Source of the DNA: Flammeovirgaceae bacterium
GTDB taxonomy: Bacteria; Bacteroidota; Bacteroidia; Cytophagales; Cyclobacteriaceae
DNA length: 64,000 nucleotides
Direction of reading: 5' to 3'
Assembly (NCBI GenBank): GCA_021298015.1
Contig: JAJTGY010000010.1
Location: 1-64,000, forward strand
Shown one piece after another: positions 1 through 64,000 of the stretch. How positions within the stretch are numbered: position 1 is the stretch's first letter; each line of letters opens with the position of its first letter. The position numbers and the translations under genes were made by a program. The notes beneath the pieces were generated by a model. It was not told the origin of the DNA. It did no database searches and worked only from the letters and a program-made list of their open reading frames with translations.

Positions 1-121
1 ATGAAACGAAGGGAATGGTTTACAGGACTCTGGATGAATGTCAATTCCTTTACGACACCATTGAGTTTTACTTTCTAATGACAATTCCGGGTTAATTTGA
101 ATCAGTAAGGTACCCAACTGC
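1..121. other. Window edge, no gene assigned
   Basis: This is the stretch downstream of glgB to the window edge. A 25-codon plus-strand frame and an open minus-strand frame running off the edge are both present, but neither has a recognisable product or a convincing start. I see no clear terminator hairpin after glgB, so the operon may continue leftwards out of the window. Confidence 0.4.
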
Positions 122-2101
122 CTACTTGATATCAAACTCGGCCAGTTCCTCTTCCAATTTAAAGACACTAACAGCCAACGGAGGCATTTCAATCGTTATC
201 GAATAATTCCGATTATGGTATTTGACGGGCGTGGTATACAACAAACCCTGATTCAGCACCCCACTTCCGCCATATTTCAGATTGTCGGAATTGAAAACTT
301 CTTTCCAGGCGCCCCGGAGGTCGACCCCCAGGCGGTAGTGGTGATGGCCTTGTGGCGTGAAATTGCAAACAACCAGCAGGGCATCTTTCGAGTCATCCGC
401 TTTTCGCAAGAAAACGAGTACGCTGTTATCGCGGTCGTTATAATCAACCCACTCAAACCCCTGTCCGCTGAAGGGATACTTGTAAAGTGCGGGCTCTGCC
501 TTGTACAACGCATTCAGGTCTTTCACCGCCTGCTGCACACCGCGATGGTAGGCATGATCCAGCAAGTGCCAATCCAAACTGCGGTCATGGTTCCACTCGC
601 CCGACTGCCCAAATTCACCGCCCATAAACAGCAACTTAGTGCCGGGGTGAGTGAACATATAGCCAAACATTGTTCGCAAATTGGCAAATTTATTCCATTC
701 ATCGCCCGGCATGCGACCCAAGAGGGAACCTTTTCCGTGCACCACTTCATCATGCGAAAAGGGCAGCATAAAGTTTTCTGTAAACGCATAAATAATACTG
801 AAGGTGACATCGTTTTGATGATACCTCCGGTAAATGGAATCCCGCTTAAAATATTTAAGGGTGTCGTGCATCCAGCCCATCATCCACTTTTGCCCGAAAC
901 CCAGACCGCCTGCATACGTTGGTCTTGATACACCGGCAAAAGCGGTTGATTCTTCCGCGATCGTTATGGCATCCGGAAACTCTCCGTACACAACCTCATT
1001 AAACTCCTTCAAAAAGCTAATTGCCTCTAAATTCTCGTTGCCGCCATATTCATTGGGAACCCACTCATCAGCCTTTCGTGAATAATCGAGATACAACATG
1101 GAGGCCACCGCATCGACACGAAGCCCGTCAATATGAAATTTGTCGAGCCAATAAACTGCATTACTAATCAGGAATGAGCGAACTTCATTACGGCCATAGT
1201 TATAAATATAGCTGCTCCAATCGGGGTGAAACCCCTTACGCGGGTCGGCATGCTCGAACAAATGAGTGCCATCGAAATTATACAGGCCATGTGCATCACC
1301 CGGAAAATGAGAAGGCACCCAATCGAGGATGACCCCTATGCCGGCCTGATGGAAAGCGTCTACCAACTCCATAAACTCCTGGGGAGAGCCGTATCGGCTG
1401 CTGGGCGCAAAGTATCCGGTCAGTTGATACCCCCATGATCCAAAGAAAGGATGCTCCATGACCGGCAAAAACTCGACATGCGTAAACCCCATCTCCTTCA
1501 CGTAGTAGACCAATTCCGTTGCCAATTCCCGGTAGCTTAACGATCGATTATTATCCTCCACCTTCCTTCGCCAGCTGCCTATGTGTACCTCGTACACCGA
1601 AATTGCCTTTTGATGGTCACTATTCCGTTTCCGTTGATCCATCCAGGTATCATCCTTCCACTCATATTGGAGATCCCACGTGATACTGGCCGTTTTGGGA
1701 GGCGTTTCGGAGAATACACCAAACGGATCAGCTTTTTCAAGGTACTCGCCCGTGTTGGAGAAAATAGCATACTTATACACTTCGCCATGTCCAACATCCT
1801 TAAAAAATCCTTCCCAAATACCCGACTCATCCCAGCGCGGATTCAACTTGTGCTGATGATTACTCCAGTAGTTAAAATTTCCGATCACCGAAACAGCCTG
1901 GGCGTTGGGCGCCCACACGGCAAAAAAGGTGCCACGCTCGCCCTTGTAATCCATCGGGTGTGACCCCAGCTTTTCGTACAAACGAAAATGCTTACCGGAC
2001 CTGAAAAGATGAATATCAAAATCCGTGATCAGGCTTGGTGATTCCCAAACATCATCCGTCTTTTTAATTTCCTCTGCCTTCTTCGATGTCTTTTTTCCCA
2101 T
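122..2101 (-). CDS. glgB: 1,4-alpha-glucan branching enzyme
   Basis: GlgB moves alpha-1,4 segments to alpha-1,6 branch points in cytosolic glucan. At 659 residues it is a branching enzyme without the extra N1 module of long enteric forms. A CBM48/E-set domain lies near residues 50-140, followed by a GH13 barrel. The nucleophile motif DGLRVDAVASML, the acid/base motif IAEESTAF and the transition-state motif SHDEVVHGKGS are all present. It is the last gene of the minus-strand glucan operon, 17 bp after the TreS-maltokinase gene. It would branch the linear chains made by GlgE encoded two genes upstream. Nothing looks damaged. The function is clear from the motifs and from the GlgE context. Confidence 0.96.
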   Translation of the reverse strand: MGKKTSKKAEEIKKTDDVWESPSLITDFDIHLFRSGKHFRLYEKLGSHPMDYKGERGTFFAVWAPNAQAVSVIGNFNYWSNHQHKLNPRWDESGIWEGFFKDVGHGEVYKYAIFSNTGEYLEKADPFGVFSETPPKTASITWDLQYEWKDDTWMDQRKRNSDHQKAISVYEVHIGSWRRKVEDNNRSLSYRELATELVYYVKEMGFTHVEFLPVMEHPFFGSWGYQLTGYFAPSSRYGSPQEFMELVDAFHQAGIGVILDWVPSHFPGDAHGLYNFDGTHLFEHADPRKGFHPDWSSYIYNYGRNEVRSFLISNAVYWLDKFHIDGLRVDAVASMLYLDYSRKADEWVPNEYGGNENLEAISFLKEFNEVVYGEFPDAITIAEESTAFAGVSRPTYAGGLGFGQKWMMGWMHDTLKYFKRDSIYRRYHQNDVTFSIIYAFTENFMLPFSHDEVVHGKGSLLGRMPGDEWNKFANLRTMFGYMFTHPGTKLLFMGGEFGQSGEWNHDRSLDWHLLDHAYHRGVQQAVKDLNALYKAEPALYKYPFSGQGFEWVDYNDRDNSVLVFLRKADDSKDALLVVCNFTPQGHHHYRLGVDLRGAWKEVFNSDNLKYGGSGVLNQGLLYTTPVKYHNRNYSITIEMPPLAVSVFKLEEELAEFDIK

Positions 2102-2118
2102 GATGGCGAATTAGTTGT

Positions 2119-5100
2119 TCACTTCTTTTTTCGTTCTTCTTTTGCCAAAAAATAGCGGCTCATGTGATAATGAATGCCCCGGAGTGGAATCGCTACCCAA
2201 TCGGGTCGGCCGTTCAACTCATACCCCAGTTCGTAAATGGCTTTTTCAATCAGGTAAGTACGAATGAGCACTTCGTTTTCCAGGGCCAGGTCTTTATCCC
2301 ACCCCATACGTTCCATGTAGGCGCCCATATAAAAGCGGCTCACGTAGTGTTGCCACTGCTCGGCCCATTGCTCCAGAAACTCCATATCCTGTGCCCGATA
2401 GTTTTCATTGAGCAAAATCTTGCCAAAAGCGGCATAATGGAAAGAACGCATCATGCCCGCGACATCTTTAAGGGGATTCTTTTTCAATCTTCGTTCGCTG
2501 AAGCTAAAGCCTGGTTCGCCTTCAAAATCAATGATCACAAAATCCTTGCCCGTAAATAATACTTGACCCAGGTGATAATCACCATGGATGCGCGTTTTGA
2601 TGGCCTGGATGCGCGTGGTATAAATTTCACTGAAGCACTCCAAAATGCTATCCTCCAGCGCTAACACTTTTTCGGCCAACTCCCGGGTCTCTGCATTCAG
2701 CTTGGACAACGAATTCGATAACAGCCGCAATCGGTCCTTGGCCAGCTTTCGCAGTGACGAGTACAGCGAGCGCTGATAATTCGGAGTGAAATACTCGGGA
2801 GAGAAGGCCGGGTTGGCCGAATCCGAGGCCAGCGCCAGATGCATTTCAGCCGTGCGCTGCCCCAGGCGAACCACGCGTTCATAAAAACCACGCCCTACCA
2901 ATTCCTGAATCATTTCGGGCGCATCTTCAAAATGAATAGCCGAACGGTTCAACAGTTTAGGCACTTTTTCTTTACGGGCTTTTTCCAGTGCCCGCTCATA
3001 AAAACGTCCCACCGAATCAATCGTCATGCCCCAGGCATCTCCCTGATTATCGACCTTCTCTTGTAACAGTCCGAATACGTAGGTCTTCCCTTCAATGTCC
3101 CGGTACTCGACACTGCCCGCATACTTAGGTGAATTGCGGAAGCTCGTGCTCTCGGACAAAAACCGTACAATCTCCAGGTCGGGATTAATCTCTTTCTCGA
3201 TCTTTCGATAAAATTTGAAAAAATACTGATCGTTATAGATGATGGCCGTATTGCTCTGGTCGGCTTTCAAAATCTTCGAGTCAATGTGATCGACATTTAT
3301 CTTCGAGTAAACGCTCGAGTTGAACTCCAGTGTTCCCTCCTGATCTTTTAAGCGAAGTTTCTTTTCCATACTGCTAAGCATGAAATCCCGAAAACTGCGC
3401 ACATAACTGCTGTCCACCACAAATCCCGTCTTGCCCTGAACTTCAGCCCGGCACACTACACTTTGCGCAGTGTACTCGCCCTTGTCAAAAATCGTATCTG
3501 TGGGCACAAAGCATATTGGCAGGAAGTATAGCTCCGGCAGGCGCTGCACATAGTGGACTTCAATAATGGTCAGGTAATGCGTATCGCCATCTACCTTCAC
3601 CGGTACCACCTTGTGCACCGCCAGCTTACTGATCACCTTGGCTTTGCCCCCAAACCAGCGGCACTTGCGCATAAACGGCTGAAAGATTTTTCGTTCCAGC
3701 ACGCGCACTTCGTTGTAGTTGTTAAAGAGCTTCTCCCAGCTGGAATCGGTCTTCAACAGCTGCAATTCGCCACCCTCCTGCGCTTGGTCCTTCCTCTCGG
3801 TATCATCTACCTGAAACCAGAAATAGCCGTAGGGCCCGATCGTAATAGGGTACTCACCCGCTTCAACACTGCGGAAGCGATTCTGACTGAATACTTCGGT
3901 AATATCACAGTCTTTAAAATCCCGAAGAGCCAGCATGGTAGACTGCGAAAACTGCGACAAATTGGCCACGACAATAACCCGCTGCCCGTCATTTGAACGG
4001 GCAAAGCAAAGTACCTTGGCATTCGAACTGTCGATGAATTTCATATCTCCCCGGCCGAAAATATTCAGCCGTTTGCGCATGGCCAGTACACCTTTTACCC
4101 ACCACAACAGAGAAGACGAGTTTTCCTCCTGCGCCACCACGTTCACCGACTCGTACCGGTACACCGGATCTGAGATAATCGGCAGATACAATTTTTGTGG
4201 ATTAGCGGCAGAGAAGCCTGCGTTGATGTTCATGTTCCACTGCATGGGGGTGCGCACGCCATAGCGGTCACCCAGATACACATTATCCCCCATTCCAATT
4301 TCGTCCCCGTAGTACATTACCGGAGTGCCCGGTAAGGAAAAAAGGATGGTGTAAAGTAATTCAATTTTTCTCCGATCGTTTGCCATCAGAGGCGCCAGTC
4401 GCCTGCGAATACCAATGTTGCGTTTGTTATTCGGGTCCGAAGCGTAGGCTTTGAATAGATAATCTTTTTCCTCTTCCGTCACCATCTCCAATCCAATCTC
4501 ATCGTGATTGCGAAGAAAAATGGCCCACTGACAATTCTCCGGTGTTTCGGGTGTTTGCTCAATAATATCAGTGATCGGGTAGCTATCTTCCGTTCGAAGG
4601 GCCAGGAATAACCGGGGCATCAACGGATAATGAAAATTCATGTGGCATTCCTGCCCATCGCCAAAGTAAGCCGCAGCATCTTCGGGCCATAAGTTTGCCT
4701 CGGCCAGTAATACGCGATCGTCATAGTGCTTGTCGATGTGGCTGCGCAGCTTTTTCAAAAACGCGTGTGTCTGAGGCAGGTTCTCGCAGTTGGTGCCCTC
4801 CTCTTCAAAGAGAAAAGGAACGGATGACAACCGGAATCCATCTACGCCCAACTTCATCCAGAAGTCGGCCACCTTAATCATCTCAAACTGCACCTCCGGA
4901 TTTTCATAATTCAATTCCGGTTGATGCCGATAGAAGCGGTGCCAGTAATACGCCCGGGCCTCCTGATCCCAACTCCAGTTACCGGATTCATCATCAGAAA
5001 AGATGATGCGCGCTTGTTTATAACGATCAGGAGTTTCACTCCAAACGTAATAATCTTTAAAGCGGGAACCCGCCCTGGCTTTCCGCGACTTCTGGAACCA

Positions 5101-5442
5101 GGGGTGCTGGTCAGACGTGTGGTTGAGCACCAGTTCCGTCACCACTTTAAAACCCCGCTTGTGGGCCTCCTTCAAAAATGCCTTGAAATCACTCAGCGTG
5201 CCATAGTCCGGATGGATATCACAATAATCCGTAACATCAAAACCATCGTCCTTGAGGGGTGACGGGTAGAACGGCAGCAGCCAGATTGTGTTGATGCCCA
5301 GATCTTCGAGATAATCCAGTTTCTGAATCAACCCTGGAAAATCGCCAATACCATCACCATTGCTGTCAAAAAAAGCCCTAACGCTCACCTCGTAGATGAC
5401 GGCATCTTTATACCACAACGATTCACTTTTTAAAGCTGGCAT
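2119..5442 (-). CDS. treS: Trehalose synthase-maltokinase fusion, TreS domain lacking its nucleophile
   Basis: This 1107-residue protein joins an N-terminal GH13 trehalose synthase domain (about 1-550) to a C-terminal maltokinase (Pep2-type) domain (about 590-1100). The family interconverts trehalose and maltose and phosphorylates maltose for GlgE. The kinase looks intact, with HGDYHLGQ as catalytic loop and IIDFEGEP as the metal-binding Asp motif. The GH13 half has strong TreS hallmarks (EGTNCENLP, LLAEAN with Glu249, LRNHDE with Asp315). However, the usual FRLDAVP reads FRLSSVP, so Ser206 sits where the catalytic Asp belongs. I checked this in the DNA (codon TCA, complement of 4825-4827). 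Maltokinase activity is likely; isomerase activity is doubtful (inference). It sits 2 bp after glgE within the same operon. Confidence 0.9.
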   Translation of the reverse strand: MPALKSESLWYKDAVIYEVSVRAFFDSNGDGIGDFPGLIQKLDYLEDLGINTIWLLPFYPSPLKDDGFDVTDYCDIHPDYGTLSDFKAFLKEAHKRGFKVVTELVLNHTSDQHPWFQKSRKARAGSRFKDYYVWSETPDRYKQARIIFSDDESGNWSWDQEARAYYWHRFYRHQPELNYENPEVQFEMIKVADFWMKLGVDGFRLSSVPFLFEEEGTNCENLPQTHAFLKKLRSHIDKHYDDRVLLAEANLWPEDAAAYFGDGQECHMNFHYPLMPRLFLALRTEDSYPITDIIEQTPETPENCQWAIFLRNHDEIGLEMVTEEEKDYLFKAYASDPNNKRNIGIRRRLAPLMANDRRKIELLYTILFSLPGTPVMYYGDEIGMGDNVYLGDRYGVRTPMQWNMNINAGFSAANPQKLYLPIISDPVYRYESVNVVAQEENSSSLLWWVKGVLAMRKRLNIFGRGDMKFIDSSNAKVLCFARSNDGQRVIVVANLSQFSQSTMLALRDFKDCDITEVFSQNRFRSVEAGEYPITIGPYGYFWFQVDDTERKDQAQEGGELQLLKTDSSWEKLFNNYNEVRVLERKIFQPFMRKCRWFGGKAKVISKLAVHKVVPVKVDGDTHYLTIIEVHYVQRLPELYFLPICFVPTDTIFDKGEYTAQSVVCRAEVQGKTGFVVDSSYVRSFRDFMLSSMEKKLRLKDQEGTLEFNSSVYSKINVDHIDSKILKADQSNTAIIYNDQYFFKFYRKIEKEINPDLEIVRFLSESTSFRNSPKYAGSVEYRDIEGKTYVFGLLQEKVDNQGDAWGMTIDSVGRFYERALEKARKEKVPKLLNRSAIHFEDAPEMIQELVGRGFYERVVRLGQRTAEMHLALASDSANPAFSPEYFTPNYQRSLYSSLRKLAKDRLRLLSNSLSKLNAETRELAEKVLALEDSILECFSEIYTTRIQAIKTRIHGDYHLGQVLFTGKDFVIIDFEGEPGFSFSERRLKKNPLKDVAGMMRSFHYAAFGKILLNENYRAQDMEFLEQWAEQWQHYVSRFYMGAYMERMGWDKDLALENEVLIRTYLIEKAIYELGYELNGRPDWVAIPLRGIHYHMSRYFLAKEERKKK

Positions 5443-5444
5443 AT

Positions 5445-7388
5445 TTACATGTTCGATTCATGAATCTCAACTTTGAACAAATGAAACGGCAACTTATGCG
5501 GATTCAACTCCACAAAATTCCAGTCCTGCGTCCAGGTGTACTGCTCATGACTAACCAGGTCATGCAATTTGAGGTTGACTTTGTCGCCAAGCCGAAGTAC
5601 ATCCCGGGGCACCTGAACATATCCGCTTTGCGTGTTATTCGGGTCCATCGTGCACACACACAAAATAATATTCTTCAAATCATCCGTAGCCTTTACATAA
5701 GCCATTATGTTTCCGTTCTCAATAGTACAAAAACGGATATTCCAGGTGGATTGCAAGGCCTCATTCTCCTTCCGCGCGCGGTTGACCAGGCTGATGATGT
5801 CCGTCATCCGGTTGGTGCGTTTCCAGTCGTAGTGGCGCACCTCGTATTTCTCCGAATTCAGATACTCTTCCTTGCCTTCCACCGGCACGTTTTCATTGAA
5901 TTCGTAAGAGGGGCCATACATACCGTAGTTACTGGATAGCGTTGCCGCCAGAAAGTAACGAATGATAAAACTGTTCTCACCCGCATACTGCAGGTGATAC
6001 GGTAAAATGTCTGGTGTATTAGGCCAAAAGTTGGGCCGGAAGAAATTGCGCGAAGGACCATTTACCAGTTGATCCATGTACTCGATCAATTCGCCTTTGG
6101 TGGGCCGCCACGTGAAATACGTGTAACCCTGCTGAAATCCTACTTTGGCGAGTGCAGCCATCACCTTCGGGCGAGTAAAGGCTTCCGAGAGGAAAATAAC
6201 ATCGGGATACTTTGCATTGACTTCGCCAATAACCCACTCCCAAAACCGAAAGGCCTTGGTGTGCGGGTTGTCAACCCGGAAAATGGAAACCCCTTGCTCA
6301 ATCCAGAAGACAAAAATGGAATGCAGTTCGTCCCACAGGTTCTTCCAGTCGTCTGATTCGAAATTGAACGGATATATATCCTGATACTTTTTCGGGGGAT
6401 TCTCGGCATACTGAATGCTGCCATCGGGGCGCACTTTAAACCAGTTGGGGTGCTGCTTCACGTAAGGGTGATCGGGTGCGCATTGAAAGGCAATATCCAT
6501 CGCGATCTCAATTCCCATTTTTTTCGCCTCTTTCACCAGGGTGCGAAAATCCTCCAACGTGCCCAGTTCCGGATGCACCGATTTATGTCCTCCCTCCTCA
6601 CTACCGATTGCCCAGGGCGAGCCGGGCTCGCCCGGTTGCGCGTTCACATTATTGTTTTTCCCCTTCCGGTTGACTTTACCTATCGGGTGAATGGGCGGAA
6701 AATACAACACATCGAAACCCATAGCCGCCACGCGGGGCAGCAGCTTCTGACAGTCTTTAAATGTACCGTGCTTACCCGGTTGCAGCGAGGCCGACCGGGG
6801 AAAAAACTCATACCAACTGCTGAACAACGCCTTCTGGCGTTCAACCAAGATCTCATACGGGTACTCGATTGTGGTCTCATGCTCTTTTAACGGATAGTCA
6901 TGCACGATCTCAGCAAAGGACTTCGAAAGGACCGTTTCCACGGACTCCTGGTGCCGTTCCGTATCCTCCAGTTTCTTGGCGAGCAAGAGCAGATCTTTGT
7001 TCGTGGTGCCTGCCAACTGACGCAACATCAGGGCGCCCTCACGCAACTCCAGGGAGACTTCCACATTGGCCTTAGCTTTCTTCACAATGCCGTCAAACCA
7101 GGTTTCGAAGTGATCAACCCAGGCGTGGATCGTGAACTCGCAAATGCCTTGCTCGGTCACGTAGAAAGATCCGAGCCACTCATCATTACTCAAATGCCGG
7201 AGCGGAAGAATGGTCCAGTTTTTTCTGCCCTGCATGCGATACAACAGTTGGGCGCGCACGTGGTCGTGCCCATCGCCAAAGATGTGGGCCGTAACGTCTA
7301 CACGTTCACCCACCGTGCGTTTTGCCCGATAGATGCCGCCATCTACCACCGGTTGCACATGCTCAATAATCACTCGTTGCTTGCTCAT
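5445..7388 (-). CDS. glgE: Alpha-1,4-glucan:maltose-1-phosphate maltosyltransferase
   Basis: GlgE extends alpha-1,4-glucan with maltosyl units from maltose-1-phosphate in the cytosol (GH13 subfamily 3). The 647-residue length is typical. An N-terminal beta-sandwich and helical region (about 1-190) precedes the barrel. The nucleophile motif FRVDNPHTK, the acid/base motif FLSEAFTRP and the substrate motif NFWPNTPDIL are intact, as is GMYGPSYEFNENVP. These are specific to GlgE rather than to amylases. The gene is six bases from the upstream GH13 lipoprotein gene and directly before the TreS-maltokinase gene that should supply its substrate. The start at 7388 gives MSKQRVIIEHVQPVVDGG, a normal GlgE N-terminus. 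Confidence 0.96.
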   Translation of the reverse strand: MSKQRVIIEHVQPVVDGGIYRAKRTVGERVDVTAHIFGDGHDHVRAQLLYRMQGRKNWTILPLRHLSNDEWLGSFYVTEQGICEFTIHAWVDHFETWFDGIVKKAKANVEVSLELREGALMLRQLAGTTNKDLLLLAKKLEDTERHQESVETVLSKSFAEIVHDYPLKEHETTIEYPYEILVERQKALFSSWYEFFPRSASLQPGKHGTFKDCQKLLPRVAAMGFDVLYFPPIHPIGKVNRKGKNNNVNAQPGEPGSPWAIGSEEGGHKSVHPELGTLEDFRTLVKEAKKMGIEIAMDIAFQCAPDHPYVKQHPNWFKVRPDGSIQYAENPPKKYQDIYPFNFESDDWKNLWDELHSIFVFWIEQGVSIFRVDNPHTKAFRFWEWVIGEVNAKYPDVIFLSEAFTRPKVMAALAKVGFQQGYTYFTWRPTKGELIEYMDQLVNGPSRNFFRPNFWPNTPDILPYHLQYAGENSFIIRYFLAATLSSNYGMYGPSYEFNENVPVEGKEEYLNSEKYEVRHYDWKRTNRMTDIISLVNRARKENEALQSTWNIRFCTIENGNIMAYVKATDDLKNIILCVCTMDPNNTQSGYVQVPRDVLRLGDKVNLKLHDLVSHEQYTWTQDWNFVELNPHKLPFHLFKVEIHESNM

Positions 7389-7394
7389 AGTCGT

Positions 7395-8942
7395 TTACTC
7401 CATAATAATGGTCCCCCAGGCGGGCAATCGTATTTCATTTTCGCGTTTCACAGCTGCTTTTCGGCTGTCATAAATAATTTCTGAAAATCCAGGAGGTAAC
7501 GCGAACGTAACTTCCACATCCGACACGTTGTTCATCACCAAAAGCTGCTCGCCTTCGAATGCCCTCACGTAACTCACCACCTCGCCTATCGAAATGCCGG
7601 GTTCCTCCAATGTGCCGTAGGTGAGCACTGGGTGGGCATTGCGTAAGGCGATCAATTCGCGATAAAATTCAAACAAGCTGTTCGGGTCGCCCTTTTGTCT
7701 GGCGAACGGCACCACGGTTTGATCTGTCGAGTATTGAGGCACTTCCCATCGCGTCTCAACGAGGGACTTACCTGCTTCATCCCACAGAAACGGCTCACGA
7801 ATGAACTCATCCGGCTTTTGGCCGAGCATTCCGATTTCTTCGCCATAGTAGATGTAGGGAGTGCCTGGAAAGGTAAGCTGAATAGCAGCTGCCACCCGCG
7901 CCTTGTCCACGTTGCCACCCAACTCGCTTAATGTGCGGTTTTGGTCGTGATTGCGAATGAACGTGGCATCAATGTAGTCGCCCCCAGACGCTTCCGTGTA
8001 AAGACCTACAATACTTTTGTATTTACTAACGAGCCCAAGCGTGTCAAAGCCGGCATTGACCGTGCGAATGATGGAAATCCCCAGCTCGAAGTTGAAAAGT
8101 GCCGGCAGGCCCTTCAGGTATGGAGCCACCTCGTGAGGAGCACCTTCCGTATACACCTCGCCCACGAGATAGACGTCCTTCTTGAGTTTCTGCATCTCGG
8201 TTCGAAACCAAACCCAAAACGCATGATTATCCTGAGCGCGGTCGGTGGGATAGATATGTTTTGCGGCATCGAGCCGGAAACCATCAACATTCATTTCCTG
8301 AAGCCAATAACGGCCAATATCTACAAACTCCTCGCGCACCCGGGGATTATCAAAATTCAGATCGGGCATGCCACCCCAGAAGTAACCGTAATAGTGTTCG
8401 GCCGCGCTGTCACCATTTGGCGCGTGCCACTGCGTGATGTTATCAGAGTCCAGCTGAACTTCCTTTTTGGCAATTTCATCAGCTACCGAATCTTTGTCGG
8501 CCCATACGTAATAATCTCGGTAAGGACCTTGAGGATCTTTCAGTGCCGCCTGGAACCAAGGATGGTCAGAGCCGGTGTGATTCAAGATGAGATCGACCAA
8601 CACCCGTATGCCGCGCTGGTGCGCCTCGTTGACAAATGTTTTGAAATCATCCGGAGTGCCATATTCCGGATCAATACTCTTGTAATCCACCACATCATAC
8701 TTGTGATAGGTGGGCGACTTCATGATCGGCATAAGCCACACGCCTCCAATGCCCAACTCTTCCAGATAATCAAGTTTAGAGGTGAGTCCCTTCAGGTCGC
8801 CAATACCATCGCCATTGCCATCCGCGAAAGCGCGTACAAAAATCTCGTAGTTCACCCCGTGCGGCCATTGTGCAACTCGTTTCGGCTGAGGCTGGCAGGC
8901 AATCATCAGTAGAGCCGTAAAAAAACAAAGGCCGCGTATCAT
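7395..8942 (-). CDS. GH13 alpha-amylase family lipoprotein
   Basis: A 515-residue GH13 hydrolase or transglycosylase acting on alpha-glucan or maltooligosaccharide, probably in the periplasm or on the cell surface. The N-terminus has a short hydrophobic stretch ending in LLMIAC, a lipobox-like site. The barrel shows GDLKGLTSKLDYLEELGI, VDLILNHTG, the nucleophile motif DGFRLDAAKH, the acid/base motif VGEVYTEG and the transition-state motif RNHDQNRT. The overall pattern resembles oligo-1,6-glucosidase/amylase-type neighbours in glucan loci. Its start overlaps the stop of the preceding GH13 gene by one base (TAATG), so the two are probably translated together. Exact substrate specificity cannot be read from the sequence. 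Confidence 0.88.
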   Translation of the reverse strand: MIRGLCFFTALLMIACQPQPKRVAQWPHGVNYEIFVRAFADGNGDGIGDLKGLTSKLDYLEELGIGGVWLMPIMKSPTYHKYDVVDYKSIDPEYGTPDDFKTFVNEAHQRGIRVLVDLILNHTGSDHPWFQAALKDPQGPYRDYYVWADKDSVADEIAKKEVQLDSDNITQWHAPNGDSAAEHYYGYFWGGMPDLNFDNPRVREEFVDIGRYWLQEMNVDGFRLDAAKHIYPTDRAQDNHAFWVWFRTEMQKLKKDVYLVGEVYTEGAPHEVAPYLKGLPALFNFELGISIIRTVNAGFDTLGLVSKYKSIVGLYTEASGGDYIDATFIRNHDQNRTLSELGGNVDKARVAAAIQLTFPGTPYIYYGEEIGMLGQKPDEFIREPFLWDEAGKSLVETRWEVPQYSTDQTVVPFARQKGDPNSLFEFYRELIALRNAHPVLTYGTLEEPGISIGEVVSYVRAFEGEQLLVMNNVSDVEVTFALPPGFSEIIYDSRKAAVKRENEIRLPAWGTIIME

Positions 8943-10738
8943 TACTTCAGCTTAAAAATAAACGCGCTGTAAGCCGGCACTTCGAACCTGGCGGTGCGAG
9001 CGCGGTCGAAGCCTATGTCGGCTCCGCTACGCAGTAAGTCACGGCCTACATATTCTCGCTCACCTTGCCATTGCAGCAGGCCCGCTACGTCATCCGGAAT
9101 GTTGATCGCAATGGGTAATTTTTTGTCGGCAAAATTTGAAACGATCAGCAGCTTTTCATCACCAGCAAAACGAACAAAGGCATGCACCATTTGCGGAATA
9201 TTTCCCTGACCGATATTGTGGACGGTAACATCGGCATAGCCGCCCGAAGTAATCGCGGGGTTGTCCCGGGCCAGGGTGAGGATGTCTCCATAGAACTGGC
9301 GTAAGGACTTTTGTTCATCGCTCAAACGGCCACCATCAAAGGCGCCCCCGTTTACCCATTTCTGCAATTCCGGAACTCCCCAATAATCAAACATGGTGGT
9401 GCGCCCATCATCGCCCTGAAAACCTTCGTTGCCCAGGCCGGGCTCCCCCACTTCTTGTCCGAAGTAGATCATCATGGGCCCCTGATCAATAGTTGCACTT
9501 ACCACGGCAGCCGGGATGGCCTTGAACGGATCACCGGCAAAGAAGCGGGAAGCAAAACGCTGCTCGTCATGATTCTCCAAAAAGTGCAGCATGTTGTGAT
9601 TGATGCCTTGAAGGCTTTGCTGAATACCGGCTATGTGTTGGGTGGCCGACTGGCCATTTACCAATAACCGAAGCGTGTCGTACAATTGCACTTTGTCATA
9701 CAGAAAATCAAACCGACCAGTTTGGATATAATTTCGATACTGATCCGGGTTGTAGATCTCGGCAATAAACACGATGGCCGGATTAACAGCCTTCACCTGC
9801 GGTATCGCCCACTGCCAGAATTCCACCGGCACCATTTCGGCCATATCGCAACGAAAGCCATCCACGTTCTTACCCGCCCAATACACCAGGATGTCCTTCA
9901 TCTTCACCCACGTATCGGGTACCGGGTCAAAGTAGTTTTTGCGACCTCCCTGAATGTCAACTCCGTAGTTGAGTTTAACGGTTTCAAACCATTCATTCAC
10001 CCCCGGAGCGGGTGTAAACTGATCGTTCCCCGTGACTTTAGCTGGCGTCTCGGTATACGGGCCGGACACGACCAGGTCGGGCGGCAGCCGGTGATCGCGT
10101 GGCGACTGAAATGAGGTGCCCGGCAGGTAATAGAAATTGTTGGTCGGCTTAAACGCAGCGTTCGCGTCATCGCCTTCACCCAGATCTTTAACTCCGGCCG
10201 GTTTAGCATCGGAGTGGTATTGCCTGGCCACGTGATTGGGAACGAAATCGATGATCACCTTCAAGCCTTCCGCATGAGTGCGCTCGACCAGCGCTTCGAA
10301 TTCTTTCATCCGGTTCGGCACATCATCGGCCAGATCAGGGTTGATATCATAATAGTCTTTGATGGCGTACGGTGAGCCTGCCCTGCCTTTGACCACCGCG
10401 GGATGGTCAGTCGGGATACCGAAACGGGAGTAATCGGTCATGAGAGCATGTTCAATCACGCCAGTGTACCACACGTGGGTAACACCCAATTGCTTGATGC
10501 CCTGCAGCGCTTTGGTATTGATGTGACTGAATTTGCCGACACCGTTTTCCTCCAGTGTACCAAAGGTTTTGTTGGTGGCGTTGGTATTTCCAAACAGGCG
10601 CGTCATCATTTGGTAGACGATCACCTTTTGTTGGGCTGGGGGTGTCATGGGTGAATCCGGAATTTTGTCCTTAGGTGGCTGGCAGGCCGTGAGCGCCAGC
10701 AGTACAATCGAAATCGGTAGGCCAAACCTCATAAGCAA
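8942..10738 (-). CDS. GH13 alpha-amylase family lipoprotein, first gene of glucan operon
   Basis: A 598-residue GH13 enzyme with a lipoprotein signal ending LLALTAC (residues about 13-19), so likely anchored in the envelope. The catalytic motifs are VDFVPNHVAR, the nucleophile motif VDGFRCDMAE, the acid/base motif FIAEIYNP and the transition-state motif LENHDEQRF. A C-terminal beta domain follows. Together with the next gene it could release maltose or maltooligosaccharides for import, which would give the cytosolic maltokinase a substrate independent of trehalose (inference). It begins the operon; the region upstream holds a terminator for susCD rather than another glucan gene. The start could instead be the second Met, two codons in. 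Confidence 0.88.
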   Translation of the reverse strand: MLMRFGLPISIVLLALTACQPPKDKIPDSPMTPPAQQKVIVYQMMTRLFGNTNATNKTFGTLEENGVGKFSHINTKALQGIKQLGVTHVWYTGVIEHALMTDYSRFGIPTDHPAVVKGRAGSPYAIKDYYDINPDLADDVPNRMKEFEALVERTHAEGLKVIIDFVPNHVARQYHSDAKPAGVKDLGEGDDANAAFKPTNNFYYLPGTSFQSPRDHRLPPDLVVSGPYTETPAKVTGNDQFTPAPGVNEWFETVKLNYGVDIQGGRKNYFDPVPDTWVKMKDILVYWAGKNVDGFRCDMAEMVPVEFWQWAIPQVKAVNPAIVFIAEIYNPDQYRNYIQTGRFDFLYDKVQLYDTLRLLVNGQSATQHIAGIQQSLQGINHNMLHFLENHDEQRFASRFFAGDPFKAIPAAVVSATIDQGPMMIYFGQEVGEPGLGNEGFQGDDGRTTMFDYWGVPELQKWVNGGAFDGGRLSDEQKSLRQFYGDILTLARDNPAITSGGYADVTVHNIGQGNIPQMVHAFVRFAGDEKLLIVSNFADKKLPIAINIPDDVAGLLQWQGEREYVGRDLLRSGADIGFDRARTARFEVPAYSAFIFKLK

Positions 10739-10873
10739 AGCGCAAAACGATAAAATTAGAGCAAATGAGGCACCTGCACAAGGGTTAAAAACGCCTAAGT
10801 TGAACAGCGCAAATGCCAGATTTTTGGCAACCCATACTGGCTAGTGGGACTAGCCGTTCCCGTGGAAAATATC

Positions 10874-10906
10874 AAAACAACGCCCCCGCAAGGGTGGCGG
10901 TCATCA
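10874..10906 (-). repeat. 33-bp direct repeat, left copy (nupC 3'-end remnant)
   Basis: These 33 bases are identical and in the same orientation to 15538-15570, which is the last part of nupC. On the minus strand the copy still reads MTATLAGALF followed by a stop codon (TGA here, TAG in nupC). The flanking bases on both sides differ from those of the nupC copy. With the right copy it brackets susC-susD. Confidence 0.9.
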
Positions 10907-10957
10907 GGATAGCCCATGGGATGGGCAATCCCATCTCCGGTATCATAAGCGCTGAAT

Positions 10958-10992
10958 AAAAAAAGGGTGTCACCCTGTTTATGGTGACACCC
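10958..10992 (-). terminator. Rho-independent terminator after susD
   Basis: A perfect 10-bp inverted repeat (GGGTGTCACC / GGTGACACCC) with an 8-base loop is followed on the minus strand by seven T residues. It lies 25 bp past the susD stop codon, so it should end the susCD transcript before the glucan operon. Confidence 0.9.
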
Positions 10993-11016
10993 CTTAAATC
11001 AATTATTATGATCCCC

Positions 11017-12411
11017 TTAATTGTAACCTTGATTTTGAACGAGATTTTTGTTAGCGTCTGTTTCTCTCCGGGGAATCGGCATTACGAGGCGCTGGGCGCT
11101 GCTCACGGTAACCGCAGGGCCATTCTTGCGCCCAACGTTCTGTAGTACAGTAAGTGCTCTTCCGGTCCTTACTAAGTCAAAAAACCGGTGACCCTCACCA
11201 ACAAACTCCCATCTCCGCTCACGTTCAATGGCTTCGAGTAGGGGAACATCAGTTCCCGAGTCATAATTGGCCAGCCCAGCTCTGTTTCTTACGGCATTCA
11301 AGTCGCTGGTAGCACCCGCATTATTCGCTAGTCTGGCTCTTGCTTCAGCACGATTCAAATACATCTCCGATATCCGAAGTACATGCCCATCGTCAATATC
11401 TCCAGGCCGAAAATACTTCGTGGTGTACCAAACACCTACGACCGGATCAAAACCAAAGAGAGCCCTTCTTGCATCGGCAGAGGCGTAGCTGTTGTACAAC
11501 GCATCGTGGGCTGCTAATTCGCCCCTTCCACCAATTGCTCCTGGAGCGTACCAGAAACGAAGTCCACTTTGATCAGCCGTGTTAAACTGAATTTCAAGAA
11601 TTGACTCATTGGTAGCGTCTCCTGTGAAGATGGTAGAAAAGGGAGACACCAGTGTGAATTTTGAATTCGATATAACCTCAGTGGCCCGTGATTCAGCGGC
11701 CGCCCACTCACCCAGGTACAGATGGACCCGAGATAGAAGCGCCCTTGCCGCACTCTTAGTTGCTCTACCCCTTGTATTCGAATTGTTGGACTGGTCTTCG
11801 GGCAAAAGTGCCAGAGCTTGAGTCAGGTCATTTTTAACTTGCTGGTATGAGTCAGCCAGACTTGCCCGGGATGGAAAGGCACTATCATCAATTCCCCTAG
11901 ACGGATTAAGAATAATTGGAATTCCAATTGTTCCCGCTACACCTGGAACACCGCCCCAGACTCTTACAGCATCAAAATGACACAGGGCTCTGATGAAGTA
12001 TGCTTGGCCGAGGATATTATCTTTTTGAGCCTGTGTAGCCTCAATACCCGGAACCTGAGCAATCAGATTATTTGACTGATTAACACCCCGATAGATGAAT
12101 GTCCACAAGTCCAAGAGTTCAGTATTATCGGGTGACACACCATATGTATCCATCTCCCGGTAGAAATCCCAGGTACCAATACTTTGCGAAATATCTGCGG
12201 AAACATCGCTCAATCGCTGGATTCTACCCTGGTAGACACCTTGAACTTGGTTATAGGCACCATTCAATGCAGCATTGGCACCATTGAGGCTCGTTATCGC
12301 TTGCCCGTCTGATATCTGTAACTCCGGTTCTTGATCCAGTACATCGCAAGCAGTAATAAGAACCATCAAAAAAAGAAATAGCAGAATATTATTTTTCATG
12401 AGACGATTCAT
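11017..12411 (-). CDS. SusD/RagB family nutrient-binding lipoprotein
   Basis: SusD proteins are surface lipoproteins that cap the SusC channel and bind the glycan or peptide to be imported. This 464-residue protein has a signal peptide ending in VLITAC (lipobox), the N-terminal TPR-like region with GANAALNGAYNQVQG, and the C-terminal SusD signature region with LNRAEARARL, DLNAVRNRAGL and ERRWEFVGEGHRFFDLVRTG. The start overlaps the susC stop by one base (TAATG), which is normal for susC-susD coupling. A start at Met5 is also possible. The ligand cannot be told. Location beside GH13 genes hints at alpha-glucan or maltooligosaccharide, but the terminator shows it is a separate transcript. Confidence 0.95.
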   Translation of the reverse strand: MNRLMKNNILLFLFLMVLITACDVLDQEPELQISDGQAITSLNGANAALNGAYNQVQGVYQGRIQRLSDVSADISQSIGTWDFYREMDTYGVSPDNTELLDLWTFIYRGVNQSNNLIAQVPGIEATQAQKDNILGQAYFIRALCHFDAVRVWGGVPGVAGTIGIPIILNPSRGIDDSAFPSRASLADSYQQVKNDLTQALALLPEDQSNNSNTRGRATKSAARALLSRVHLYLGEWAAAESRATEVISNSKFTLVSPFSTIFTGDATNESILEIQFNTADQSGLRFWYAPGAIGGRGELAAHDALYNSYASADARRALFGFDPVVGVWYTTKYFRPGDIDDGHVLRISEMYLNRAEARARLANNAGATSDLNAVRNRAGLANYDSGTDVPLLEAIERERRWEFVGEGHRFFDLVRTGRALTVLQNVGRKNGPAVTVSSAQRLVMPIPRRETDANKNLVQNQGYN

Positions 12412-15386
12412 TAAAATGTTAAATTAATTCCACCCATTACTACCCTCGGTTGAGGCATCGCATACAGGTCAATGCCTTGTGCAAGGCCATTGAGGTCAGC
12501 TCCGGTGTTGACTTCGGGATCAAGGCCGGTGTAATTGGTGAAGGTGAGCAAGTTTTGAGCCGATACATACACGCGTAACCGGCTGATGCCGACACGCGAT
12601 GTAATATCCGGGCTCAACGTGTACCCCAATGTAATGTTCTTCAAGCGTAGGAACGATCCATCCTCAAGGAAACGTGAAGGTCTTAGATTTCCCGCATAAT
12701 TGGCAGCCAACTGGCGTGGAATGTCAGTAACATCACCGGGGTTTTTCCATGCATCCAGCTGAGACTCGACATAACCCGTGTTACGTGTACCTCCGTGCTC
12801 TTGGAAAAACCGTACCCAGTTCAACTGATCATTCCCAACAGTGAATTGCCAAAACATGTTAAAATCAAAGCCTTTGAATCGAACATTTGAGTTAAATCCA
12901 CCAAAGAAATCCGGTTGAGCATTCCCAACAATAAAACGGTCACGGCCGGCATTAAAGTCAGGAGAGTTTACGGCAGCTTCCCCATTGACGGTTCGATAAA
13001 TTGACAGTCCTGTCTCCGGAGCAACCCGGACTTGGTCATGCAACCAGAACGAGAACAAGGGAATACCCTGCTCAAGTCGGATTACATCCCTTGTGAAAAC
13101 GTTAAACGGAGCAGCTAGTTTTTTGATTAGGTTTCTGTTTTGGGAAATGTTAAACGAAAAGTCAATAAACAGTCCGTCTCGGTCAAGTATCACACCTCCG
13201 AGTCCGAGCTCGAATCCTTTGTTCTCCATCTCACCAAAATTTTGTACCAGTTCATTAAAACCAGTTGTTCGCGGAACAGGCACAGCCAACAGCAAGTCTT
13301 TCGTCTGCTTATTGTAGTAGTCAAACGTTAATCGCCACCGGTCATTCATAAATGCCAAGTCAATCCCAACGTTTGTCTGTGTTGTGGTCTCCCATTTCAA
13401 ATTAGGGTTTGCTAACTGCTGAGGCTCTGTTCCAGGAAAATCCGTATAATTTGCTCCGCCTCCCCAAAGACCAAATGACTGAAAGTCCCCGATCCCGTTT
13501 TGATTACCGGTAACCCCCCAACTGAAGCGAGGCTTTAACGTGCTGATGAAATCAAGACCGCTCATAAAGTTCTCCTTCGTCACATTCCAACCTACGGCAA
13601 TGGATGGGAATGTCGCGGCCTGATTAGCCGACCCAAAACGGGATGAAGCATCGCGTCTCACATTGATCGTAGCTAGATACTTCCCCTTATAGTCGTAGTT
13701 GACGCGGGCAAAAATTCCCGAAATGCCCCACCCGGTGGCGGAGGAAGAAGAAGTCTGTACCGCGGCCGAAGCAATCCTTCTAAAATCGTCACTCGGAAAC
13801 TGCTGACCATTTGCCTGCGTACGTTCAAAGTAATTCTCTTGTACCGAATACCCGACAAGCGCGTTTAGGTTGTGCTCTCCAAATCTCCGCTGATAGGACA
13901 GAACATTTTCCCAAATCCAGTTGTCATCAACAGTAACAATGGAAGACGCATCACCGTTGGTTGCCGATCCAGTGTTCAGTTTGGTGTTATCGTACCGATC
14001 CTCCTTCACGTTGTTATAGTCGACACTGAATGTACTCCTAAACAACAACCCATCCAATATCTCATATTCGCCATACACGTTGGCCAACACCCGATTGGTT
14101 ATCATACTAATATCGACCTCATTGACAGCTGCCACAGGGTTCTCGAAAGGGGAAAACTTGAGGTATGAACCGTCTGGATTATAAATCGGCTGATTCGTGG
14201 GTAAGAAATAAGCTGCCCCAAGTGCACCAAATATGTTATTGTCGTTGCGAACTCGGTTTCTGAAGTTTCTGGAATACAAGATACTCGTACCCACCTTTAA
14301 TTTTTCGGTGGCTGTAAAGTCAAGGTTGACACGACCGGTTTTTCGATCAAACTCAGAAGGCTTGATAATGCCATCCTGGTCAAAATAGTTAAACGAGGTC
14401 ATGTATTTAACTCGATCAGAACCGCCCGACATGGCAATATCAAAATTATACATTGGCGCATCCTGAAAGATTTCTCCCATCCAGTCGGTGTTCAACGCAG
14501 CATCCGGATTAGCATAGAGCGGAGCCTGACCATTATTGGCTCGTGACTCATTGATGAGTCGTTCAAAGGTCGGACCGTCAACTACAGCGGGCTCTCTCCA
14601 AAGCGTTTGAACGCCATAATAGGTGTTCACGTCAATCTTAGTCTTCTGATTCTTCCCACGCTTAGTTGTAATCAAAACAACTCCGTTTGCGGCTCGCGCA
14701 CCGTATATGGCGGTGGCCGATGCATCTTTTAATATCTCCATTGACTCGATATCAGCAGGATTCAAATCCGCGATTGGATTTGTTAGCTGCCCTCCCAGGC
14801 CAATCGCACTCAGGTTGGTTGCAACGATTGGAATTCCGTCTACAACGTATAGCGGGTCACTACTTGCATTTATAGAGGTACTGCCTCGCACACGTACAAA
14901 CACACCACCACCGGGGGTGCCTGACGCAGCGTTGACCTGAACTCCTACGGCACGCCCCTGCAACATTTGATCAGGTGATGCCATTGGTAACCCGGCAATC
15001 TCCTTGGCACCAACCGAAGTGATTGAGGACGTTAGCGTTTTTCGCTCCTGTGTCCCATACCCAGTCACCACAACCTCTGAAAGTTGTTCGATGTCAGCCT
15101 CAAGGGAGACATCGATGGTAGTTCGCTCACCCACTTCGACCTCTGTTGTTCGAAAGCCGATGAATGAGATAACAAGTGTTGTAGATGATCCCGGGACGGA
15201 GAGCGAGTAATTTCCGTCAGCATCTGTGACAACACCCTTACTGGTCCCCTTGATGAGAACATTCACACCCGGAATCGGGGCCCCATCTTCGGATCCTGTG
15301 ACCCGACCCGAGACTGTTCGGTCTTGGGCTCGCGCCAAGCCAATGAAGCTAAAAAGCGCGATTACAAATAGTAAAATTTTCCTCAT
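12411..15386 (-). CDS. SusC/RagA family TonB-dependent outer-membrane transporter
   Basis: A 991-residue SusC-like channel that imports substrate across the outer membrane using TonB energy. The order is a signal peptide ending ARAQ, a carboxypeptidase-D-like regulatory domain (about 23-105, GVNVLIKGTSKGVVTDADGN), a TonB-box-like stretch LSEVVVTGYGTQ, a plug domain with SDPLYVVDGIPI and the IYGARAANGVVLITTKRG motif, then a 22-strand barrel ending in GGINLTF with a terminal Phe. Length is normal for the family, and there is no N-terminal anti-sigma-interacting extension. No ECF sigma or anti-sigma gene is next to it, so regulation is not evident. It is paired with the overlapping susD gene. 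Confidence 0.96.
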   Translation of the reverse strand: MRKILLFVIALFSFIGLARAQDRTVSGRVTGSEDGAPIPGVNVLIKGTSKGVVTDADGNYSLSVPGSSTTLVISFIGFRTTEVEVGERTTIDVSLEADIEQLSEVVVTGYGTQERKTLTSSITSVGAKEIAGLPMASPDQMLQGRAVGVQVNAASGTPGGGVFVRVRGSTSINASSDPLYVVDGIPIVATNLSAIGLGGQLTNPIADLNPADIESMEILKDASATAIYGARAANGVVLITTKRGKNQKTKIDVNTYYGVQTLWREPAVVDGPTFERLINESRANNGQAPLYANPDAALNTDWMGEIFQDAPMYNFDIAMSGGSDRVKYMTSFNYFDQDGIIKPSEFDRKTGRVNLDFTATEKLKVGTSILYSRNFRNRVRNDNNIFGALGAAYFLPTNQPIYNPDGSYLKFSPFENPVAAVNEVDISMITNRVLANVYGEYEILDGLLFRSTFSVDYNNVKEDRYDNTKLNTGSATNGDASSIVTVDDNWIWENVLSYQRRFGEHNLNALVGYSVQENYFERTQANGQQFPSDDFRRIASAAVQTSSSSATGWGISGIFARVNYDYKGKYLATINVRRDASSRFGSANQAATFPSIAVGWNVTKENFMSGLDFISTLKPRFSWGVTGNQNGIGDFQSFGLWGGGANYTDFPGTEPQQLANPNLKWETTTQTNVGIDLAFMNDRWRLTFDYYNKQTKDLLLAVPVPRTTGFNELVQNFGEMENKGFELGLGGVILDRDGLFIDFSFNISQNRNLIKKLAAPFNVFTRDVIRLEQGIPLFSFWLHDQVRVAPETGLSIYRTVNGEAAVNSPDFNAGRDRFIVGNAQPDFFGGFNSNVRFKGFDFNMFWQFTVGNDQLNWVRFFQEHGGTRNTGYVESQLDAWKNPGDVTDIPRQLAANYAGNLRPSRFLEDGSFLRLKNITLGYTLSPDITSRVGISRLRVYVSAQNLLTFTNYTGLDPEVNTGADLNGLAQGIDLYAMPQPRVVMGGINLTF

Positions 15387-15535
15387 GATTGAAGCGGTTT
15401 AGGTTTTTCAATCATTAAATATAATTTTAAAAATGTGTTCTTGAAATTTCTAAACGACATTTATTAGGGCGGTAAAAATTCGCTGCCAGCGGATGGCTTC
15501 TGGATCGTCATTGGGCCCGACCTATCAATCGTTAG

Positions 15536-16849
15536 CTAAAACAACGCCCCCGCAAGGGTGGCGGTCATCATGGTTGCCAGGGAAGCCGCAATCATGGCGC
15601 GCAATCCGAGCCGGGAGAGATCGCCCTGGCGGGAAGGTGCCATGCCCCCGATACCGCCAATCTGGATGGCGATGGAACTGAAGTTTGCAAACCCGCAGAG
15701 CGCATACGTGGAAATACGCACAGCCTTTTCGCTCAACACACCGTTGGCTTTCATGTTGGCCAAATCCAGGTAGGCCACGAATTCATTGATTACCATTTTT
15801 TGTCCCAACAGACTGCCTACCTGCAGAGATTCGCCCCAATCCACTCCAATGCAGAAGGCAAACACGCGGAACACTTGTCCCAAAATATATTGTAGCGAGA
15901 ATCCCTGATAGGTTCCCCCCGTGGAGGCAACCACCCACTCGTTGAGGCCCGTGAAGTTCCCGATGAAGTCAACCAGTATCCAGTTCACAGCATATATGAT
16001 CGCGATGAACGCCAGCAGCATGGCACCAATATTCAATGCCAGTTTCAAGCCATCGGCAGCACCTGTGGCCATCGCATCCACCAGGTTCACGCCAATACTT
16101 TCCTTGTTGACTTTAAGAGACGTGTCAATTTTGTCTGGTTCGGTCTCCGGCAAAAACAGCTTGGCTAAAACAATCGCGGCCGGGGCATTCATGATTGAGG
16201 CGCTCAACAGGTAAGAGGCAAACTTGGCTTGCTGAGCGGGGTCTCCCCCACCCAAAAACGAGACATAAGCGCCCAGCACACTTCCCGCAATAGTCGCCAT
16301 TCCGCCCACCATCAGGCAGTGCAACTCGCTTTTGGTCATACGGTTAATGAATGGGCGCACCAGCAGGGGTGCCTCGGTTTGGCCCATAAAAATGTTGGCC
16401 GCTGCCGAAAGACTCTCCGCTCCGCTAAGCCGCATGGTTCGGGCCATTATCCAGGCGAAACCGTATACAATTTTCTGCAAAACGCCCAGGTAATAAAGTC
16501 CGGCCGTAACGGCTGAAAAGAAAATCACGGTGGGTAATGCCTGAAACGCAAAGAGAAACCCAAGGCTGTGTTTTACATCCGGGTTGCCGGAGCTGTTTCT
16601 GGCAAGGTCACCGTACAGAAACTCGGCACCTTTCAGGGCGAAGCCTAGAAAGGTTACAAACTTTTCGCTGAGGTATACGAAGCCTTGCTGGGCAAATTCA
16701 ACCTTGCCGATGATCAGACCAAAAACAATTTGAATAACGATGCCAACACCAACGAGGCGCCAACTGACGGCCTTTCGATTACCCGAAAGCGCATATGCCA
16801 GCGCAATGATGAAGAGAATGCCCAATAGTGCCCGAAGGTAGTCCATCAT
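15536..16849 (-). CDS. nupC: Concentrative nucleoside transporter, NupC family
   Basis: A 437-residue inner-membrane symporter for nucleosides (CNT family). The N-terminal TM helices are followed by the family core: a Nucleos_tra2_N-type segment with GQTEAPLLVRPFINRMTKSE, a gate segment, and a C-terminal domain with LGQKMVINEFVAYLDL and FANFSSIAIQIGGIGG. All expected motifs are present and the length is normal. The start MMDYLRALLG lies one base after the stop of the broken hicA. Its last 33 bases are duplicated 4.7 kb downstream beyond susCD. There is no nucleoside-salvage gene nearby to refine specificity. Confidence 0.93.
   Translation of the reverse strand: MMDYLRALLGILFIIALAYALSGNRKAVSWRLVGVGIVIQIVFGLIIGKVEFAQQGFVYLSEKFVTFLGFALKGAEFLYGDLARNSSGNPDVKHSLGFLFAFQALPTVIFFSAVTAGLYYLGVLQKIVYGFAWIMARTMRLSGAESLSAAANIFMGQTEAPLLVRPFINRMTKSELHCLMVGGMATIAGSVLGAYVSFLGGGDPAQQAKFASYLLSASIMNAPAAIVLAKLFLPETEPDKIDTSLKVNKESIGVNLVDAMATGAADGLKLALNIGAMLLAFIAIIYAVNWILVDFIGNFTGLNEWVVASTGGTYQGFSLQYILGQVFRVFAFCIGVDWGESLQVGSLLGQKMVINEFVAYLDLANMKANGVLSEKAVRISTYALCGFANFSSIAIQIGGIGGMAPSRQGDLSRLGLRAMIAASLATMMTATLAGALF
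15538..15570 (-). repeat. 33-bp direct repeat, right copy (inside nupC 3' end)
   Basis: This is the right-hand partner of 10874-10906. It covers the last ten codons of nupC plus the first stop-codon base. Since it is coding here and only a remnant at the left copy, nupC is probably the source. Confidence 0.9.
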
Positions 16850-16850
16850 A

Positions 16851-17069
16851 TCAAATTTTTTCCCACTCCTCGCGGGAGATCCCAGCTTGCTTCAAAATCC
16901 GTATTAACAACCCCACAGAAATGTCATGCTGATGTGGATTAGGGAGTGTTAGTCTGACTTCATTGCGGGTCATGAATTGGAGTTTCCCACCTGAAAAAGG
17001 TCCGTCAAAATCCCAACTGGCGCAAATTGCATAACAAATCTCTACGACTTAAGGGCCGATTCTAGGCAT
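16851..17069 (-). pseudogene. hicA: HicA-type toxin, frame-broken
   Basis: The minus strand begins MPRIGP one base after the hicB stop and then meets TAA as codon 7. Shifting frame recovers LSRRDLLCNLRQLGF, and shifting back at a TTTT run recovers DGPFSGGKLQFM, NEVRLTLPNPHQHDISVG and LLIRILKQAGISREEWE to a TGA stop. Joined together these make a full ~72-residue HicA/YcfA mRNA-interferase-like toxin. One base appears missing near 17051 and one extra T is present about 45 bases later, so the ends are in frame overall. The conserved His in NPHQHDIS and the Gly of the RNA-binding fold remain. It is either an inactivated toxin or a pair of sequencing errors. The ORF track misses it. Confidence 0.8.
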
Positions 17070-17070
17070 C

Positions 17071-17310
17071 TCAATCCATTAACTTCACGGCCAGACTAAT
17101 GCCACCAATTACGGGTAAGTCGTGATGCTTAGAAATGCTAAACACTATCCAATCTTCTAAAGTCGACATCAGTTCATCCCGGCATGCTTCAAAACTTGCA
17201 TCATTAGTGTAAACGCCTTGAAACCCTGGAATCTCCCCATAGTACGTTCCATCATCCAGTTTCTCATAACTGGCGAGTTTCATGGCTTCCCGGATGTACT
17301 CGGTAATCAT
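17071..17310 (-). CDS. hicB: HicB-family antitoxin
   Basis: A 79-residue HicB-like protein. The partial RNase-H-like fold is visible as the YEKLDDGTYYGEIPGFQGVYTNDASFEACRDELMS pattern, typical of the small HicB_like antitoxins in Bacteroidota and cyanobacteria that lack a separate DNA-binding domain. It lies upstream of hicA in the same direction, with a one-base gap. Its partner is frame-broken here, so it may be an orphan antitoxin or be free to neutralise HicA toxins elsewhere. It starts two bases after the stop of the bifunctional-nuclease-domain gene. Confidence 0.85.
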   Translation of the reverse strand: MITEYIREAMKLASYEKLDDGTYYGEIPGFQGVYTNDASFEACRDELMSTLEDWIVFSISKHHDLPVIGGISLAVKLMD

Positions 17311-17312
17311 AA

Positions 17313-17852
17313 TCAGTTTCGTTTGCTCAACTCGTCCCTGATCTTGGCGGCCTTTTCGTAGTCCTCCTTATCAATCGCATTTTTCAGCAGATCCTTGAGT
17401 TTATCTACGCTCAAGTTTTTGTAATCGTCCTTTTTGGCTGCCGGCTCTTTCTTCACTTTAACCTTCGTCTCCGGCTTTGACTCTTTTTCCTTTTCTTCCT
17501 CATCTTCCTGATCGGTGAGCACAATGCCTGCCTCCGCCAGGATGGCTTCATAGGTGTAGATGGGAGCATCGAAACGAAGGCCAATCGCGATGGCATCGGA
17601 CGGTCGGGCATCCACCTCGGTCTTTTTCAACCCATCCGTGCACACGACCTTGGCAAAAAACACACCTTCTTTTAGATCCGAAATCATCACCTCCTCCACA
17701 TGAAAGTGATAGAGACTGGCAAACGACTTAAACAAGTCGTGGGTCATGGGGCGATTAGGAATAATCTTTTCAATCTCGATAGCAATGGCCTGCGCCTCAA
17801 ACATGCCAATGATAATGGGCAGGCGCCTGTTACCTTCCGCTTCGCCCAACAC
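17313..17852 (-). CDS. Bifunctional nuclease (BFN/DUF151) domain protein
   Basis: The N-terminal two thirds form a BFN domain: RRLPIIIGMFEAQAIAIEIEKI, RPMTHDLFKSF and DARPSDAIAIGLRFDAPIY are family hallmarks. An acidic/lysine-rich linker (about 125-150) leads to a UvrB/UvrC-type (UVR) motif, DLLKNAIDKEDYEKAAKIRDEL. The annotated GTG start at 17852 cuts into the domain. The same frame continues upstream as KKIKLEILGLSSSQSQSGSFAL, which looks like the conserved family N-terminus, up to a TAA near 17948, but contains no ATG, GTG or TTG. The true start may therefore be non-canonical (for example an ATC near 17930) or hidden by an indel. Enzymatic activity in bacteria of this group is not established. 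Confidence 0.85.
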   Translation of the reverse strand: MLGEAEGNRRLPIIIGMFEAQAIAIEIEKIIPNRPMTHDLFKSFASLYHFHVEEVMISDLKEGVFFAKVVCTDGLKKTEVDARPSDAIAIGLRFDAPIYTYEAILAEAGIVLTDQEDEEEKEKESKPETKVKVKKEPAAKKDDYKNLSVDKLKDLLKNAIDKEDYEKAAKIRDELSKRN

Positions 17853-17962
17853 GAGTGCAAATGATCCACTTTGCGACTGACTACTGGAGAGGCCGAGGAT
17901 TTCGAGTTTTATTTTCTTTGGCGTTGCGATAACGTTCTGATCTAAGAATTAAAAATAGCAAT

Positions 17963-18916
17963 TTATTTGGCAGCCTTGATCGCCTCCGTCAGGCGAGGCA
18001 GCACATCGAAGGCATCACCCACCACCCCGTAGTCGGCCGCTTTAAAAAACGGGGCTTCCGGATCCTTATTGATAACCACAATACACTTGGAAGAATTAAC
18101 ACCGGCCAGGTGTTGAATGGCACCCGAAATACCTATGGCAATGTACAACTGCGGAGCGACCTTAACGCCCGTTTGTCCCACGTGCTCGTGGTGCGGCCGC
18201 CAACCCATATCGCTCACCGGCTTGCTGCAGCCCGTGCCGGCATGCAGCACGTGGGCGAGCTCCTCCAGCTTGCCCCAATGCTCGGGTCCTTTCATGCCCC
18301 GGCCTCCGCTTACCACAATCTCAGCTTCCGGCAACAACACTTCGCCCGTAGCCTTTTCGGTGGATGTAATCTTTGCATTAAAGTCAGCCTCCGAAAGCGA
18401 CACAGCATAAGGCTTCACTTCGGCCTGGCCACTGGTTTCCTTCATTTCAGCTGCATTCTTCCGCAGTGTCAGTACTTTCTTTCCACTTTTCATTTCTACA
18501 CGGGCAAAGGCCTTGCCGGTGTAAATGCTACGCTTCACTGAAAATCCAGACGAAGTATCGGGTAATTCTACCACATTGGATACAAAGGCAGCACCCGTTT
18601 TTACGGCCACCATAGCCGCAACAGGGGTACCCAGCGAAGAATTGGCGAGTATCAATACCTCGGCATTTTCGTCTTGCATGGCTTTGCCAATCACGCTGGC
18701 ATAAGCCTTCACCAACGGCTGGTTCAGCCGCTCATCGCTTGCGTGCAGCACTTTGGAAGCACCATACTTTCCAGCCAGCGCCAGTTCTTCCGCATTAACT
18801 GCGCCCAGCGCAATAGCGGTTACAGGCTTACCAAGAGCCACTGCGTACGAAACGGCTTCCAGCGAAGTCTTCCGCACTTTTCCATCCGCACTTTCCAAAA
18901 AAACTAAAACAGACAT
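17963..18916 (-). CDS. etfA: Electron transfer flavoprotein alpha subunit
   Basis: EtfA with EtfB passes electrons from acyl-CoA dehydrogenases to the quinone pool. It is 317 residues long. The N-terminal ETF domain is followed by the FAD-binding C-terminal domain, with GGRGMKGPEHW, the CSKPVSDMGWRPHHEHVGQTG region, and the signature LYIAIGISGAIQHLAG with VINKDPEAPFF. All flavin-contacting motifs are present. The gene follows etfB by 58 bp on the same strand, the usual operon order. The following BFN-domain gene is about 100 bp further on and may be on the same transcript. Confidence 0.97.
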   Translation of the reverse strand: MSVLVFLESADGKVRKTSLEAVSYAVALGKPVTAIALGAVNAEELALAGKYGASKVLHASDERLNQPLVKAYASVIGKAMQDENAEVLILANSSLGTPVAAMVAVKTGAAFVSNVVELPDTSSGFSVKRSIYTGKAFARVEMKSGKKVLTLRKNAAEMKETSGQAEVKPYAVSLSEADFNAKITSTEKATGEVLLPEAEIVVSGGRGMKGPEHWGKLEELAHVLHAGTGCSKPVSDMGWRPHHEHVGQTGVKVAPQLYIAIGISGAIQHLAGVNSSKCIVVINKDPEAPFFKAADYGVVGDAFDVLPRLTEAIKAAK

Positions 18917-18974
18917 AAACTCAATCTAAGGTTTGTCAGAATCAATATTATAAACTTCACAGCCACGGGTTGTC

Positions 18975-19706
18975 TCACAATACTTTTGCCTCTGTCTTCA
19001 GTCGGTTGACCAGATCAGTCATTTGATCGGCTGGGATCATTTTTACTGCACCCTTGGGGGCTGGTAACTCAAATTTTTGAACCACCACGTTTTTATCCAC
19101 GGCCTTCGGCTCCACCACTGTAATCGGCTTTGTTTTTGCCGACATGATCCCGCGCATATTCGGAATCTTCCACTCGGCAATGGGCTCCTGGCACCCCGCC
19201 ACCAGCGGCAGCGATGCTTCGAGGTATTCCTTACCGCCTTCAATCTCACGAGCCATCTTCACGCCCGTGCCCTCAATATCCAATTTCATAACGGGCGAAA
19301 ACGAGGGGACCCCCAGCATCTCTCCCACCATGGCATGTACCACGCCACCGTTGTAGTCAATGGACTCGCGCCCCATGAGAACCAGGTCGAAACCTTTGGC
19401 GTGCTCGGCTATTTGGGAGGCCACAAAAAACGAATCGGTGGGCTCAGCATTAACCCGAATGGCATCATCAGCACCAATGGCCAGCGCTTTCCGGATAGTG
19501 GGCTCCGTTTCAGCGCCCCCGACATTGAGCACGGTAACCGTAGCCCCCATTTTCTCCTTCAGCTCCACGGCCCGTGCCAGGGCATAATCATCGTAGGGGC
19601 CGATGATAAACTGCACTCCGTTTGTTTCGAAGCGGGTGTTATTGTCGGAGAAACTAATACGGGAAGTAGTATCAGGAACGTGGGTAATACAAACCAGAAT
19701 TTTCAT
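18975..19706 (-). CDS. etfB: Electron transfer flavoprotein beta subunit
   Basis: EtfB is the AMP-binding partner of EtfA. The 243-residue length fits. Visible family features are MKILVCITHVPDTT at the N-terminus, the IGPYDDYALARAVELKEK segment, VLMGRESIDYNGGVVHAMVGEMLG and GCQEPIAEWKIPNMRGIMSAKTKP near the C-terminus. The start at 19706 is the natural Met. It is first in the etfB-etfA unit, and diverges from a small TPR-like gene, so the 113-bp gap must contain promoters in both directions. No exact TAnnTTTG element was found there. Confidence 0.97.
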   Translation of the reverse strand: MKILVCITHVPDTTSRISFSDNNTRFETNGVQFIIGPYDDYALARAVELKEKMGATVTVLNVGGAETEPTIRKALAIGADDAIRVNAEPTDSFFVASQIAEHAKGFDLVLMGRESIDYNGGVVHAMVGEMLGVPSFSPVMKLDIEGTGVKMAREIEGGKEYLEASLPLVAGCQEPIAEWKIPNMRGIMSAKTKPITVVEPKAVDKNVVVQKFELPAPKGAVKMIPADQMTDLVNRLKTEAKVL

Positions 19707-19819
19707 ACAATCAACAGCTTAAAAAAATTTTGTGGCACCCCGCCACGGGGTCGAAAGATAAAAGTAAAATTTGTAACACAAACCATGTTTTACGAGTTAA
19801 AAACACGTTATTTTCCATC

Positions 19820-20134
19820 GTGAATAAGGAACGTATCGCGCTGCTGGAAGAGTATGTCCGTCAGGACCCGCAAGACCCGTTTAACCATTATGCGCTGGCC
19901 CTGGAATACCTGCACGCACACCCCTCAGAAGCACTCGGCCGCCTGCAAAAAGTGATTGAACAATTTCCCTACTACCTGCCCAGCTACTATCCATGCGCGG
20001 AACTCACCGCCATGCTTGGGTCCGCTGCGGCTGCGCTCACGGTGGCCGAAAGTGGAATGACGATGGCACTGAAGGCCGGAGACCGGAAAACAGCCAGCGA
20101 ACTGCTCACCCTGGCGGAATCCATTCAAGATTGA
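19820..20134 (+). CDS. Small TPR-like protein
   Basis: A 104-residue protein if it starts at the GTG at 19820 (VNKERIALLEEYVRQDP). The ORF track extends 30 codons further to another GTG, but that stretch includes low-complexity intergenic sequence and has no protein-like composition. The body reads as about two degenerate TPR helical hairpins: ALLEEYVRQDPQDPFNHYALALEYL and the later PYYLPSYYPCAELTAMLGSAAAAL. Similar short TPR proteins are common in Bacteroidota; their function is unknown. Its 3' end overlaps the convergent pyrophosphohydrolase-like gene by 10 bp. Confidence 0.75.
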   Translation: MNKERIALLEEYVRQDPQDPFNHYALALEYLHAHPSEALGRLQKVIEQFPYYLPSYYPCAELTAMLGSAAAALTVAESGMTMALKAGDRKTASELLTLAESIQD

Positions 20135-20595
20135 AGAATGGCTTCCAGATTGGCCGGTGAGTAGTTGATCGATTTTATCGTTTTATTATCCTGCTGGCGG
20201 TAAACCAGCCAGTTGTTTCCCTCCTGCTTATAGTAACATTCCGTACCGTCCTTCTTTTTATAGAACTCAACCGTGCGTTGAGCCTCCTCCTCACTGTGGC
20301 ACACTTTGCTCATGTTGCTGCGTTGCACTTCTTCGAAAAGCGCTTTGAATTTATCTTGAAGTCCGAACTCAAGAATAGCTCCGGACAACACGTACTGCAG
20401 ATCGCATAACGCATCGGCCACGCCCACCAGATCCTTTTGCTCAATCGCATGTTCCATTTCTTTTAGTTCTTCTGCCAACAGCGCCACGCGCAGCCGGCAT
20501 CTTCGCTCATCGGGTATGGCCGGGGCAGGCAATATGGGGTGGTGAAAAGTCCGGTGGAATTCCGCTACCAGTTCGAGAGCTTCAGGATGTTTCAT
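20125..20595 (-). CDS. MazG-like nucleotide pyrophosphohydrolase family protein
   Basis: A 156-residue protein. The first 105 residues form an all-alpha NTP-pyrophosphohydrolase (MazG/PRA-PH-like) domain: LLAEELKEMEHAIEQKD supplies the EExxE metal-binding motif, and GVADALCDLQYVLSGAILEFGL the second acidic helix. The C-terminal 45 residues (FYKKKDGTECYYKQEGNNWLVYRQQDNKT) form a small beta-rich extension often seen with this domain in Bacteroidota. It likely hydrolyses (d)NTPs or a modified nucleotide; the true substrate is unknown. It overlaps the convergent small TPR gene by 10 bp and diverges from tyrS. Confidence 0.8.
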   Translation of the reverse strand: MKHPEALELVAEFHRTFHHPILPAPAIPDERRCRLRVALLAEELKEMEHAIEQKDLVGVADALCDLQYVLSGAILEFGLQDKFKALFEEVQRSNMSKVCHSEEEAQRTVEFYKKKDGTECYYKQEGNNWLVYRQQDNKTIKSINYSPANLEAILQS

Positions 20596-20678
20596 GCGCG
20601 TTTGATTGGCTCAAAAATGAACAATTAAAAGCATTCATCAAGGCGAGTGCCGACTGTCGCGCAAGCAAAATTGGAGCG

Positions 20679-20686
20679 TATATTTG
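20679..20686 (+). promoter_or_regulatory. TAnnTTTG promoter element before tyrS
   Basis: TATATTTG matches the Bacteroidota -7 consensus TAnnTTTG and lies about 12 bases before the ATG pair at 20698/20701. Transcription would start inside the ORF-track version of tyrS, so this supports the shorter start. No clear -33 TTG is correctly spaced. Confidence 0.55.
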
Positions 20687-20697
20687 CCGTTCGCGAT

Positions 20698-21978
20698 ATG
20701 ATGAATCCTTCATTTATTAACGAACTGCGCTGGCGTGGCATGCTTCACGATATGATGCCGGGCACAGAAGAACAACTGGCTAAAGAGCCTACGGCCGGCT
20801 ACATCGGGTTCGACCCCACGGCCGACTCGCTTCACATTGGGCACCTGGTGCAAATTATGACGCTGGTGCAGTTTCAGCGGTGCGGCCATAAACCCATCGC
20901 GCTGGTGGGCGGTGCCACCGGAATGGTGGGCGACCCAAGTGGTAAATCGGCCGAACGCAACCTGTTGTCGGAGGACGTCTTGCGCCACAACGAAGCCTGT
21001 GTGAAAGCCCAACTGGAGCGCTTCCTTGACTTTTCACAGGGTTCATCGGGAGCCGAGATGGTCAACAATTATGACTGGTTCAAAGATTTTAAGTTCCTGG
21101 ACTTTATTCGCGATGTAGGCAAACACATTACCATCAATTACATGATGGCCAAGGACTCGGTGCAGAACCGGTTGGAAAGCGGGTTAAGTTTCACGGAGTT
21201 TACCTACCAGTTGGTGCAGGGTTATGACTTTTACTGGCTCTACCAAAACAAGAACTGCCGGCTGCAAATGGGTGGCTCCGATCAGTGGGGTAACATCGTG
21301 ACGGGTACGGAATTGATTCGCAGGAAAGCACAGGGCGAAGCCTTTGCACTCACCACGCAACTCATAAAAAAGGCTGACGGCAGTAAGTTCGGTAAGACCG
21401 AAGGTGGTAACGTGTGGCTCGACCGCAAGCGCACGTCACCTTACCAGTTCTATCAATATTGGCTTAACGTGGCCGATGCGGATGCTCCCAACCTGCTTCG
21501 CCAATTCACCCTGAAGGATCAGCAGGAAGCTAATGCCCTGATCGAAGGACATGCCGCTGCCCCTCACCTTCGCCAGTTGCAAAAGGCGCTGGCTGAAGAT
21601 GTTACCACACGGGTACATGGGCCCGATGCGCTTCGAAAGGCCCAGGAAACTACGGATATCTTGTTTGGGAGCTCGTTCGAAGATTTTAAGCGGTTAACAG
21701 GCGAAGAAATTGAAGACGCCTTTGACACTTCGTTGACTTTTAAAGTGGATCGCGCTGTATTTGACCACGAGGTTGATCCGGTCAGTTTGCTGGGTGAGCG
21801 CACGGCCATTTACTCTTCCAAGGGAGAAGCCCGCAAAGCCATTCAGGGCAACGGGGTGAGCGTAAACAAGGAGAAGATCAGCCTTGAGCGAAAACTAACC
21901 CACCGCGACTTGCTTTACGGCAAGTACCTGCTTGCCCAAAAGGGAAAGAAAAATTATTACCTGCTGGTGGTTAGTTAA
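20698..21978 (+). CDS. tyrS: Tyrosyl-tRNA synthetase
   Basis: TyrRS charges tRNA-Tyr with tyrosine. I place the start at 20698 ([14 protein letters not shown]) because the family normally begins just before NELRWRG and because a promoter-like TATATTTG lies inside the longer ORF; 20701 is equally possible. Class I motifs are clear: SLHIGHL (HIGH), the tyrosine pocket [21 protein letters not shown] and KFGKTEGGN (the KMSKS equivalent). A C-terminal S4 RNA-binding domain ([14 protein letters not shown]) completes the protein. Length is about 426 residues. It stands alone on the plus strand. Confidence 0.97.
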
Positions 21979-22017
21979 GTGCGGGAGAACAGGCCAGCGC
22001 CTGGGAATCATATAAGT

Positions 22018-23169
22018 CTAAAAACTCCATTTAAAACGAACAAAAGCCCTGTGGCTCAAGGCGTCAAATCCCGAATTTTTTTCTGCGAAAAACGATTGCC
22101 AAACCAGGTCGATATCCAGGTTGGTGGCCAGGTTGTAACGGGCCGAAGGCAGCACAATAAGTAGATTCGTCTGGGGTGCATAGACGGCACCCGCGCTTAA
22201 GGTGAGAAGCGGAGTTGCCGCTTTACTGAATGCACCCGTAAGGTTCCATTTAGTTGGCATTGGATTAAGGGGGGAAAGTTGCAGGGTGGCCACGTCCCAG
22301 GTATCGACCGGTTCATCAAGCCCACGACTGTTTAACAGACCGCCACCGGAAATGTACCAACCATTTGAAAAGATATAATCCGCTTCAAGCGCCAAGTTCA
22401 ATTGTGACTGAAATGTTCCCTGTTGAATAAAGTATTGCCCTTCACCTTTAAACCCGGTATTGCCCAGGCTACCTGACCAACCCAGACCCACGGTAGGCTG
22501 ATCCAGGTACCAACCGGCCAGGAACTGGAGATCATAGTTCCTGTAATTCGTGAAGTACCGCACAGCGGCAATGGTTTTATCGAGGGGACTTCCACTTCGC
22601 GAGACGGCCAGTTCTAGATGCGACATACTGCCCAGCATGTATTGTCCCTTTAGGGCATCCGCAGACGGGCGTTCTTCATAATCAAAATCCAGGAAGTTGT
22701 AGGTGTTGAACAAATCATTTGGATTCCAGGTGGTGGTGATCCCCCAGTTAATGCGCTGCCGCCCGATGCGCACATTCCATACATCGGACGCATACTCCAT
22801 CCACAACCGGTCAATGTTGGTATACAACACCATGCTTTCGGTTTCCACCCAGGCCACCGATAAATCCGCCCACTCGCTACTATATTTCAGCCCGGCTGGA
22901 AAATCAGGTGTCAACTTAACCTCCTCACCCCAGAAAAACCGGTTTCGCATTTCCATAGCTGCAGTAAATCCCTTGACTGGCTTGAACCGGAAATTCAACC
23001 GATTATGGATCAGGTTGCCGGTTATCAGTTGGCTGAAATCATTATTGAACGTTAGGCTTTGCATATCCTTAACGTAACCGGTAACCTGAAAGGGTTTCAC
23101 CGCCACACTGTCCTGCGCAAGGAGATGCAGGGGAAAACAAAACAGAGCGATACCGGCCAGCGTTTTCAT
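22018..23169 (-). CDS. Outer-membrane beta-barrel protein of the ABC/LolA-like operon
   Basis: A 383-residue protein with a signal peptide (MKTLAGIALFCFPLHLLAQ) and then alternating amphipathic strands rich in aromatic residues, ending in FVRFKWSF with a C-terminal Phe, as outer-membrane barrels do. It is not a TonB-dependent receptor (no plug, no TonB box). The first strands include the VTGYVKDMQSL type of start, often seen in DUF1302-like or capsule-assembly-like barrels, but I cannot name a family firmly. Its start overlaps the ABC ATPase stop by 4 bp (ATGA), so it belongs to the same transport operon and may be the outer-membrane end of the route. Confidence 0.8.
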   Translation of the reverse strand: MKTLAGIALFCFPLHLLAQDSVAVKPFQVTGYVKDMQSLTFNNDFSQLITGNLIHNRLNFRFKPVKGFTAAMEMRNRFFWGEEVKLTPDFPAGLKYSSEWADLSVAWVETESMVLYTNIDRLWMEYASDVWNVRIGRQRINWGITTTWNPNDLFNTYNFLDFDYEERPSADALKGQYMLGSMSHLELAVSRSGSPLDKTIAAVRYFTNYRNYDLQFLAGWYLDQPTVGLGWSGSLGNTGFKGEGQYFIQQGTFQSQLNLALEADYIFSNGWYISGGGLLNSRGLDEPVDTWDVATLQLSPLNPMPTKWNLTGAFSKAATPLLTLSAGAVYAPQTNLLIVLPSARYNLATNLDIDLVWQSFFAEKNSGFDALSHRAFVRFKWSF

Positions 23170-23894
23170 TCCGGGTTCGTTTGCACATCATGCCGATGCG
23201 AAGTATCAACACGGGCGGTATCCGAGGCAATCTTGCCATCCACCAGGGTGATCACCCGCCTGGCCCGCTCAATTACGCGCTGATCGTGAGTGGAAAAAAT
23301 AAACGTCATGTTTTCCTCGCGATTGAGCTTTGACATGATGTCCAACAGGTTGGAAGCAGACTTCGAATCGAGGTTGGCGGTAGGTTCATCGGCCAGTACC
23401 ACCTGCGGCCGTGATGCCAGGGCGCGGGCAACGGCCACCCGTTGTTGCTGCCCGCCCGACAACTGGGCAGGCCGTGTGTCCATCTTGTCTGTTAGCCCGA
23501 TCTGGTCAAATAGTATTGCTGCGCGTTTGCGAATCTCGGCTTTGGGTGCTCGCTGCAACTGCATAATCAGTTCCACATTTTCACGTGCCGATAGCACCGG
23601 AATCAAATTAAATGCCTGGAAAACAAAACCGATGTTCCGCAACCGAAAGTCGATGAGCTGATTGGCACTCAGGCGGGTAATATCAGTGCCATGAATCACG
23701 ATACTGCCGGTATCGGGTTTGTCCAGGCCCCCGATCAGGTTAAGCAAGGTAGTCTTGCCTGAACCGGACGGGCCGACCAATGCGGTAAACTCACCCCGTT
23801 CGATATGCATGTGCACATCGTTGACGGCCACTACCGGAATTGCCTTGGGGTTATAGGTCTTGGTGACCTGGTGCGCATCGATAATGGTATCCAT
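23166..23894 (-). CDS. ABC transporter ATPase, LolD/MacB type
   Basis: A 242-residue ATPase. Walker A is GPSGSGKTTLLN, the Q-loop region is VFQAFNLIPVLSARENV, the signature is LSGGQQQRVAVARAL and Walker B is VVLADEPTANLD, followed by the H-loop STHD. The LIPVLSARENVE pattern and length place it with LolD, FtsE and MacB type ATPases that power FtsX-like permeases. Two such permeases lie directly upstream in the same operon. In this setting it likely drives lipid or lipoprotein movement out of the inner membrane rather than classic solute import (inference). Confidence 0.93.
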   Translation of the reverse strand: MDTIIDAHQVTKTYNPKAIPVVAVNDVHMHIERGEFTALVGPSGSGKTTLLNLIGGLDKPDTGSIVIHGTDITRLSANQLIDFRLRNIGFVFQAFNLIPVLSARENVELIMQLQRAPKAEIRKRAAILFDQIGLTDKMDTRPAQLSGGQQQRVAVARALASRPQVVLADEPTANLDSKSASNLLDIMSKLNREENMTFIFSTHDQRVIERARRVITLVDGKIASDTARVDTSHRHDVQTNPE

Positions 23895-23907
23895 AGTGCA
23901 TAAAGGT

Positions 23908-25128
23908 TTATTGACGCATGGCTTCTACCGGAATCAGCCGCAAAGCCTTGAATGATGGAACGAGCGAAGCCAAAAGCGCGGTGATACAAACGATATACAA
24001 AACCAGGGGCAGGCTGGACCAGGGAAATCGTGGAAAAATCAAACTACTGAACCCAAAACCCGACATGGCAGCACCAGAAATCGATGAGATATCGATCCCC
24101 GAATTTCCCAAGTGAGTAATCAGGAGCCAGGAAAGCAACAACCCGAAGGGTGCACCGGTCAACGTGAGTATTACCGTTTCCCACAACACCAGCATGAACA
24201 AGCGCAACTTATTCATACCAAGTGCTACCAGCATACCGATTTCCCGGGTACGCTCCAGCACGGCCATCAGCATGGTGTTGATAATGCCAAACATAAGCGC
24301 CAGCATAATGATGACGATGAAGATGATCGAGTACGTGTCGGTAGTTTCAATCATGAGTTTTGTTTCAGGCGATAACTGCTGCCAGTTTTCGATCAGCAGG
24401 TTCGGGTAAAGCCGGTTCAGCTGTTGTTCAGCCGTGGTCATCGCCTCATCCCGGTTGAGCAAGACCGCTATTTCGTGACAGGCATCTTCCATCTGCATGA
24501 GGCGATTCAGATCGACTGCGTGTAGATATACGAGTCGCTCCTCCAGGGGCGCATTGGTCGATTGATAAACACCGGCCACCCGAAAAGCCGCAGATACCAG
24601 ATTGTTTTCAATATCCGTGAAGGTGAGCACCAGCTTACTGTTTAGTCGAAGGTTCACCTTATCAGCCAGTTTCCGGCCGATCACCACCTGGTTATGCCTG
24701 TTCGCTTTAAACCCCTCTCCTTCGATGAGTTTTTGCTTTAGTCCGGACACTGCATCTTCGTCAACCGGCACTACGCCCAGTATTTGCACACCGGCACTGC
24801 CGGTGCTGGTAGCAAGCATACCGGGAGCGACCGTGCGGGCGGACACGGCCTGCACATTCTCTAGTGATCGAATTCTTTCCACCAGCCGGCTCGCGCTATC
24901 CAGGCAAAACACCGCTTCATAATCCCTCTGGAATCGTGGATGATGGACTTGCAGATGAGCGACTTCCTGCCGGATCACCGTATTCAGCCGATCGTTCAAA
25001 ACCCCTTCATAAAGGCCCATGATAAACAGGCCCGCCACGAGTCCCAGGGCAATGGAAATCATGATGACCACGCTGCGCACTTTGTTGCGCCAAATGTTAC
25101 GCCACGCCATACTGATCATCATATTCAT
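23908..25128 (-). CDS. FtsX/MacB-type ABC permease (second of pair)
   Basis: A 406-residue permease starting at 25128 (MNMMISMAWRNIWRN); this Met overlaps the previous stop as ATGA, so the 11 extra codons in the ORF track are not needed. It has one N-terminal TM helix (about 20-42), a large periplasmic MacB-PCD-like domain and three C-terminal TM helices (the FtsX domain) beginning near IIFIVIIMLALMFGIINTML, with the ERTREIGMLVALGM coupling motif. The final stretch LVPSFKALRLIPVEAMRQ is typical. With the neighbouring paralogue it should form a LolC/LolE-like heterodimer. Confidence 0.9.
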   Translation of the reverse strand: MNMMISMAWRNIWRNKVRSVVIMISIALGLVAGLFIMGLYEGVLNDRLNTVIRQEVAHLQVHHPRFQRDYEAVFCLDSASRLVERIRSLENVQAVSARTVAPGMLATSTGSAGVQILGVVPVDEDAVSGLKQKLIEGEGFKANRHNQVVIGRKLADKVNLRLNSKLVLTFTDIENNLVSAAFRVAGVYQSTNAPLEERLVYLHAVDLNRLMQMEDACHEIAVLLNRDEAMTTAEQQLNRLYPNLLIENWQQLSPETKLMIETTDTYSIIFIVIIMLALMFGIINTMLMAVLERTREIGMLVALGMNKLRLFMLVLWETVILTLTGAPFGLLLSWLLITHLGNSGIDISSISGAAMSGFGFSSLIFPRFPWSSLPLVLYIVCITALLASLVPSFKALRLIPVEAMRQ

Positions 25129-26348
25129 TTTCTCATGGCCGTTACCACATCTAATCGCCAAACTTTAAGAAGGGGATACAGGGAAAGCAGAAAACCCATT
25201 GCCAGTACAACGATGCCCTGGACAATAAACAGCCAACCATCAGTGGAAGCGGGAAACACCGGTTCGAAACCAAACCGTTGATAGGCTTCGGCCAACTCCC
25301 CGCTGAAACGAATTGGGTAAACATGGAGGTACCAAACCAACGGGACACTGGCCAGCATACCGGCTACACACCCCACCACCACGTTGAGAACAGATTCAAC
25401 CAGCAACACGACCATAAGTTTCTGTTTCTTCATGCCAATAGCCACCAGCATGCCCAACTCGTACTTCCGCTCAGCCATCAGCATGAGCAGCGTTCCGAAT
25501 ATGCCGAAGCCAATCAACAGGTATAATATGCCGGAAATGATATACATGGTACCCTTATCGGTCTGAATGTGCTGGTCAACCTCGGGCATCATCTCCTTCC
25601 ACGTCATAACTTCATATTTCTTTCCAATGGATCGGTGAATGGAAGCAGCCGTTCGTTCAAGGTTCTTATCCGTAGCCAGCGATAGTACATAGGAGGTCAC
25701 CAGGTTTTCGGCACTGAAAAACGTCTGGGCCACCGGCAGTGGCAGGTATAGTAACTGGTCATTCAGTTCGGGTGAACCAAAACGCACCAGGCCTATTACC
25801 CGGTATTTTCCAGCCGCCATAGCACCATGATAGCCCTGGCTGATCAGAATCACCGTATCCCCCACGGGCAACTGCAAACGCTTGGCCAAGCCCTCCGACA
25901 ACAGCGCTACGGAGCGTTGATCGTTATACTCGAAATACCGACCAGAAGCAACTCGCTGATTGAGCTGCGTAATTTGTGGCTCAGCGTCAGGCTCAACACC
26001 AATGACCACGCACCCTTTGGTTATTTCATCAACCGAGGCCAGAGCATAAGATTCAATTCGTGATGCTAGTGCATTCACATCCGGGTGATTGGCAATAACG
26101 GATTCCACCGTTTTATTCCGGACAGCCGCGTTATCCAGAGTTTGTTGCTCCCAGTACCCGGCCCGATGCACCTGTATATAGCCACTATAGTAACTCACCA
26201 TATTGCGCACAAAGTGATCAAAGACTCCGTCCTGCAAACTGCTGGTCGTTACCGATAACAGTACCGCAAAAAATATGGCCGATTGCGTGACCAGCGTACG
26301 ACTGCGGTTACGCCACAAGTTTTTCCAGGCGAGTTTCAACAACCACAT
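25125..26348 (-). CDS. FtsX/MacB-type ABC permease (first of pair)
   Basis: A 407-residue paralogue of the next gene. It begins with MWLLKLAWKNLWRNRSRT, has TM1 at about 20-40, a periplasmic domain, then FtsX-domain helices beginning IISGILYLLIGFGIFGTLLM, with ERKYELGMLVAIGM as coupling helix and a LLKVWRLDVVTAMRK end. The two permeases are full-length and distinct, consistent with a heterodimeric transporter like LolCE. It starts one base after the stop of the LolA-like gene. The ATPase gene is two genes downstream. Confidence 0.9.
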   Translation of the reverse strand: MWLLKLAWKNLWRNRSRTLVTQSAIFFAVLLSVTTSSLQDGVFDHFVRNMVSYYSGYIQVHRAGYWEQQTLDNAAVRNKTVESVIANHPDVNALASRIESYALASVDEITKGCVVIGVEPDAEPQITQLNQRVASGRYFEYNDQRSVALLSEGLAKRLQLPVGDTVILISQGYHGAMAAGKYRVIGLVRFGSPELNDQLLYLPLPVAQTFFSAENLVTSYVLSLATDKNLERTAASIHRSIGKKYEVMTWKEMMPEVDQHIQTDKGTMYIISGILYLLIGFGIFGTLLMLMAERKYELGMLVAIGMKKQKLMVVLLVESVLNVVVGCVAGMLASVPLVWYLHVYPIRFSGELAEAYQRFGFEPVFPASTDGWLFIVQGIVVLAMGFLLSLYPLLKVWRLDVVTAMRK

Positions 26349-26349
26349 A

Positions 26350-27099
26350 TCATCGCAGATTTTTGAGTTGCTGAAGAGTGAAAAATGAATCGCTAATTGG
26401 CTTGTCGAAGACCAGATTCACATAGATAATTTCTGTCTTTTGATTTTTTTTATCCATGGGGATCATTTCAACCCGCGTAGGTATTAAGCGCCCACCCATC
26501 ATCTTAATCTCCAGGGAATTCATCACGTTGACCAACGTGCCATCTTCATCATAGAACTTCACGTGCATCTCCACAAAATTCTCTTTGTCGACATACATCC
26601 TCAGTTTGCCCCACACCACGGCTGCCTCCGGTTTAGGAATCATCTGAATGATGAAACAGTTTCGGTTAAGGATAAGTGTATCGCCCAGCAGTGTGTGGGC
26701 ATAGTCTTTTACCACAGAAGACTCCTTGACCAGGTCATCATTAGTAAAATCTGTACCCATCCAGGATTGCGACATCATGGAGGGTGGAAGTTTGATTGAT
26801 CGCTCCAAAGTCGGAACCCAGTTCCAGACTTCCTTGGTGCGTTTTAAGAAAGCGACACCCTTTTCTTTTGCCGGAGCGGTGATGAGAATCATCGCATAGT
26901 CACCCCCCTTCATCCAGGTTTTCACGCCCATCTCCCGCGTCCAGGTTGGTCGAAGGGTTCGAATCACCATCTCCGCCTGCAGGGTATTGCCCCGCATGTT
27001 TTCGTCCGTTTTACGCACGATTTCCTCTGCCGTCAGCGATTGGGTGAGGCCGAAAACCGGTCTTACAACAAGAAGAAAAACAAGCCAAGGTCGCCTCAT
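26350..27099 (-). CDS. Outer-membrane lipoprotein-sorting (LolA-like) periplasmic protein
   Basis: A 249-residue exported protein with an N-terminal hydrophobic signal (PWLVFLLVVRPVFGLTQS) followed by LTAEEIVRKTDENMRGNTLQAEMVI, a start typical of the LolA-like 'outer membrane lipoprotein-sorting protein' family. Other features of that family are SWMGTDFTNDDLVKESS and the DEDGTLVNVMNSLEIKMMGGRLIPTRVEM region. The fold is an open beta-barrel that carries a lipid or acyl chain through the periplasm. It is the first gene of the operon, ahead of two FtsX-like permeases, the ATPase and an outer-membrane barrel, so it is the likely shuttle. Cargo is not known. Confidence 0.85.
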   Translation of the reverse strand: MRRPWLVFLLVVRPVFGLTQSLTAEEIVRKTDENMRGNTLQAEMVIRTLRPTWTREMGVKTWMKGGDYAMILITAPAKEKGVAFLKRTKEVWNWVPTLERSIKLPPSMMSQSWMGTDFTNDDLVKESSVVKDYAHTLLGDTLILNRNCFIIQMIPKPEAAVVWGKLRMYVDKENFVEMHVKFYDEDGTLVNVMNSLEIKMMGGRLIPTRVEMIPMDKKNQKTEIIYVNLVFDKPISDSFFTLQQLKNLR

Positions 27100-27214
27100 G
27101 ACTTGATTGCTAAAGTTGGAAAGTAACGAAGGCGCAAGCCGGAAAAAAATGACATTTGTCTCCCCCTGGGAGAAAAATCGTCACACCACAATAGAATGTA
27201 GCTCTTTAGGTGGA

Positions 27215-28090
27215 CTATTTCGTTTTCAGCACGAAAACCACGGTTCCTTTGGATTTTTCAGGCGCGCGGCCGGAGGCTGTACGAACAAGCGAATTACGCA
27301 TGATCTCGTCCTTCAATAGCTTCTCCGCCTGAAGGCTTAGACCGCGCTCTTTTGTTACAATGCCTGTGATGTCGCCATTCTCATCGCACTCGATTTCAAA
27401 AACAATGCGGCCATCGGCATTGTCGGGCAATTCGGGGATTTTCGGGTTATCGGCCCACGCCCAGCCCCCCATGTTCAGGCTCATACCATCGCCCCCTCCG
27501 CCACCACCGGGCTTGCCGGTGTATTGGGCGTTGGGATCCAGCACGCCTTCGGGTTTGCCTTTGTCACCTTTTTTTTCGGTATCATTCCCCTGATTGGTGG
27601 GCTTGCCGTCTTTGTCGGAAGTTTTTTGATCAGTTTCCGTTGTCTTCTTTTCGGTGTTGGACTCGGTTTTTTTTGCCTCGGTATTCGGCTTGGTCTCTTT
27701 CTTTTCCTCAGGCGTTACTTTGGGGGCCTCCTTCTTGACCTCTTTTTTCTCCTCCTTCACCGTGACCGGGCTGGGTGTCTTGGGGACTTCTTCAGCCGCT
27801 TTCTCCTGTTTTACTTCCGGTTCCGCTTGTTCGGGCTCCGCCTGCTGGTCTTGCTGCTCCTCAGTGGGCTCAGCTGCCGTCTCTTCCTGCGGTGAGGTGG
27901 CCTCTGGCTCTTGAATTGCCCCGCTACCTTCATCGCTGATACCGAAATTCAACACAATGCCGTACTCCGGAAGTGGCGGATTTGGCGCACGCCAGGCCAT
28001 CAAAAAAAAGAACAGCACCGCCAACACGGCATGGAAACCCACCGTTACCAGCAGTCCAACGTTTCGGTTCTTTTTTTCCTCAGCACTCAT
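27215..28090 (-). CDS. TonB/TolA-like energy transducer
   Basis: A 291-residue protein with one N-terminal TM helix (VGLLVTVGFHAVLAVLFFFLMAW), a long Pro/Glu/Lys/Thr-rich periplasmic spacer (about 60-190), a Gly-rich hinge (KPGGGGGGDGMSL) and a C-terminal TonB-like domain (VFEIECDENGDITGIVTKERG). The GFHAVL His near the start of the helix is the conserved TonB His. It is encoded directly after ExbD with a 4-bp ATGA overlap. It likely transmits proton-motive energy to outer-membrane receptors such as SusC-type channels; a TolA-like role in envelope constriction is the alternative. Confidence 0.88.
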   Translation of the reverse strand: MSAEEKKNRNVGLLVTVGFHAVLAVLFFFLMAWRAPNPPLPEYGIVLNFGISDEGSGAIQEPEATSPQEETAAEPTEEQQDQQAEPEQAEPEVKQEKAAEEVPKTPSPVTVKEEKKEVKKEAPKVTPEEKKETKPNTEAKKTESNTEKKTTETDQKTSDKDGKPTNQGNDTEKKGDKGKPEGVLDPNAQYTGKPGGGGGGDGMSLNMGGWAWADNPKIPELPDNADGRIVFEIECDENGDITGIVTKERGLSLQAEKLLKDEIMRNSLVRTASGRAPEKSKGTVVFVLKTK

Positions 28091-28476
28091 TTCGGCTTGG
28101 TTGCAATCGATACCTTGGCTTCCAGTGAAGTAGCCACACCGGCCACAAATACCATCTCACGCGTGGGCACGCTTTCATCAATATGGAGCACCACCACCCC
28201 CTGAGGGCCGCCTAACTCCTTTTTCAATTCATCCTTCAGCGTAGTCTTGTTCACCCGCTTGTCGTTCACAAAAATCTGCAAATCCTTCGTTACCGTGACT
28301 GACACCTTCTGCACTTCAATAGTGCTCGCCACGCTGGTGGGCAAATTCACCGGCAAGCCCGAAGGCGTGACAAACGAAGCCGTCAACATGAAAAAGATGA
28401 GCAGCAGGAATATTAAGTCGGTCATGCTGGCCATGCTGAACGCGGTGTCGACCTTGTTGCGCGATTGGAGGTTCAT
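28087..28476 (-). CDS. exbD: ExbD/TolR family biopolymer transport protein
   Basis: A 129-residue single-pass protein. The TM helix SMTDLIFLLLIFFMLTASF holds the conserved Asp that carries protons in ExbD/TolR/MotB stators. The periplasmic part (VSVTVTKDLQIFVNDKRVNK and VVLHIDESVPTREMVFVAG) matches the family fold. It lies 2 bp after exbB and overlaps the tonB-like gene by 4 bp, so this is a complete ExbB-ExbD-TonB module. Confidence 0.94.
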   Translation of the reverse strand: MNLQSRNKVDTAFSMASMTDLIFLLLIFFMLTASFVTPSGLPVNLPTSVASTIEVQKVSVTVTKDLQIFVNDKRVNKTTLKDELKKELGGPQGVVVLHIDESVPTREMVFVAGVATSLEAKVSIATKPK

Positions 28477-28478
28477 GA

Positions 28479-29153
28479 TCAGCGGGGTTCCTGTAACAAG
28501 TCAATGAACTCAACCGAAGTGTACTCCATCTTATGCACCACCTTGTTTACCCGTGTAACCAAGTAATTGTACCCGAGGTAAGCAATAATGCCGACAATCA
28601 ATCCCGCCACCGTGGTGATCATGGCGACATAGATACCATCGGCCAGAAGCTTGGGGCTCACCGAGCCTTCCTGCTGGGCAATGGCTATGAAGGCCTCCAC
28701 CATCCCGATCACGGTTCCCAAAAAACCCATCATGGGTGCCGCTCCGGATACCGTAGCCAGTATCGACAAGTTCTTTTCCAGTTTGAAAAGTTCAATCTTC
28801 GCTACGTTTTCGATTGAGGCTTCAATGTTTTTCAACGGGCTACCGATACGCGACACGCCTTTTTCAATCATCCGGGCAACGGGTGTGTTGTACTGGGAAC
28901 AAAGCAGTTTTGCTCCATTCACATCGCCACGCAAGACGAGTTCCTTGATTTTGCCCATAAAGGCATCCGGGCTCTGGTTCGCTGTATTGATCGTGAGCAA
29001 CCGCTCTGCGAAAATATAGATCGCTACAACTGAACTCAGCGCGATGGGTATCATCATCCATCCTCCTTTGACGGCCAGTTCAAGAATCGACAGCGACTGC
29101 TCCACGACTGGCTGAGCTTCCGCGCCTCCTGTTGTAATTTGTAACAACACCAT
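28479..29153 (-). CDS. exbB: ExbB/TolQ/MotA family proton-channel protein
   Basis: A 224-residue protein with three TM segments: GGWMMIPIALSSVVAIYIFAERLL, a central ATVSGAAPMMGFLGTVIGMVEAF stretch and GIYVAMITTVAGLIVGIIAYLGYNYL. The central ATVSGAAPMMGFLGTVIGM is the MotA_ExbB signature with the conserved Thr residues. It is the first gene of the exbB-exbD-tonB operon on the minus strand. A SPOR-domain gene lies upstream across a 72-bp gap that could hold a promoter (a TATTTTTA, one base off the consensus, was seen). Confidence 0.94.
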   Translation of the reverse strand: MVLLQITTGGAEAQPVVEQSLSILELAVKGGWMMIPIALSSVVAIYIFAERLLTINTANQSPDAFMGKIKELVLRGDVNGAKLLCSQYNTPVARMIEKGVSRIGSPLKNIEASIENVAKIELFKLEKNLSILATVSGAAPMMGFLGTVIGMVEAFIAIAQQEGSVSPKLLADGIYVAMITTVAGLIVGIIAYLGYNYLVTRVNKVVHKMEYTSVEFIDLLQEPR

Positions 29154-29225
29154 ATCCAGTTTAAAAAATAGTCAGGTCGATAAAAATAACGTTCGAACCA
29201 GGTACAAATTGCGGGCCAACAGGTA

Positions 29226-29921
29226 TCAATACCTGATCACCCACAAACCGTTGCCTAACTCTGCTTTCTTGCTATCGGCATGAGCCTGCGCATTGGCAAA
29301 CGTATCGAAATCCGCTATCGCCAGGCGATAGAATTTCCACTTACCAAAGGGCGGAATAATCTTCGAACTGACTCCGGAGGCACTCATTTTCTTGGCGCGA
29401 TCCATAATCAGGTCACCATCCACGGCACTCGCGACTACTACGTAGTAGCGCTGGGTGCGGGCCGAGAGGGTCTCGATCGTTCCGGCCGGAGGAATCTTGT
29501 TCTTCTCCGCTTCTTCAGCCTCCTTTCGCTTGCGTTCCGCCTCGGCCTGTTCACGGGCCAACCGAGCGGCTTCGTCATCACGCTTCTTCTTCTCTGCTGC
29601 TTCTATCCTGGCTTTCTCCTTTCGTTCCTGATCTGGCTTAATCACGTAGAAATAAATCAGGATACCTGCCAGCAACACGATCACACCAATTATCACTCCG
29701 ATGATGAGCGGTGCCTTTGATGAAGGCTCCTCTGGCGGAGTGTACAAATGTTTTGGCGTCTCCCGTGCCGGCTCTTCCTTTTTCTCGGGCTCGGCCGTCT
29801 CCCAACCTCCATCCGTTACGGCAAGAGTTTCTTCAGCGCGTTCAATCGGCTTATACTCTATTTCCGGCAGGCCGAAATTATCATCAGCTTCGTTCGGAAT
29901 CTTGTTTTGATCATCTGCCAT
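29226..29921 (-). CDS. SPOR-domain membrane protein
   Basis: A 231-residue protein with an acidic cytoplasmic N-terminus (about 1-68), one TM helix (APLIIGVIIGVIVLLAGILIYFYVI), a highly charged coiled-coil stretch (EKARIEAAEKKKRDDEAARLA...) and a C-terminal SPOR domain (TQRYYVVVASAVDG... ADFDTFANAQAHADSKKAELG). SPOR domains bind denuded septal peptidoglycan, so a role at the division site is likely. It has its own TAnnTTTG promoter element and lies upstream of exbB in the same direction. No partner can be fixed from sequence alone. Confidence 0.88.
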   Translation of the reverse strand: MADDQNKIPNEADDNFGLPEIEYKPIERAEETLAVTDGGWETAEPEKKEEPARETPKHLYTPPEEPSSKAPLIIGVIIGVIVLLAGILIYFYVIKPDQERKEKARIEAAEKKKRDDEAARLAREQAEAERKRKEAEEAEKNKIPPAGTIETLSARTQRYYVVVASAVDGDLIMDRAKKMSASGVSSKIIPPFGKWKFYRLAIADFDTFANAQAHADSKKAELGNGLWVIRY

Positions 29922-29945
29922 AGGTGTTGGGTTCGGGTATACTTA

Positions 29946-29953
29946 CAAAAGTA
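29946..29953 (-). promoter_or_regulatory. TAnnTTTG promoter element before the SPOR gene
   Basis: On the minus strand TACTTTTG matches TAnnTTTG exactly and sits 24 bases before the ATG. A TTG lies 23 bases further upstream, slightly far for a -33 box. Confidence 0.5.
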
Positions 29954-29992
29954 ACGGTTTTAAATAAAAGTTAGGGCAACATAACGTCATCA

Positions 29993-31672
29993 TTAAAAGC
30001 TCCAGGTTACACCGCCCATCGCCTGAAAACCCCGAACGGGGTAGCGGAAGTACATAGGGTAGTCGCTATTGAAGATATTATTGAAGCGGACAAAGGCCGA
30101 AAACTTGCGCGAGAAAAAGTAGTTGACCCGGGCATTGAGGTCAAAAGCGGGATCCAGTGTAACCGTCTGGATGTTGATCGGATCAAACGCCTTCATACCC
30201 CCCATTACGTGGAAGTCGGCTTGCAAACTGATTTTCTTGTAAAGATTAAGTGAAGAGAACAAACTAGCCTTATACGTGGGTCTGTGCCAGGCTTCCGTCA
30301 CCTGGTCGGTTGAGTAAGAATACAAATCTCCCCTCACCGAAACTTTCAGCTTCTCGGCTTGGGCTACACCCGCCTCGGCAAACAAATTTAGGCGCGTTAC
30401 ATTCCCCTGATCATAATTCGGAGCAAACCGGGCGACATCGGTGGGGTTATTCTGATAGAAATACCAGTTCTTCAGATTGGCAAATGCCACACCGGTAGCC
30501 AACGCTACCTTACTGCCCGCCCGTCCACGCAGCCCAGCGGCAAACTCAAGCGATCGGTTGGTGTGAAAGATTCCAATATTGGAACCCACCCAGTTGTTTT
30601 CCCGCGCCAAGGTATGGAGCGACACCTTATCGATGTCACCTTCTAACGATGCATAAGCCTCAAGTGAGGGCGAAAGCGTGTAGCGGGCAATGGCTACCGG
30701 ATAGACATGGAATGATTTTGCTTTGCCAAGGGTATCATTTTCGTATACCACGTTAGCCCCTACGGTCAATATCAGTTTTTCCAGCGGAGTAAATTCATAC
30801 ATCGGGCGCACTTTAAAGAGGTGACGCCCCTTTGCCTCAACCGATTCATCCTGGCGGCTAATGAGGAAATAGTCAGCACTAATCAACAGCCGCGATGAAT
30901 TACTCAAGGCGTAGTCACTCTTCCAGGCCAGGCTCACTTCCGATTCAGATGCAGAGTAACGGTCGTCCAGATAGCTGAAACCGGCTTTTAACGCGTAATT
31001 GAAATCAGCCGGTTTGCTGTTTTGCAACTCGCCCCGAAGGGAAAAGATCGAATACGTTTGGCGGATGTCCTCCGCCTTGATCTCAACGGGAGTTGGAACA
31101 TACCCGTAGAAATGCGTGTTGATCCGTTCGAAATCAACTTCCCCACCGATCGTAGCCTTCTCCCCGATTAATTTTCCATAAGCGCCTACTTCCGAACGCC
31201 CGTTACCGGAGTTCTTATCATCTACCGGGCCGGTGCCGAAGCTTTGATGAAAAAGTCGCAACCCATAAAACCGATCGCGGTTTCGCTTGCTATTGAGGGC
31301 GCCCTCCAAAAAGGGAGAAACATAATTTCCGAAACCGGCACTGATGTAGTTTCCGGCCAGCGGCTCAAGCTTTTCATCCTGAAGGCGCAGCGGGCGAATC
31401 ACCGGATTGTAAAGTGCGGAGTTGAAGCCAATATTTCGGAACGTATAGGTAATCGCGGGCTTAATTGGCTCAACCGGCCGAGGAGGCACTTTATCAAAAT
31501 TGCGGGCAGCTTGCGGCAATGTAATCTGCCGTTCTTTCTGAATCACCACTTCTACGCTTTCAATTTCGCCTTGCGTTGGCTGAGCCTGGCTCCGCGCAGA
31601 GAACGTCACGACTGTAAGCACCAGGTAAAGAATCAGGATCTTTCGCGCGATATGACTCATCATGCTGCTCAT
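29993..31672 (-). CDS. Plug-less TonB-dependent-receptor-like outer-membrane barrel
   Basis: A 559-residue protein with a signal peptide ending RSQAQ, then IESVEVVIQKERQITLPQAARNFDKVP, a short conserved pre-barrel segment, then a barrel that matches the C-terminal beta-barrel of TonB-dependent receptors (NYFFSRKFSAFVRFNNIFNSDYPMYFRYPVRGFQAMGGVTWSF, C-terminal Phe). The plug domain is missing, so it is unlikely to be a normal gated importer. Its ATG overlaps the stop of the long TPR gene by 4 bp, so the pair is probably made together. Such TPR/barrel pairs are common in Cytophagales, but I know of no assigned function. Confidence 0.8.
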   Translation of the reverse strand: MSSMMSHIARKILILYLVLTVVTFSARSQAQPTQGEIESVEVVIQKERQITLPQAARNFDKVPPRPVEPIKPAITYTFRNIGFNSALYNPVIRPLRLQDEKLEPLAGNYISAGFGNYVSPFLEGALNSKRNRDRFYGLRLFHQSFGTGPVDDKNSGNGRSEVGAYGKLIGEKATIGGEVDFERINTHFYGYVPTPVEIKAEDIRQTYSIFSLRGELQNSKPADFNYALKAGFSYLDDRYSASESEVSLAWKSDYALSNSSRLLISADYFLISRQDESVEAKGRHLFKVRPMYEFTPLEKLILTVGANVVYENDTLGKAKSFHVYPVAIARYTLSPSLEAYASLEGDIDKVSLHTLARENNWVGSNIGIFHTNRSLEFAAGLRGRAGSKVALATGVAFANLKNWYFYQNNPTDVARFAPNYDQGNVTRLNLFAEAGVAQAEKLKVSVRGDLYSYSTDQVTEAWHRPTYKASLFSSLNLYKKISLQADFHVMGGMKAFDPINIQTVTLDPAFDLNARVNYFFSRKFSAFVRFNNIFNSDYPMYFRYPVRGFQAMGGVTWSF

Positions 31673-34600
31673 CTCCGGTTTTGGTTATCCACTGAATCGG
31701 CCGGGGTCACCTGCTTTTGCGCTTCCGCTTTTTGCAGTGCATCCAACTTTTTGCGGGCGGCCTCTTTGATTTCCGGCAGCGGGAAGTTGTCAATCAGCGA
31801 TTGCAATGTACCTCGGGCCTGAAAAACTTCCCCGGTCGCCTGAAAGTTATCCGCCAGCACGAGGAACGACTTGCCCACCCACTGCGGGTAGTCAGCAAAA
31901 TCCTTATTGAGGCTCACCAATGTCTCGTAACACTGTTTGTAGTCCTTGGTCGCAAAAAACAACTCGCCCAGCAAATACTTGGCCTCTGCCCCGTACTCAT
32001 CTCGGGCTCCGTTTACGGTGTTAACAAATTCATCTTTCGCGGAGTCAAAGTCTCCCCGCGCCATCGCAATCTTGCCCAACCAAAGCGAAGCTTTGTTTTC
32101 AGCACCTGCGTTCACGTTGCCTTTCTCTACTATCTTCTGCGCATAGAAGGCAGACGAGTCGTATTGACCGGTGAAAAAGAAAGACTCCATCAGCCCGTTG
32201 CTGGCATTGTAGATATCTTTTTTGTTGACCGCAAGGCGGTACATTCTGCGGAAGTACGAAATGGCCTGCTCATACCGACCTGCCCGGTATTCCAATTCGG
32301 CTTGTCGGGCCGTTACCCGGCTGGCCAGACTAAACGAGTTATCACCAGCAATGGAATTGAATATCTCCAACGCCTTACTAAAGTTTTTAAGGCGATAGTA
32401 GCTTTCCGCCTGGTAATAGCGCGCCTCCGACACCCGTGGGCTTTCTGGATAATTGATCAAATACGTACCCAGGCTGTTGATTGCTTTTTGATAATCCTGG
32501 TTGAAGTACTGGTTTTTGGCGGCTTCAAACTCAACTGACTCCACTCCTTTCGCTCCGGGATTCGCCAGTTTATATTTCTGCAGGTAAGGATCAAATTCAC
32601 CGCTACGACCTGCCAGAGCGAGTGCTTCCTGTAGTGGAACAAGTACTTCATGAGTGACCGGGTGGGTCGGAAACTTGTCGATCAGCGCAATGTAGTCGTT
32701 CGCTGTTTGATTGTAATCCTTCAGATTGTAGTAAGAATCGGCCCTGCGCTTATAGGCGTACGGTGTGAACCGCGAGGGCTGACCATTAGCGATGAGGCGT
32801 CCATACTCCGTTGCCGCCACCCCATACTTACCTTGTTCAAAATCCAGCTGGCCACGTTGAAACAAAGCTTCCTCCGCATAGGGGCTCTTGGGAGACAATT
32901 TCAATACCTGATCAAGTTCTTGGGTTGCTTCCGCATAGCGTCTTTCAATGCCCAGAATAACACCCAATTGAAGATAAGCGTAATCGGAGTCGGGCGATTT
33001 TAGCTGGATGACCCTGCGGTAGACGGGTATCGCTTCGGTATATGCTTTGGTTACGTAGTGGCAGTCGGCCAGGCGCAACACGCCATCGGCATAATTCGGA
33101 TTTGCGGCACCGGACTTGCTGACAAACTCCTTAAAATTGAACAATGCGCGGTCGTACACACGCTGATTGAAGAAAGCGTATCCGAGGCCATAGCGATTGC
33201 GCATCTGCAATTCCAGCGGCACCGCCTCACCCACGGTGAGCACTTCCTGATAGGCTTTGGCCGCTTCGGACCAGTTTCGGTTCAACGCGTGAACTTCACC
33301 ACTCCAAAAGTTGGCCTCAGCCGTATACACCGGGTCAATCGGGTACTGGAGTGATTTGGTAAAAAAAGTCAGCGCATTGGCGTAATCATCTTTATTAAAA
33401 TACTCCGTGCCTTTTAGATAAGTAGCCTTTTGATAGGCCCGATCAACAGCCGGACTTCGCTTGGGGAGCGCATCGATGTATTCAATGGCTTTGTTAACAT
33501 TGTTGGCGTTGATGTATGCCTGCGAGAGCAACTCCTTCACTTCGTTGACATACGGACTGGTGGGGTACGCCTTGAGAAATTTTTCAAACTCAGTAATCGA
33601 GAGGTCGGGTTTACCCAGATCATAGGCAATTTTAGCATACTGGAATGAACTTTCCTCTGCCATACGCCTGTCCTTGACATACCTGCGGGCATTTTCAAAT
33701 GCCGTAAAGGCCAGAGGTTTTTGTTGCTGTAAGAGGTAAGCTGCACCCAGATAATAGGAAGCATAGTAGCCTGTGGAATCCGGTGACGTAGCCGCCAGAC
33801 GCAGATACCGTATGGCGTCCGTGTTATTCTTAAGTTGGTAAGCGCTATGGCCAGCGCGCAGTAATACGCCCTTATCTGCATTTTCTTCTTTTCCTTCCGC
33901 GTATGCCCGATAGCCCTCCAGCGCAGATGAATACTCCCCTTTTCGGTAGTAGGCTTCCGCCATCAGCAAGGCGATTTCCTCGCGGTTGTTGAGCGTTTCA
34001 CGCGAAAGCACCGATTTGCCATAGGCCAGTAACTCATCGCTGTTATTCAGCCGGTAAAGCGTACTCGCCACAAGGAAAGGAACCACCGGCTTGTACGAGT
34101 CATTTTCTTCAGCCCGCTTCAGGTCGATCAGCGCATTCGTATAGTCGCCTTCAGCGTATTCAATAAATCCAGCATAATAGCTTGAGGCAGGGCCGTAGGC
34201 ACCTCCCTGCGCTTTGATGGCGCTGAACGGGACGAGCGCATCTTTTAACTTCTTCTGCGCAAACAGGCTGTACCCATATCGAAATTGACCGGTGGTGGCC
34301 TGTTCGGATGACAAGGCCCGGAAATCAGTCTTCTCGAAATACCGTTGTGCCTTGGCGTAGTTCTTCTGTTGATAAAAAAAACTACCCATGTCGAAATAAA
34401 CCGTTGAAGCCCGGGGGTGAACTGGATATTCTCGAATAAAGGCTTCCACCTGCCGTTCCGCGTCCTGATGATACAGGTTGAGCGCGCAGAAAGATTTCAA
34501 ATACATCGCCTCGGGCCTGCGAACGTCAGCGGCCGAAACATTATCCAGAAAATGATTCAGGTTGACCAGTGCCGCCCCGTACTGGGCATGATCGAACTGA

Positions 34601-34782
34601 TTAAGGGCGGAGTGATAATATTGATTGAGGTCAGACTGTTGCAACGTGCCTTGAGCGTAACTACGCGCGGCCAAGCCTGAGGTCAAAAACAGAAAAAAAC
34701 AAATACGCAGCACAACCGATTTTCGGAGGAAACTGCAATGAGATGATTTTATTGTACTGAAAAGTTTAAAAAATAAAACCAT
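31669..34782 (-). CDS. Long exported TPR-repeat protein
   Basis: A 1037-residue protein with an N-terminal hydrophobic segment (VVLRICFFLFLTSGLAARSYAQ) that looks like a signal peptide preceded by a long basic stretch. It then consists almost wholly of TPR repeats of ~34 residues, for example PEAMYLKSFCALNLYHQDAE, the YFDMGSFFYQQKNYAKAQRYFEK unit and AEARFLLG-like units later. Several units resemble the YfgC/BamD-like exported TPRs. It should lie in the periplasm as a solenoid scaffold. It is coupled to the plug-less outer-membrane barrel (ATGA overlap) and preceded by a good TAGATTTG promoter element. Confidence 0.82.
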   Translation of the reverse strand: MVLFFKLFSTIKSSHCSFLRKSVVLRICFFLFLTSGLAARSYAQGTLQQSDLNQYYHSALNQFDHAQYGAALVNLNHFLDNVSAADVRRPEAMYLKSFCALNLYHQDAERQVEAFIREYPVHPRASTVYFDMGSFFYQQKNYAKAQRYFEKTDFRALSSEQATTGQFRYGYSLFAQKKLKDALVPFSAIKAQGGAYGPASSYYAGFIEYAEGDYTNALIDLKRAEENDSYKPVVPFLVASTLYRLNNSDELLAYGKSVLSRETLNNREEIALLMAEAYYRKGEYSSALEGYRAYAEGKEENADKGVLLRAGHSAYQLKNNTDAIRYLRLAATSPDSTGYYASYYLGAAYLLQQQKPLAFTAFENARRYVKDRRMAEESSFQYAKIAYDLGKPDLSITEFEKFLKAYPTSPYVNEVKELLSQAYINANNVNKAIEYIDALPKRSPAVDRAYQKATYLKGTEYFNKDDYANALTFFTKSLQYPIDPVYTAEANFWSGEVHALNRNWSEAAKAYQEVLTVGEAVPLELQMRNRYGLGYAFFNQRVYDRALFNFKEFVSKSGAANPNYADGVLRLADCHYVTKAYTEAIPVYRRVIQLKSPDSDYAYLQLGVILGIERRYAEATQELDQVLKLSPKSPYAEEALFQRGQLDFEQGKYGVAATEYGRLIANGQPSRFTPYAYKRRADSYYNLKDYNQTANDYIALIDKFPTHPVTHEVLVPLQEALALAGRSGEFDPYLQKYKLANPGAKGVESVEFEAAKNQYFNQDYQKAINSLGTYLINYPESPRVSEARYYQAESYYRLKNFSKALEIFNSIAGDNSFSLASRVTARQAELEYRAGRYEQAISYFRRMYRLAVNKKDIYNASNGLMESFFFTGQYDSSAFYAQKIVEKGNVNAGAENKASLWLGKIAMARGDFDSAKDEFVNTVNGARDEYGAEAKYLLGELFFATKDYKQCYETLVSLNKDFADYPQWVGKSFLVLADNFQATGEVFQARGTLQSLIDNFPLPEIKEAARKKLDALQKAEAQKQVTPADSVDNQNRR

Positions 34783-34810
34783 GCTTAAAAAAATCGGGTA
34801 AGCATGGACA

Positions 34811-34818
34811 CAAATCTA
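34811..34818 (-). promoter_or_regulatory. TAnnTTTG promoter element before the TPR gene
   Basis: TAGATTTG on the minus strand lies 28 bases ahead of the ATG at 34782, an exact match to the consensus. It gives a leader of roughly 20 bases and supports the annotated start. Confidence 0.55.
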
Positions 34819-34840
34819 CCAAATAAACTGAAAGCGCCTA

Positions 34841-35857
34841 CTACATCAGGCGAAAGACCAACTCTTTTAATATTTGCCCTTCCGATTCGTCACCCGCATT
34901 CACTCCCTTCAAGCGAAGGTCAGCCTGCCTTAACAAGGCCAGATTCTCGGCCAGTTTTTGTGGGGTGTAAACGCGCAAAGCAGCACTATAATCCTTTGCC
35001 GCATATGGGCTGATTTTGAGGGCACTAGCCAACGGAGATTCCGCTCCGCCTAAAAGTGAAGCCGCCATCAGTTTACTGAAAAACGAATACAAAAAAGCCA
35101 CCATCGGGATTACCGGATTCTTTCGCGTATTGCGCTCGACATACTGAACAATTTTGGCCGCCAACAATTTATCCTTCCGCACCAGCGCGCGCTGCAACTC
35201 AAATACATTGTATTCACGGCTAATGCCCACCTGGGCCATCACCTGATCGGCCGTAATGGCCCCTTCCCCGGTCCGGCTCAGGATCACCTTATCCAGTTCA
35301 TTGGCGAGCCGCTGCAAATCATTACCGACAAACTCACACAGCATATTCACAGCCTGGCCTTCGATTTTTACACCGCGGCCAGCGGCATATTCCGATACAA
35401 ACTCTGCCAATTGGGTCTCTTGAGGCGGCTTAAAGGTTACCGATACCGCCAATTGGTCAATCTTTTTTCCAACCTCTCGTCTCTTGTCAAAAGTCTTATG
35501 CTTGTGACAGAGCACCAGCACCGTGGAGGGCACCGAACTTTTCAAATAACTCAGCAATAGCTTCGATCCTGCCTCCTTGTTCAAGTCCTGAATCTCCTGC
35601 GCCTCTCGCACAATCACGACCTGCCGCTCGGCCATCATCGGGAAGCGTCTGGCCTGGGTAAGCACCTGGGCCATCGTCACGTCCTTGCCATATAGAATCA
35701 CCTGGTTAAACCCTTTCTCGGATTCACTTAAGGTGTGATCTTCTATGTATTTGGTAATTAGGTCGATATAATATGTCTCTTCACCTTGTAATACATATAC
35801 CGGAGCATACTTTTTCGCCTTCAGGTCGCTCAGAATTTTTCGGGCCGAAGCATCCAT
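34841..35857 (-). CDS. holA: DNA polymerase III subunit delta
   Basis: The delta subunit opens the sliding clamp as part of the clamp loader. The ORF track begins 98 codons too early, inside the rhomboid gene. The real start is Met at 35857 (MDASARKILSDLKAKKYAPVYVLQGEETYYIDLI), which overlaps the rhomboid stop by one base (TAATG) and gives the usual 338 residues. The N-terminal domain carries YVLQGEETYYID and MAERQVVIVREAQEIQD; the middle has the CHKHKTFDKRREVGKKI stretch; and a C-terminal helical collar follows (NVFELQRALVRKDKLLAAKIV). A DnaX partner is not in the window. Confidence 0.92.
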   Translation of the reverse strand: MDASARKILSDLKAKKYAPVYVLQGEETYYIDLITKYIEDHTLSESEKGFNQVILYGKDVTMAQVLTQARRFPMMAERQVVIVREAQEIQDLNKEAGSKLLLSYLKSSVPSTVLVLCHKHKTFDKRREVGKKIDQLAVSVTFKPPQETQLAEFVSEYAAGRGVKIEGQAVNMLCEFVGNDLQRLANELDKVILSRTGEGAITADQVMAQVGISREYNVFELQRALVRKDKLLAAKIVQYVERNTRKNPVIPMVAFLYSFFSKLMAASLLGGAESPLASALKISPYAAKDYSAALRVYTPQKLAENLALLRQADLRLKGVNAGDESEGQILKELVFRLM

Positions 35858-36417
35858 TACATCACGCGCTTTTTCTTTCGCAAAGAAATGGCCGAAACGA
35901 CTCCAACCAAGGCGCCAAACAAATGCGACTCCCAGGACACGCGCGGGTCGATTGGAAGTACACCATAAAAGAAAACACCTCCATAAAGCAGGAAAATAAA
36001 AATGGAGAGTATGAGCGGCACCAACTCCTTGCGCAGGAGACCAAAAAGGATCATAAATGCACTGAGGCCATAGACCAGGCCGCTGGCACCGATATGGTAC
36101 GAGGCCCGGGGGCTTAGCAACCAGACCAACAGGTTGGTGATCAAATAGCACCGGAAAAAGACCGTGTTACCAATCCGGCCGTAAAAGAAATACAGAGCAG
36201 ATCCCAGAAAAAGCACGGGGGCGGTGTTCCCCAAAATATGCTGTAAACTGCCATGGATCATCGGGGCAAACAGTATTCCCGGCAATCCCTCGGGCGTACG
36301 CGGCTTGATGCCCAAAAAAGCCAAATCAACACTAAATTTAACCTGAATGTAGAACACGGCCCACATCAGAAAAACCAACTGGAAAGGCAGTGGCGAGTAA
36401 CCGGAATGCCTATGCAT
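35857..36417 (-). CDS. Rhomboid family intramembrane serine protease
   Basis: A 186-residue inner-membrane protein with about six TM helices. The catalytic Ser is in SYHIGASGLVYGLSAF (GASG motif) and the catalytic His is in SWESHLFGALVG. The HGSLQHILGNTAPVLFLG loop is the third conserved rhomboid feature. Rhomboids cut TM helices of other membrane proteins; the target here is unknown. Its start overlaps the preceding unknown gene by 8 bp, and its stop overlaps holA, so three genes form one unit. The very short N-terminus before TM1 is normal for the compact bacterial form. Confidence 0.9.
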   Translation of the reverse strand: MHRHSGYSPLPFQLVFLMWAVFYIQVKFSVDLAFLGIKPRTPEGLPGILFAPMIHGSLQHILGNTAPVLFLGSALYFFYGRIGNTVFFRCYLITNLLVWLLSPRASYHIGASGLVYGLSAFMILFGLLRKELVPLILSIFIFLLYGGVFFYGVLPIDPRVSWESHLFGALVGVVSAISLRKKKRVM

Positions 36418-36880
36418 GTAAACCCGGCTCCGAAATCATCGGCAGGTTCACCCAAGCGGCCTCCTCTGGGCCCACCTTGTTTTTTGCCAAAAATCCACCG
36501 GATGACTCGGCAATCTTGCGGGAAACGGACAACAGGCATTTATGGTACGGCCGGGCAAACCGCGGATCAATCTTCTTTAAAACGGGATTAAGCTTTTCCA
36601 ACTCACTTACAACCACTTTCTGCCGCTTCCGGGTATCGCGCGGATATTGCTGGAGCAGGATATTAAATTTCTCTTCCAGGTCTTCTGCAATGGCCCGATA
36701 GAAAGCCGCATACTCCCGCGATGCCTTAGCCCATTGGTTCTGCGCCAATTCCAGCCCTTGGCGCATTTCGCGTTGGTCAATATTTCCGTCTGCTCCGGCA
36801 ATCAACAGCCCCACCAGCAGCGGCCCCTTCACGACCAATTCCAGTTCGTCTTTTGATAAGTCCACCAACTCTTTAATCAT
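36410..36880 (-). CDS. Uncharacterised TerB-like helical protein
   Basis: A 156-residue soluble protein that I do not recognise firmly. The segment KGPLLVGLLIAGADGNIDQREMRQGLELAQ resembles the TerB/TerB-like helical fold with its acidic DGxID loop. The rest is mostly alpha-helical (EYAAFYRAIAEDLEEKFNILLQQYP) and charged. No signal peptide or TM helix is seen. It begins the three-gene unit with the rhomboid and holA. Divergent transcription from the sigma-54 regulator occurs across a 101-bp gap. Confidence 0.65.
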   Translation of the reverse strand: MIKELVDLSKDELELVVKGPLLVGLLIAGADGNIDQREMRQGLELAQNQWAKASREYAAFYRAIAEDLEEKFNILLQQYPRDTRKRQKVVVSELEKLNPVLKKIDPRFARPYHKCLLSVSRKIAESSGGFLAKNKVGPEEAAWVNLPMISEPGLHA

Positions 36881-36981
36881 AGCCTAATTTTCTCTAAAGT
36901 TCGACAAAGGAAAGATGATTTGAAAACTCAACAATAACTAAATTGCCCACATAAGTTGCCTTCGGGCCGAAAATATTACGT

Positions 36982-38343
36982 ATGTATGAAAAAGACCCGG
37001 TGAAGCTGTTTGTTGTCGAGGACGACCCTGCCTATACCCGCTTTCTGCGTTTTGTTGTCGAACTGAATCCGGACATTGAACCGACCTTTTTTTCCAGTGG
37101 GCAGGAATGCCTGAACCACCTTCACCTCCACCCGACCATCATTACACTTGATTATTCCCTGCCTGATATGACGGGTGAAAAGCTTCTGGCGGCTATCCGC
37201 GAATTTGACCCTGAAATTTCGGTAATCGTCATCTCAGCTCAGGAGAAGATCAGAACAGCCGTGGAATTGTTAAAGCGTGGCGCGCTGGATTACATCGGAA
37301 AAGATGAAACGACCCGTGATCGGCTGTTAAACGCCATACAAATTGCCCGAGATAAGTCATCCCTTGTCCGTGAAATCGATCATCTCAAAAAAGAGATAGC
37401 CGGAAAATACGACTTCGAAAAAAGTATAATCGGCAGCAGCCAGGCTATGAAGGGAGTTTTCGCGCTGCTCGAAAAAGCCGTTCACTCCAACATTTCGGTA
37501 TCCATTACCGGTGAAACCGGCACCGGGAAAGAACTGGTGGCAAAAGCCATTCATTACAACTCGGAACGCAAAAACAAACCATTTGTAGCGGTCAATGTTA
37601 CTGCCATTCCAAAGGACTTAATCGAAAGCGAGTTATTTGGTCACGAAAAGGGCGCGTTTACCGGTGCACTGTCGCGAAGAATAGGAAAGTTCGAAGAGGC
37701 CGATGGCGGCACGTTGTTTCTGGATGAAATTGGAGAAATGGATCCGGGTATGCAGGCCAAACTACTGCGAGTGCTTCAGGAAAAAGAAATCTCACGAGTG
37801 GGTGGAAACGACATGATCAAACTGGACGTGCGCATTGTAACGGCTACTCACCGCGATCTGCAGAGCGAGGTTCGTGCCGGCAATTTCCGAGAAGATCTTT
37901 TTTACCGGCTGCTTGGCCTTCCGGTTCATTTGCCCCCTTTGCGCGAGCGGGGGCAGGATGTGCTGCTGTTGGCCCGGCATTTTCTCAATCAATATGCGAA
38001 AGAAAATAAAGCCACACGACTAAAGTTACATGAAGAAGCCTGCGAGAAATTGATCGGCTATTCCTACCCGGGAAATGTACGCGAGTTGAAGTCAATTATT
38101 GACCTGGCTGCGGTAATGAGTGATGGCGAACAGATTCTGCCCGATGATATTCGATTCCCGATTGCGGGTCAATCCGGAGATTGGCTGAAAACCGAAATGC
38201 CCCTGGATCACCACATTTACCGCATTATTCGAAGTTATCTAAACAGGTATGAAAACAATGTGCTACTCGTTGCACGCAAATTGAATATCGGCAAGTCAAC
38301 CATATACCGGTACCTGAAAGAGATGGAGCAATTGGGAATTTAA
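36982..38343 (+). CDS. Sigma-54-dependent response regulator, NtrC type
   Basis: A 453-residue activator with a receiver domain (about 1-125; phospho-acceptor Asp in TLDYSLPDM), a sigma-54 AAA+ domain and a C-terminal Fis-type HTH ([24 protein letters not shown]). The AAA+ motifs are all normal: Walker A GETGTGKE, the sigma-contact loop GAFTGA, Walker [13 protein letters not shown] and the arginine-finger region [14 protein letters not shown]. Phosphorylation would trigger sigma-54 promoter opening. The kinase gene starts on the base after its stop codon, so the pair is a two-component system with unusually tight coupling. The target genes are not evident in the window. Confidence 0.93.
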
Positions 38344-40197
38344 ATGCAGTCTCTTAAAAAATTCGTTCAGGAAGGCCGGTTCTACCAAAGTGTGGTGGAT
38401 GATGGTGCTGACATGATTCTGATTGTGTCCTTTGAAGGTGAGATACACTACCAAAACAACGCAGCACGAAAGACACTCGGTTACTCTAACCGGCAACTGA
38501 TTACCCGCAATTTTTTTGACTTCATTCATCCGGGCGACCTAACAATGCTGCGAAAAAAGTTTAAGCGGATGGTTCGTAAAACATACGAGGCTTCCGAAGA
38601 ATTTCAATTCCGCTGTGCTGATGGGTCCTATCGTTACTTTGAGTTCAATTCCGTGAACTTGAAGCGGAAGGAGAACGTGGAGGGTTTAATCCTGGATTGC
38701 CGCGACATAACTCAGCGTAAAAAAGTAATGGCTGAACTTGCTAATGCACAACGCGCCAAAGAGCAATTTTTAGCCAACATCAGCCACGAAATCCGAACCC
38801 CGATCAATGGCATTGCAGGTATTGCCAGCCTGTTGAGCCAAAATCCGTCTCTTGATGAACAACGAAAGTATCTGAGTGCCATTCGCAGCGCCACCGAAAA
38901 CCTGAAGGTGATCATCAATGATATTCTGGATGTGGCATCTCTGGAATCAGGCAAAATCCGTTTTGAGCAAATCGCATTTCGGTTAAATGATATTGTAGAC
39001 GGTTTGGTGGCTACGTTTCAATACCAATGCGATAAAAAAGGACTTCGCCTTCTGGTCGACAACCAGGTAGCAAACGACACGGTTTTGATTGGTGATCCGG
39101 TCCGGCTGAATCAGGTCTTAATCAACTTGCTCAGCAACGCCATCAAGTTTACCCATGCAGGCCAGGTTCGACTGGGCTTGCAAAGCGACTCGGCTGCCGA
39201 AAAGTGGACGCTGTTAATCGAAGTAAGCGACACCGGAATCGGCATACCGGCTTCCAAACTACCCAACATCTTTGAGCGATTCAGTCAAGCCGATGCCAGC
39301 ATTACCCGCAGATACGGGGGCACCGGACTTGGGCTGACGATCGTGAAGCAATTGGTTGAACAGCAAGGTGGATCAGTCGAGGTCGAAAGTCTTGAGCACA
39401 AAGGCTCAACATTTCGCGTGGTACTCCCCTTTGATATTGGTAAGCCCGATGATGTTGGCGTGTCCTCCCCTGCAGTTGCTGATCCAATCAAGCCGGTATC
39501 GGCCGCCCGTGTTTTGCTCGTAGAGGATAACGAGATCAACCAACTTTATGCCAGCACCTTGCTGCGCAACCTCGGCTGTGTTTGCGATATTGCCGGTGAC
39601 GGCAGCATAGCGTTGCAAAAACTCGCCAACGAGAAGTACGACTTGGTATTGATGGATATTCAGATGCCGGTGTTGGATGGATACGAGACCGCCCGCACGA
39701 TTCGCCAGTCCGGGGAAGCTTACGCCCACTTGCCCATCATCGCGATCACTGCCAACGCCAGTGAACAGGATCGTCAAAAAAGCCTTGAGGCGGGCATGAA
39801 TGACCAACTTTCCAAGCCATTCCGTCCTGATGACCTGCGCATAGTGCTCGAACGGTTTGCCGGTGGTTCACATGCTGGAGTAGCTCCGCTGCCTCAAATC
39901 GACCTGACGTATCTGAAGCAGGTTGCCGGAAGTGATGAGGGATTTGTGAAAGAAATGACAGAAGCCGCAAAAAAGGCCTTTGACGAAACGATTGCAGAAT
40001 TAAATGAGAACCCAACCCCAACCATAACTGCGAGACTCCTACATCGCCTAAAGCCGACCTTGACTTTGGTAGGTTTAGATGAGGTTCGGAAAGAGATCGT
40101 TGAGTTGGAATACAAAATTTCAACCAACCAGCCGTTCGATTTAACACTTACCATCAAAAAGCTAGCCAGCGCCCTCAGGCAGTTGGACCAACTTTAA
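38344..40197 (+). CDS. Soluble PAS hybrid histidine kinase with REC and Hpt-like domains
   Basis: A 617-residue kinase without any TM helix, so it senses an internal signal. Order: PAS (about 15-125; DDGADMILIVSFEGEIHYQNNAARKTLGY), HisKA with the phospho-His in FLANISHEIRTPING, HATPase_c with NLLSNAIKFTHAG, DTGIGIP and GGTGLGLTI, a receiver domain with VEDNEINQ and the Asp in LMDIQMPVLDG, and a C-terminal Hpt-like helical domain with LLHRLKPTLTLVG. This is a full phosphorelay in one chain, and could pass phosphate to the neighbouring NtrC-type regulator. Its stop overlaps the convergent stop of the giant adhesin gene in a TTAA. Confidence 0.93.
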   Translation: MQSLKKFVQEGRFYQSVVDDGADMILIVSFEGEIHYQNNAARKTLGYSNRQLITRNFFDFIHPGDLTMLRKKFKRMVRKTYEASEEFQFRCADGSYRYFEFNSVNLKRKENVEGLILDCRDITQRKKVMAELANAQRAKEQFLANISHEIRTPINGIAGIASLLSQNPSLDEQRKYLSAIRSATENLKVIINDILDVASLESGKIRFEQIAFRLNDIVDGLVATFQYQCDKKGLRLLVDNQVANDTVLIGDPVRLNQVLINLLSNAIKFTHAGQVRLGLQSDSAAEKWTLLIEVSDTGIGIPASKLPNIFERFSQADASITRRYGGTGLGLTIVKQLVEQQGGSVEVESLEHKGSTFRVVLPFDIGKPDDVGVSSPAVADPIKPVSAARVLLVEDNEINQLYASTLLRNLGCVCDIAGDGSIALQKLANEKYDLVLMDIQMPVLDGYETARTIRQSGEAYAHLPIIAITANASEQDRQKSLEAGMNDQLSKPFRPDDLRIVLERFAGGSHAGVAPLPQIDLTYLKQVAGSDEGFVKEMTEAAKKAFDETIAELNENPTPTITARLLHRLKPTLTLVGLDEVRKEIVELEYKISTNQPFDLTLTIKKLASALRQLDQL

Positions 40198-43100
40198 TTT
40201 CGATTCATGACCACGAGGCGCTTGTACATGGTGCCACCATCGGGGCTGGCCACCAACAACGTGTAAACACCATTCGGCAGTTCGGAAACCTCCACCCACG
40301 TATCGCCATCCAAGGAATGTGTGAAATCACCTTGCTTGACAACAACACCACGCTGATCACTCATCTTCCACTGGTAGCCCCGCATGTCGTGGTAGCTACG
40401 GAAGGCAAACTCATCATCAGCCGGATTTGGATGAATCAGCAACTCGCGGAAAACAACTGCACTCGGTCGTTCCTCATCAACACCAACAATGGTTTGCCCT
40501 GCTTTGCCGGTTACTTTAAAAATCGCAGTCTGGTAAACTTCCTTCGTCAGTTTATTCTGCACGTAGGCAATCATCCACAGGTTGTTTGAATTCTGGACCG
40601 GCACATCAATCGTAACGTTAACTCTGGATCGTGTGACGGACGCGGTGTCAAGGCCGGGCTGTATCGGGTCAAACGTTAAAGAAACCGTTTCGCCATCACC
40701 TCCGAAGAGTTGCTTGCGCAGCACATTGCGGAACGTACCGGAACTTGGTGTTGTCACTGGCGTTTCAATCAGCGCAGCCTGAATCAGTAATGGATCAGTA
40801 AACGGAGTTTTACCCAGATAGAGGGCTTCAACCTCCGGGGTAATGGTGTTTGAGTTCCCGGTTGCAATCGTGTCAATTCTTATTTTGAATAATGGTGCCG
40901 CCAAGGCTCTCCGATCAATCTCAACCCGGGTAATCTCGGTGAAATTTCCGGTAAACTTCTTATCCAGGCGGCCGTCCATAACGGTAGAAGGCGGTTGCGA
41001 CACCCCATAGAACAGTGATCGCGCGTCAGGATCGTTCGAATTCTCCTGATAGAACTGATCTGACGTGGGGAAGCCGATGTGGTAACGGATGTCGTAAAAA
41101 TCCGTATTACCTCCGTGTAACGCAATCTGCTCAGCCAAGCGATTGTCCAGCCAAGTATCGCCCGTTACACTTGCCGCAAGATTGTAATTTGTGAAATGCT
41201 CCACCAAATTTATACGCTCTTTCTCGCCTACATAAACGTTATCAAAAGCAAATCCATCAAACGCCAGCCCAGGAGCATTTCCAAGGTTACTAGCAAAAGC
41301 AATTCTGATTCGAACTTGATCGCGATTAAGAGCCCCCGCGGGTATCATATCCAGGTTAAAACGACCAGTCTTCCATCTCCCCTGCTTGTCTGTCCAGCCA
41401 TCAATTGAAGCAATTTGGTTACCAGGGTTACTTGTCACCGTCTGGCTGTTGTACCACTCAATACCCTGGTCAAAATCGGCTGCCGGTGTGCCTATGGGTG
41501 GCCCAATATTAAACCAAGTCAAGCCACCATTGATTGAATACTGAAGAACGGCACCGTCCAAATTGCGCTCAGTATCTGAGTAATAGTCAAGTGAAATCAT
41601 CGGGCGACTGAGTGCTGTCAAATCAAAACACGGCCCGTTTATGTGGGACTTCTCATTGTGAAAATACGAATTCCCGTTAAGGCCTGTCCACCAAGACTTA
41701 GTACCATTGGAGCTATTAATTGATGTACCGGTGGGTATTCCATAAACCCAACTGGTGTCCGATGCCCCGACAGCTTCCGGAAACCAATTTCCATCATTCA
41801 GCTCAAAATCCTGCCGATAAGCAGAAGAACTATTTGGCGTGATGGTTGCCTGTTGAAGGATGAAAATACGTTTTGTGAACGAGTTTGTGCAAAAATCATT
41901 TGTTGTAACGGATAGACTAACATCATATGAACTCGATACGTCATATTTGTGGAAAGGCCTATCGTAAGTTCCAGACGTTCGGCCGCCATTAGTGCCGGGA
42001 GGCACAGGAACGCCCGCAGCCCCACTTAGGAAAAAGCCATCATCAAATGTCCACGTGTAACTTGTTATGGTGCTTATGGTACCCGGGGCAACATTTTCCT
42101 CAAAGCGCGTTGAGTCCCGATTGCACAGGGCACTGAAGTCAAAATCGACTATTGGAAAGTCACCTACCCGAATTTGCTTATAGGCCGTTGCAACGCAATT
42201 TTGGGGGGCAGCTGTCCGCACTGTAAGCGTAACATCCTTAAATCCCGGAGTCGAATATCGAATGCTCGTGTTTTGACTTGTCGCAAAGTTTCCATCATCC
42301 AAATTCCAATCCCAACTTGCGATAGTTGTCGGAAACGGAGTCACAAGTGGCGGTGTTGCATCAAAGAAGTTTATGAAATCCACCACGCACGAATTTGTCG
42401 TGCTTATTTCTGGCAGTGGACTCGCAAAAACATTTACTATCTTAATCAAGCGAGTTGTTGCTCCAAAACTATTAACGTAAACATATCGAATAAGATAAGT
42501 CTTAGAAATCATGTTATCGGTGTCAAGCTCGAAGTTGGCGCCTGTTTGAGATATACGCTGTTGTACGTAGGCTGAATCGGCACCGACACCCTCAAACCGT
42601 GTTCCCAAAAGGCCCGAGGAGGCTACCGGTAAGCCATTTAAGTCGAGTTTGCCTTGATTTGAGCAGAACTGGTATTCACCCATCGCATTCTGTGTTGCAT
42701 TTTCAATACTAAAGTCAATAGTGGTTACCGGATTTACCACAATCTGCAGCGTGTCGCTATTGACACAACTTGTCATTGGATTCTGATACTGGTAATAAAT
42801 GTTATTCAAACCAATAAAAGCTGCATCCGGGTCGAAAATGGCTCTATCAAGTGGTGATTGGGTGGTTGCGCTTAACCCCACTCCGGGGCTAGTTGTGAAC
42901 AAACCTCCGGCCTGATTGCCTGTGATCGTGATTAACCCATTATTCTCGGCAACAGCTGAAGGATAGCCTCCAGTAAAGACCACCAGTGGAAGCGGATTGA
43001 TCCGCAGATTCATCTCATCAAACTCCGCAACACAAGGCCCAGTTCCATCTGGGTCATTTGCCGTTAACCTAAGTATAATCGCGGTATTTACTTCAGTCGG

Positions 43101-46100
43101 GTTGTTAAATGAATAGCTGGGCTGTGCAATCGTTGGATTACTAATTACTCCTGACCCAGGGGGCTGAATCGACCATACTACCCCACTGGGTGCATAAGTT
43201 ATACTTCCCAAAATTTGAATTGATGGAATATCGGCACATTGTTCCAAATCAACACCAGCCGAAATATCAGCCTTTCGATTAATCGTAATATTGATATCAT
43301 CAAATTCCTGAACACATGGTCCTGACGGGCCATCCGCATCATTTGTTGTTAATCGGAAGGTGACAACACTTCCAATATCAGTTCCATCGGGCGTGTAGGT
43401 TGCCAAGGCGGTAATAGGCGATCCTGAAACAATGTTAGTAGCGGTTAATGTGCCCGCTCCAGTCACTACGCTCCAAAGACCAGTTGTCGCGCTTCCTTGA
43501 AGTGAGCCGGTCAAGGCAATCGAAGCGGGCTCACAGACTATGAAATCTGCCGGCACTGTGACCACAGGCCTGCGATTGATGTCAATGCGTACCTGATCGG
43601 ACACGGCTACGCACGGGCCTGCGCCATCCGGATCATTCGTTTGTAACCCCAATACAACAAATCCACCAAGGTCAGCTGGCCCCACGTTGTAGACTGCAGT
43701 TACATTGGGCAACGCGGACGTGCTGGTACCAATAGAACCCGCACCGCTAACAATAGTCCATGTGCCCGAAGAGGCGGCACCGCCAACTATGCCCGAAAGG
43801 GGAACCGAAATGGGTTCGCAAACCTGATAATCGACACCGGCATCGACCGTGGCCACCGGGTTAACCGTAACGGTGACATCATGCACAGGTCCGGCACATC
43901 CATTTGCGGTCGGTACGATGTGGTACGTAACGGAGCCCACCGAGGAATTGGTAAGGGTTAACACCTGATTAATTGTCGAACCATTACCAGCGGCCGCCCC
44001 CAGCACATTGGCTGACGGAGTGATAGTCCAGTCAAATGTAGTGCCCACTACGCTTTTAGGAGCCGCACTAATCGGAATCACAGCTGCCGACCCACTGCAT
44101 ATCGTGATGTTGCTGGCGCTGGCAGACGGAGTGGGCAGAACGCGAACCGTTACCGACTGGGCACCGGGCATCAGTGGGCATGAGGGAATCGGTGCAGGCG
44201 TGGTGACGTTAAACTGATAGGTGACATCGATAGCTGCGCTCGTAGGATTGGTTAGCACTTCCGCAAGCACGCTTCCATTCACAAAGGTGGTAACACCGGG
44301 TACCACCGTTCCGCCTGTCACCGCCCCATAACTAACGGAAACGGAATTGATTTGATGCCCTGTGGTGAGGCTGGTGAACGAAATGTTATTTGAGGTGCCA
44401 CTGCAAATCACAAATGCTGAATTCGCAATGGAAAACGTAGGGTTAGGCTTTACTGTAACCTGCGTTGATTGAGTAGCCGGGCTAGTACATCCATTGGCCG
44501 ATACCTGAAACGTGTAGTCAACCGTAATCGGTGCGTTAGTAGAATTCACCAGTGTCTCCGTAATTTTTGAACCCGGGGTGCGGGTTGCCCCAGCCGAAAG
44601 CGTGCCGATCGCACCATTGTAATTGACTGCGGTAAGGGTAATCACTGCCCCCGCTGTGGCACTATTTAACGTAATATCATTTGGTGTGCCGGCACAAACG
44701 ACCGGTGCCGCATTGACAATACTAAGGTCGGGCGGTGCCGGGTTGACGGTTACCACAAGTGACTGAGTAACCGGATTGATACACGTTCCCCCGATGCTAC
44801 CTTCGAGCACATACGTAACGGTTTGAGGTGCGTTGGTCGGATTAACCAGCACATCGGAGATGGAAGCCGGGAAAGAATTGAACTGCGTACCTATTGCTGT
44901 AAACCCGGTCACGCCCCCCGTTGCGATTACATTGGCAACGCGCACGCGCTGCCCCGTGGTGGCGCTCGTAATCGAAATAGCAGTCGGCAATCCCTCGCAC
45001 AAAACAGCCGCTCCATTGGTTGCCGCAAATAGAGCCGGTGGCTGAACCGTAACTGTTGTATTGAAAGGTCCCGCATCGGTACAACCGTTGGCGGTTACAT
45101 CGAATGTATAAATAACGGTTACCGGGCCGGAAGTTGCGTTGGTTAATGTTTCGGTAATCGTAGTCCCAGCCAAAAACATCTGACCGGCAGTTAATGTACC
45201 CGCGGCTGCTCCGTAGTTAACAGCCACCAGACGAATCACGGCCCCGCTGGTCGGGCTATTTAAGCTGAAATTGGTCGATGCACCTGTACAAATAACCGGA
45301 GCAACATTAGCAATCGACATCGAAGGTGATGGTGATACAACAACTTGAATCGTCTGCTGAGCTGGGTTTAAGCATGCCGGCACTGGCAGTGGCGTTGAAA
45401 CACTAAAGGTGTAGGTGACCGTAATCGGGCTCGTGGTTGAGTTCACCAGAGCGTCCGTAATTTTCTGCCCATTGGTGAACGTACTACCCACAACTGCGGT
45501 GCCTCCGGTTACAGCGCCATAGCTCACGGCATCCACACGAACCACTCCTCCGCTGGTAGGCGTATTAAGTGTAATGTCAGTAACAGAACCCGAACAAATC
45601 GCTGGAGCCGAATTCAAAATGGAGAATACAGGCAGTGGTTTCACGGTAACCGTTGTTGACTGCGTTGCCGGATTTGTGCAACCATTAGCAGCAACCTGTA
45701 AGGTGTACGTAACAACTATGGGTGATGAAGATGGATTGCCAAGCGTCTCGGTAATTTTAGACCCGGAAGTATATGTAGTTCCATTCGTCAGGGTGCCGGT
45801 CGCACCATTGTAGTTGACGTTCGTTAACGTAATTACAGCCCCGGCAGTCAAACTGGAGAGGGTAATGTCATTGGGCGTCCCCACGCATATGTCTGGCGTC
45901 AGGTTGGTTATCGACAGATCGGGTGGCGCGGGGTTAACGGTCACCAATACAACCTGCAGGGCCGGATTAACACAAGTTCCACTAATGCTCCCCTCAAATG
46001 TGTAGGTAACCGTTTGAGGCGCGTTGGTCGGGTTGGTTAAATTATCAGCAATGGTGGCCGGGAAGGTATTGAACAGCGCGCCCGAAGCAGTAAATCCGGT

Positions 46101-48251
46101 TACTCCGCCAGTTGCCACCACACTCGAAAGTCTCAGTTGAAGGCCCGTAGTCAATTCGTTGATTTGAATGGCCGTGGGAACTCCCTCACAAACAGCAGGT
46201 GCGCTATTGGTGACGGTAAAATTCGCCACGGGCTGAACCGTAACATCTACATTGAACACACTGGCATTCGTGCAACCATTGGCGCTAACCGTATAGGCGT
46301 ACGTCACATTCAAAGGGCCCGTTGTCGTGTTGGTCAGCACTTCACTCACGTTGCCCGTACCACTGCCTGCCGCCTCCGCAATACCGACCACAGACGCGCG
46401 TGTCCAGCTAAACGTGGCACCGGCCGTGCTGCTCAAGGCCGTGTAACCAAACGCGCTGCCGCTGCAAATCGCTGCCGGAGCCAGCGTGCTGGTCAGCACC
46501 GGGGTCGGGTTCACTGTAACCACCACGTTCTGAACCGTGCTGCAGCCGTTCGCATTTACCGTGTATTGATACGTTACCGAAGTCGGGCCTGTCGTGGTGT
46601 TGGTCAGCGTCTCATTGGGATTGTTGGTACCTGACGTAGGACCTACTGGCGTGATACCCGCCACCGGGTCCCGGCTCCAGCTAAAAGTAGCCCCGGTGGT
46701 CGCACTGGTGGGCGTATAACTAAACAATGCCCCGCTGCAAATCGAAGACGGGGTCAGCGTACTGCTCAATACCGGGTTAGGATTCACGGTCACCACCACA
46801 TTCTGCGAAGGACCGGCACAGCCGTTGGCGGTTACCGTGTAAACATACGTCACATTGATCGGAGCTGTTGTTACGTTGGTCAACGTCTCACTCACATCAC
46901 CACTACCCGCATTCGCTGCCTCCAGAATCCCTCCTATTGCCGCCCGGCTCCACGCAAACGTAGCACCACCCGTGCCACTGGTAGCCGTGTAACCAAAGGT
47001 CGATCCGCTGCAAATCGCAGCCGGTGTTAACGTACTGCTCAACACCGGACGGGGATCAACCGTAACATCTACGGTTGTGGCTGTTCCTGAGCAACCGAAA
47101 GCCGAGGGAGTTATCGTATACCGAACAACACCGTTGCCGGGAGGTGTTGTGGTTAATATCTGATTGATTGTGTTTCCATTACCAGGTCCAAAACCACCAG
47201 CAGATCCGGAAATCAACAAAGCTGTCCAGGAAAAGGTTGTTCCGGTAACACTATTCGGATTATCAATAAATACATTGGCATTTTGCCCGGAACAGATCGT
47301 CACCGGAAATGCCTGCGCATCCGGCACCGGCAGCACATTCACAATCACAACCATCGGAGCACTGACGCACCCGGCTGGAGAAACAGACCGAATGGTATAC
47401 GTTGCCGTTCCAGGCAAATTGTTTACATCAAGCGTCAGCGCATGAGCAATCACCCCGCCACCGGGTATCAGCTGATCACTTGCGCCTGATACGCCTGTTT
47501 GCGCAACAGTCCAGGTAAACTGTGCCCCCGGCAGTGTTGACGAAGCCACGATGTTGGCAGATCCGCCATTGCAAATCGTTTGTTGATCCGGAGTTACGGC
47601 CAAACTGGGCACCGGGTTTACCGAAATCACCACGTTATCGATCGCATTACACGCGTTAGCATCTGTAACCGTCAGCTGATAGGTGGTAGTTACAGATGGC
47701 GCAACTACCGGATTTGAAAGTGTTGATGTAAATCCAGGGCTGCTCCACAGGAAGGTGTAAACCCCATTTCCCCCTGAAGCAGTGGGGCTGCCCCCGAGAG
47801 TAACTGTCGATCCCTCGCAATACGTATTATCCAACCCAGCATCAGCCAAAACCTGAGGATTAATCGTAATGCTTACCGGTACTGATTGGGGAGACGAACA
47901 AAAAGTAGACCCCACTCCTATCGCAGCTACCGTGTAGTCCCCACTACTGGCAGGGTCGTCCGCAACAACGTAGCTCATTGAAAACGCTCCACCAATAGCT
48001 AACCCATTGCGAAACCACTGATAAGTGGATGTACCCACCGGTGTGTTACTTATTAACGTGATGTTTCCAGTTCCCTCACACTGAACAATCGGGCCGACAG
48101 GACCAGTTATCGCAGGTGTACCCGGAATCGCATTCACCACTACCGCATCGGCTGCATCCAATAACCGGGTGCACGTGGTGCTCGCATTAGTAGCCCGAAC
48201 CCGTAAACTCGTTACACTCGTGTCACCGCAGCCGACTGAGCTGAACTGCAA
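40194..48251 (-). CDS. Giant Ig/PKD-repeat T9SS adhesin, C-terminal fragment after frameshift
   Basis: A 2685-residue frame with no signal peptide that starts in the middle of a repeat (VTSLRVRATNAST), so it is the continuation of the 48212-50482 gene rather than an independent gene. It carries many ~100-residue Ig/PKD-like modules (for example NGCTNPATQSTTVTVKPLPVFSI... with TVTYTFSV ends), later a true PKD module (ASWDWNLDDGNFATSQNTSIRYSTPG), a galactose-binding-like or MAM-like segment, an Omp28/LCCL-like FYDIRYHIGFPTSDQFYQ region and a T9SS type A sorting domain at the end (LLIHPNPADDEFAFRSYHDM... PNGVYTLLVASPDG). It should be displayed on the cell surface. Its 3' end converges with the hybrid kinase gene. 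Confidence 0.8.
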   Translation of the reverse strand: MQFSSVGCGDTSVTSLRVRATNASTTCTRLLDAADAVVVNAIPGTPAITGPVGPIVQCEGTGNITLISNTPVGTSTYQWFRNGLAIGGAFSMSYVVADDPASSGDYTVAAIGVGSTFCSSPQSVPVSITINPQVLADAGLDNTYCEGSTVTLGGSPTASGGNGVYTFLWSSPGFTSTLSNPVVAPSVTTTYQLTVTDANACNAIDNVVISVNPVPSLAVTPDQQTICNGGSANIVASSTLPGAQFTWTVAQTGVSGASDQLIPGGGVIAHALTLDVNNLPGTATYTIRSVSPAGCVSAPMVVIVNVLPVPDAQAFPVTICSGQNANVFIDNPNSVTGTTFSWTALLISGSAGGFGPGNGNTINQILTTTPPGNGVVRYTITPSAFGCSGTATTVDVTVDPRPVLSSTLTPAAICSGSTFGYTATSGTGGATFAWSRAAIGGILEAANAGSGDVSETLTNVTTAPINVTYVYTVTANGCAGPSQNVVVTVNPNPVLSSTLTPSSICSGALFSYTPTSATTGATFSWSRDPVAGITPVGPTSGTNNPNETLTNTTTGPTSVTYQYTVNANGCSTVQNVVVTVNPTPVLTSTLAPAAICSGSAFGYTALSSTAGATFSWTRASVVGIAEAAGSGTGNVSEVLTNTTTGPLNVTYAYTVSANGCTNASVFNVDVTVQPVANFTVTNSAPAVCEGVPTAIQINELTTGLQLRLSSVVATGGVTGFTASGALFNTFPATIADNLTNPTNAPQTVTYTFEGSISGTCVNPALQVVLVTVNPAPPDLSITNLTPDICVGTPNDITLSSLTAGAVITLTNVNYNGATGTLTNGTTYTSGSKITETLGNPSSSPIVVTYTLQVAANGCTNPATQSTTVTVKPLPVFSILNSAPAICSGSVTDITLNTPTSGGVVRVDAVSYGAVTGGTAVVGSTFTNGQKITDALVNSTTSPITVTYTFSVSTPLPVPACLNPAQQTIQVVVSPSPSMSIANVAPVICTGASTNFSLNSPTSGAVIRLVAVNYGAAAGTLTAGQMFLAGTTITETLTNATSGPVTVIYTFDVTANGCTDAGPFNTTVTVQPPALFAATNGAAVLCEGLPTAISITSATTGQRVRVANVIATGGVTGFTAIGTQFNSFPASISDVLVNPTNAPQTVTYVLEGSIGGTCINPVTQSLVVTVNPAPPDLSIVNAAPVVCAGTPNDITLNSATAGAVITLTAVNYNGAIGTLSAGATRTPGSKITETLVNSTNAPITVDYTFQVSANGCTSPATQSTQVTVKPNPTFSIANSAFVICSGTSNNISFTSLTTGHQINSVSVSYGAVTGGTVVPGVTTFVNGSVLAEVLTNPTSAAIDVTYQFNVTTPAPIPSCPLMPGAQSVTVRVLPTPSASASNITICSGSAAVIPISAAPKSVVGTTFDWTITPSANVLGAAAGNGSTINQVLTLTNSSVGSVTYHIVPTANGCAGPVHDVTVTVNPVATVDAGVDYQVCEPISVPLSGIVGGAASSGTWTIVSGAGSIGTSTSALPNVTAVYNVGPADLGGFVVLGLQTNDPDGAGPCVAVSDQVRIDINRRPVVTVPADFIVCEPASIALTGSLQGSATTGLWSVVTGAGTLTATNIVSGSPITALATYTPDGTDIGSVVTFRLTTNDADGPSGPCVQEFDDINITINRKADISAGVDLEQCADIPSIQILGSITYAPSGVVWSIQPPGSGVISNPTIAQPSYSFNNPTEVNTAIILRLTANDPDGTGPCVAEFDEMNLRINPLPLVVFTGGYPSAVAENNGLITITGNQAGGLFTTSPGVGLSATTQSPLDRAIFDPDAAFIGLNNIYYQYQNPMTSCVNSDTLQIVVNPVTTIDFSIENATQNAMGEYQFCSNQGKLDLNGLPVASSGLLGTRFEGVGADSAYVQQRISQTGANFELDTDNMISKTYLIRYVYVNSFGATTRLIKIVNVFASPLPEISTTNSCVVDFINFFDATPPLVTPFPTTIASWDWNLDDGNFATSQNTSIRYSTPGFKDVTLTVRTAAPQNCVATAYKQIRVGDFPIVDFDFSALCNRDSTRFEENVAPGTISTITSYTWTFDDGFFLSGAAGVPVPPGTNGGRTSGTYDRPFHKYDVSSSYDVSLSVTTNDFCTNSFTKRIFILQQATITPNSSSAYRQDFELNDGNWFPEAVGASDTSWVYGIPTGTSINSSNGTKSWWTGLNGNSYFHNEKSHINGPCFDLTALSRPMISLDYYSDTERNLDGAVLQYSINGGLTWFNIGPPIGTPAADFDQGIEWYNSQTVTSNPGNQIASIDGWTDKQGRWKTGRFNLDMIPAGALNRDQVRIRIAFASNLGNAPGLAFDGFAFDNVYVGEKERINLVEHFTNYNLAASVTGDTWLDNRLAEQIALHGGNTDFYDIRYHIGFPTSDQFYQENSNDPDARSLFYGVSQPPSTVMDGRLDKKFTGNFTEITRVEIDRRALAAPLFKIRIDTIATGNSNTITPEVEALYLGKTPFTDPLLIQAALIETPVTTPSSGTFRNVLRKQLFGGDGETVSLTFDPIQPGLDTASVTRSRVNVTIDVPVQNSNNLWMIAYVQNKLTKEVYQTAIFKVTGKAGQTIVGVDEERPSAVVFRELLIHPNPADDEFAFRSYHDMRGYQWKMSDQRGVVVKQGDFTHSLDGDTWVEVSELPNGVYTLLVASPDGGTMYKRLVVMNRN
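48132..48222 (-). repeat. 91-bp repeat, copy 1 (at the frame break)
   Basis: This copy is identical over 91 bases to 48461-48551 and encodes TSVTSLRVRATNAST plus the following ADAVVVN stretch. In this copy the 35 bases upstream (coding sense) put the repeat out of frame with the N-terminal part. Confidence 0.9.
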
Positions 48252-50482
48252 CCACTCACCGTCTGCGTTACCGTATAATTCCCGCTGTTGCCCGGTAAGG
48301 TCGCGATTATTAGGCTCGTACCCGTTTCACCGGGAAGCATGCTCCCGTTGAAGTACCATTGGTTGCCGCTGCCCGCACTGCTGTTCAACACCACACCGGG
48401 CGAACCCTCGCAAACAGTTGTGGCCCCTGCCGGAGTGATCGTGGGTGCCAACGGAATCGAATTCACCACTACCGCATCGGCTGCATCCAATAACCGGGTG
48501 CACGTGGTGCTCGCATTAGTAGCCCGAACCCGTAAACTCGTTACACTCGTGACCGTCTGCGTTACCGTATAGTTGCCGCTGTTGCCCGGTAAGGTGGGAA
48601 CACTATAGGTCGATGCCGTGGCCAGCGCTATCGGAGCACCGTTCAGATACCATTGGTAACCACCTCCCGCACTGGCCGTCAGTAACACCGAGGACGTGCC
48701 TTCGCATACCACTACCGGACCGGTCGGGTTAATCGTTAATGCAGACGGAATCGCATTCACCACTACCGCATCGGCTGCACCCAATAACCGGCTGCACGTG
48801 GTGCTCGCATTCGTGGCCCGAACCCGCAAACTCGTTACACTCGTGCTCAGCGCATTGCTGGTGATGTTCACATTACCGCCCGTGCCCACCACAATGCCGC
48901 TTACCACATTGCTGCTCTGATCCAATATCTCATAGTTGATCCCACTCTGGCTGGACACAACCGTTAACGTAACCGTTTGACCCGAACAAACCGTGGTCGG
49001 TAAAACCGGGGTCACCGTCCGGTCCTGGGGCAACGCGTTGATCGTTATTGAAATCGGGGGCGCCTGTGCAGAACTACATGCAGTTGGCAAAATACCCACT
49101 GCCGTAACCGTGTAGGTGCCAGTGTCAGCCGGATTATCAATAACGGTATGCGTGATCGCAGTAGCACCCCCGATCGCTATACCGTTTCGATACCATTGAT
49201 AGCTTGATGTGCCCAGAGGTGTATTGCTGGTCAACAAAACATCACCACTACCTTCGCATTGAGTTACGGGGCCTGCAGGGCTCGTAATAGAGGGTGTGCC
49301 GGGTATTGGATTAACCGTAACTGTTGAAGTACCCAACAAATCTACATCGCAACCGGTAGCTACAATTCGTGCAGATACTTTGACCGTAGTGTTAGCTGTC
49401 AAAGGCACACTGGTTATTGTTAAGTTGCCCACACCATCGCCAGGAAAAAAGCCGCTTAACGGGGTACTTGCCACCGTGTTTTGTAACTGGTATTCAACCC
49501 CGGCCTGATCTCCGATAATCGTGATGCCAACCGCTTGATTTGCACAAATAGCGGTTGAAAGCGGAGAAACACTCAGGCCATTCAACGGCAGCGGATTAAC
49601 CGTGACGGTTCGTGTATCCAAACAGGTTGGAACAAACGCAACAAAATCATTTGACGCATCCCAACTCTCATTGTTCCGGCCAGACACAACATAGTAGGCG
49701 GAACCTGTATCAGCAGGATCAGGGCCTTCAATAGCCTGGGTGGCAAAATTTCCGTTCGTTTGAAATGGTGCTGTCTGTGTATGTATCTCGATAACGTTTG
49801 TTGACTCGTACAAATGAATTTGAGTCCTGACCGGGTAGCTACCAACACTACTTACCATATCGAAGTCAGCCACAAACTTCCGTAGCGGGGCTGCTCCAAT
49901 TACCTGAACCCGGACCTCCGTATTAGTGACCGCGCCCATGTCATCCCACGCGGCCGCAATTAAATTATCGGGGTCAAAAGCATTTGGATAAGTGGGGTTT
50001 GCGGCCGCTGTTACCGGAGGGCCTGCGCCAAAACCCAGAAGACCATTCGAACCCAACCGCACTTGAGTGTAGTTCGTTCCAAAGAAGTTAAAAGTGAACC
50101 CAATACCTATAAGGCCGGTTTGCGTGTCCTTGGTAAGGGAGGTGGGTGCGCCAAACCCGGTTGTAATGAAATTGTAAACTCCTGACGTTACAACATTGTA
50201 TGTATTGGCGATCCCGCTTGTCGCATAGAGGGTGTGTGTTCCAGTTCCGGCAGACGAAGGACTAAACGTTGTGCCCGAAATGCCGGGGCCAAAAAAGTTC
50301 GGAGCTCCCGTTAAAATAAACGATGACTGATCAACACAGTATTGTGCATCAAGATTGGTAAAACCGCACTGAGCAGCTGCGAACTGGTAGCTAAAAAAAT
50401 GAAACAGAAAAAAGACCGCAGCCAGACGAAGGCGTGAGCAAGACAGTGGTAGAACAGATCTTCGCCAGGTTTGAGTAGGCAT
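48212..50482 (-). CDS. Giant Ig-repeat T9SS adhesin, N-terminal fragment before frameshift
   Basis: A 756-residue frame with a clear signal peptide (RLRLAAVFFLFHFFSYQFAAAQ) and then a T9SS-exported surface-protein N-terminus (CGFTNLDAQYCVDQSSFILTG with a beta-sandwich/LTFGNN-like domain), followed by Ig-like modules with VCEG or QCEG starts. The frame ends at SGCSSAQSAAVTRV followed by TAA, exactly where the third copy of a 91-bp repeat begins; the other frame (40194-48251) takes over with overlap. Relative to the second copy the junction carries 35 extra bases, which is not a multiple of three. So the two frames are one ~3,430-residue gene, broken by a real frameshift or by misassembly of the repeat. 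Confidence 0.8.
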   Translation of the reverse strand: MPTQTWRRSVLPLSCSRLRLAAVFFLFHFFSYQFAAAQCGFTNLDAQYCVDQSSFILTGAPNFFGPGISGTTFSPSSAGTGTHTLYATSGIANTYNVVTSGVYNFITTGFGAPTSLTKDTQTGLIGIGFTFNFFGTNYTQVRLGSNGLLGFGAGPPVTAAANPTYPNAFDPDNLIAAAWDDMGAVTNTEVRVQVIGAAPLRKFVADFDMVSSVGSYPVRTQIHLYESTNVIEIHTQTAPFQTNGNFATQAIEGPDPADTGSAYYVVSGRNNESWDASNDFVAFVPTCLDTRTVTVNPLPLNGLSVSPLSTAICANQAVGITIIGDQAGVEYQLQNTVASTPLSGFFPGDGVGNLTITSVPLTANTTVKVSARIVATGCDVDLLGTSTVTVNPIPGTPSITSPAGPVTQCEGSGDVLLTSNTPLGTSSYQWYRNGIAIGGATAITHTVIDNPADTGTYTVTAVGILPTACSSAQAPPISITINALPQDRTVTPVLPTTVCSGQTVTLTVVSSQSGINYEILDQSSNVVSGIVVGTGGNVNITSNALSTSVTSLRVRATNASTTCSRLLGAADAVVVNAIPSALTINPTGPVVVCEGTSSVLLTASAGGGYQWYLNGAPIALATASTYSVPTLPGNSGNYTVTQTVTSVTSLRVRATNASTTCTRLLDAADAVVVNSIPLAPTITPAGATTVCEGSPGVVLNSSAGSGNQWYFNGSMLPGETGTSLIIATLPGNSGNYTVTQTVSGCSSAQSAAVTRV
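48461..48551 (-). repeat. 91-bp repeat, copy 2
   Basis: Identical to copy 1. It directly follows NYTVTQTV, without the usual module end (SGCSSAQSAAV), so the joint is a module truncated in frame. Confidence 0.9.
48755..48845 (-). repeat. 91-bp repeat, copy 3 (diverged)
   Basis: Differs from copies 1 and 2 at about five positions. Here the repeat follows NITSNALS and looks like the native module context, so copies 1 and 2 may derive from it or from a related module. Confidence 0.85.
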
Positions 50483-50548
50483 AGGTAGCCGGTACGAGTC
50501 TTTTATCTATATAGACCCCTAAAAGTAACCAATCCGGGGCAAAAAAAC

Positions 50549-51859
50549 CTATTCCGGCTGCAATTTCCCCTCTTGCGTCAGTTTGATCAGCGTCATTTTC
50601 TTCTCGCGCCTGTCCGAGCCGATCTCAAACGTGCCAAAGACTATGATGCTGCCATCGGACAGCTCCTGAACTGCCCCGATTGTATCTTCTCCACCACCGC
50701 CAAAAATGAATGGCGTTGTCCAAACCAAACGACCAATTGGGTTCACCTTAGTGAGTAGCCAGTCCACGCTGCCGTCCGTGGCCGGAGATAATGTATTGCT
50801 CACAATGAAAAATCCTCCTCGCTGTGCTACACCAATGGCAGTTTTTGATCCTGGCACGTTACCTAATGAAAGCTGAAGCACATTATCATTCTCCCGGTCA
50901 CCCGAGTTAAATCCCAATGTGGGCTTCAACTTAAAGACGTAGATATCTCCTTCATTGTTTGAATTCTTAACAATTCCAGCCAGCAGATAACCTTCATTCG
51001 CTGGGTCGGTAGCCAAAAAAACTGACGATAATACCTCCTCGGTATTCGCTTCTCCTATGCGTTCATATGATGTGGCAGCATCTCCGTTTAAGCCAAGACC
51101 GGCATACCAAAAGTTATTATTAGGTGAGGGCTGGGTAGTTCGAAATATGCTATTCGTTGTTCCAAACATAATATTTTGATTGCCCCGATTAAAAACTTTC
51201 AAACTCTCGTCCGATGCTTTAAAACCTGTTCTAGGCGACCACGCGGGGTCGAAAATGGACAGATTAGCGTAAAACCGAAAATTCATTGCATCAAAAAGAT
51301 CTGAGTTTAGCTCGGTGTTTGACTTGTTAAAAACATTCGTGGTTGAGCCTGCGGTTACAAACCCGTCAGACGTTAAGGAGACCGAATTGACCTTCTCGGT
51401 AAAACCGGCATAACCAAAGGACGTACTATCAATCCGTGTTGCCCCTGAAGGAGACAGATTCAAGGTCATGATAAAACAATCCTGGTCACCGGGAGTACGC
51501 TCGAGATTGCCCACCATGACAATTTGATTGGGAGTATTGGTGTACTCCATGTCGCGCGCTTCATCCTTGCCGGCTTTACCAAAACTTTTGCGCCAAATTT
51601 CATTGCCCTGAAAGTCGGTCTTAATCAGCAGAATCTGTTGTTCCAACGCGCCAGCTTGCGGCTTGGTCGTGTTTCCCAACAAATAGAATCCATCGGCCGC
51701 CACCAGCATATCCACCCCCTCCTGGTTGCCATCTTCGCCAAAGTATTTGATAAAAACTTTCTCGGAGGGATCATCTCCGGTGAGCGCACAACCCGACCAA
51801 CCTAACACCGCGAAGCAGATGCAGACGGTGATCAAAAATCTACTTCTCATCCCCTTCAT
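50549..51859 (-). CDS. Lipoprotein of the nSTAND operon
   Basis: A 436-residue protein with a lipoprotein signal (FLITVCICFAVLGWSGC) followed by repeated blade-like units, each containing a hydrophobic GFYLLGNTT, IVMVGNLER or GFVTAGSTT type motif and ILLIKTDFQGNEIWRKSFGKAGKDEA. The pattern fits a beta-propeller that resembles the bacterial 'DUF/quinoprotein-like' repeat lipoproteins of Bacteroidota. It probably sits on the outer membrane. The start MKGMRSRF overlaps the outer-membrane barrel gene by 20 bp; the internal Met (MRSRF) is an alternative. Function is not known; it lies between the barrel gene and the giant surface adhesin. Confidence 0.75.
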   Translation of the reverse strand: MKGMRSRFLITVCICFAVLGWSGCALTGDDPSEKVFIKYFGEDGNQEGVDMLVAADGFYLLGNTTKPQAGALEQQILLIKTDFQGNEIWRKSFGKAGKDEARDMEYTNTPNQIVMVGNLERTPGDQDCFIMTLNLSPSGATRIDSTSFGYAGFTEKVNSVSLTSDGFVTAGSTTNVFNKSNTELNSDLFDAMNFRFYANLSIFDPAWSPRTGFKASDESLKVFNRGNQNIMFGTTNSIFRTTQPSPNNNFWYAGLGLNGDAATSYERIGEANTEEVLSSVFLATDPANEGYLLAGIVKNSNNEGDIYVFKLKPTLGFNSGDRENDNVLQLSLGNVPGSKTAIGVAQRGGFFIVSNTLSPATDGSVDWLLTKVNPIGRLVWTTPFIFGGGGEDTIGAVQELSDGSIIVFGTFEIGSDRREKKMTLIKLTQEGKLQPE

Positions 51860-52961
51860 TTTTCTTACTACTGAACACTTTTGCTATCCCCTTCAACCCC
51901 TTGCTGCGTTTGCGCGGATAGTATATCGGTCTCATGAAACCAACGGTAATCAGCACAGAGTTCATGGCATATTCTTCGCCAACCCATCCGTATCGTGTAA
52001 TGTTTTCTGCAAGCGTGGTGCCATCGCCATAATAGAGTTCATTGGTATTGGCCAACCGCGTGAGCCCCCCCATATACCGCGCCTCAGCAAAAAGAAAGTC
52101 CTTACCCCACTTGTATTTTACACCACCCCCGATGATAAATGATGTTGAGATAAGGCTTTGCTTGGATTTCAACGCGATATCCGGGCCAGACACCGGAACC
52201 TCACTACCACCATCCGTGCGCATGGTCAATTGAACTTCAGCCCGATATTGCAGCAACGTGTTGAAGGCCATGCCGGCAAATCCATAGGGCCGAATATCCC
52301 CCTGATCATCCTGATACTTGATATACAGCGGGATATCAAACCAGGTTTGTTTGTGAATAGCCGATTGAAAATCGTTTCCTAAAATACCATCATAGGTACG
52401 TCTAAAATTCCGGAAAGCCAAAATACCTTCTGCGCACAAGCTCACGTTATCGCCAACATTCAAATCGATGCCAACGCCCAGTTGCCATCCCGGACGAATC
52501 AGCGAGCGGGTATTGACAGGCGTAGGAAACGTATTCACATCAAAAACCGTGGTTGGAAACGCCCCATTGAGGCCCACGAAAAACCGGGGAGTGATAACTG
52601 GGGCAGCGGTAAACTTGCTACTGAGGTAAACAACCTCAATCTGATCTATTTTTTCTGTGGGAATAAACTCCGGATCGGCTTTTAGAACACTGAGGTAACT
52701 GCTGTCTGCCGCAAGGGGTTCATCAATGATCAAATAAACCTGGCAGAGTAACAGATAGCCCCGCTTTCGTTGTTCGTTTGTTGCCTGGGTCAGCACCGGG
52801 GCGAGGAGAGCCGGGATGCCATAAAAATGCCCCGCATTAAATTCACCAACTGCCTGCTGCAACACCAGCTCGACATCATCGGAACTGCGGGGTACATCCT
52901 GAGCCACTGCCCAGCTACTGCCGAAGAAGACCGCGATCATGAAAGCCGCACGCAACATCAT
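51840..52961 (-). CDS. Outer-membrane barrel protein of the nSTAND operon
   Basis: A 373-residue protein if started at 52961 (MMLRAAFMIAVFFGSSWAVAQ), where its ATG overlaps the nSTAND stop by one base (TGATG); the ORF track begins ten codons earlier. After the signal peptide there is a short helical region (LQQAVGEFNAGHFYGIPALLAPVLTQ... YLLLCQVYLIIDEPLAADSSYLSVLKADPEF), like a TPR pair, then a porin-like beta barrel (PRFFVGLNGAFPTTVFDVN, YKWGKDFLFAEARYMGGLTRL). Related proteins with a helical N-terminus plus barrel are found with T9SS or nSTAND genes in this phylum. It is likely to be in the outer membrane, and its function is unknown. Confidence 0.8.
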   Translation of the reverse strand: MMLRAAFMIAVFFGSSWAVAQDVPRSSDDVELVLQQAVGEFNAGHFYGIPALLAPVLTQATNEQRKRGYLLLCQVYLIIDEPLAADSSYLSVLKADPEFIPTEKIDQIEVVYLSSKFTAAPVITPRFFVGLNGAFPTTVFDVNTFPTPVNTRSLIRPGWQLGVGIDLNVGDNVSLCAEGILAFRNFRRTYDGILGNDFQSAIHKQTWFDIPLYIKYQDDQGDIRPYGFAGMAFNTLLQYRAEVQLTMRTDGGSEVPVSGPDIALKSKQSLISTSFIIGGGVKYKWGKDFLFAEARYMGGLTRLANTNELYYGDGTTLAENITRYGWVGEEYAMNSVLITVGFMRPIYYPRKRSKGLKGIAKVFSSKKNEGDEK

Positions 52962-55900
52962 CACAAGGGTTTGATTAGCAACTTCTGACATGTATTCTCA
53001 TAAGGTATTTTTTTTGTGTCTTTGCTGACGTATAAATACCATTCGTCCCGAGTCATGTTTCGCGTAAGTTTGGGGCATACCAACTCCGCCAGCATACGGG
53101 AATCGGTTGGCCATATGCGAACCTCACCCTCATTACATGACGCAATCAAGTTTTTGGAATCGTGTGTGAAGGCAATATCCCATACATTACCATTGTTATT
53201 ATCCATAACAATCGGCAAATCCTCTTCGTGGTCCACAACCCACAGCAGAAGCCTTCGATCGTACCCGGCTCCCGCTACCAGATCACCGTCTGGACTAAAT
53301 TCCACCGATGACACCCCCGCCCGATGCCCCGTTAACGTCTTTAAGATGATCTTCTTCTCAGTATCCATCAACTTTACCACACCACGCTGGGGCAGGCCTT
53401 TCTCATTTAACAACTCCATTCCATACGCAATTTCAGGTCTTGTTGGATGAAACGCTATTGACAAAACTCGATTTGGAGCTTCATCCCTCAGCAGAGAATA
53501 ACTCTTCGCTGCAAGATCAATTTCAAAAATCTGTCCGGTGGATGCCACGGCAATAACGGCTTGTGTTACCGGGTGAACGGCAATCGACTTAAGCGCCACC
53601 GGCAGTGTAGTGATCAGGCTGCTTTTGCCATTTGATGGATTCGTTAGCCGTAACGTACGATCAGCGCCAATTGAAAGGAATCCGGAATTGTCGGGCAAGA
53701 ATTCCACGTCATTAACAAATCCCCGGTGAACATTAACCACGCGGGGTTTCGAGCCTTCTTCGGCAAGCGTATACACCTGCAGGGAAGACGAGTCACTGCC
53801 GTTCACGAGGTATTTCTCATCTGAGCTAACGGCTATCACGCGGTTAGGGAAGCGGTTGGCTCCAACTTCCGCTGATATTTGCTTGGTTAGGTAATCACCT
53901 TTGTAAATAACACCATCATTACCGGTGGTATAGAATGTAGAACCTTTTGCCAAGGCCAGGGAGAACATCTTATTGCGCTTGTTGCCGGGCACCTTAGCCG
54001 CGTTGTAGGTGCTGCCGTATAGCTTGGTCAAAGACGAATACAAACCTCGGAAAATGTAGGGGTCATACTTCGCCCCCTGGTTGTCCGTATGGAAAAGGAA
54101 ACCCTGCATGGCAAATAAACCCGCAAGTTCTTTATCATCCATTGTTTCCGCTTTGGCGGCTAACTGTTGCGCAATCGAAAGCATGAGCAATTGGTTAGCC
54201 TGCTTGTAATTGAGATCAGCGATTTTGTAGGCAGCCCGGGCACTATCGCGTGCTGCGCTCGCAAAATTGCGCTGCCGGTTTGCTTCATTCAAACTAGCAA
54301 TTGCCAGGTTACGTTGCTTCTGTGCGTCTGCATACGCAATCTGCAACTCCCGCTCGCGTTGTTCGAGTATCGTATTCTGCCGCTCAACTTCCTGCAGGCT
54401 AAGTCTTGCCCGATTTCGTTGAATATGAGCCTCTTCCCTTTGCTCTTCTGCGTAACGCTGAGCCTCGCGGGCGATATCGCGCTCCTTTTCCGCCTCCCGG
54501 GCATTTGTCTCAGCTTGTATTTGCTGGGTCAATCCGAAAAAGAATAATCCAATGGCGGCCACCAAAAAAGCCGCCAAAATGATATTGACGATCCGGGATC
54601 TGCGCAGTAATCGCTTCTGCAACATCTCCTGATTGCGAAGTTCGGCCTCATACGTAATGCGGCTGGTATCCAAAAAGACAACGGCACGCTCAAATGCTTC
54701 ATCGTATCGTTGTGCCCACGTTCGGGTGGGGCGTTGTTTTTTCTGCCAGTTCAGAGCCAATTGTAAATCCGGTGGTCGCCACAAACTGGTTTTACCGATT
54801 TGATACATCGCTGCCGCATGCGACAAGCGCTTGTACATCTGGGCCGATTCGTGCTCTTCATCTACCCAACCCGACAACCGGTTCCATATCCGCATCATGC
54901 TCTCATGCGAGAGCTCAATGAGTGTATCCTGAGTCAACTTGGATTGACTTCCGGGCATCAAAAACGACCGGCCGGGTTGCCGAAAACGCTCAATCACCGG
55001 AATCACTTCAGACTCTGGCGCAGCGGCCAGTTCAGCTACTACTTTAAGCTTTGCGGGTCTGCGTACCCCGAGATTGTCCTGGCTGCGATCCGTTATTGCT
55101 TTGAACAAGACCTCAGCAATTTCCTTTTCCCGTGAACTGAGTTCGTCAAAGGCCTCGTTGGCGTGCAACGAAAGTGCCTGGCTGATTTTACCAACGGCAT
55201 TGTAATGACGCAAGTCCATCGGCTCGCCCGGATCCCGGTTAACCACCCAGTAATCCCAGGTGCGCATAAGCGCATGCTGCATAATCGGCAACTGATCCTG
55301 GCTTTCCCCGACATCATTCAATAACCGCTTGACCAAACGTGGAGAAATTCGCCCGCCTCCTACCGCCACAGGCCCCTCAACAGCGAGCTTCTTTTGTTCC
55401 CGCGTCATTTGCGGAACCAAGTAGTTTGAGGTATTAATCACCTGGGTGAGTCTAGGAAATATCGAACACTCCCCAATGAAGTCGGAGCGCATGCTAAACG
55501 TCACATACACCTGCACATCGCGCTGGTTGATCGACTCTAACAGCAGGTTGACATATAGAGCCGCTTCATTGACGGCTTCATCCTGGCCTTCAATTCGATA
55601 TAGGAACAACTCTTCAAACTGATCAACTACAATCAGGATATTTTCAGACGCCTTTTGCTGAATGTAGCGCGAAACTTCAGCCAACCCGTGGGAACCGCTG
55701 CGAAGTACACTTGTGAATATCGACTGATACACGAGGCGGTCTTCCTCTCCTATAGCACCGGACTGAACATGAACATCCGTAAGCGCAATGGCCAAGTTTT
55801 GAATGGGCGACTGCCCGGGGCGCGTTTTGACCACCCGCCAGTCCGGACCCGATTCGGTTGCAAAGCCGCCAAACAATGCCGGAATTACTCCGCAGTTTAT

Positions 55901-56137
55901 CAAACTCGACTTGCCACTTCCCGAATGCCCCATCAAAGTCACAATCCGGTTAAGCGCCAGCTTCATAATAATTTCGTCAACCTGGCCTTCACGGCCAAAG
56001 AACAAGTGGGACTCATCAGCTGAAAACGGACGTAAGCCTGGAAACGGATTAGCCCCTATCTCCATAGGTACCACCACGGCCTCTGGGGCGGAAACCTCAG
56101 CCTCTTCATTTAATCGAAATGAATAGTTCTCAGCCAT
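52961..56137 (-). CDS. Membrane-anchored nSTAND ATPase with coiled coil and WD40 propeller
   Basis: A 1058-residue protein. Residues 30-490 are a novel-STAND (nSTAND1-type) NTPase: NPFPGLRPFSADESHLFFGRE, Walker A GHSGSGKSS (70-78), Walker B ILIVVDQFEELF (167-178) and DQLPIMQHALMRTW. One TM helix follows at about 517-537 after a basic run (KRLLRRSR), then ~120 residues of charged coiled coil and a WD40-like propeller (about 700-1030, for example LKTLTGHRAGVSSVEFSPDGDLVAGAGYDRRLLLW). By the positive-inside rule the ATPase should be cytoplasmic and the propeller periplasmic. It begins the operon and is coupled to an outer-membrane barrel gene. STAND proteins act as ATP-driven switches; the signal and partner are not known. 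Confidence 0.88.
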   Translation of the reverse strand: MAENYSFRLNEEAEVSAPEAVVVPMEIGANPFPGLRPFSADESHLFFGREGQVDEIIMKLALNRIVTLMGHSGSGKSSLINCGVIPALFGGFATESGPDWRVVKTRPGQSPIQNLAIALTDVHVQSGAIGEEDRLVYQSIFTSVLRSGSHGLAEVSRYIQQKASENILIVVDQFEELFLYRIEGQDEAVNEAALYVNLLLESINQRDVQVYVTFSMRSDFIGECSIFPRLTQVINTSNYLVPQMTREQKKLAVEGPVAVGGGRISPRLVKRLLNDVGESQDQLPIMQHALMRTWDYWVVNRDPGEPMDLRHYNAVGKISQALSLHANEAFDELSSREKEIAEVLFKAITDRSQDNLGVRRPAKLKVVAELAAAPESEVIPVIERFRQPGRSFLMPGSQSKLTQDTLIELSHESMMRIWNRLSGWVDEEHESAQMYKRLSHAAAMYQIGKTSLWRPPDLQLALNWQKKQRPTRTWAQRYDEAFERAVVFLDTSRITYEAELRNQEMLQKRLLRRSRIVNIILAAFLVAAIGLFFFGLTQQIQAETNAREAEKERDIAREAQRYAEEQREEAHIQRNRARLSLQEVERQNTILEQRERELQIAYADAQKQRNLAIASLNEANRQRNFASAARDSARAAYKIADLNYKQANQLLMLSIAQQLAAKAETMDDKELAGLFAMQGFLFHTDNQGAKYDPYIFRGLYSSLTKLYGSTYNAAKVPGNKRNKMFSLALAKGSTFYTTGNDGVIYKGDYLTKQISAEVGANRFPNRVIAVSSDEKYLVNGSDSSSLQVYTLAEEGSKPRVVNVHRGFVNDVEFLPDNSGFLSIGADRTLRLTNPSNGKSSLITTLPVALKSIAVHPVTQAVIAVASTGQIFEIDLAAKSYSLLRDEAPNRVLSIAFHPTRPEIAYGMELLNEKGLPQRGVVKLMDTEKKIILKTLTGHRAGVSSVEFSPDGDLVAGAGYDRRLLLWVVDHEEDLPIVMDNNNGNVWDIAFTHDSKNLIASCNEGEVRIWPTDSRMLAELVCPKLTRNMTRDEWYLYVSKDTKKIPYENTCQKLLIKPL

Positions 56138-56268
56138 TTCTATAAAAAACCGACCTCTAAGTTGACTAATCGAGCCCGTTTATTGCAAAAAATACGCCCT
56201 TTAGTTGTTCAAGTTGAAAAAATGCCCGCGCAGCAAAAAGGTCAAAAACATTTAAAAATAGGCGTATT

Positions 56269-59200
56269 TCAGATATATTCCAAAAACTGGTCGGTCAATT
56301 TCATATTTCCGGCCAGTAGTTCATAGAATCTTTCCTTGTTTAAAACCAACAAGTCGCTGGCTTCGCGGGCCACCAACAGGTTGGCCTGATGCGTTCCGGC
56401 CAGCGATAAGGCTTCGCCCACAAATGCTCCTTCGTGTATGTCCTTGAAAAACCGGCCCTGCCGATACACCTGCAGAGACCCGGCCATTACCAGAAAGAAT
56501 GAATGGTTCGTCCTGTCATCGACTGACAACGTTTGTCCCTCGTTTACCGACACCTGTTCGCCCATTTCAGCAATGTAGGACAGATTGAGCCCTGATATCC
56601 CGCGGAAGGCCGGCAATGATTCCAGAAAGACGACTTCCTCATACAGGCGTTTGCGCTTCGCTGGTCCCGGAAGTACAACAGCATCCAGAGCCCGTGCCAA
56701 TTCATATGGTAAACGACTTCTGTTATTCAGGTACTCCTGGTCATCAATCTGATAAAGAGCCCAGGCCGCCTGCTGCCGAATCAAGGCATCCTGATTGAAG
56801 ATCTGAGCAATCAAATCAAGCTTGAAATAACCAAGTTTGCGTTCCCCCACGCGCTGAAGAACACAGGCCTTTGTCCAGCGGTTGGTTTGAGAAAAATCCC
56901 GATTGATGATAAACTTCAGCGCGAGTTGATCATCCAGAAGTATCCGAGGGTAGAACACGTCAAGACGGTTAACCTTTTCTCCATTTGAGACATCATCCAG
57001 AACAGGGATCACCCGTTGCTTAAGCTGTTCCGACAGAAAGACATCCAGCAACTCAATAGCAAAGGCCGTTCCTTCAGCCGTGCCACTGTCAATATTCTCT
57101 TTTACCAATTGTATCGATTGGGTATCATACAACATGGCCAATAGCATGTACATATGCTGAATGTCATTTTGAATCTCCCCTTGCAAGGCTATCTCCAATT
57201 CTGGCGTCTCACCAATCTCGATACTTTCCAACGCATTGAGGTTCCAGGCAATATCGCCTATGTCGCTCTCGATGGCATATTTGATTCGTGAAATCTGCGC
57301 AATGCCTGCTTTAAAACCAGCATTACCTAAGGCAAGCAAAACCTGAGACACGAGAACCTTATCCGGATAATCAATCTTGTTCCAAAGCAGATCTTTTGCC
57401 CTGGGTGTACCAATACGGCCCATGACCTGAATGATTCGTATCAGGGTGTTGGTTGGTTGGCCTGAACGGTAAAACGCGCTCTCCAAAACCGGCACAGCCT
57501 TTTCACCAATAACCACCAACGCATCCATGGACGGTGCGCTGAAAGAGGGATGATTTAGGTTTTCAATTAACGCGTGTATCACCTCACTGTTAAATCGCTT
57601 AACAGCCGTTTGAATAGCTGTTTTGCGCACGAGCGGCTCGGGGTCGGCCAATAACTCAATAAGAAACGAAATGTTTTCCTCTGAACCGGAATGCAGTAAA
57701 AGTTCAGCCGCATACTGACGATCTTTTGAAGCCGTTGATCGCGACAGGTTGCGCAATCGAGTTTTTGTTATCTCTCCACCGCTTTCAAGAAAAGATATTA
57801 ACTCAGACTTGGGCAGGGTTTTGCGCCCATCGACCACCTGGTTGGCGTCCAACTTAACTACATATAACTCCGATACCGAAAGACCCTTCAACTCGTTGAG
57901 CCGCTGCTGGGCAAATTCCCGCACCTCATCGTACTGATGCTTTACCAGTGAACTGATCCACCCGGAGACGCGGCCCGGTTCAAGTTTTTCCAACAGCTTA
58001 AAGGAAAAGATCGCGCGATCGGCCTGATCATCCATAACCATTCGTTCAAGCTTTGAAATCACCTGCCCCTGGCCCAAGTCCAGCTTTTGCTGCGCCCCTT
58101 CCCGCTCCTCCAGCTTTTCCCGAATCTTGTCTCGGTAACCGGCATAGAGCTTCGATGCAAGCAGAATATACACAAGAGCGACAACCGCAACAATAGCCGG
58201 AATCCAGATAATCTTGAAAGCAGGCATCAGGCTAAATACAAAAATCAACAAGCCAGCAAGGAACCGCCCGGTCTCGCTGATTGAGCCTTCCACCTTGGTT
58301 TGAATGCTGAAGCGCTGACGGGCATTGAGCGGTACGAATAACAACTTGTAAATCGGGCTTTCCAGTGAATCGCGCAGCGTTCCGTTAAACAACCGCATGA
58401 GAGCCACCATCACAAAAAAGAATGCAATTGAACTACCCGCACCGGCCTCTGAAAAACCATAGATAGACCCCATGACAACCGCACCCACGGCAACAAGACC
58501 AACAACAATAGGAAGCACGAGCAGCGAAGCATGAACACCATATATACTAAGCAGGCGATCGTTTATCACCAGCTGCATAAGTAAACTTAATGCGTAAGTT
58601 GTACCGTAGAAGTAGGCAAGAAAGTCGGTGAGCTCACGTGCTGAGGTAAACTGCTGGTTGAGCAGATTCTGGAAGGAGTACTGACTTAGCACAAAACTCA
58701 CCATACTGGTGACCAAAAACAACGACAGGAGAAGGATGTATCGGTTACCAATTATCTTCCTCAGTTTCGTCTCGGCCCGCACACCGATGTCTTCATCGCG
58801 CGGATCATTTTTGATCAATGTGTATTTGCGACCGATGTACACGAAGCAGCCCAACGAAGCCAGGATAGAGAGGTTGCTGATGACGAGATAGTCCTGTGTA
58901 TCGGGGATGAACGAAGCCGTCAACGGGATAAGAAAAAAGGAGATCATGATAGCAATCAACTGGCCGGTATCAATCCAACCAATGATGCGTTTGGACTGTT
59001 TGAAATTGAATAGCCGACCAAATACGCCCCAATAAATCAGTAACAACACGATGTTAGACGGACCCGTCAAGATGTAGATGTAAAAAAGCAAATACGGCTC
59101 CCAGGCCGGATCGCCAAACACGAACAAAAGGTAGAACGCGGATACCTGGAAAACGATGAACGAGATGCCGGCAATCGCCAGGTTGATAAACTTCACCCGG

Positions 59201-59424
59201 CTCTGAAAAAACGAAAAGGCACCGGTGGCGACAATTCCCAACAACCCGGAGGCCAGGAACGCCTTATCCAGATGTTGGCTCATGCGGTTCAGGAAAAGCG
59301 AGTCGGCCGTGTTTTGAAACGTGGCAACGAATATGCCCATGAAAAACCCTGCCGACAGCATCAGCAAGACCTGGCTTCGTTCGTCAGCCCGAACGTTCAG
59401 GGAACTAAGGACGCGATCAATCAC
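56269..59424 (-). CDS. ATP/ADP-translocase-like protein fused to HEAT repeats and a cNMP-binding domain
   Basis: A 1051-residue protein beginning with a GTG start (VIDRVLSSLNVRADERSQVLLMLSAGFFMGIF). About 12 TM helices (about 20-430) resemble the NTT (Npt1) nucleotide transporter/MFS family, with ILTGPSNIVLLLIYWGVFGRLFN and KQSKRIIGWIDTGQLIAIMIS. A charged linker leads to HEAT-like repeats (about 560-830; ALLADPEPLVRKTAIQTAVKRF, LLALGNAGFKAG). The last ~140 residues are a cyclic-nucleotide-binding domain (SLPAFRGISGLNLSYIAEMGEQVSVNEGQTL, FVGEALSLAGTHQANLLVAREASDLLVL). The combination suggests nucleotide transport or sensing regulated by a second messenger, but the substrate cannot be told. 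A TATCTTTG promoter precedes it. Confidence 0.85.
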   Translation of the reverse strand: MIDRVLSSLNVRADERSQVLLMLSAGFFMGIFVATFQNTADSLFLNRMSQHLDKAFLASGLLGIVATGAFSFFQSRVKFINLAIAGISFIVFQVSAFYLLFVFGDPAWEPYLLFYIYILTGPSNIVLLLIYWGVFGRLFNFKQSKRIIGWIDTGQLIAIMISFFLIPLTASFIPDTQDYLVISNLSILASLGCFVYIGRKYTLIKNDPRDEDIGVRAETKLRKIIGNRYILLLSLFLVTSMVSFVLSQYSFQNLLNQQFTSARELTDFLAYFYGTTYALSLLMQLVINDRLLSIYGVHASLLVLPIVVGLVAVGAVVMGSIYGFSEAGAGSSIAFFFVMVALMRLFNGTLRDSLESPIYKLLFVPLNARQRFSIQTKVEGSISETGRFLAGLLIFVFSLMPAFKIIWIPAIVAVVALVYILLASKLYAGYRDKIREKLEEREGAQQKLDLGQGQVISKLERMVMDDQADRAIFSFKLLEKLEPGRVSGWISSLVKHQYDEVREFAQQRLNELKGLSVSELYVVKLDANQVVDGRKTLPKSELISFLESGGEITKTRLRNLSRSTASKDRQYAAELLLHSGSEENISFLIELLADPEPLVRKTAIQTAVKRFNSEVIHALIENLNHPSFSAPSMDALVVIGEKAVPVLESAFYRSGQPTNTLIRIIQVMGRIGTPRAKDLLWNKIDYPDKVLVSQVLLALGNAGFKAGIAQISRIKYAIESDIGDIAWNLNALESIEIGETPELEIALQGEIQNDIQHMYMLLAMLYDTQSIQLVKENIDSGTAEGTAFAIELLDVFLSEQLKQRVIPVLDDVSNGEKVNRLDVFYPRILLDDQLALKFIINRDFSQTNRWTKACVLQRVGERKLGYFKLDLIAQIFNQDALIRQQAAWALYQIDDQEYLNNRSRLPYELARALDAVVLPGPAKRKRLYEEVVFLESLPAFRGISGLNLSYIAEMGEQVSVNEGQTLSVDDRTNHSFFLVMAGSLQVYRQGRFFKDIHEGAFVGEALSLAGTHQANLLVAREASDLLVLNKERFYELLAGNMKLTDQFLEYI

Positions 59425-59449
59425 CTCAAAAAGTTACGAGTAGTTTGGT

Positions 59450-59457
59450 CAAAGATA
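59450..59457 (-). promoter_or_regulatory. TAnnTTTG promoter element before the NTT-HEAT-CNB gene
   Basis: TATCTTTG on the minus strand, 25 bases before the GTG at 59424, is an exact match to the consensus. It lies at the foot of the terminator of the upstream gene, so this is a separate transcript. Confidence 0.55.
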
Positions 59458-59486
59458 AAAAAACCCTGCTGCTTTCGCGGCAGGGT
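59457..59486 (-). terminator. Rho-independent terminator after the OmpH-like gene
   Basis: A 7-bp stem (ACCCTGC / GCAGGGT) with a 10-base loop is followed on the minus strand by a run of T. It lies about 20 bp past the stop of the Skp/OmpH-like gene. Confidence 0.75.
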
Positions 59487-59507
59487 CTCCAATGATTTCA
59501 ATCGGTG

Positions 59508-60131
59508 TTACTTCTTTTTTGCAGCGGTGCTGTCCGCTTTAGCCGGGCTCTGCTTTTCGGCCTGATAAGCGGAGTTCAGACCGGCAATCACGTCTTTTGT
59601 AATATCAATGCTTTCACCGGCATACAGAACATCACTGGCCTGATCAAACTTGAGCACCACCGAAAGTCCCTTTTCCTGGCCATAACTCTTCAGGAAACCC
59701 GTTACTTTGGTATAGAGCTCGTCATTCATTTTGGTTTGCTCGTTCGACAAGTCCTGAGCCAGGCTCTGCCGATAGACCTGCAGATTTTGTTCCTTGTTCG
59801 CGAGATCCTGCTCAATAGCCTTCGCCTGACCGATTGTAAGGTTTGACAGGTTGCGCTGGTAATTATTGAATTCATTCTGAAGGGACTGTGCACGATTGCG
59901 AAATTCATTATCCATCTTTTTGGCCTTATCCTCCAGTCTATCGCGATTAACTTTGAAGTAGTCGTAGTATTTCAATACCGAGTCGGAGTTGATGAAGGCG
60001 AGCTTAACCTCACCGGGTGCTGCCGTGCCGGCATCCGTGCCGGAAGTGCCCGGCCTGGCGAACTGGAGGTAAAAAAGCACAGCCACCGCCACCAGCAACA
60101 CCGCATTCAGAATTAAGGACAGATTTTTCAT
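59508..60131 (-). CDS. OmpH/Skp family periplasmic chaperone-like protein
   Basis: A 207-residue protein starting at 60131 (MKNLSLILNAVLLVAVAVLFYLQF); the ORF track extends 43 codons too far into the neighbouring gene. A membrane anchor or uncleaved signal is followed by a Skp-like domain: KLAFINSDSVLKYYDYFKVNRDRLEDKAKKMDNEFRN, a long coiled coil (QSLQNEFNNYQRNLSNLT...) and a VTGFLKSYGQEKGLSVVLKFDQAS end. Skp holds unfolded outer-membrane proteins. A membrane-anchored version is usual in this phylum. It is the last gene of a unit with the acidic unknown and the gamma-carbonic-anhydrase-like protein. Confidence 0.88.
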   Translation of the reverse strand: MKNLSLILNAVLLVAVAVLFYLQFARPGTSGTDAGTAAPGEVKLAFINSDSVLKYYDYFKVNRDRLEDKAKKMDNEFRNRAQSLQNEFNNYQRNLSNLTIGQAKAIEQDLANKEQNLQVYRQSLAQDLSNEQTKMNDELYTKVTGFLKSYGQEKGLSVVLKFDQASDVLYAGESIDITKDVIAGLNSAYQAEKQSPAKADSTAAKKK

Positions 60132-60177
60132 GACTTGATTTCTTCGTTTTTTGAGCCGGTAAATATAGCTGAAATTG

Positions 60178-60690
60178 TCACTCGCCCGAAAAATCGGATT
60201 TGATTTGAAAACTGTACAGATCCGGGTCTGTACGGGTATCAGCGGCCCGATACCGATCAATGAATCGTTGAATTTGCGTGGGGGAAATAACCGGTACGTT
60301 CAGGGCCGCATCTATTCCAAGGCCCCACTCATGCTCTAGATCTTCTTCAATAAACTCCTGGACTTTTACCTCCTCTTCTTCCTGCAATTCCACCATTACT
60401 TCTGCGAGTGCTTCTGCCACCTGGGCGTCCAGGTCGGGCTCCGATTTGTCCGGGTCATAACCCGGAAACTTTTCCGCCACGCGGGCTTCGGCAATTTCCA
60501 GCACTTCACTTTCGTGGTGCAGCCGCAGCGTATAAAGCATTATATCGGCCACGATTGGCTTTCCGTCCCGGTTCAACAAAAAATAAAAGTGCGCATACTC
60601 CTCCCCGGATTCCTGCTCATCCAGCCAATACTCACGGCCTGTAGCACGAATCTTTTTTGAATAAACGTCAACGGCTTCTTCGCGTGTCAT
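60178..60690 (-). CDS. Uncharacterised acidic protein
   Basis: A 170-residue soluble, strongly acidic protein that I do not recognise. It starts MTREEAVDVYSKKIRATGREYWL, has a stretch of beta-like sequence (HFYFLLNRDGKPIVADIMLYTLRLHHESE) and a highly acidic helical centre (AEALAEVMVELQEEEEVKVQEFIEEDLEHEWG), then NVPVISPTQIQRFIDRYRAAD. No TM helix or signal. The start overlaps the gamma-carbonic-anhydrase-like gene by 4 bp (ATGA). Function cannot be inferred. Confidence 0.65.
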   Translation of the reverse strand: MTREEAVDVYSKKIRATGREYWLDEQESGEEYAHFYFLLNRDGKPIVADIMLYTLRLHHESEVLEIAEARVAEKFPGYDPDKSEPDLDAQVAEALAEVMVELQEEEEVKVQEFIEEDLEHEWGLGIDAALNVPVISPTQIQRFIDRYRAADTRTDPDLYSFQIKSDFSGE

Positions 60691-61199
60691 TCCTTAAACC
60701 ATTCAGCATACATCGGATAGTTACGGGCCGTGCGGGCGATGACTTCGCGCATCTCGGGCCCGGTGTCTTTTACTTTTTTGGCCGGCATACCGGCATAGAT
60801 GCTATCCGGCTCCACGATCGTGCCGGGCAGCACCACGGCTCCGGCCGCAATGACCGAGCCTCGCCCAATCACCGCATCGTCCATAATAATCGCGCCCATG
60901 CCGATGAGTACATCATCCTCGACTGTACATCCATGCACCACGGCTGTATGGGCAATCGACACGCGCGAGCCAATCACGGTCTTGGCCTTTTGGTACGTGC
61001 AGTGAATAACCGCCCCGTCCTGAATATTCGTATCGTTTCCGATTCGAATGGAATGAACGTCACCGCGCACCACTGCATTGAACCAAACCGTGCAGCGCTC
61101 CCCCATCACCACATCTCCCACCACCACGGCATTATCGGCTATAAAACAGCCCGAACCGAATCGGGGCTCAAAACCTCTGACTTTCTTTATAATCGGCAT
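60687..61199 (-). CDS. Gamma-carbonic-anhydrase-like / PaaY-YrdA family protein
   Basis: A 170-residue left-handed beta-helix protein with hexapeptide repeats (VVVGDVVMGERCTVWFNAVVRGDVHSIRIGNDTNIQDGAVIHCTYQ). The start at 61199 (MPIIKKVRGFEPRF) matches the family N-terminus; the ORF track adds six codons. The metal-binding His residues are present in VIHCTYQ and SIAHTAVVHGC. These proteins are annotated as carbonic anhydrase-like, but many have no measured activity. It diverges from miaB, with the miaB promoter just upstream. Confidence 0.9.
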   Translation of the reverse strand: MPIIKKVRGFEPRFGSGCFIADNAVVVGDVVMGERCTVWFNAVVRGDVHSIRIGNDTNIQDGAVIHCTYQKAKTVIGSRVSIAHTAVVHGCTVEDDVLIGMGAIIMDDAVIGRGSVIAAGAVVLPGTIVEPDSIYAGMPAKKVKDTGPEMREVIARTARNYPMYAEWFKE

Positions 61200-61244
61200 A
61201 CTTCCATTAGCTGACAAACTGTCATTTTCTTGAACTAAATGTGC

Positions 61245-61252
61245 TAAATTTG
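61245..61252 (+). promoter_or_regulatory. TAnnTTTG promoter element before miaB
   Basis: TAAATTTG is an exact match 18 bases before the ATG at 61271. It overlaps the first codons of the ORF-track version (GTG at 61241), so transcription starts downstream of that GTG and the ATG is the true start. Confidence 0.6.
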
Positions 61253-61270
61253 CGTCTCTTTTATGGAAAA

Positions 61271-62731
61271 ATGAAGGAACTAGTAGAAGATATTGGGATT
61301 TTGGACGAGGCGCACCAGCCCTGCGAGGTGGTTAAGACTACGGAAAACAGCCATACCGGGCAGAAGCGCAAGCTGTACATTGAAAGCTACGGTTGCCAGA
61401 TGAATTTTTCTGATAGCGAAATTGTGGCTTCCATCCTTCAAAAAACGGGATTTGATACTACATCCCGGGCTGAAGAGGCAGACGTGATCTTTTTGAACAC
61501 GTGCTCCATTCGCGAAAAAGCGGAACAAACGGTACGAAACCGGCTCACCCAACTGAATGGTCTGAAAAAGCAAAAGCCAGAACTCACGGTCGGTATCCTG
61601 GGTTGCATGGCCGAGCGGCTCAAGACCCAATGGCTGGACGAAGAGAAGATTGTTGACCTCGTGGCCGGGCCAGACGCGTATCGCAATCTGCCGCACCTGA
61701 TTCAACAAGTGGATGAAGGCGACAAGGCCGTCAATACGTTTCTGTCGCGGGAAGAAACCTACGGAGACATTACTCCGGTGCGGCTGAATTCAAACGGAGT
61801 AACGGCATTCATCTCCATCATGCGCGGGTGCGATAACATGTGTTCCTTTTGCGTGGTACCCTTTACGCGCGGTCGCGAACGAAGCCGTGATCCCCACAGT
61901 ATTGTGGCCGAAGCCCGTGACTTGTTCACCAAGGGCTACCGCGAGGTGACGTTGCTTGGCCAGAACGTGGATTCCTATAAATGGAGCCCAGAGGAAAACA
62001 ACAAAGCACGGCTCGAAAAAAAAGAGCCGGCATCCGTTGTTACGTTTGCTCAGCTCCTGGAACAAGTGGCACTGGTTCACCCCGACCTTCGCGTGCGTTT
62101 TTCAACTTCGCATCCTAAAGATATTACCGATGATGTGCTCCACACCATGGCGCGCCACGAGAACATCTGCAAGTACATTCATTTGCCCGTGCAAAGCGGC
62201 AACAGCCGGATTCTGGAGTTGATGAACCGCGGGTATAGCCGCGAATGGTACCTGGGCAAGGTGGCCCGCATCCGGGAATTTTTGGGCGATGATTGCGGCC
62301 TGAGCTCCGATATGATCACCGGCTTCTGCTCGGAGACGGAAGCGGAACATCAGGAAACGCTATCCTTAATGGACATGGTGAAGTACGACTTCGCCTATAT
62401 GTTCTATTATTCCGAACGCCCGGGCACCCTGGCGGCCAAGAAACTTTCTGACGATGTAACTGAAGACATCAAAAAGCGGAGGCTTCAGGAGATCATCAAT
62501 AAGCAAACGCGCCATTCCCTTGAACGGTACCAGCGCGATGTAGGCAAAGTGGAAAAGGTTTTGATCGAAGGAGATTCCAGGCGATCGGCTGATTTTTGGC
62601 AAGGCCGCACCAGTTCGAATAAAGTGGTAGTGTTCGCCAAGGGAAATGAACAAAAGGGCACCTATGTTCAGGTGAGAATTGACCGATGCACGGGTGCCAC
62701 ATTGTTTGGTCAAGCTGTGCAAAGTATATGA
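61271..62731 (+). CDS. miaB: tRNA-2-methylthio-N6-dimethylallyladenosine synthase
   Basis: MiaB adds a methylthio group to i6A37 of tRNA using two iron-sulfur clusters and SAM. From the ATG at 61271 it is 486 residues. The N-terminal UPF0004 domain has [27 protein letters not shown] and GILGCMAER (three cluster Cys). The radical-SAM motif is [25 protein letters not shown]-terminal TRAM domain ([14 protein letters not shown]... [10 protein letters not shown]) binds tRNA. All key cysteines are present. The stop overlaps the start of the next gene (ATGA), so the sigma-54 activator is translated with it. Confidence 0.97.
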
Positions 62732-63978
62732 TTACCGAACCAGACATTCAGAGCGTTAAGCAACGGTTTGGGATCATTGGAAATGCTCCCGGATTAAACT
62801 TTGCCGTGAAGACGGCCATGCAGGTGGCCCCTACGGATATGACGGTGCTCATCACCGGAGAAAGCGGCAGCGGTAAAGAATCCTTCTCCAAGATTATTCA
62901 TGCGCTGAGTCCGCGCAAACACGGCCAGTTTATCGCTATCAATTGTGGATCCATTCCGGAGGGCACCATCGACTCGGAGCTATTTGGACACGAAAAAGGC
63001 TCCTTCACGGGCGCACATGAATCACGCAAGGGATACTTCGAAGTAACCAATGGTGGTACCATGTTCCTCGATGAAATCGGTGAAATGCCGCTGGGTACGC
63101 AGGCCCGCCTGCTCCGTGTGCTGGAGTATGGTGAATTCATCAAGGTTGGCTCTTCGAAAGTTCAAAAAACGGATGTGCGGGTGGTGGCGGCTACCAACGT
63201 AAACCTCCTGCAAAAAGTGGAGGCCGGTAAATTCCGCGAGGACCTCTACTACCGGCTAAACTCGGTACCCATTTTCGTGCCGCCCCTGCGCGAGCGCGGT
63301 CGCGATGTCGAATTATTGTTTCGCAAGTTTGCCACTGACTTTGCTGAGAAATATAAGGTTAAGCCTATTTCACTGACAGACGATGCCAAGGAGATTCTTC
63401 TGAAGTATCGCTTTCCGGGAAATATTCGGCAACTAAAAAATCTGGTGGAACAGATTTCCGTGCTGGCCACCGAACAAAAAGAAATCAATGGCGAAACGCT
63501 GCTGCGTTACTTGCCACGCGAGACAACACTTCCGGCTTTGTACCAGGATGCGCAATCCGGTGAAAACATCTCGGAGCGCGAAATTTTGTATAAAGTATTG
63601 TTTGATTTAAGGCGGGACGTAAATGATCTGAAAAAGCTCGTCTTGGAAAACGGAACCAATCCTGCGAGCACCGCACAGATGCTAAAAGACAACCCTCACC
63701 TCTTTAAAGACGTGGCGGCCGCATCACCCGCATCGCCCGCCACCGAGCCCGTGCTGCTTAATATCAACCCGGCCCCGGCCTTTGAACCGGAAGAAGAGAC
63801 GCACGATGTCTCCTACAAGTCGGAGGACGAATCACTATCGATTGAAAAAAAGGAAAAAGAGCTGATTGAGCGTGCGTTGCGGAAAAACAATAACAAGCGC
63901 AAATATGCGGCACGGGATTTGGGTATTTCGGAGCGCACTCTGTATCGAAAAATCAAACAATACGAACTTGAAGAGTAG
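62728..63978 (+). CDS. Sigma-54 activator without receiver domain, Fis-type HTH
   Basis: A 416-residue sigma-54-dependent activator. The start at 62728 ([19 protein letters not shown]) overlaps the miaB stop; the ORF track starts 14 codons earlier, inside miaB. The AAA+ domain (about 20-255) has Walker [10 protein letters not shown], sigma-contact loop GSFTGA in place of the usual GAFTGA, Walker [13 protein letters not shown] and the [13 protein letters not shown] region. A Ser/Pro/Glu-rich linker follows, then a Fis-type HTH ([27 protein letters not shown]). With no receiver or other sensor domain, it may be controlled by a protein partner or constitutively. It runs to near the window end. 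Confidence 0.92.
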
Positions 63979-64000
63979 ATTTCGCATCCTGACTTCGATT

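Follow-up and report, generated by a model that had tools for sequence, protein, structure and literature searches.

The TreS-maltokinase fusion encoded in the window (the whole stretch of 64,000 nucleotides that was analysed) has lost the catalytic nucleophile of its TreS half. This loss has a single origin and is fixed clade-wide. We infer that the TreS half is probably a pseudoenzyme scaffold joined to an active maltokinase, in a GlgE pathway that is fed by maltose and independent of trehalose. An earlier note on this DNA had suggested that maltokinase activity may be all that the fusion still has, with maltose coming from outside and not from trehalose. The proposal is supported by the clade-wide loss of the nucleophile without reversal and by an intact kinase motif, from which activity is predicted. 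Further support comes from a remodelled +1 subsite, the absence of TreZ, OtsA, TreT and GlgC from the window's genome, a maltose-phosphorylase-like GH65 gene in the same genome, and a single GlgE per genome, placed beside the dead copy also in genomes that have an intact TreS paralogue.

The fusion protein and its nucleophile position

The open reading frame (Table 1) carries VDGFRLSSVPFLFEEEGTNCENL around residue 206. It scored 844 bits against TIGR02456 (TreS N-terminal; curated cut-off 678) and 444 bits against TIGR02457 (maltokinase; curated cut-off 375). By whole-domain similarity the GH13 half belongs with TreS (GH13_16, EC 5.4.99.16), which agrees with the earlier reading of it as a trehalose synthase, but by the Asp nucleophile it does not. 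For Mak/Pep2 (EC 2.7.1.175), both the TIGR02457 match and the catalytic HGD.H..Q with the metal-binding Asp were found, including the HGDYHLGQ noted before. An AlphaFold model made with 25 sequences (mean pLDDT 77, pTM 0.56) was poor in the active-site loops and S8 and was used for overall fold only. The modelled fold also matched the Mycobacterium smegmatis TreS:Pep2 complex 5jy7.

Table 1. Features of the fusion gene and its operon (positions in the window)
Feature	Position	Strand	Remarks
glgB, branching enzyme	122..2101	-	LRVDAV present
TreS-maltokinase fusion	2119..5442	-	1107 aa, ATG start, single uninterrupted ORF; TIGR02456 and TIGR02457 above curated cut-offs
Maltokinase half, predicted active	2170..3747	-	residues 566-1091; fold match mycobacterial maltokinase 4u94
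DFE, metal-binding part of kinase site	2521..2529	-	residues 972-974
HGDYHLGQ of kinase site	2563..2586	-	residues 953-960; canonical at tested positions in 117/121 clade members
TreS-like GH13 half, putative pseudoenzyme scaffold	3808..5415	-	residues 10-545; best PDB fold matches are TreS
Asp314, transition-state stabiliser (DrTS Asp319), retained	4501..4503	-	121/121
Glu248, acid/base position (DrTS Glu251), retained	4699..4701	-	E in 117/121, D in 4/121
SVPF, +1 subsite; Ala207->Ser and Tyr210->Phe vs intact TreS	4813..4824	-	residues 207-210
Codon 206, TCA (Ser), GH13 nucleophile position (DrTS Asp209)	4825..4827	-	non-Asp in 121/121 clade members, Asp in 88/88 others
glgE, maltose-1-phosphate maltosyltransferase	5445..7388	-	PF11896 in 97%-identical orthologue; nucleophile motif FRVDNP
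GH13 lipoprotein A, SusG/alpha-amylase-like	7395..8942	-	lipobox LMIAC, nucleophile FRLDAA; in many clade operons
GH13 lipoprotein B	8942..10738	-	lipobox LTAC, FRCDMA; in most clade operons with sufficient upstream sequence
SusD-like lipoprotein	11017..12411	-	from ORF translation only
SusC-like TonB-dependent transporter	12411..15386	-	from ORF translation only

Ser206 sits in FRLSSVP, where the PDB TreS chains 5x7u, 5h2t and 4lxf align without gaps and have Asp. The claim that Ser replaces Asp here was thus borne out by the ORF reading and the PDB alignment, and also by the relatives described below. At least two base changes are needed to turn an Asp codon into TCA. The other two catalytic acids, given before as Glu249 and Asp315, are both present; their true numbers are Glu248 and Asp314, so that the numbering was off by one. 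GlgE, GlgB and both GH13 lipoproteins keep their nucleophiles, as had been stated (motifs in Table 1).

Fusions were gathered from the genus, family and order, and by a cross-phylum scan. None of the 121 full-length relatives (66-100% identity) had Asp at residue 206; the counts were Pro 57, Ala 37, Ser 21 and Gly 6, and some loci in this set are one genome present in two collections. Asp206 was found in the 88 other fusions (44-54% identity, several phyla). After near-identical rows were dropped, the contrast was 62 dead against 58 Asp-bearing proteins. Named members of the dead clade include Chryseolinea, Chryseosolibacter and Chryseotalea, and no member outside the window's family was found in the genus, family, order or cross-phylum scan.

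Trees were made with FastTree after removal of the diagnostic columns and were left unrooted. A single branch, supported at 100, separated the dead clade from all other fusions in the whole-protein, TreS-half and kinase-half trees. Asp is the general nucleophile of GH13, and loss rather than gain of Asp is therefore the clear reading of the unrooted tree. The five residue states required 20 changes, at least 19 of them inside the dead clade and none back to Asp. It had been asked whether Ser206 is common to a clade: the absence of Asp is, and Ser itself is not, being found in 21 of the 121. A Ser-specific clade was ruled out, residue 206 wandering among S, P, A and G.

That Ser206 stems from faulty sequencing or assembly, or marks a decaying pseudogene, has next to no probability. 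Nothing beyond the oddity of the residue speaks for it. Ser is also present in the 99%-identical locus L038 of an independent MAG, and non-Asp residues recur in the 121 loci from many assemblies, isolate genomes included; the frames are long and open, with a mean pairwise identity of 80% in the TreS half. The clade-wide pattern rules out both error and decay.

Regional rates were set against those of intact family copies whose TreS halves are similarly diverged. Active-site loops 60-74, 105-119, 145-159 and 200-214 showed the largest relative rises in the dead clade. Dead/intact ratios were 1.26 for domain B, 0.86 for S8, 0.72 for the C-domain, and 0.50 and 0.57 for the kinase lobes. Slower change in S8, C-domain and kinase together with faster change in domain B matches the prediction for a retained scaffold with an active kinase. 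Without its nucleophile the TreS half would be unable to form the covalent glucosyl-enzyme intermediate and hence would not interconvert trehalose and maltose. It may persist as a folded, oligomerising platform for the maltokinase half. Docking of the kinase on the TreS half is argued by analogy with mycobacteria; the M. smegmatis TreS-Pep2 contact (salt-bridge) residues could be placed here with low confidence, at positions that lack conservation.

One member of the dead clade (L076/L137, genome G295) had no GlgE that could be found, Asp in place of the acid/base Glu, and Arg in place of kinase Gln960, which may represent further decay.

Sugar pockets of the dead clade

Active-site positions were assigned from the residue map of Deinococcus radiodurans TreS (DrTS; PMC4257617), in which Ala210 and Tyr213 are +1 subsite residues and the mutants Y213A, E320A and E324A are inactive (PMC4257617). 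The -1 pocket is intact in the dead clade, D65, H108, R204, H313 and D314 each being present in 121/121 and E248 in 117/121. E315 is likewise kept in 121/121. The DrTS-like +1 set of Ile, Ala, Tyr, Glu and Glu is not found there. Tyr210 is replaced by Phe in 119/121, Ala207 by Ser or Asn in 119/121, and Ile147 by Met, Leu or Val (mostly Met) in 92/121; the two Glu are mostly kept. Thr317 is changed to Gly or Ala, and Asp150 is variable (+1 subsite/gate). Tyr210 matches DrTS Y213, but Phe is a milder change than Ala. Variation was compared across 280 TreS-half sites that do not vary among the intact copies of the family. It exceeded background at the +1 and gate sites (P 0.02) and was somewhat lower at the six tested -1 residues than at matched background sites (P about 0.08). 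Overall, the dead clade has a remodelled +1 subsite and gate and a conserved -1 sugar pocket.

The nearly perfect retention of the -1 pocket and acid/base residue counts against a pure scaffold, which does not need them. The strongest rival reading, sugar sensing, can coexist with a pseudoenzyme scaffold: maltose, glucose or trehalose bound in the -1 pocket without turnover would switch the maltokinase on or off. We regard this as possible though unlikely; it falls within the pseudoenzyme reading and shares part of that reading's probability. It agrees with the invariance of D65, H108, R204, H313, D314 and E315, with E248 in 117/121, with the lower variation of the -1 residues reported above, and with the M. 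smegmatis complex, where the kinase ATP site is close to the interface with TreS (PMC6509496). Retention alone is, however, weak evidence, since 129 of 199 ultraconserved TreS-half sites are invariant in the dead clade anyway, and drift is seen in the +1 subsite and gate.

The GH13 half could instead have kept or acquired another, Asp-independent activity, for instance a transfer or hydrolysis reaction in which phosphate or water, occupying the vacated space, serves as an outside nucleophile. In its favour, the acid/base and stabiliser residues are retained and residue 206 is always small; against it, Pro is dominant, the site wanders among P, A, S and G with no fixed replacement, and the +1 subsite has drifted. 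Such an activity is improbable.

Trehalose and maltose supply

The pseudoenzyme scaffold remains the preferred reading, and the gene content of the genomes bears on its substrate. Together, glgE, maltokinase and glgB are present in the window. Searches of the window's genome for TreZ (taken as a stand-in for the TreYZ route), OtsA, TreT and GlgC returned no match, nor was a second TreS found. Neither a trehalose supply (OtsA, TreYZ or TreT) nor GlgC-GlgM was therefore found for its GlgE pathway. Two routes to maltose 1-phosphate (M1P), GlgC-GlgM and TreS-Pep2, both closely tied to trehalose, are given in a 2024 review (PMC11046441), and in this genome both are without their source.

Genomes were divided by the fusions that they carry. 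Those with dead copies only (n=30) had TreZ in 0, OtsA in 4, GlgC in 5 and GlgE in 29. The corresponding numbers were 15, 16, 1 and 16 (one GlgE each) in dual genomes (n=16), and 16, 22, 0 and 15 in intact-only genomes (n=22). In dual genomes the single GlgE adjoins the dead copy and not the intact paralogue, and in four of them TreZ is 3-6 kb away from the intact copy. In many single-copy genomes the intact copies stand in the order GlgE-fusion-GlgB, several of them 2.3-2.4 kb from TreZ. A strong maltose-phosphorylase-like GH65 was found in 28/30 dead-only, 16/16 dual and 1/22 intact-only genomes. Fisher P values for gene co-occurrence were small but overstated, as the dead-only genomes comprise four genera and are not independent. 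On the window's contig there is a GH65 protein nearest to maltose phosphorylase 1h54, near a GH13 alpha-glucosidase-like gene.

OtsA in 4/30 dead-only genomes counts against the trehalose-free reading. It would fit an arrangement in which trehalose still feeds GlgE and TreS has been replaced by another protein, as would the intact TreS paralogue in 16 other genomes. The window's genome, with no TreZ, OtsA, TreT or second TreS, speaks against this, and we consider it highly improbable.

In the favoured maltose-fed route, the GH13 lipoproteins of the operon would cut maltodextrins, and the products, the presumed source of maltose, would enter through a putative importer. The maltokinase half would turn this outside-derived maltose into M1P in the cytoplasm, GlgE would polymerise the M1P, and GlgB would branch the product to give glycogen, with no part played by trehalose. 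A precedent for maltose feeding the GlgE pathway is the Streptomyces venezuelae glgE mutant, in which M1P builds up on maltose and not on galactose (PMC5042117). Genomes without trehalose synthesis may have been under selection to lose TreS activity. The equilibrium of TreS lies on the trehalose side (PMC11046441), and such a loss is understandable because an active TreS without a trehalose supply would only drain incoming maltose into trehalose.

Dead-copy operons have the order GH13 lipoprotein B-(lipoprotein A)-GlgE-fusion-GlgB. An ORF of about 800 aa came next in the inspected loci (GH57/DUF3536 in L038). This GH57/DUF3536 protein (L038:16532-18937; L139:360-2822) adjoins dead and intact operons alike. 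The SusC/SusD-like pair (11017-15386) lies between a NupC-like gene and lipoprotein B, and is missing there in L038. Elsewhere, a 687-aa GH65-like protein (L223:4901-6964; G000:C11 about 103 kb) covers only the first half of the catalytic domain and is adjoined by a 571-aa protein without a Pfam match.

Fusions with the mirror-image pattern were also found. An intact TreS nucleophile was combined with a decayed kinase motif (HGH, HGN, DFGG etc.) in L159, L161, L163, L164, L166, L167, L193, L195-L201 and L212, which mostly have no adjacent GlgE or none at all. GlgE was absent from six of the seven family genomes with a kinase-decayed fusion (G066, G141, G145, G192, G219 and G240) and lay beside a second fusion in the seventh (G148). 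In f11, a different family of this order, GlgE was present, far from the kinase-decayed fusion. It may be that either half is prone to decay when the pathway that it partners has been lost or uncoupled.

Relation to known GlgE pathways

The TreS-Mak of Estrella lausannensis (PMC7935935) and TreS-Pep2 of Pseudomonas aeruginosa (PMC11046441) share the two-domain order and the GlgE-pathway role of the present fusion. They are bifunctional, with an active TreS and trehalose as substrate, whereas here the nucleophile and part of the +1 subsite are gone. Mycobacterial TreS binds maltokinase and speeds it up (PMC6509496), and in the M. smegmatis TreS:Pep2 complex (5jy7) TreS likewise acts as a maltokinase platform, although as a separate and active protein. 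The GlgE-pathway PUL of Pontibacter sp. SGAir0037 similarly combines SusCD/GH13, GlgE, GH13_16, branching enzyme and GH57 (PMC11206854); it has TreY and TreZ, in contrast to the dead-only genomes without TreZ. The window's genome and 25/30 dead-only genomes gave no hit for GlgC, which the other published M1P source (GlgC-GlgM; PMC11046441) requires.

A literature search of open-licence papers returned no description of a TreS lacking its nucleophile or of a trehalose synthase as a pseudoenzyme, and a TreS of this kind is likely to be new to the literature. Retention of GlgE together with loss of the TreS nucleophile and, mostly, of trehalose synthesis points to a trehalose-independent, maltose-fed route, and suggests that glycogen synthesis in these Cyclobacteriaceae draws on external maltose instead of trehalose. 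As a more specific proposal, less likely than not, this would be a trehalose-free third entry to the GlgE pathway, in which imported maltose is used by a maltokinase with the dead TreS domain as its maltose-binding regulatory subunit. The dead clade provides a natural separation of TreS catalysis from the maltokinase-platform role, a question raised by the mycobacterial TreS:Pep2 structure. Because dead-clade proteins pass TIGR02456, they will be labelled trehalose synthases, probably wrongly so across the whole clade.

An ORF of about 270 aa corresponding to an N-terminal GT5 glycogen-synthase domain was present in 38/38 genomes searched (G000:C79:40568-41230), mostly without GlgC; a conserved GlgA-GT5 fragment in Bacteroidetes is mentioned in the 2024 review (PMC11046441).

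Follow-up and report, generated by a model that had tools for sequence, protein, structure and literature searches.

Introduction

Gene finders as a rule accept only ATG, GTG, and TTG as start codons, and infC is the classic example of a gene that starts otherwise. Its start codon is ATT in Escherichia coli and ATC in Streptomyces (PMC13068326, PMC5472188). In Listeria monocytogenes, an ATC start of rnhC and an ATT start of infC have been confirmed, and the functional starts of E. coli beyond the three ordinary ones are CTG, ATA, ATT, and ATC (PMC13068326). The sigR gene of Streptomyces has a GTC start, which is replaced by GTT in two species and is repressed by IF3, a factor that spares GTG and TTG (PMC5472188). 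Most initiation in the Bacteroidota takes place without Shine-Dalgarno sequences, and an A at position -3 is a positive position in Flavobacterium (PMC6847099).

Here we describe a bifunctional-nuclease-domain (BFN) gene of a Flammeovirgaceae bacterium, in a window of 64,000 nucleotides (contig JAJTGY010000010.1), which most likely starts with ATC. The sequence supports placing it in the known class of genes that start with a codon other than ATG, GTG, or TTG. Its ATC would be a case of a known kind, because ATC starts are already known from Listeria rnhC and Streptomyces infC. As in those two genes, Listeria infC, and E. coli infC, a conserved gene would depend on an ATN codon other than ATG. 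However, the Listeria starts were confirmed experimentally, whereas the BFN start is read from sequence. Also, infC is autoregulated by IF3, whereas the BFN product is not a translation factor and its gene lacks a Shine-Dalgarno-like motif. The gene resembles sigR in having a non-standard start, in the conservation of that start among close relatives, and in its setting (the first gene of a dosage-sensitive pair, or a presumed operon). It differs from sigR, which has a strong Shine-Dalgarno motif and demonstrated IF3 control, in that the related species use GTG and any role of IF3 is hypothetical.

Results

The BFN gene is on the minus strand, and the gene order there is etfB (ETF beta, 18975 to 19706), etfA (ETF alpha, 17963 to 18916), the BFN gene (17313 to 17930), a small HicB-like gene, and a nupC-type nucleoside transporter gene (15536 to 16849). 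Both etf genes begin with ATG. When read from ATC at 17930 to its TGA stop codon (17315 to 17313), the BFN gene encodes 205 amino acids. The protein matches the Pfam families BFN_dom (PF02577; E value of 1.1e-39; 135.2 bits, against a curated cutoff of 27) and UVR (PF02151; 32.7 bits, against a cutoff of 21.5).

From position 17948, the minus-strand frame reads TTC TTA GAT CAG AAC GTT ATC GCA ACG CCA AAG AAA ATA AAA CTC GAA ATC CTC GGC. An in-frame TAA at 17951 to 17949 is the upstream bound of any possible start. Between this TAA and a GTG at 17852 to 17850, there is no ATG, GTG, or TTG in frame, as an earlier note on this DNA had claimed. That GTG, codon 33 of the frame, is the earliest ordinary start. 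Most of the 38 largest mutually non-overlapping stop-to-stop frames of the window have an ATG near the N-terminus. Gene finders would truncate the BFN protein at GTG 17852, dropping its first strand.

Translation could begin at this GTG, giving a protein without its first strand. In its favor, no ordinary start codon precedes it in the frame, and the BFN_dom match in Pfam extends no further upstream than residue 32. However, the stretch upstream of it is conserved as protein. We measured this by counting amino acid changes in place of dN/dS, because switches between the AGY and TCN codons of serine raise the nonsynonymous count and make a simple dN/dS uninformative here. In comparisons of residues K11 to L32 with 156 relatives from the order, 2,336 of 3,432 codons differed, and 382 of the differences altered the residue. 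By this count, the N-terminus is constrained at the level of the protein. In an AlphaFold2 model (mean pLDDT of 83.5; residues numbered from the ATC), strand 1 comprises residues 6 to 16 and strand 2 comprises residues 23 to 30. Codon constraint and predicted structure therefore bear out the earlier proposal that the upstream stretch encodes the conserved first strand of the family. GTG 17852 is Val27, inside strand 2, so a protein started there would lose strand 1 and half of strand 2. The same note had reasoned that orthologues beginning at the equivalent of this GTG would count against it. Across the order, this position is an ordinary valine codon (GTG in 71, GTA in 44, GTT in 18, and GTC in 12), and in nearly all relatives, an ordinary start codon (ATG, GTG, or TTG) precedes the first strand. 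Because strand 1 is constrained as protein and GTG 17852 lies within strand 2, we judged internal initiation to be improbable.

The model also matches TM0160 of Thermotoga maritima, a BFN/DUF151 protein (1SJ5 and 1VJL; E value of 8.5e-14 over 141 columns). The putative catalytic triad of TM0160 is Thr57, His58, and Asp115 (PMC7249048), and the equivalent residues, T63, H64, and D112, are invariant in 26 aligned sequences. The two proteins thus have the fold and the putative catalytic residues in common, and they differ in that the matched TM0160 chain has no UVR domain, whereas the window protein carries a linker and a UVR domain in addition. From these matches, the BFN-UVR gene product is a putative nuclease.

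The nearest relative of the window is G007 (JAEUUC010000004.1), a Cyclobacteriaceae metagenome-assembled genome (MAG) from a separate assembly. DNA identity over adjoining stretches is 96 to 97%, with many synonymous (third-position) differences around the start region. The start region itself is identical in both, and a single indel immediately follows the etfA stop codon. In the compared gene body, we found 13 synonymous changes and 1 amino acid change, and the 22 N-terminal codons had 2 synonymous changes and no amino acid change. A read error or an assembly indel is very unlikely, because a separate sister species has the identical start region, and we rejected this candidate. Of the two options in the earlier note, a rare start or an indel, the first is therefore the better supported. 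A broader form of the argument is that an assembly or sequencing error, or recent decay of the gene, has hidden or removed an authentic ATG or GTG start. In favor of this, both genomes come from MAG-type assemblies, and the neighboring hicA-like gene is broken. Against this, two separately assembled species agree, the changes in both the gene body and the N-terminus are predominantly synonymous, and the putative catalytic residues are intact. This makes error or decay highly improbable. The best explanation of the sequence is that the BFN gene is intact and would encode a full-length BFN-UVR protein.

Two side observations concern the DNA downstream of the BFN gene. A HicB/UPF0150-like antitoxin gene (17071 to 17310, minus strand) is located between the BFN and nupC genes, and beside it is the hicA-like gene (within 16853 to 17310, minus strand), the frame of which is broken twice. 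This HicB/hicA piece of approximately 0.5 kb (16853 to 17310) is not at the corresponding place in G007.

Six relatives in the genus (L003, L005, L030, L224, L225, and L226) begin with GTG GCx GCx/TCA CCx AAR AAA. In a gapless alignment, the window sequence ATC GCA ACG CCA AAG AAA has its ATC (17930 to 17928), which the earlier note had named as an example of a rare start, on the GTG of these relatives. The codons that follow encode Ala and then Pro-Lys-Lys, as in the V-A-A/S-P-K-K clade. This gapless position is why we preferred a rare start to an indel, and translation probably starts at this ATC. Some points count against ATC: position -3 before it is not an A, which makes for a weak context; inspection by eye found no Shine-Dalgarno-like motif before it; and the genus tree does not firmly place the species pair formed by the window and G007.

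Other non-standard codons in the same stretch are candidates too, above all GTT (17933 to 17931), which an alignment with a gap puts on the GTG of L003. This GTT has an A at -3, and the GTC and GTT starts of Streptomyces sigR are of its type (PMC5472188). However, neither GTT nor ACG (17924) is among the codons that function as starts in E. coli (PMC13068326), and ATA 17912 occupies the position of an ordinary conserved isoleucine in the relatives. A start at any of these codons is rather unlikely, if worth keeping in mind. A start upstream in another frame, followed by a frameshift into the gene, is barely credible. By eye, a 25-codon frame from the out-of-frame TTG at 17961 does overlap the start region, but the relatives have retained neither a frame of this kind nor a slippery site, and in many of them a stop codon immediately precedes the GTG. 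ATC 17930 is therefore the start codon that we favor.

To place this start in context, start codons of the BFN gene were counted at 173 distinct loci of the window's order and 84 loci of other Bacteroidia orders. The order had GTG at 146 loci, TTG at 22, ATG at 2, and none of these at 3. The last group is made up of the window species pair and the frame-disrupted locus L050, which the automatic count scored as having none through its anchoring but which has TTG by inspection. The other orders had ATG at 66 loci, GTG at 10, and TTG at 8. The difference had a Fisher P value of 2e-41, a test that ignores the relatedness of the loci, and the contrast is conservative because the counting rule gave priority to ATG. 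At the same loci, etfA had ATG in 133 of 133 cases and etfB in 45 of 45. The neighborhood does not explain the difference between the orders, since etfA is upstream of the BFN gene at 147 of the 173 loci in the order and at 80 of the 84 elsewhere. Thus, the other orders have the same protein beside the same etfA neighbor and start it mostly with ATG, unlike the order of the window.

In prokaryotes, switches from GUG to AUG starts occur faster than neutral (0.0398 versus 0.0279; PMC5622118). For this reason, the near absence of ATG suggests that weak initiation of the BFN gene is maintained by selection throughout the order. The GTG/TTG pattern might instead be a functionless, frozen accident of ancestry, with the ATC of the window being mildly harmful drift. 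One ancestral change could give GTG in most of the genomes, and the loci are related, so the counts are not independent. However, a single base change separates GUG from AUG and is made faster than neutral, yet ATG is found at only 2 of 173 loci. Also, the start alternates between GTG and TTG and shifts within codons -3 to -8, with ATG remaining very rare throughout. A frozen accident is possible but doubtful. With selection for weak initiation as the reading suggested by these counts, the window species pair is best explained as being one step beyond the order-wide GTG/TTG pattern. We found no description of this avoidance of ATG in the literature searched, which covered few subscription journals. 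The near exclusion of ATG across an order, which goes beyond the earlier note, is the more interesting part of these results, compared with a single ATC gene.

Two further loci or groups were seen in the same survey. In a clade of five loci (L024, L033, L054, L126, and L232), the GTG at codon -8 is now GTA, and a TTG at codon -5 is the sole ordinary start. In one genome of another order (G093, locus L175), the BFN gene has ACA at the place expected for ATG, and the only ordinary start is a TTG four codons upstream, possibly through a shift of the start codon.

Discussion

We infer the use of ATC, co-transcription with etfBA, coupling to etfA, low expression, and sensitivity to IF3 as parts of one mechanism. 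The initiator tRNA would start the BFN gene at a codon other than the three ordinary ones, most likely ATC 17930 to 17928, at a low rate. The mRNA is presumably shared with etfBA, and in the order at large, the weak GTG and TTG codons would keep the amount of nuclease small; in the species pair of the window, the start would have become weaker still. Ribosomes that terminate at the stop codon of etfA, 32 nucleotides upstream, probably aid initiation. The 32-nucleotide gap between this stop codon and the ATC (17931 to 17962) has weak structure: RNA structure at the start does not exceed that of shuffled sequences (z of 0.80), and no minus-strand promoter or terminator site was found between etfA and the BFN gene. 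In some relatives (L093 and L106), the GTG directly follows the etfA stop codon, which fits coupling to etfA.

Translation of the BFN gene may have become sensitive to the level of IF3, because an ATC start should be disfavored by that factor. Control by IF3 cannot account for the pattern across the order, because this factor spares GTG and TTG. A gene of the IF3-repressed type would be expected to keep a non-standard codon in many related species; here, only two species lack an ordinary start, and the rest have GTG or TTG. A tentative synthesis, which we put forward as a possibility and with some doubt, is that exclusion of ATG in the order secures a low dosage of nuclease from the ETF mRNA and keeps it responsive to the initiation machinery, and that in the window pair this has led to an AUC policed by IF3.

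An ATG-poor BFN gene beside an etfA gene that starts with ATG at all loci examined is a clean natural contrast for testing selection on weak starts as a means of dosage control. The contrast in start codons may also help to reveal the role of the BFN proteins, which are widespread and poorly understood. If the ATC is used, it would be one of few known cases, and in a phylum where most initiation does not involve Shine-Dalgarno sequences.

The infC genes of the order were also read, with their start codons assigned by eye. In several families, infC appears to start with ATT, ATC, or ATA, and in others with ATG. The order therefore probably uses ATN initiation elsewhere too. Unlike the ATC of the BFN gene, the ATT and ATC starts of infC often have an AAGGAGG-like motif.

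Some minor observations on infC can be added. At seven loci (L319, L321, L325, L327, L328, L334, and L338), there is no ATG, GTG, or TTG near the N-terminus. The AAGGAGG-like motif that often precedes infC genes of the ATT, ATC, or ATA type is unusual for Bacteroidota. We ruled out that the BFN gene and infC have exchanged start codons, since infC in the window's genus starts with GTG in nearly all genomes read. In that genus (L343 to L372), infC begins with GTG-GCA in nearly all of these genomes, often after TAA-ACC-CAA-CGA, which makes it, after the BFN gene, a second one with a conserved start other than ATG.
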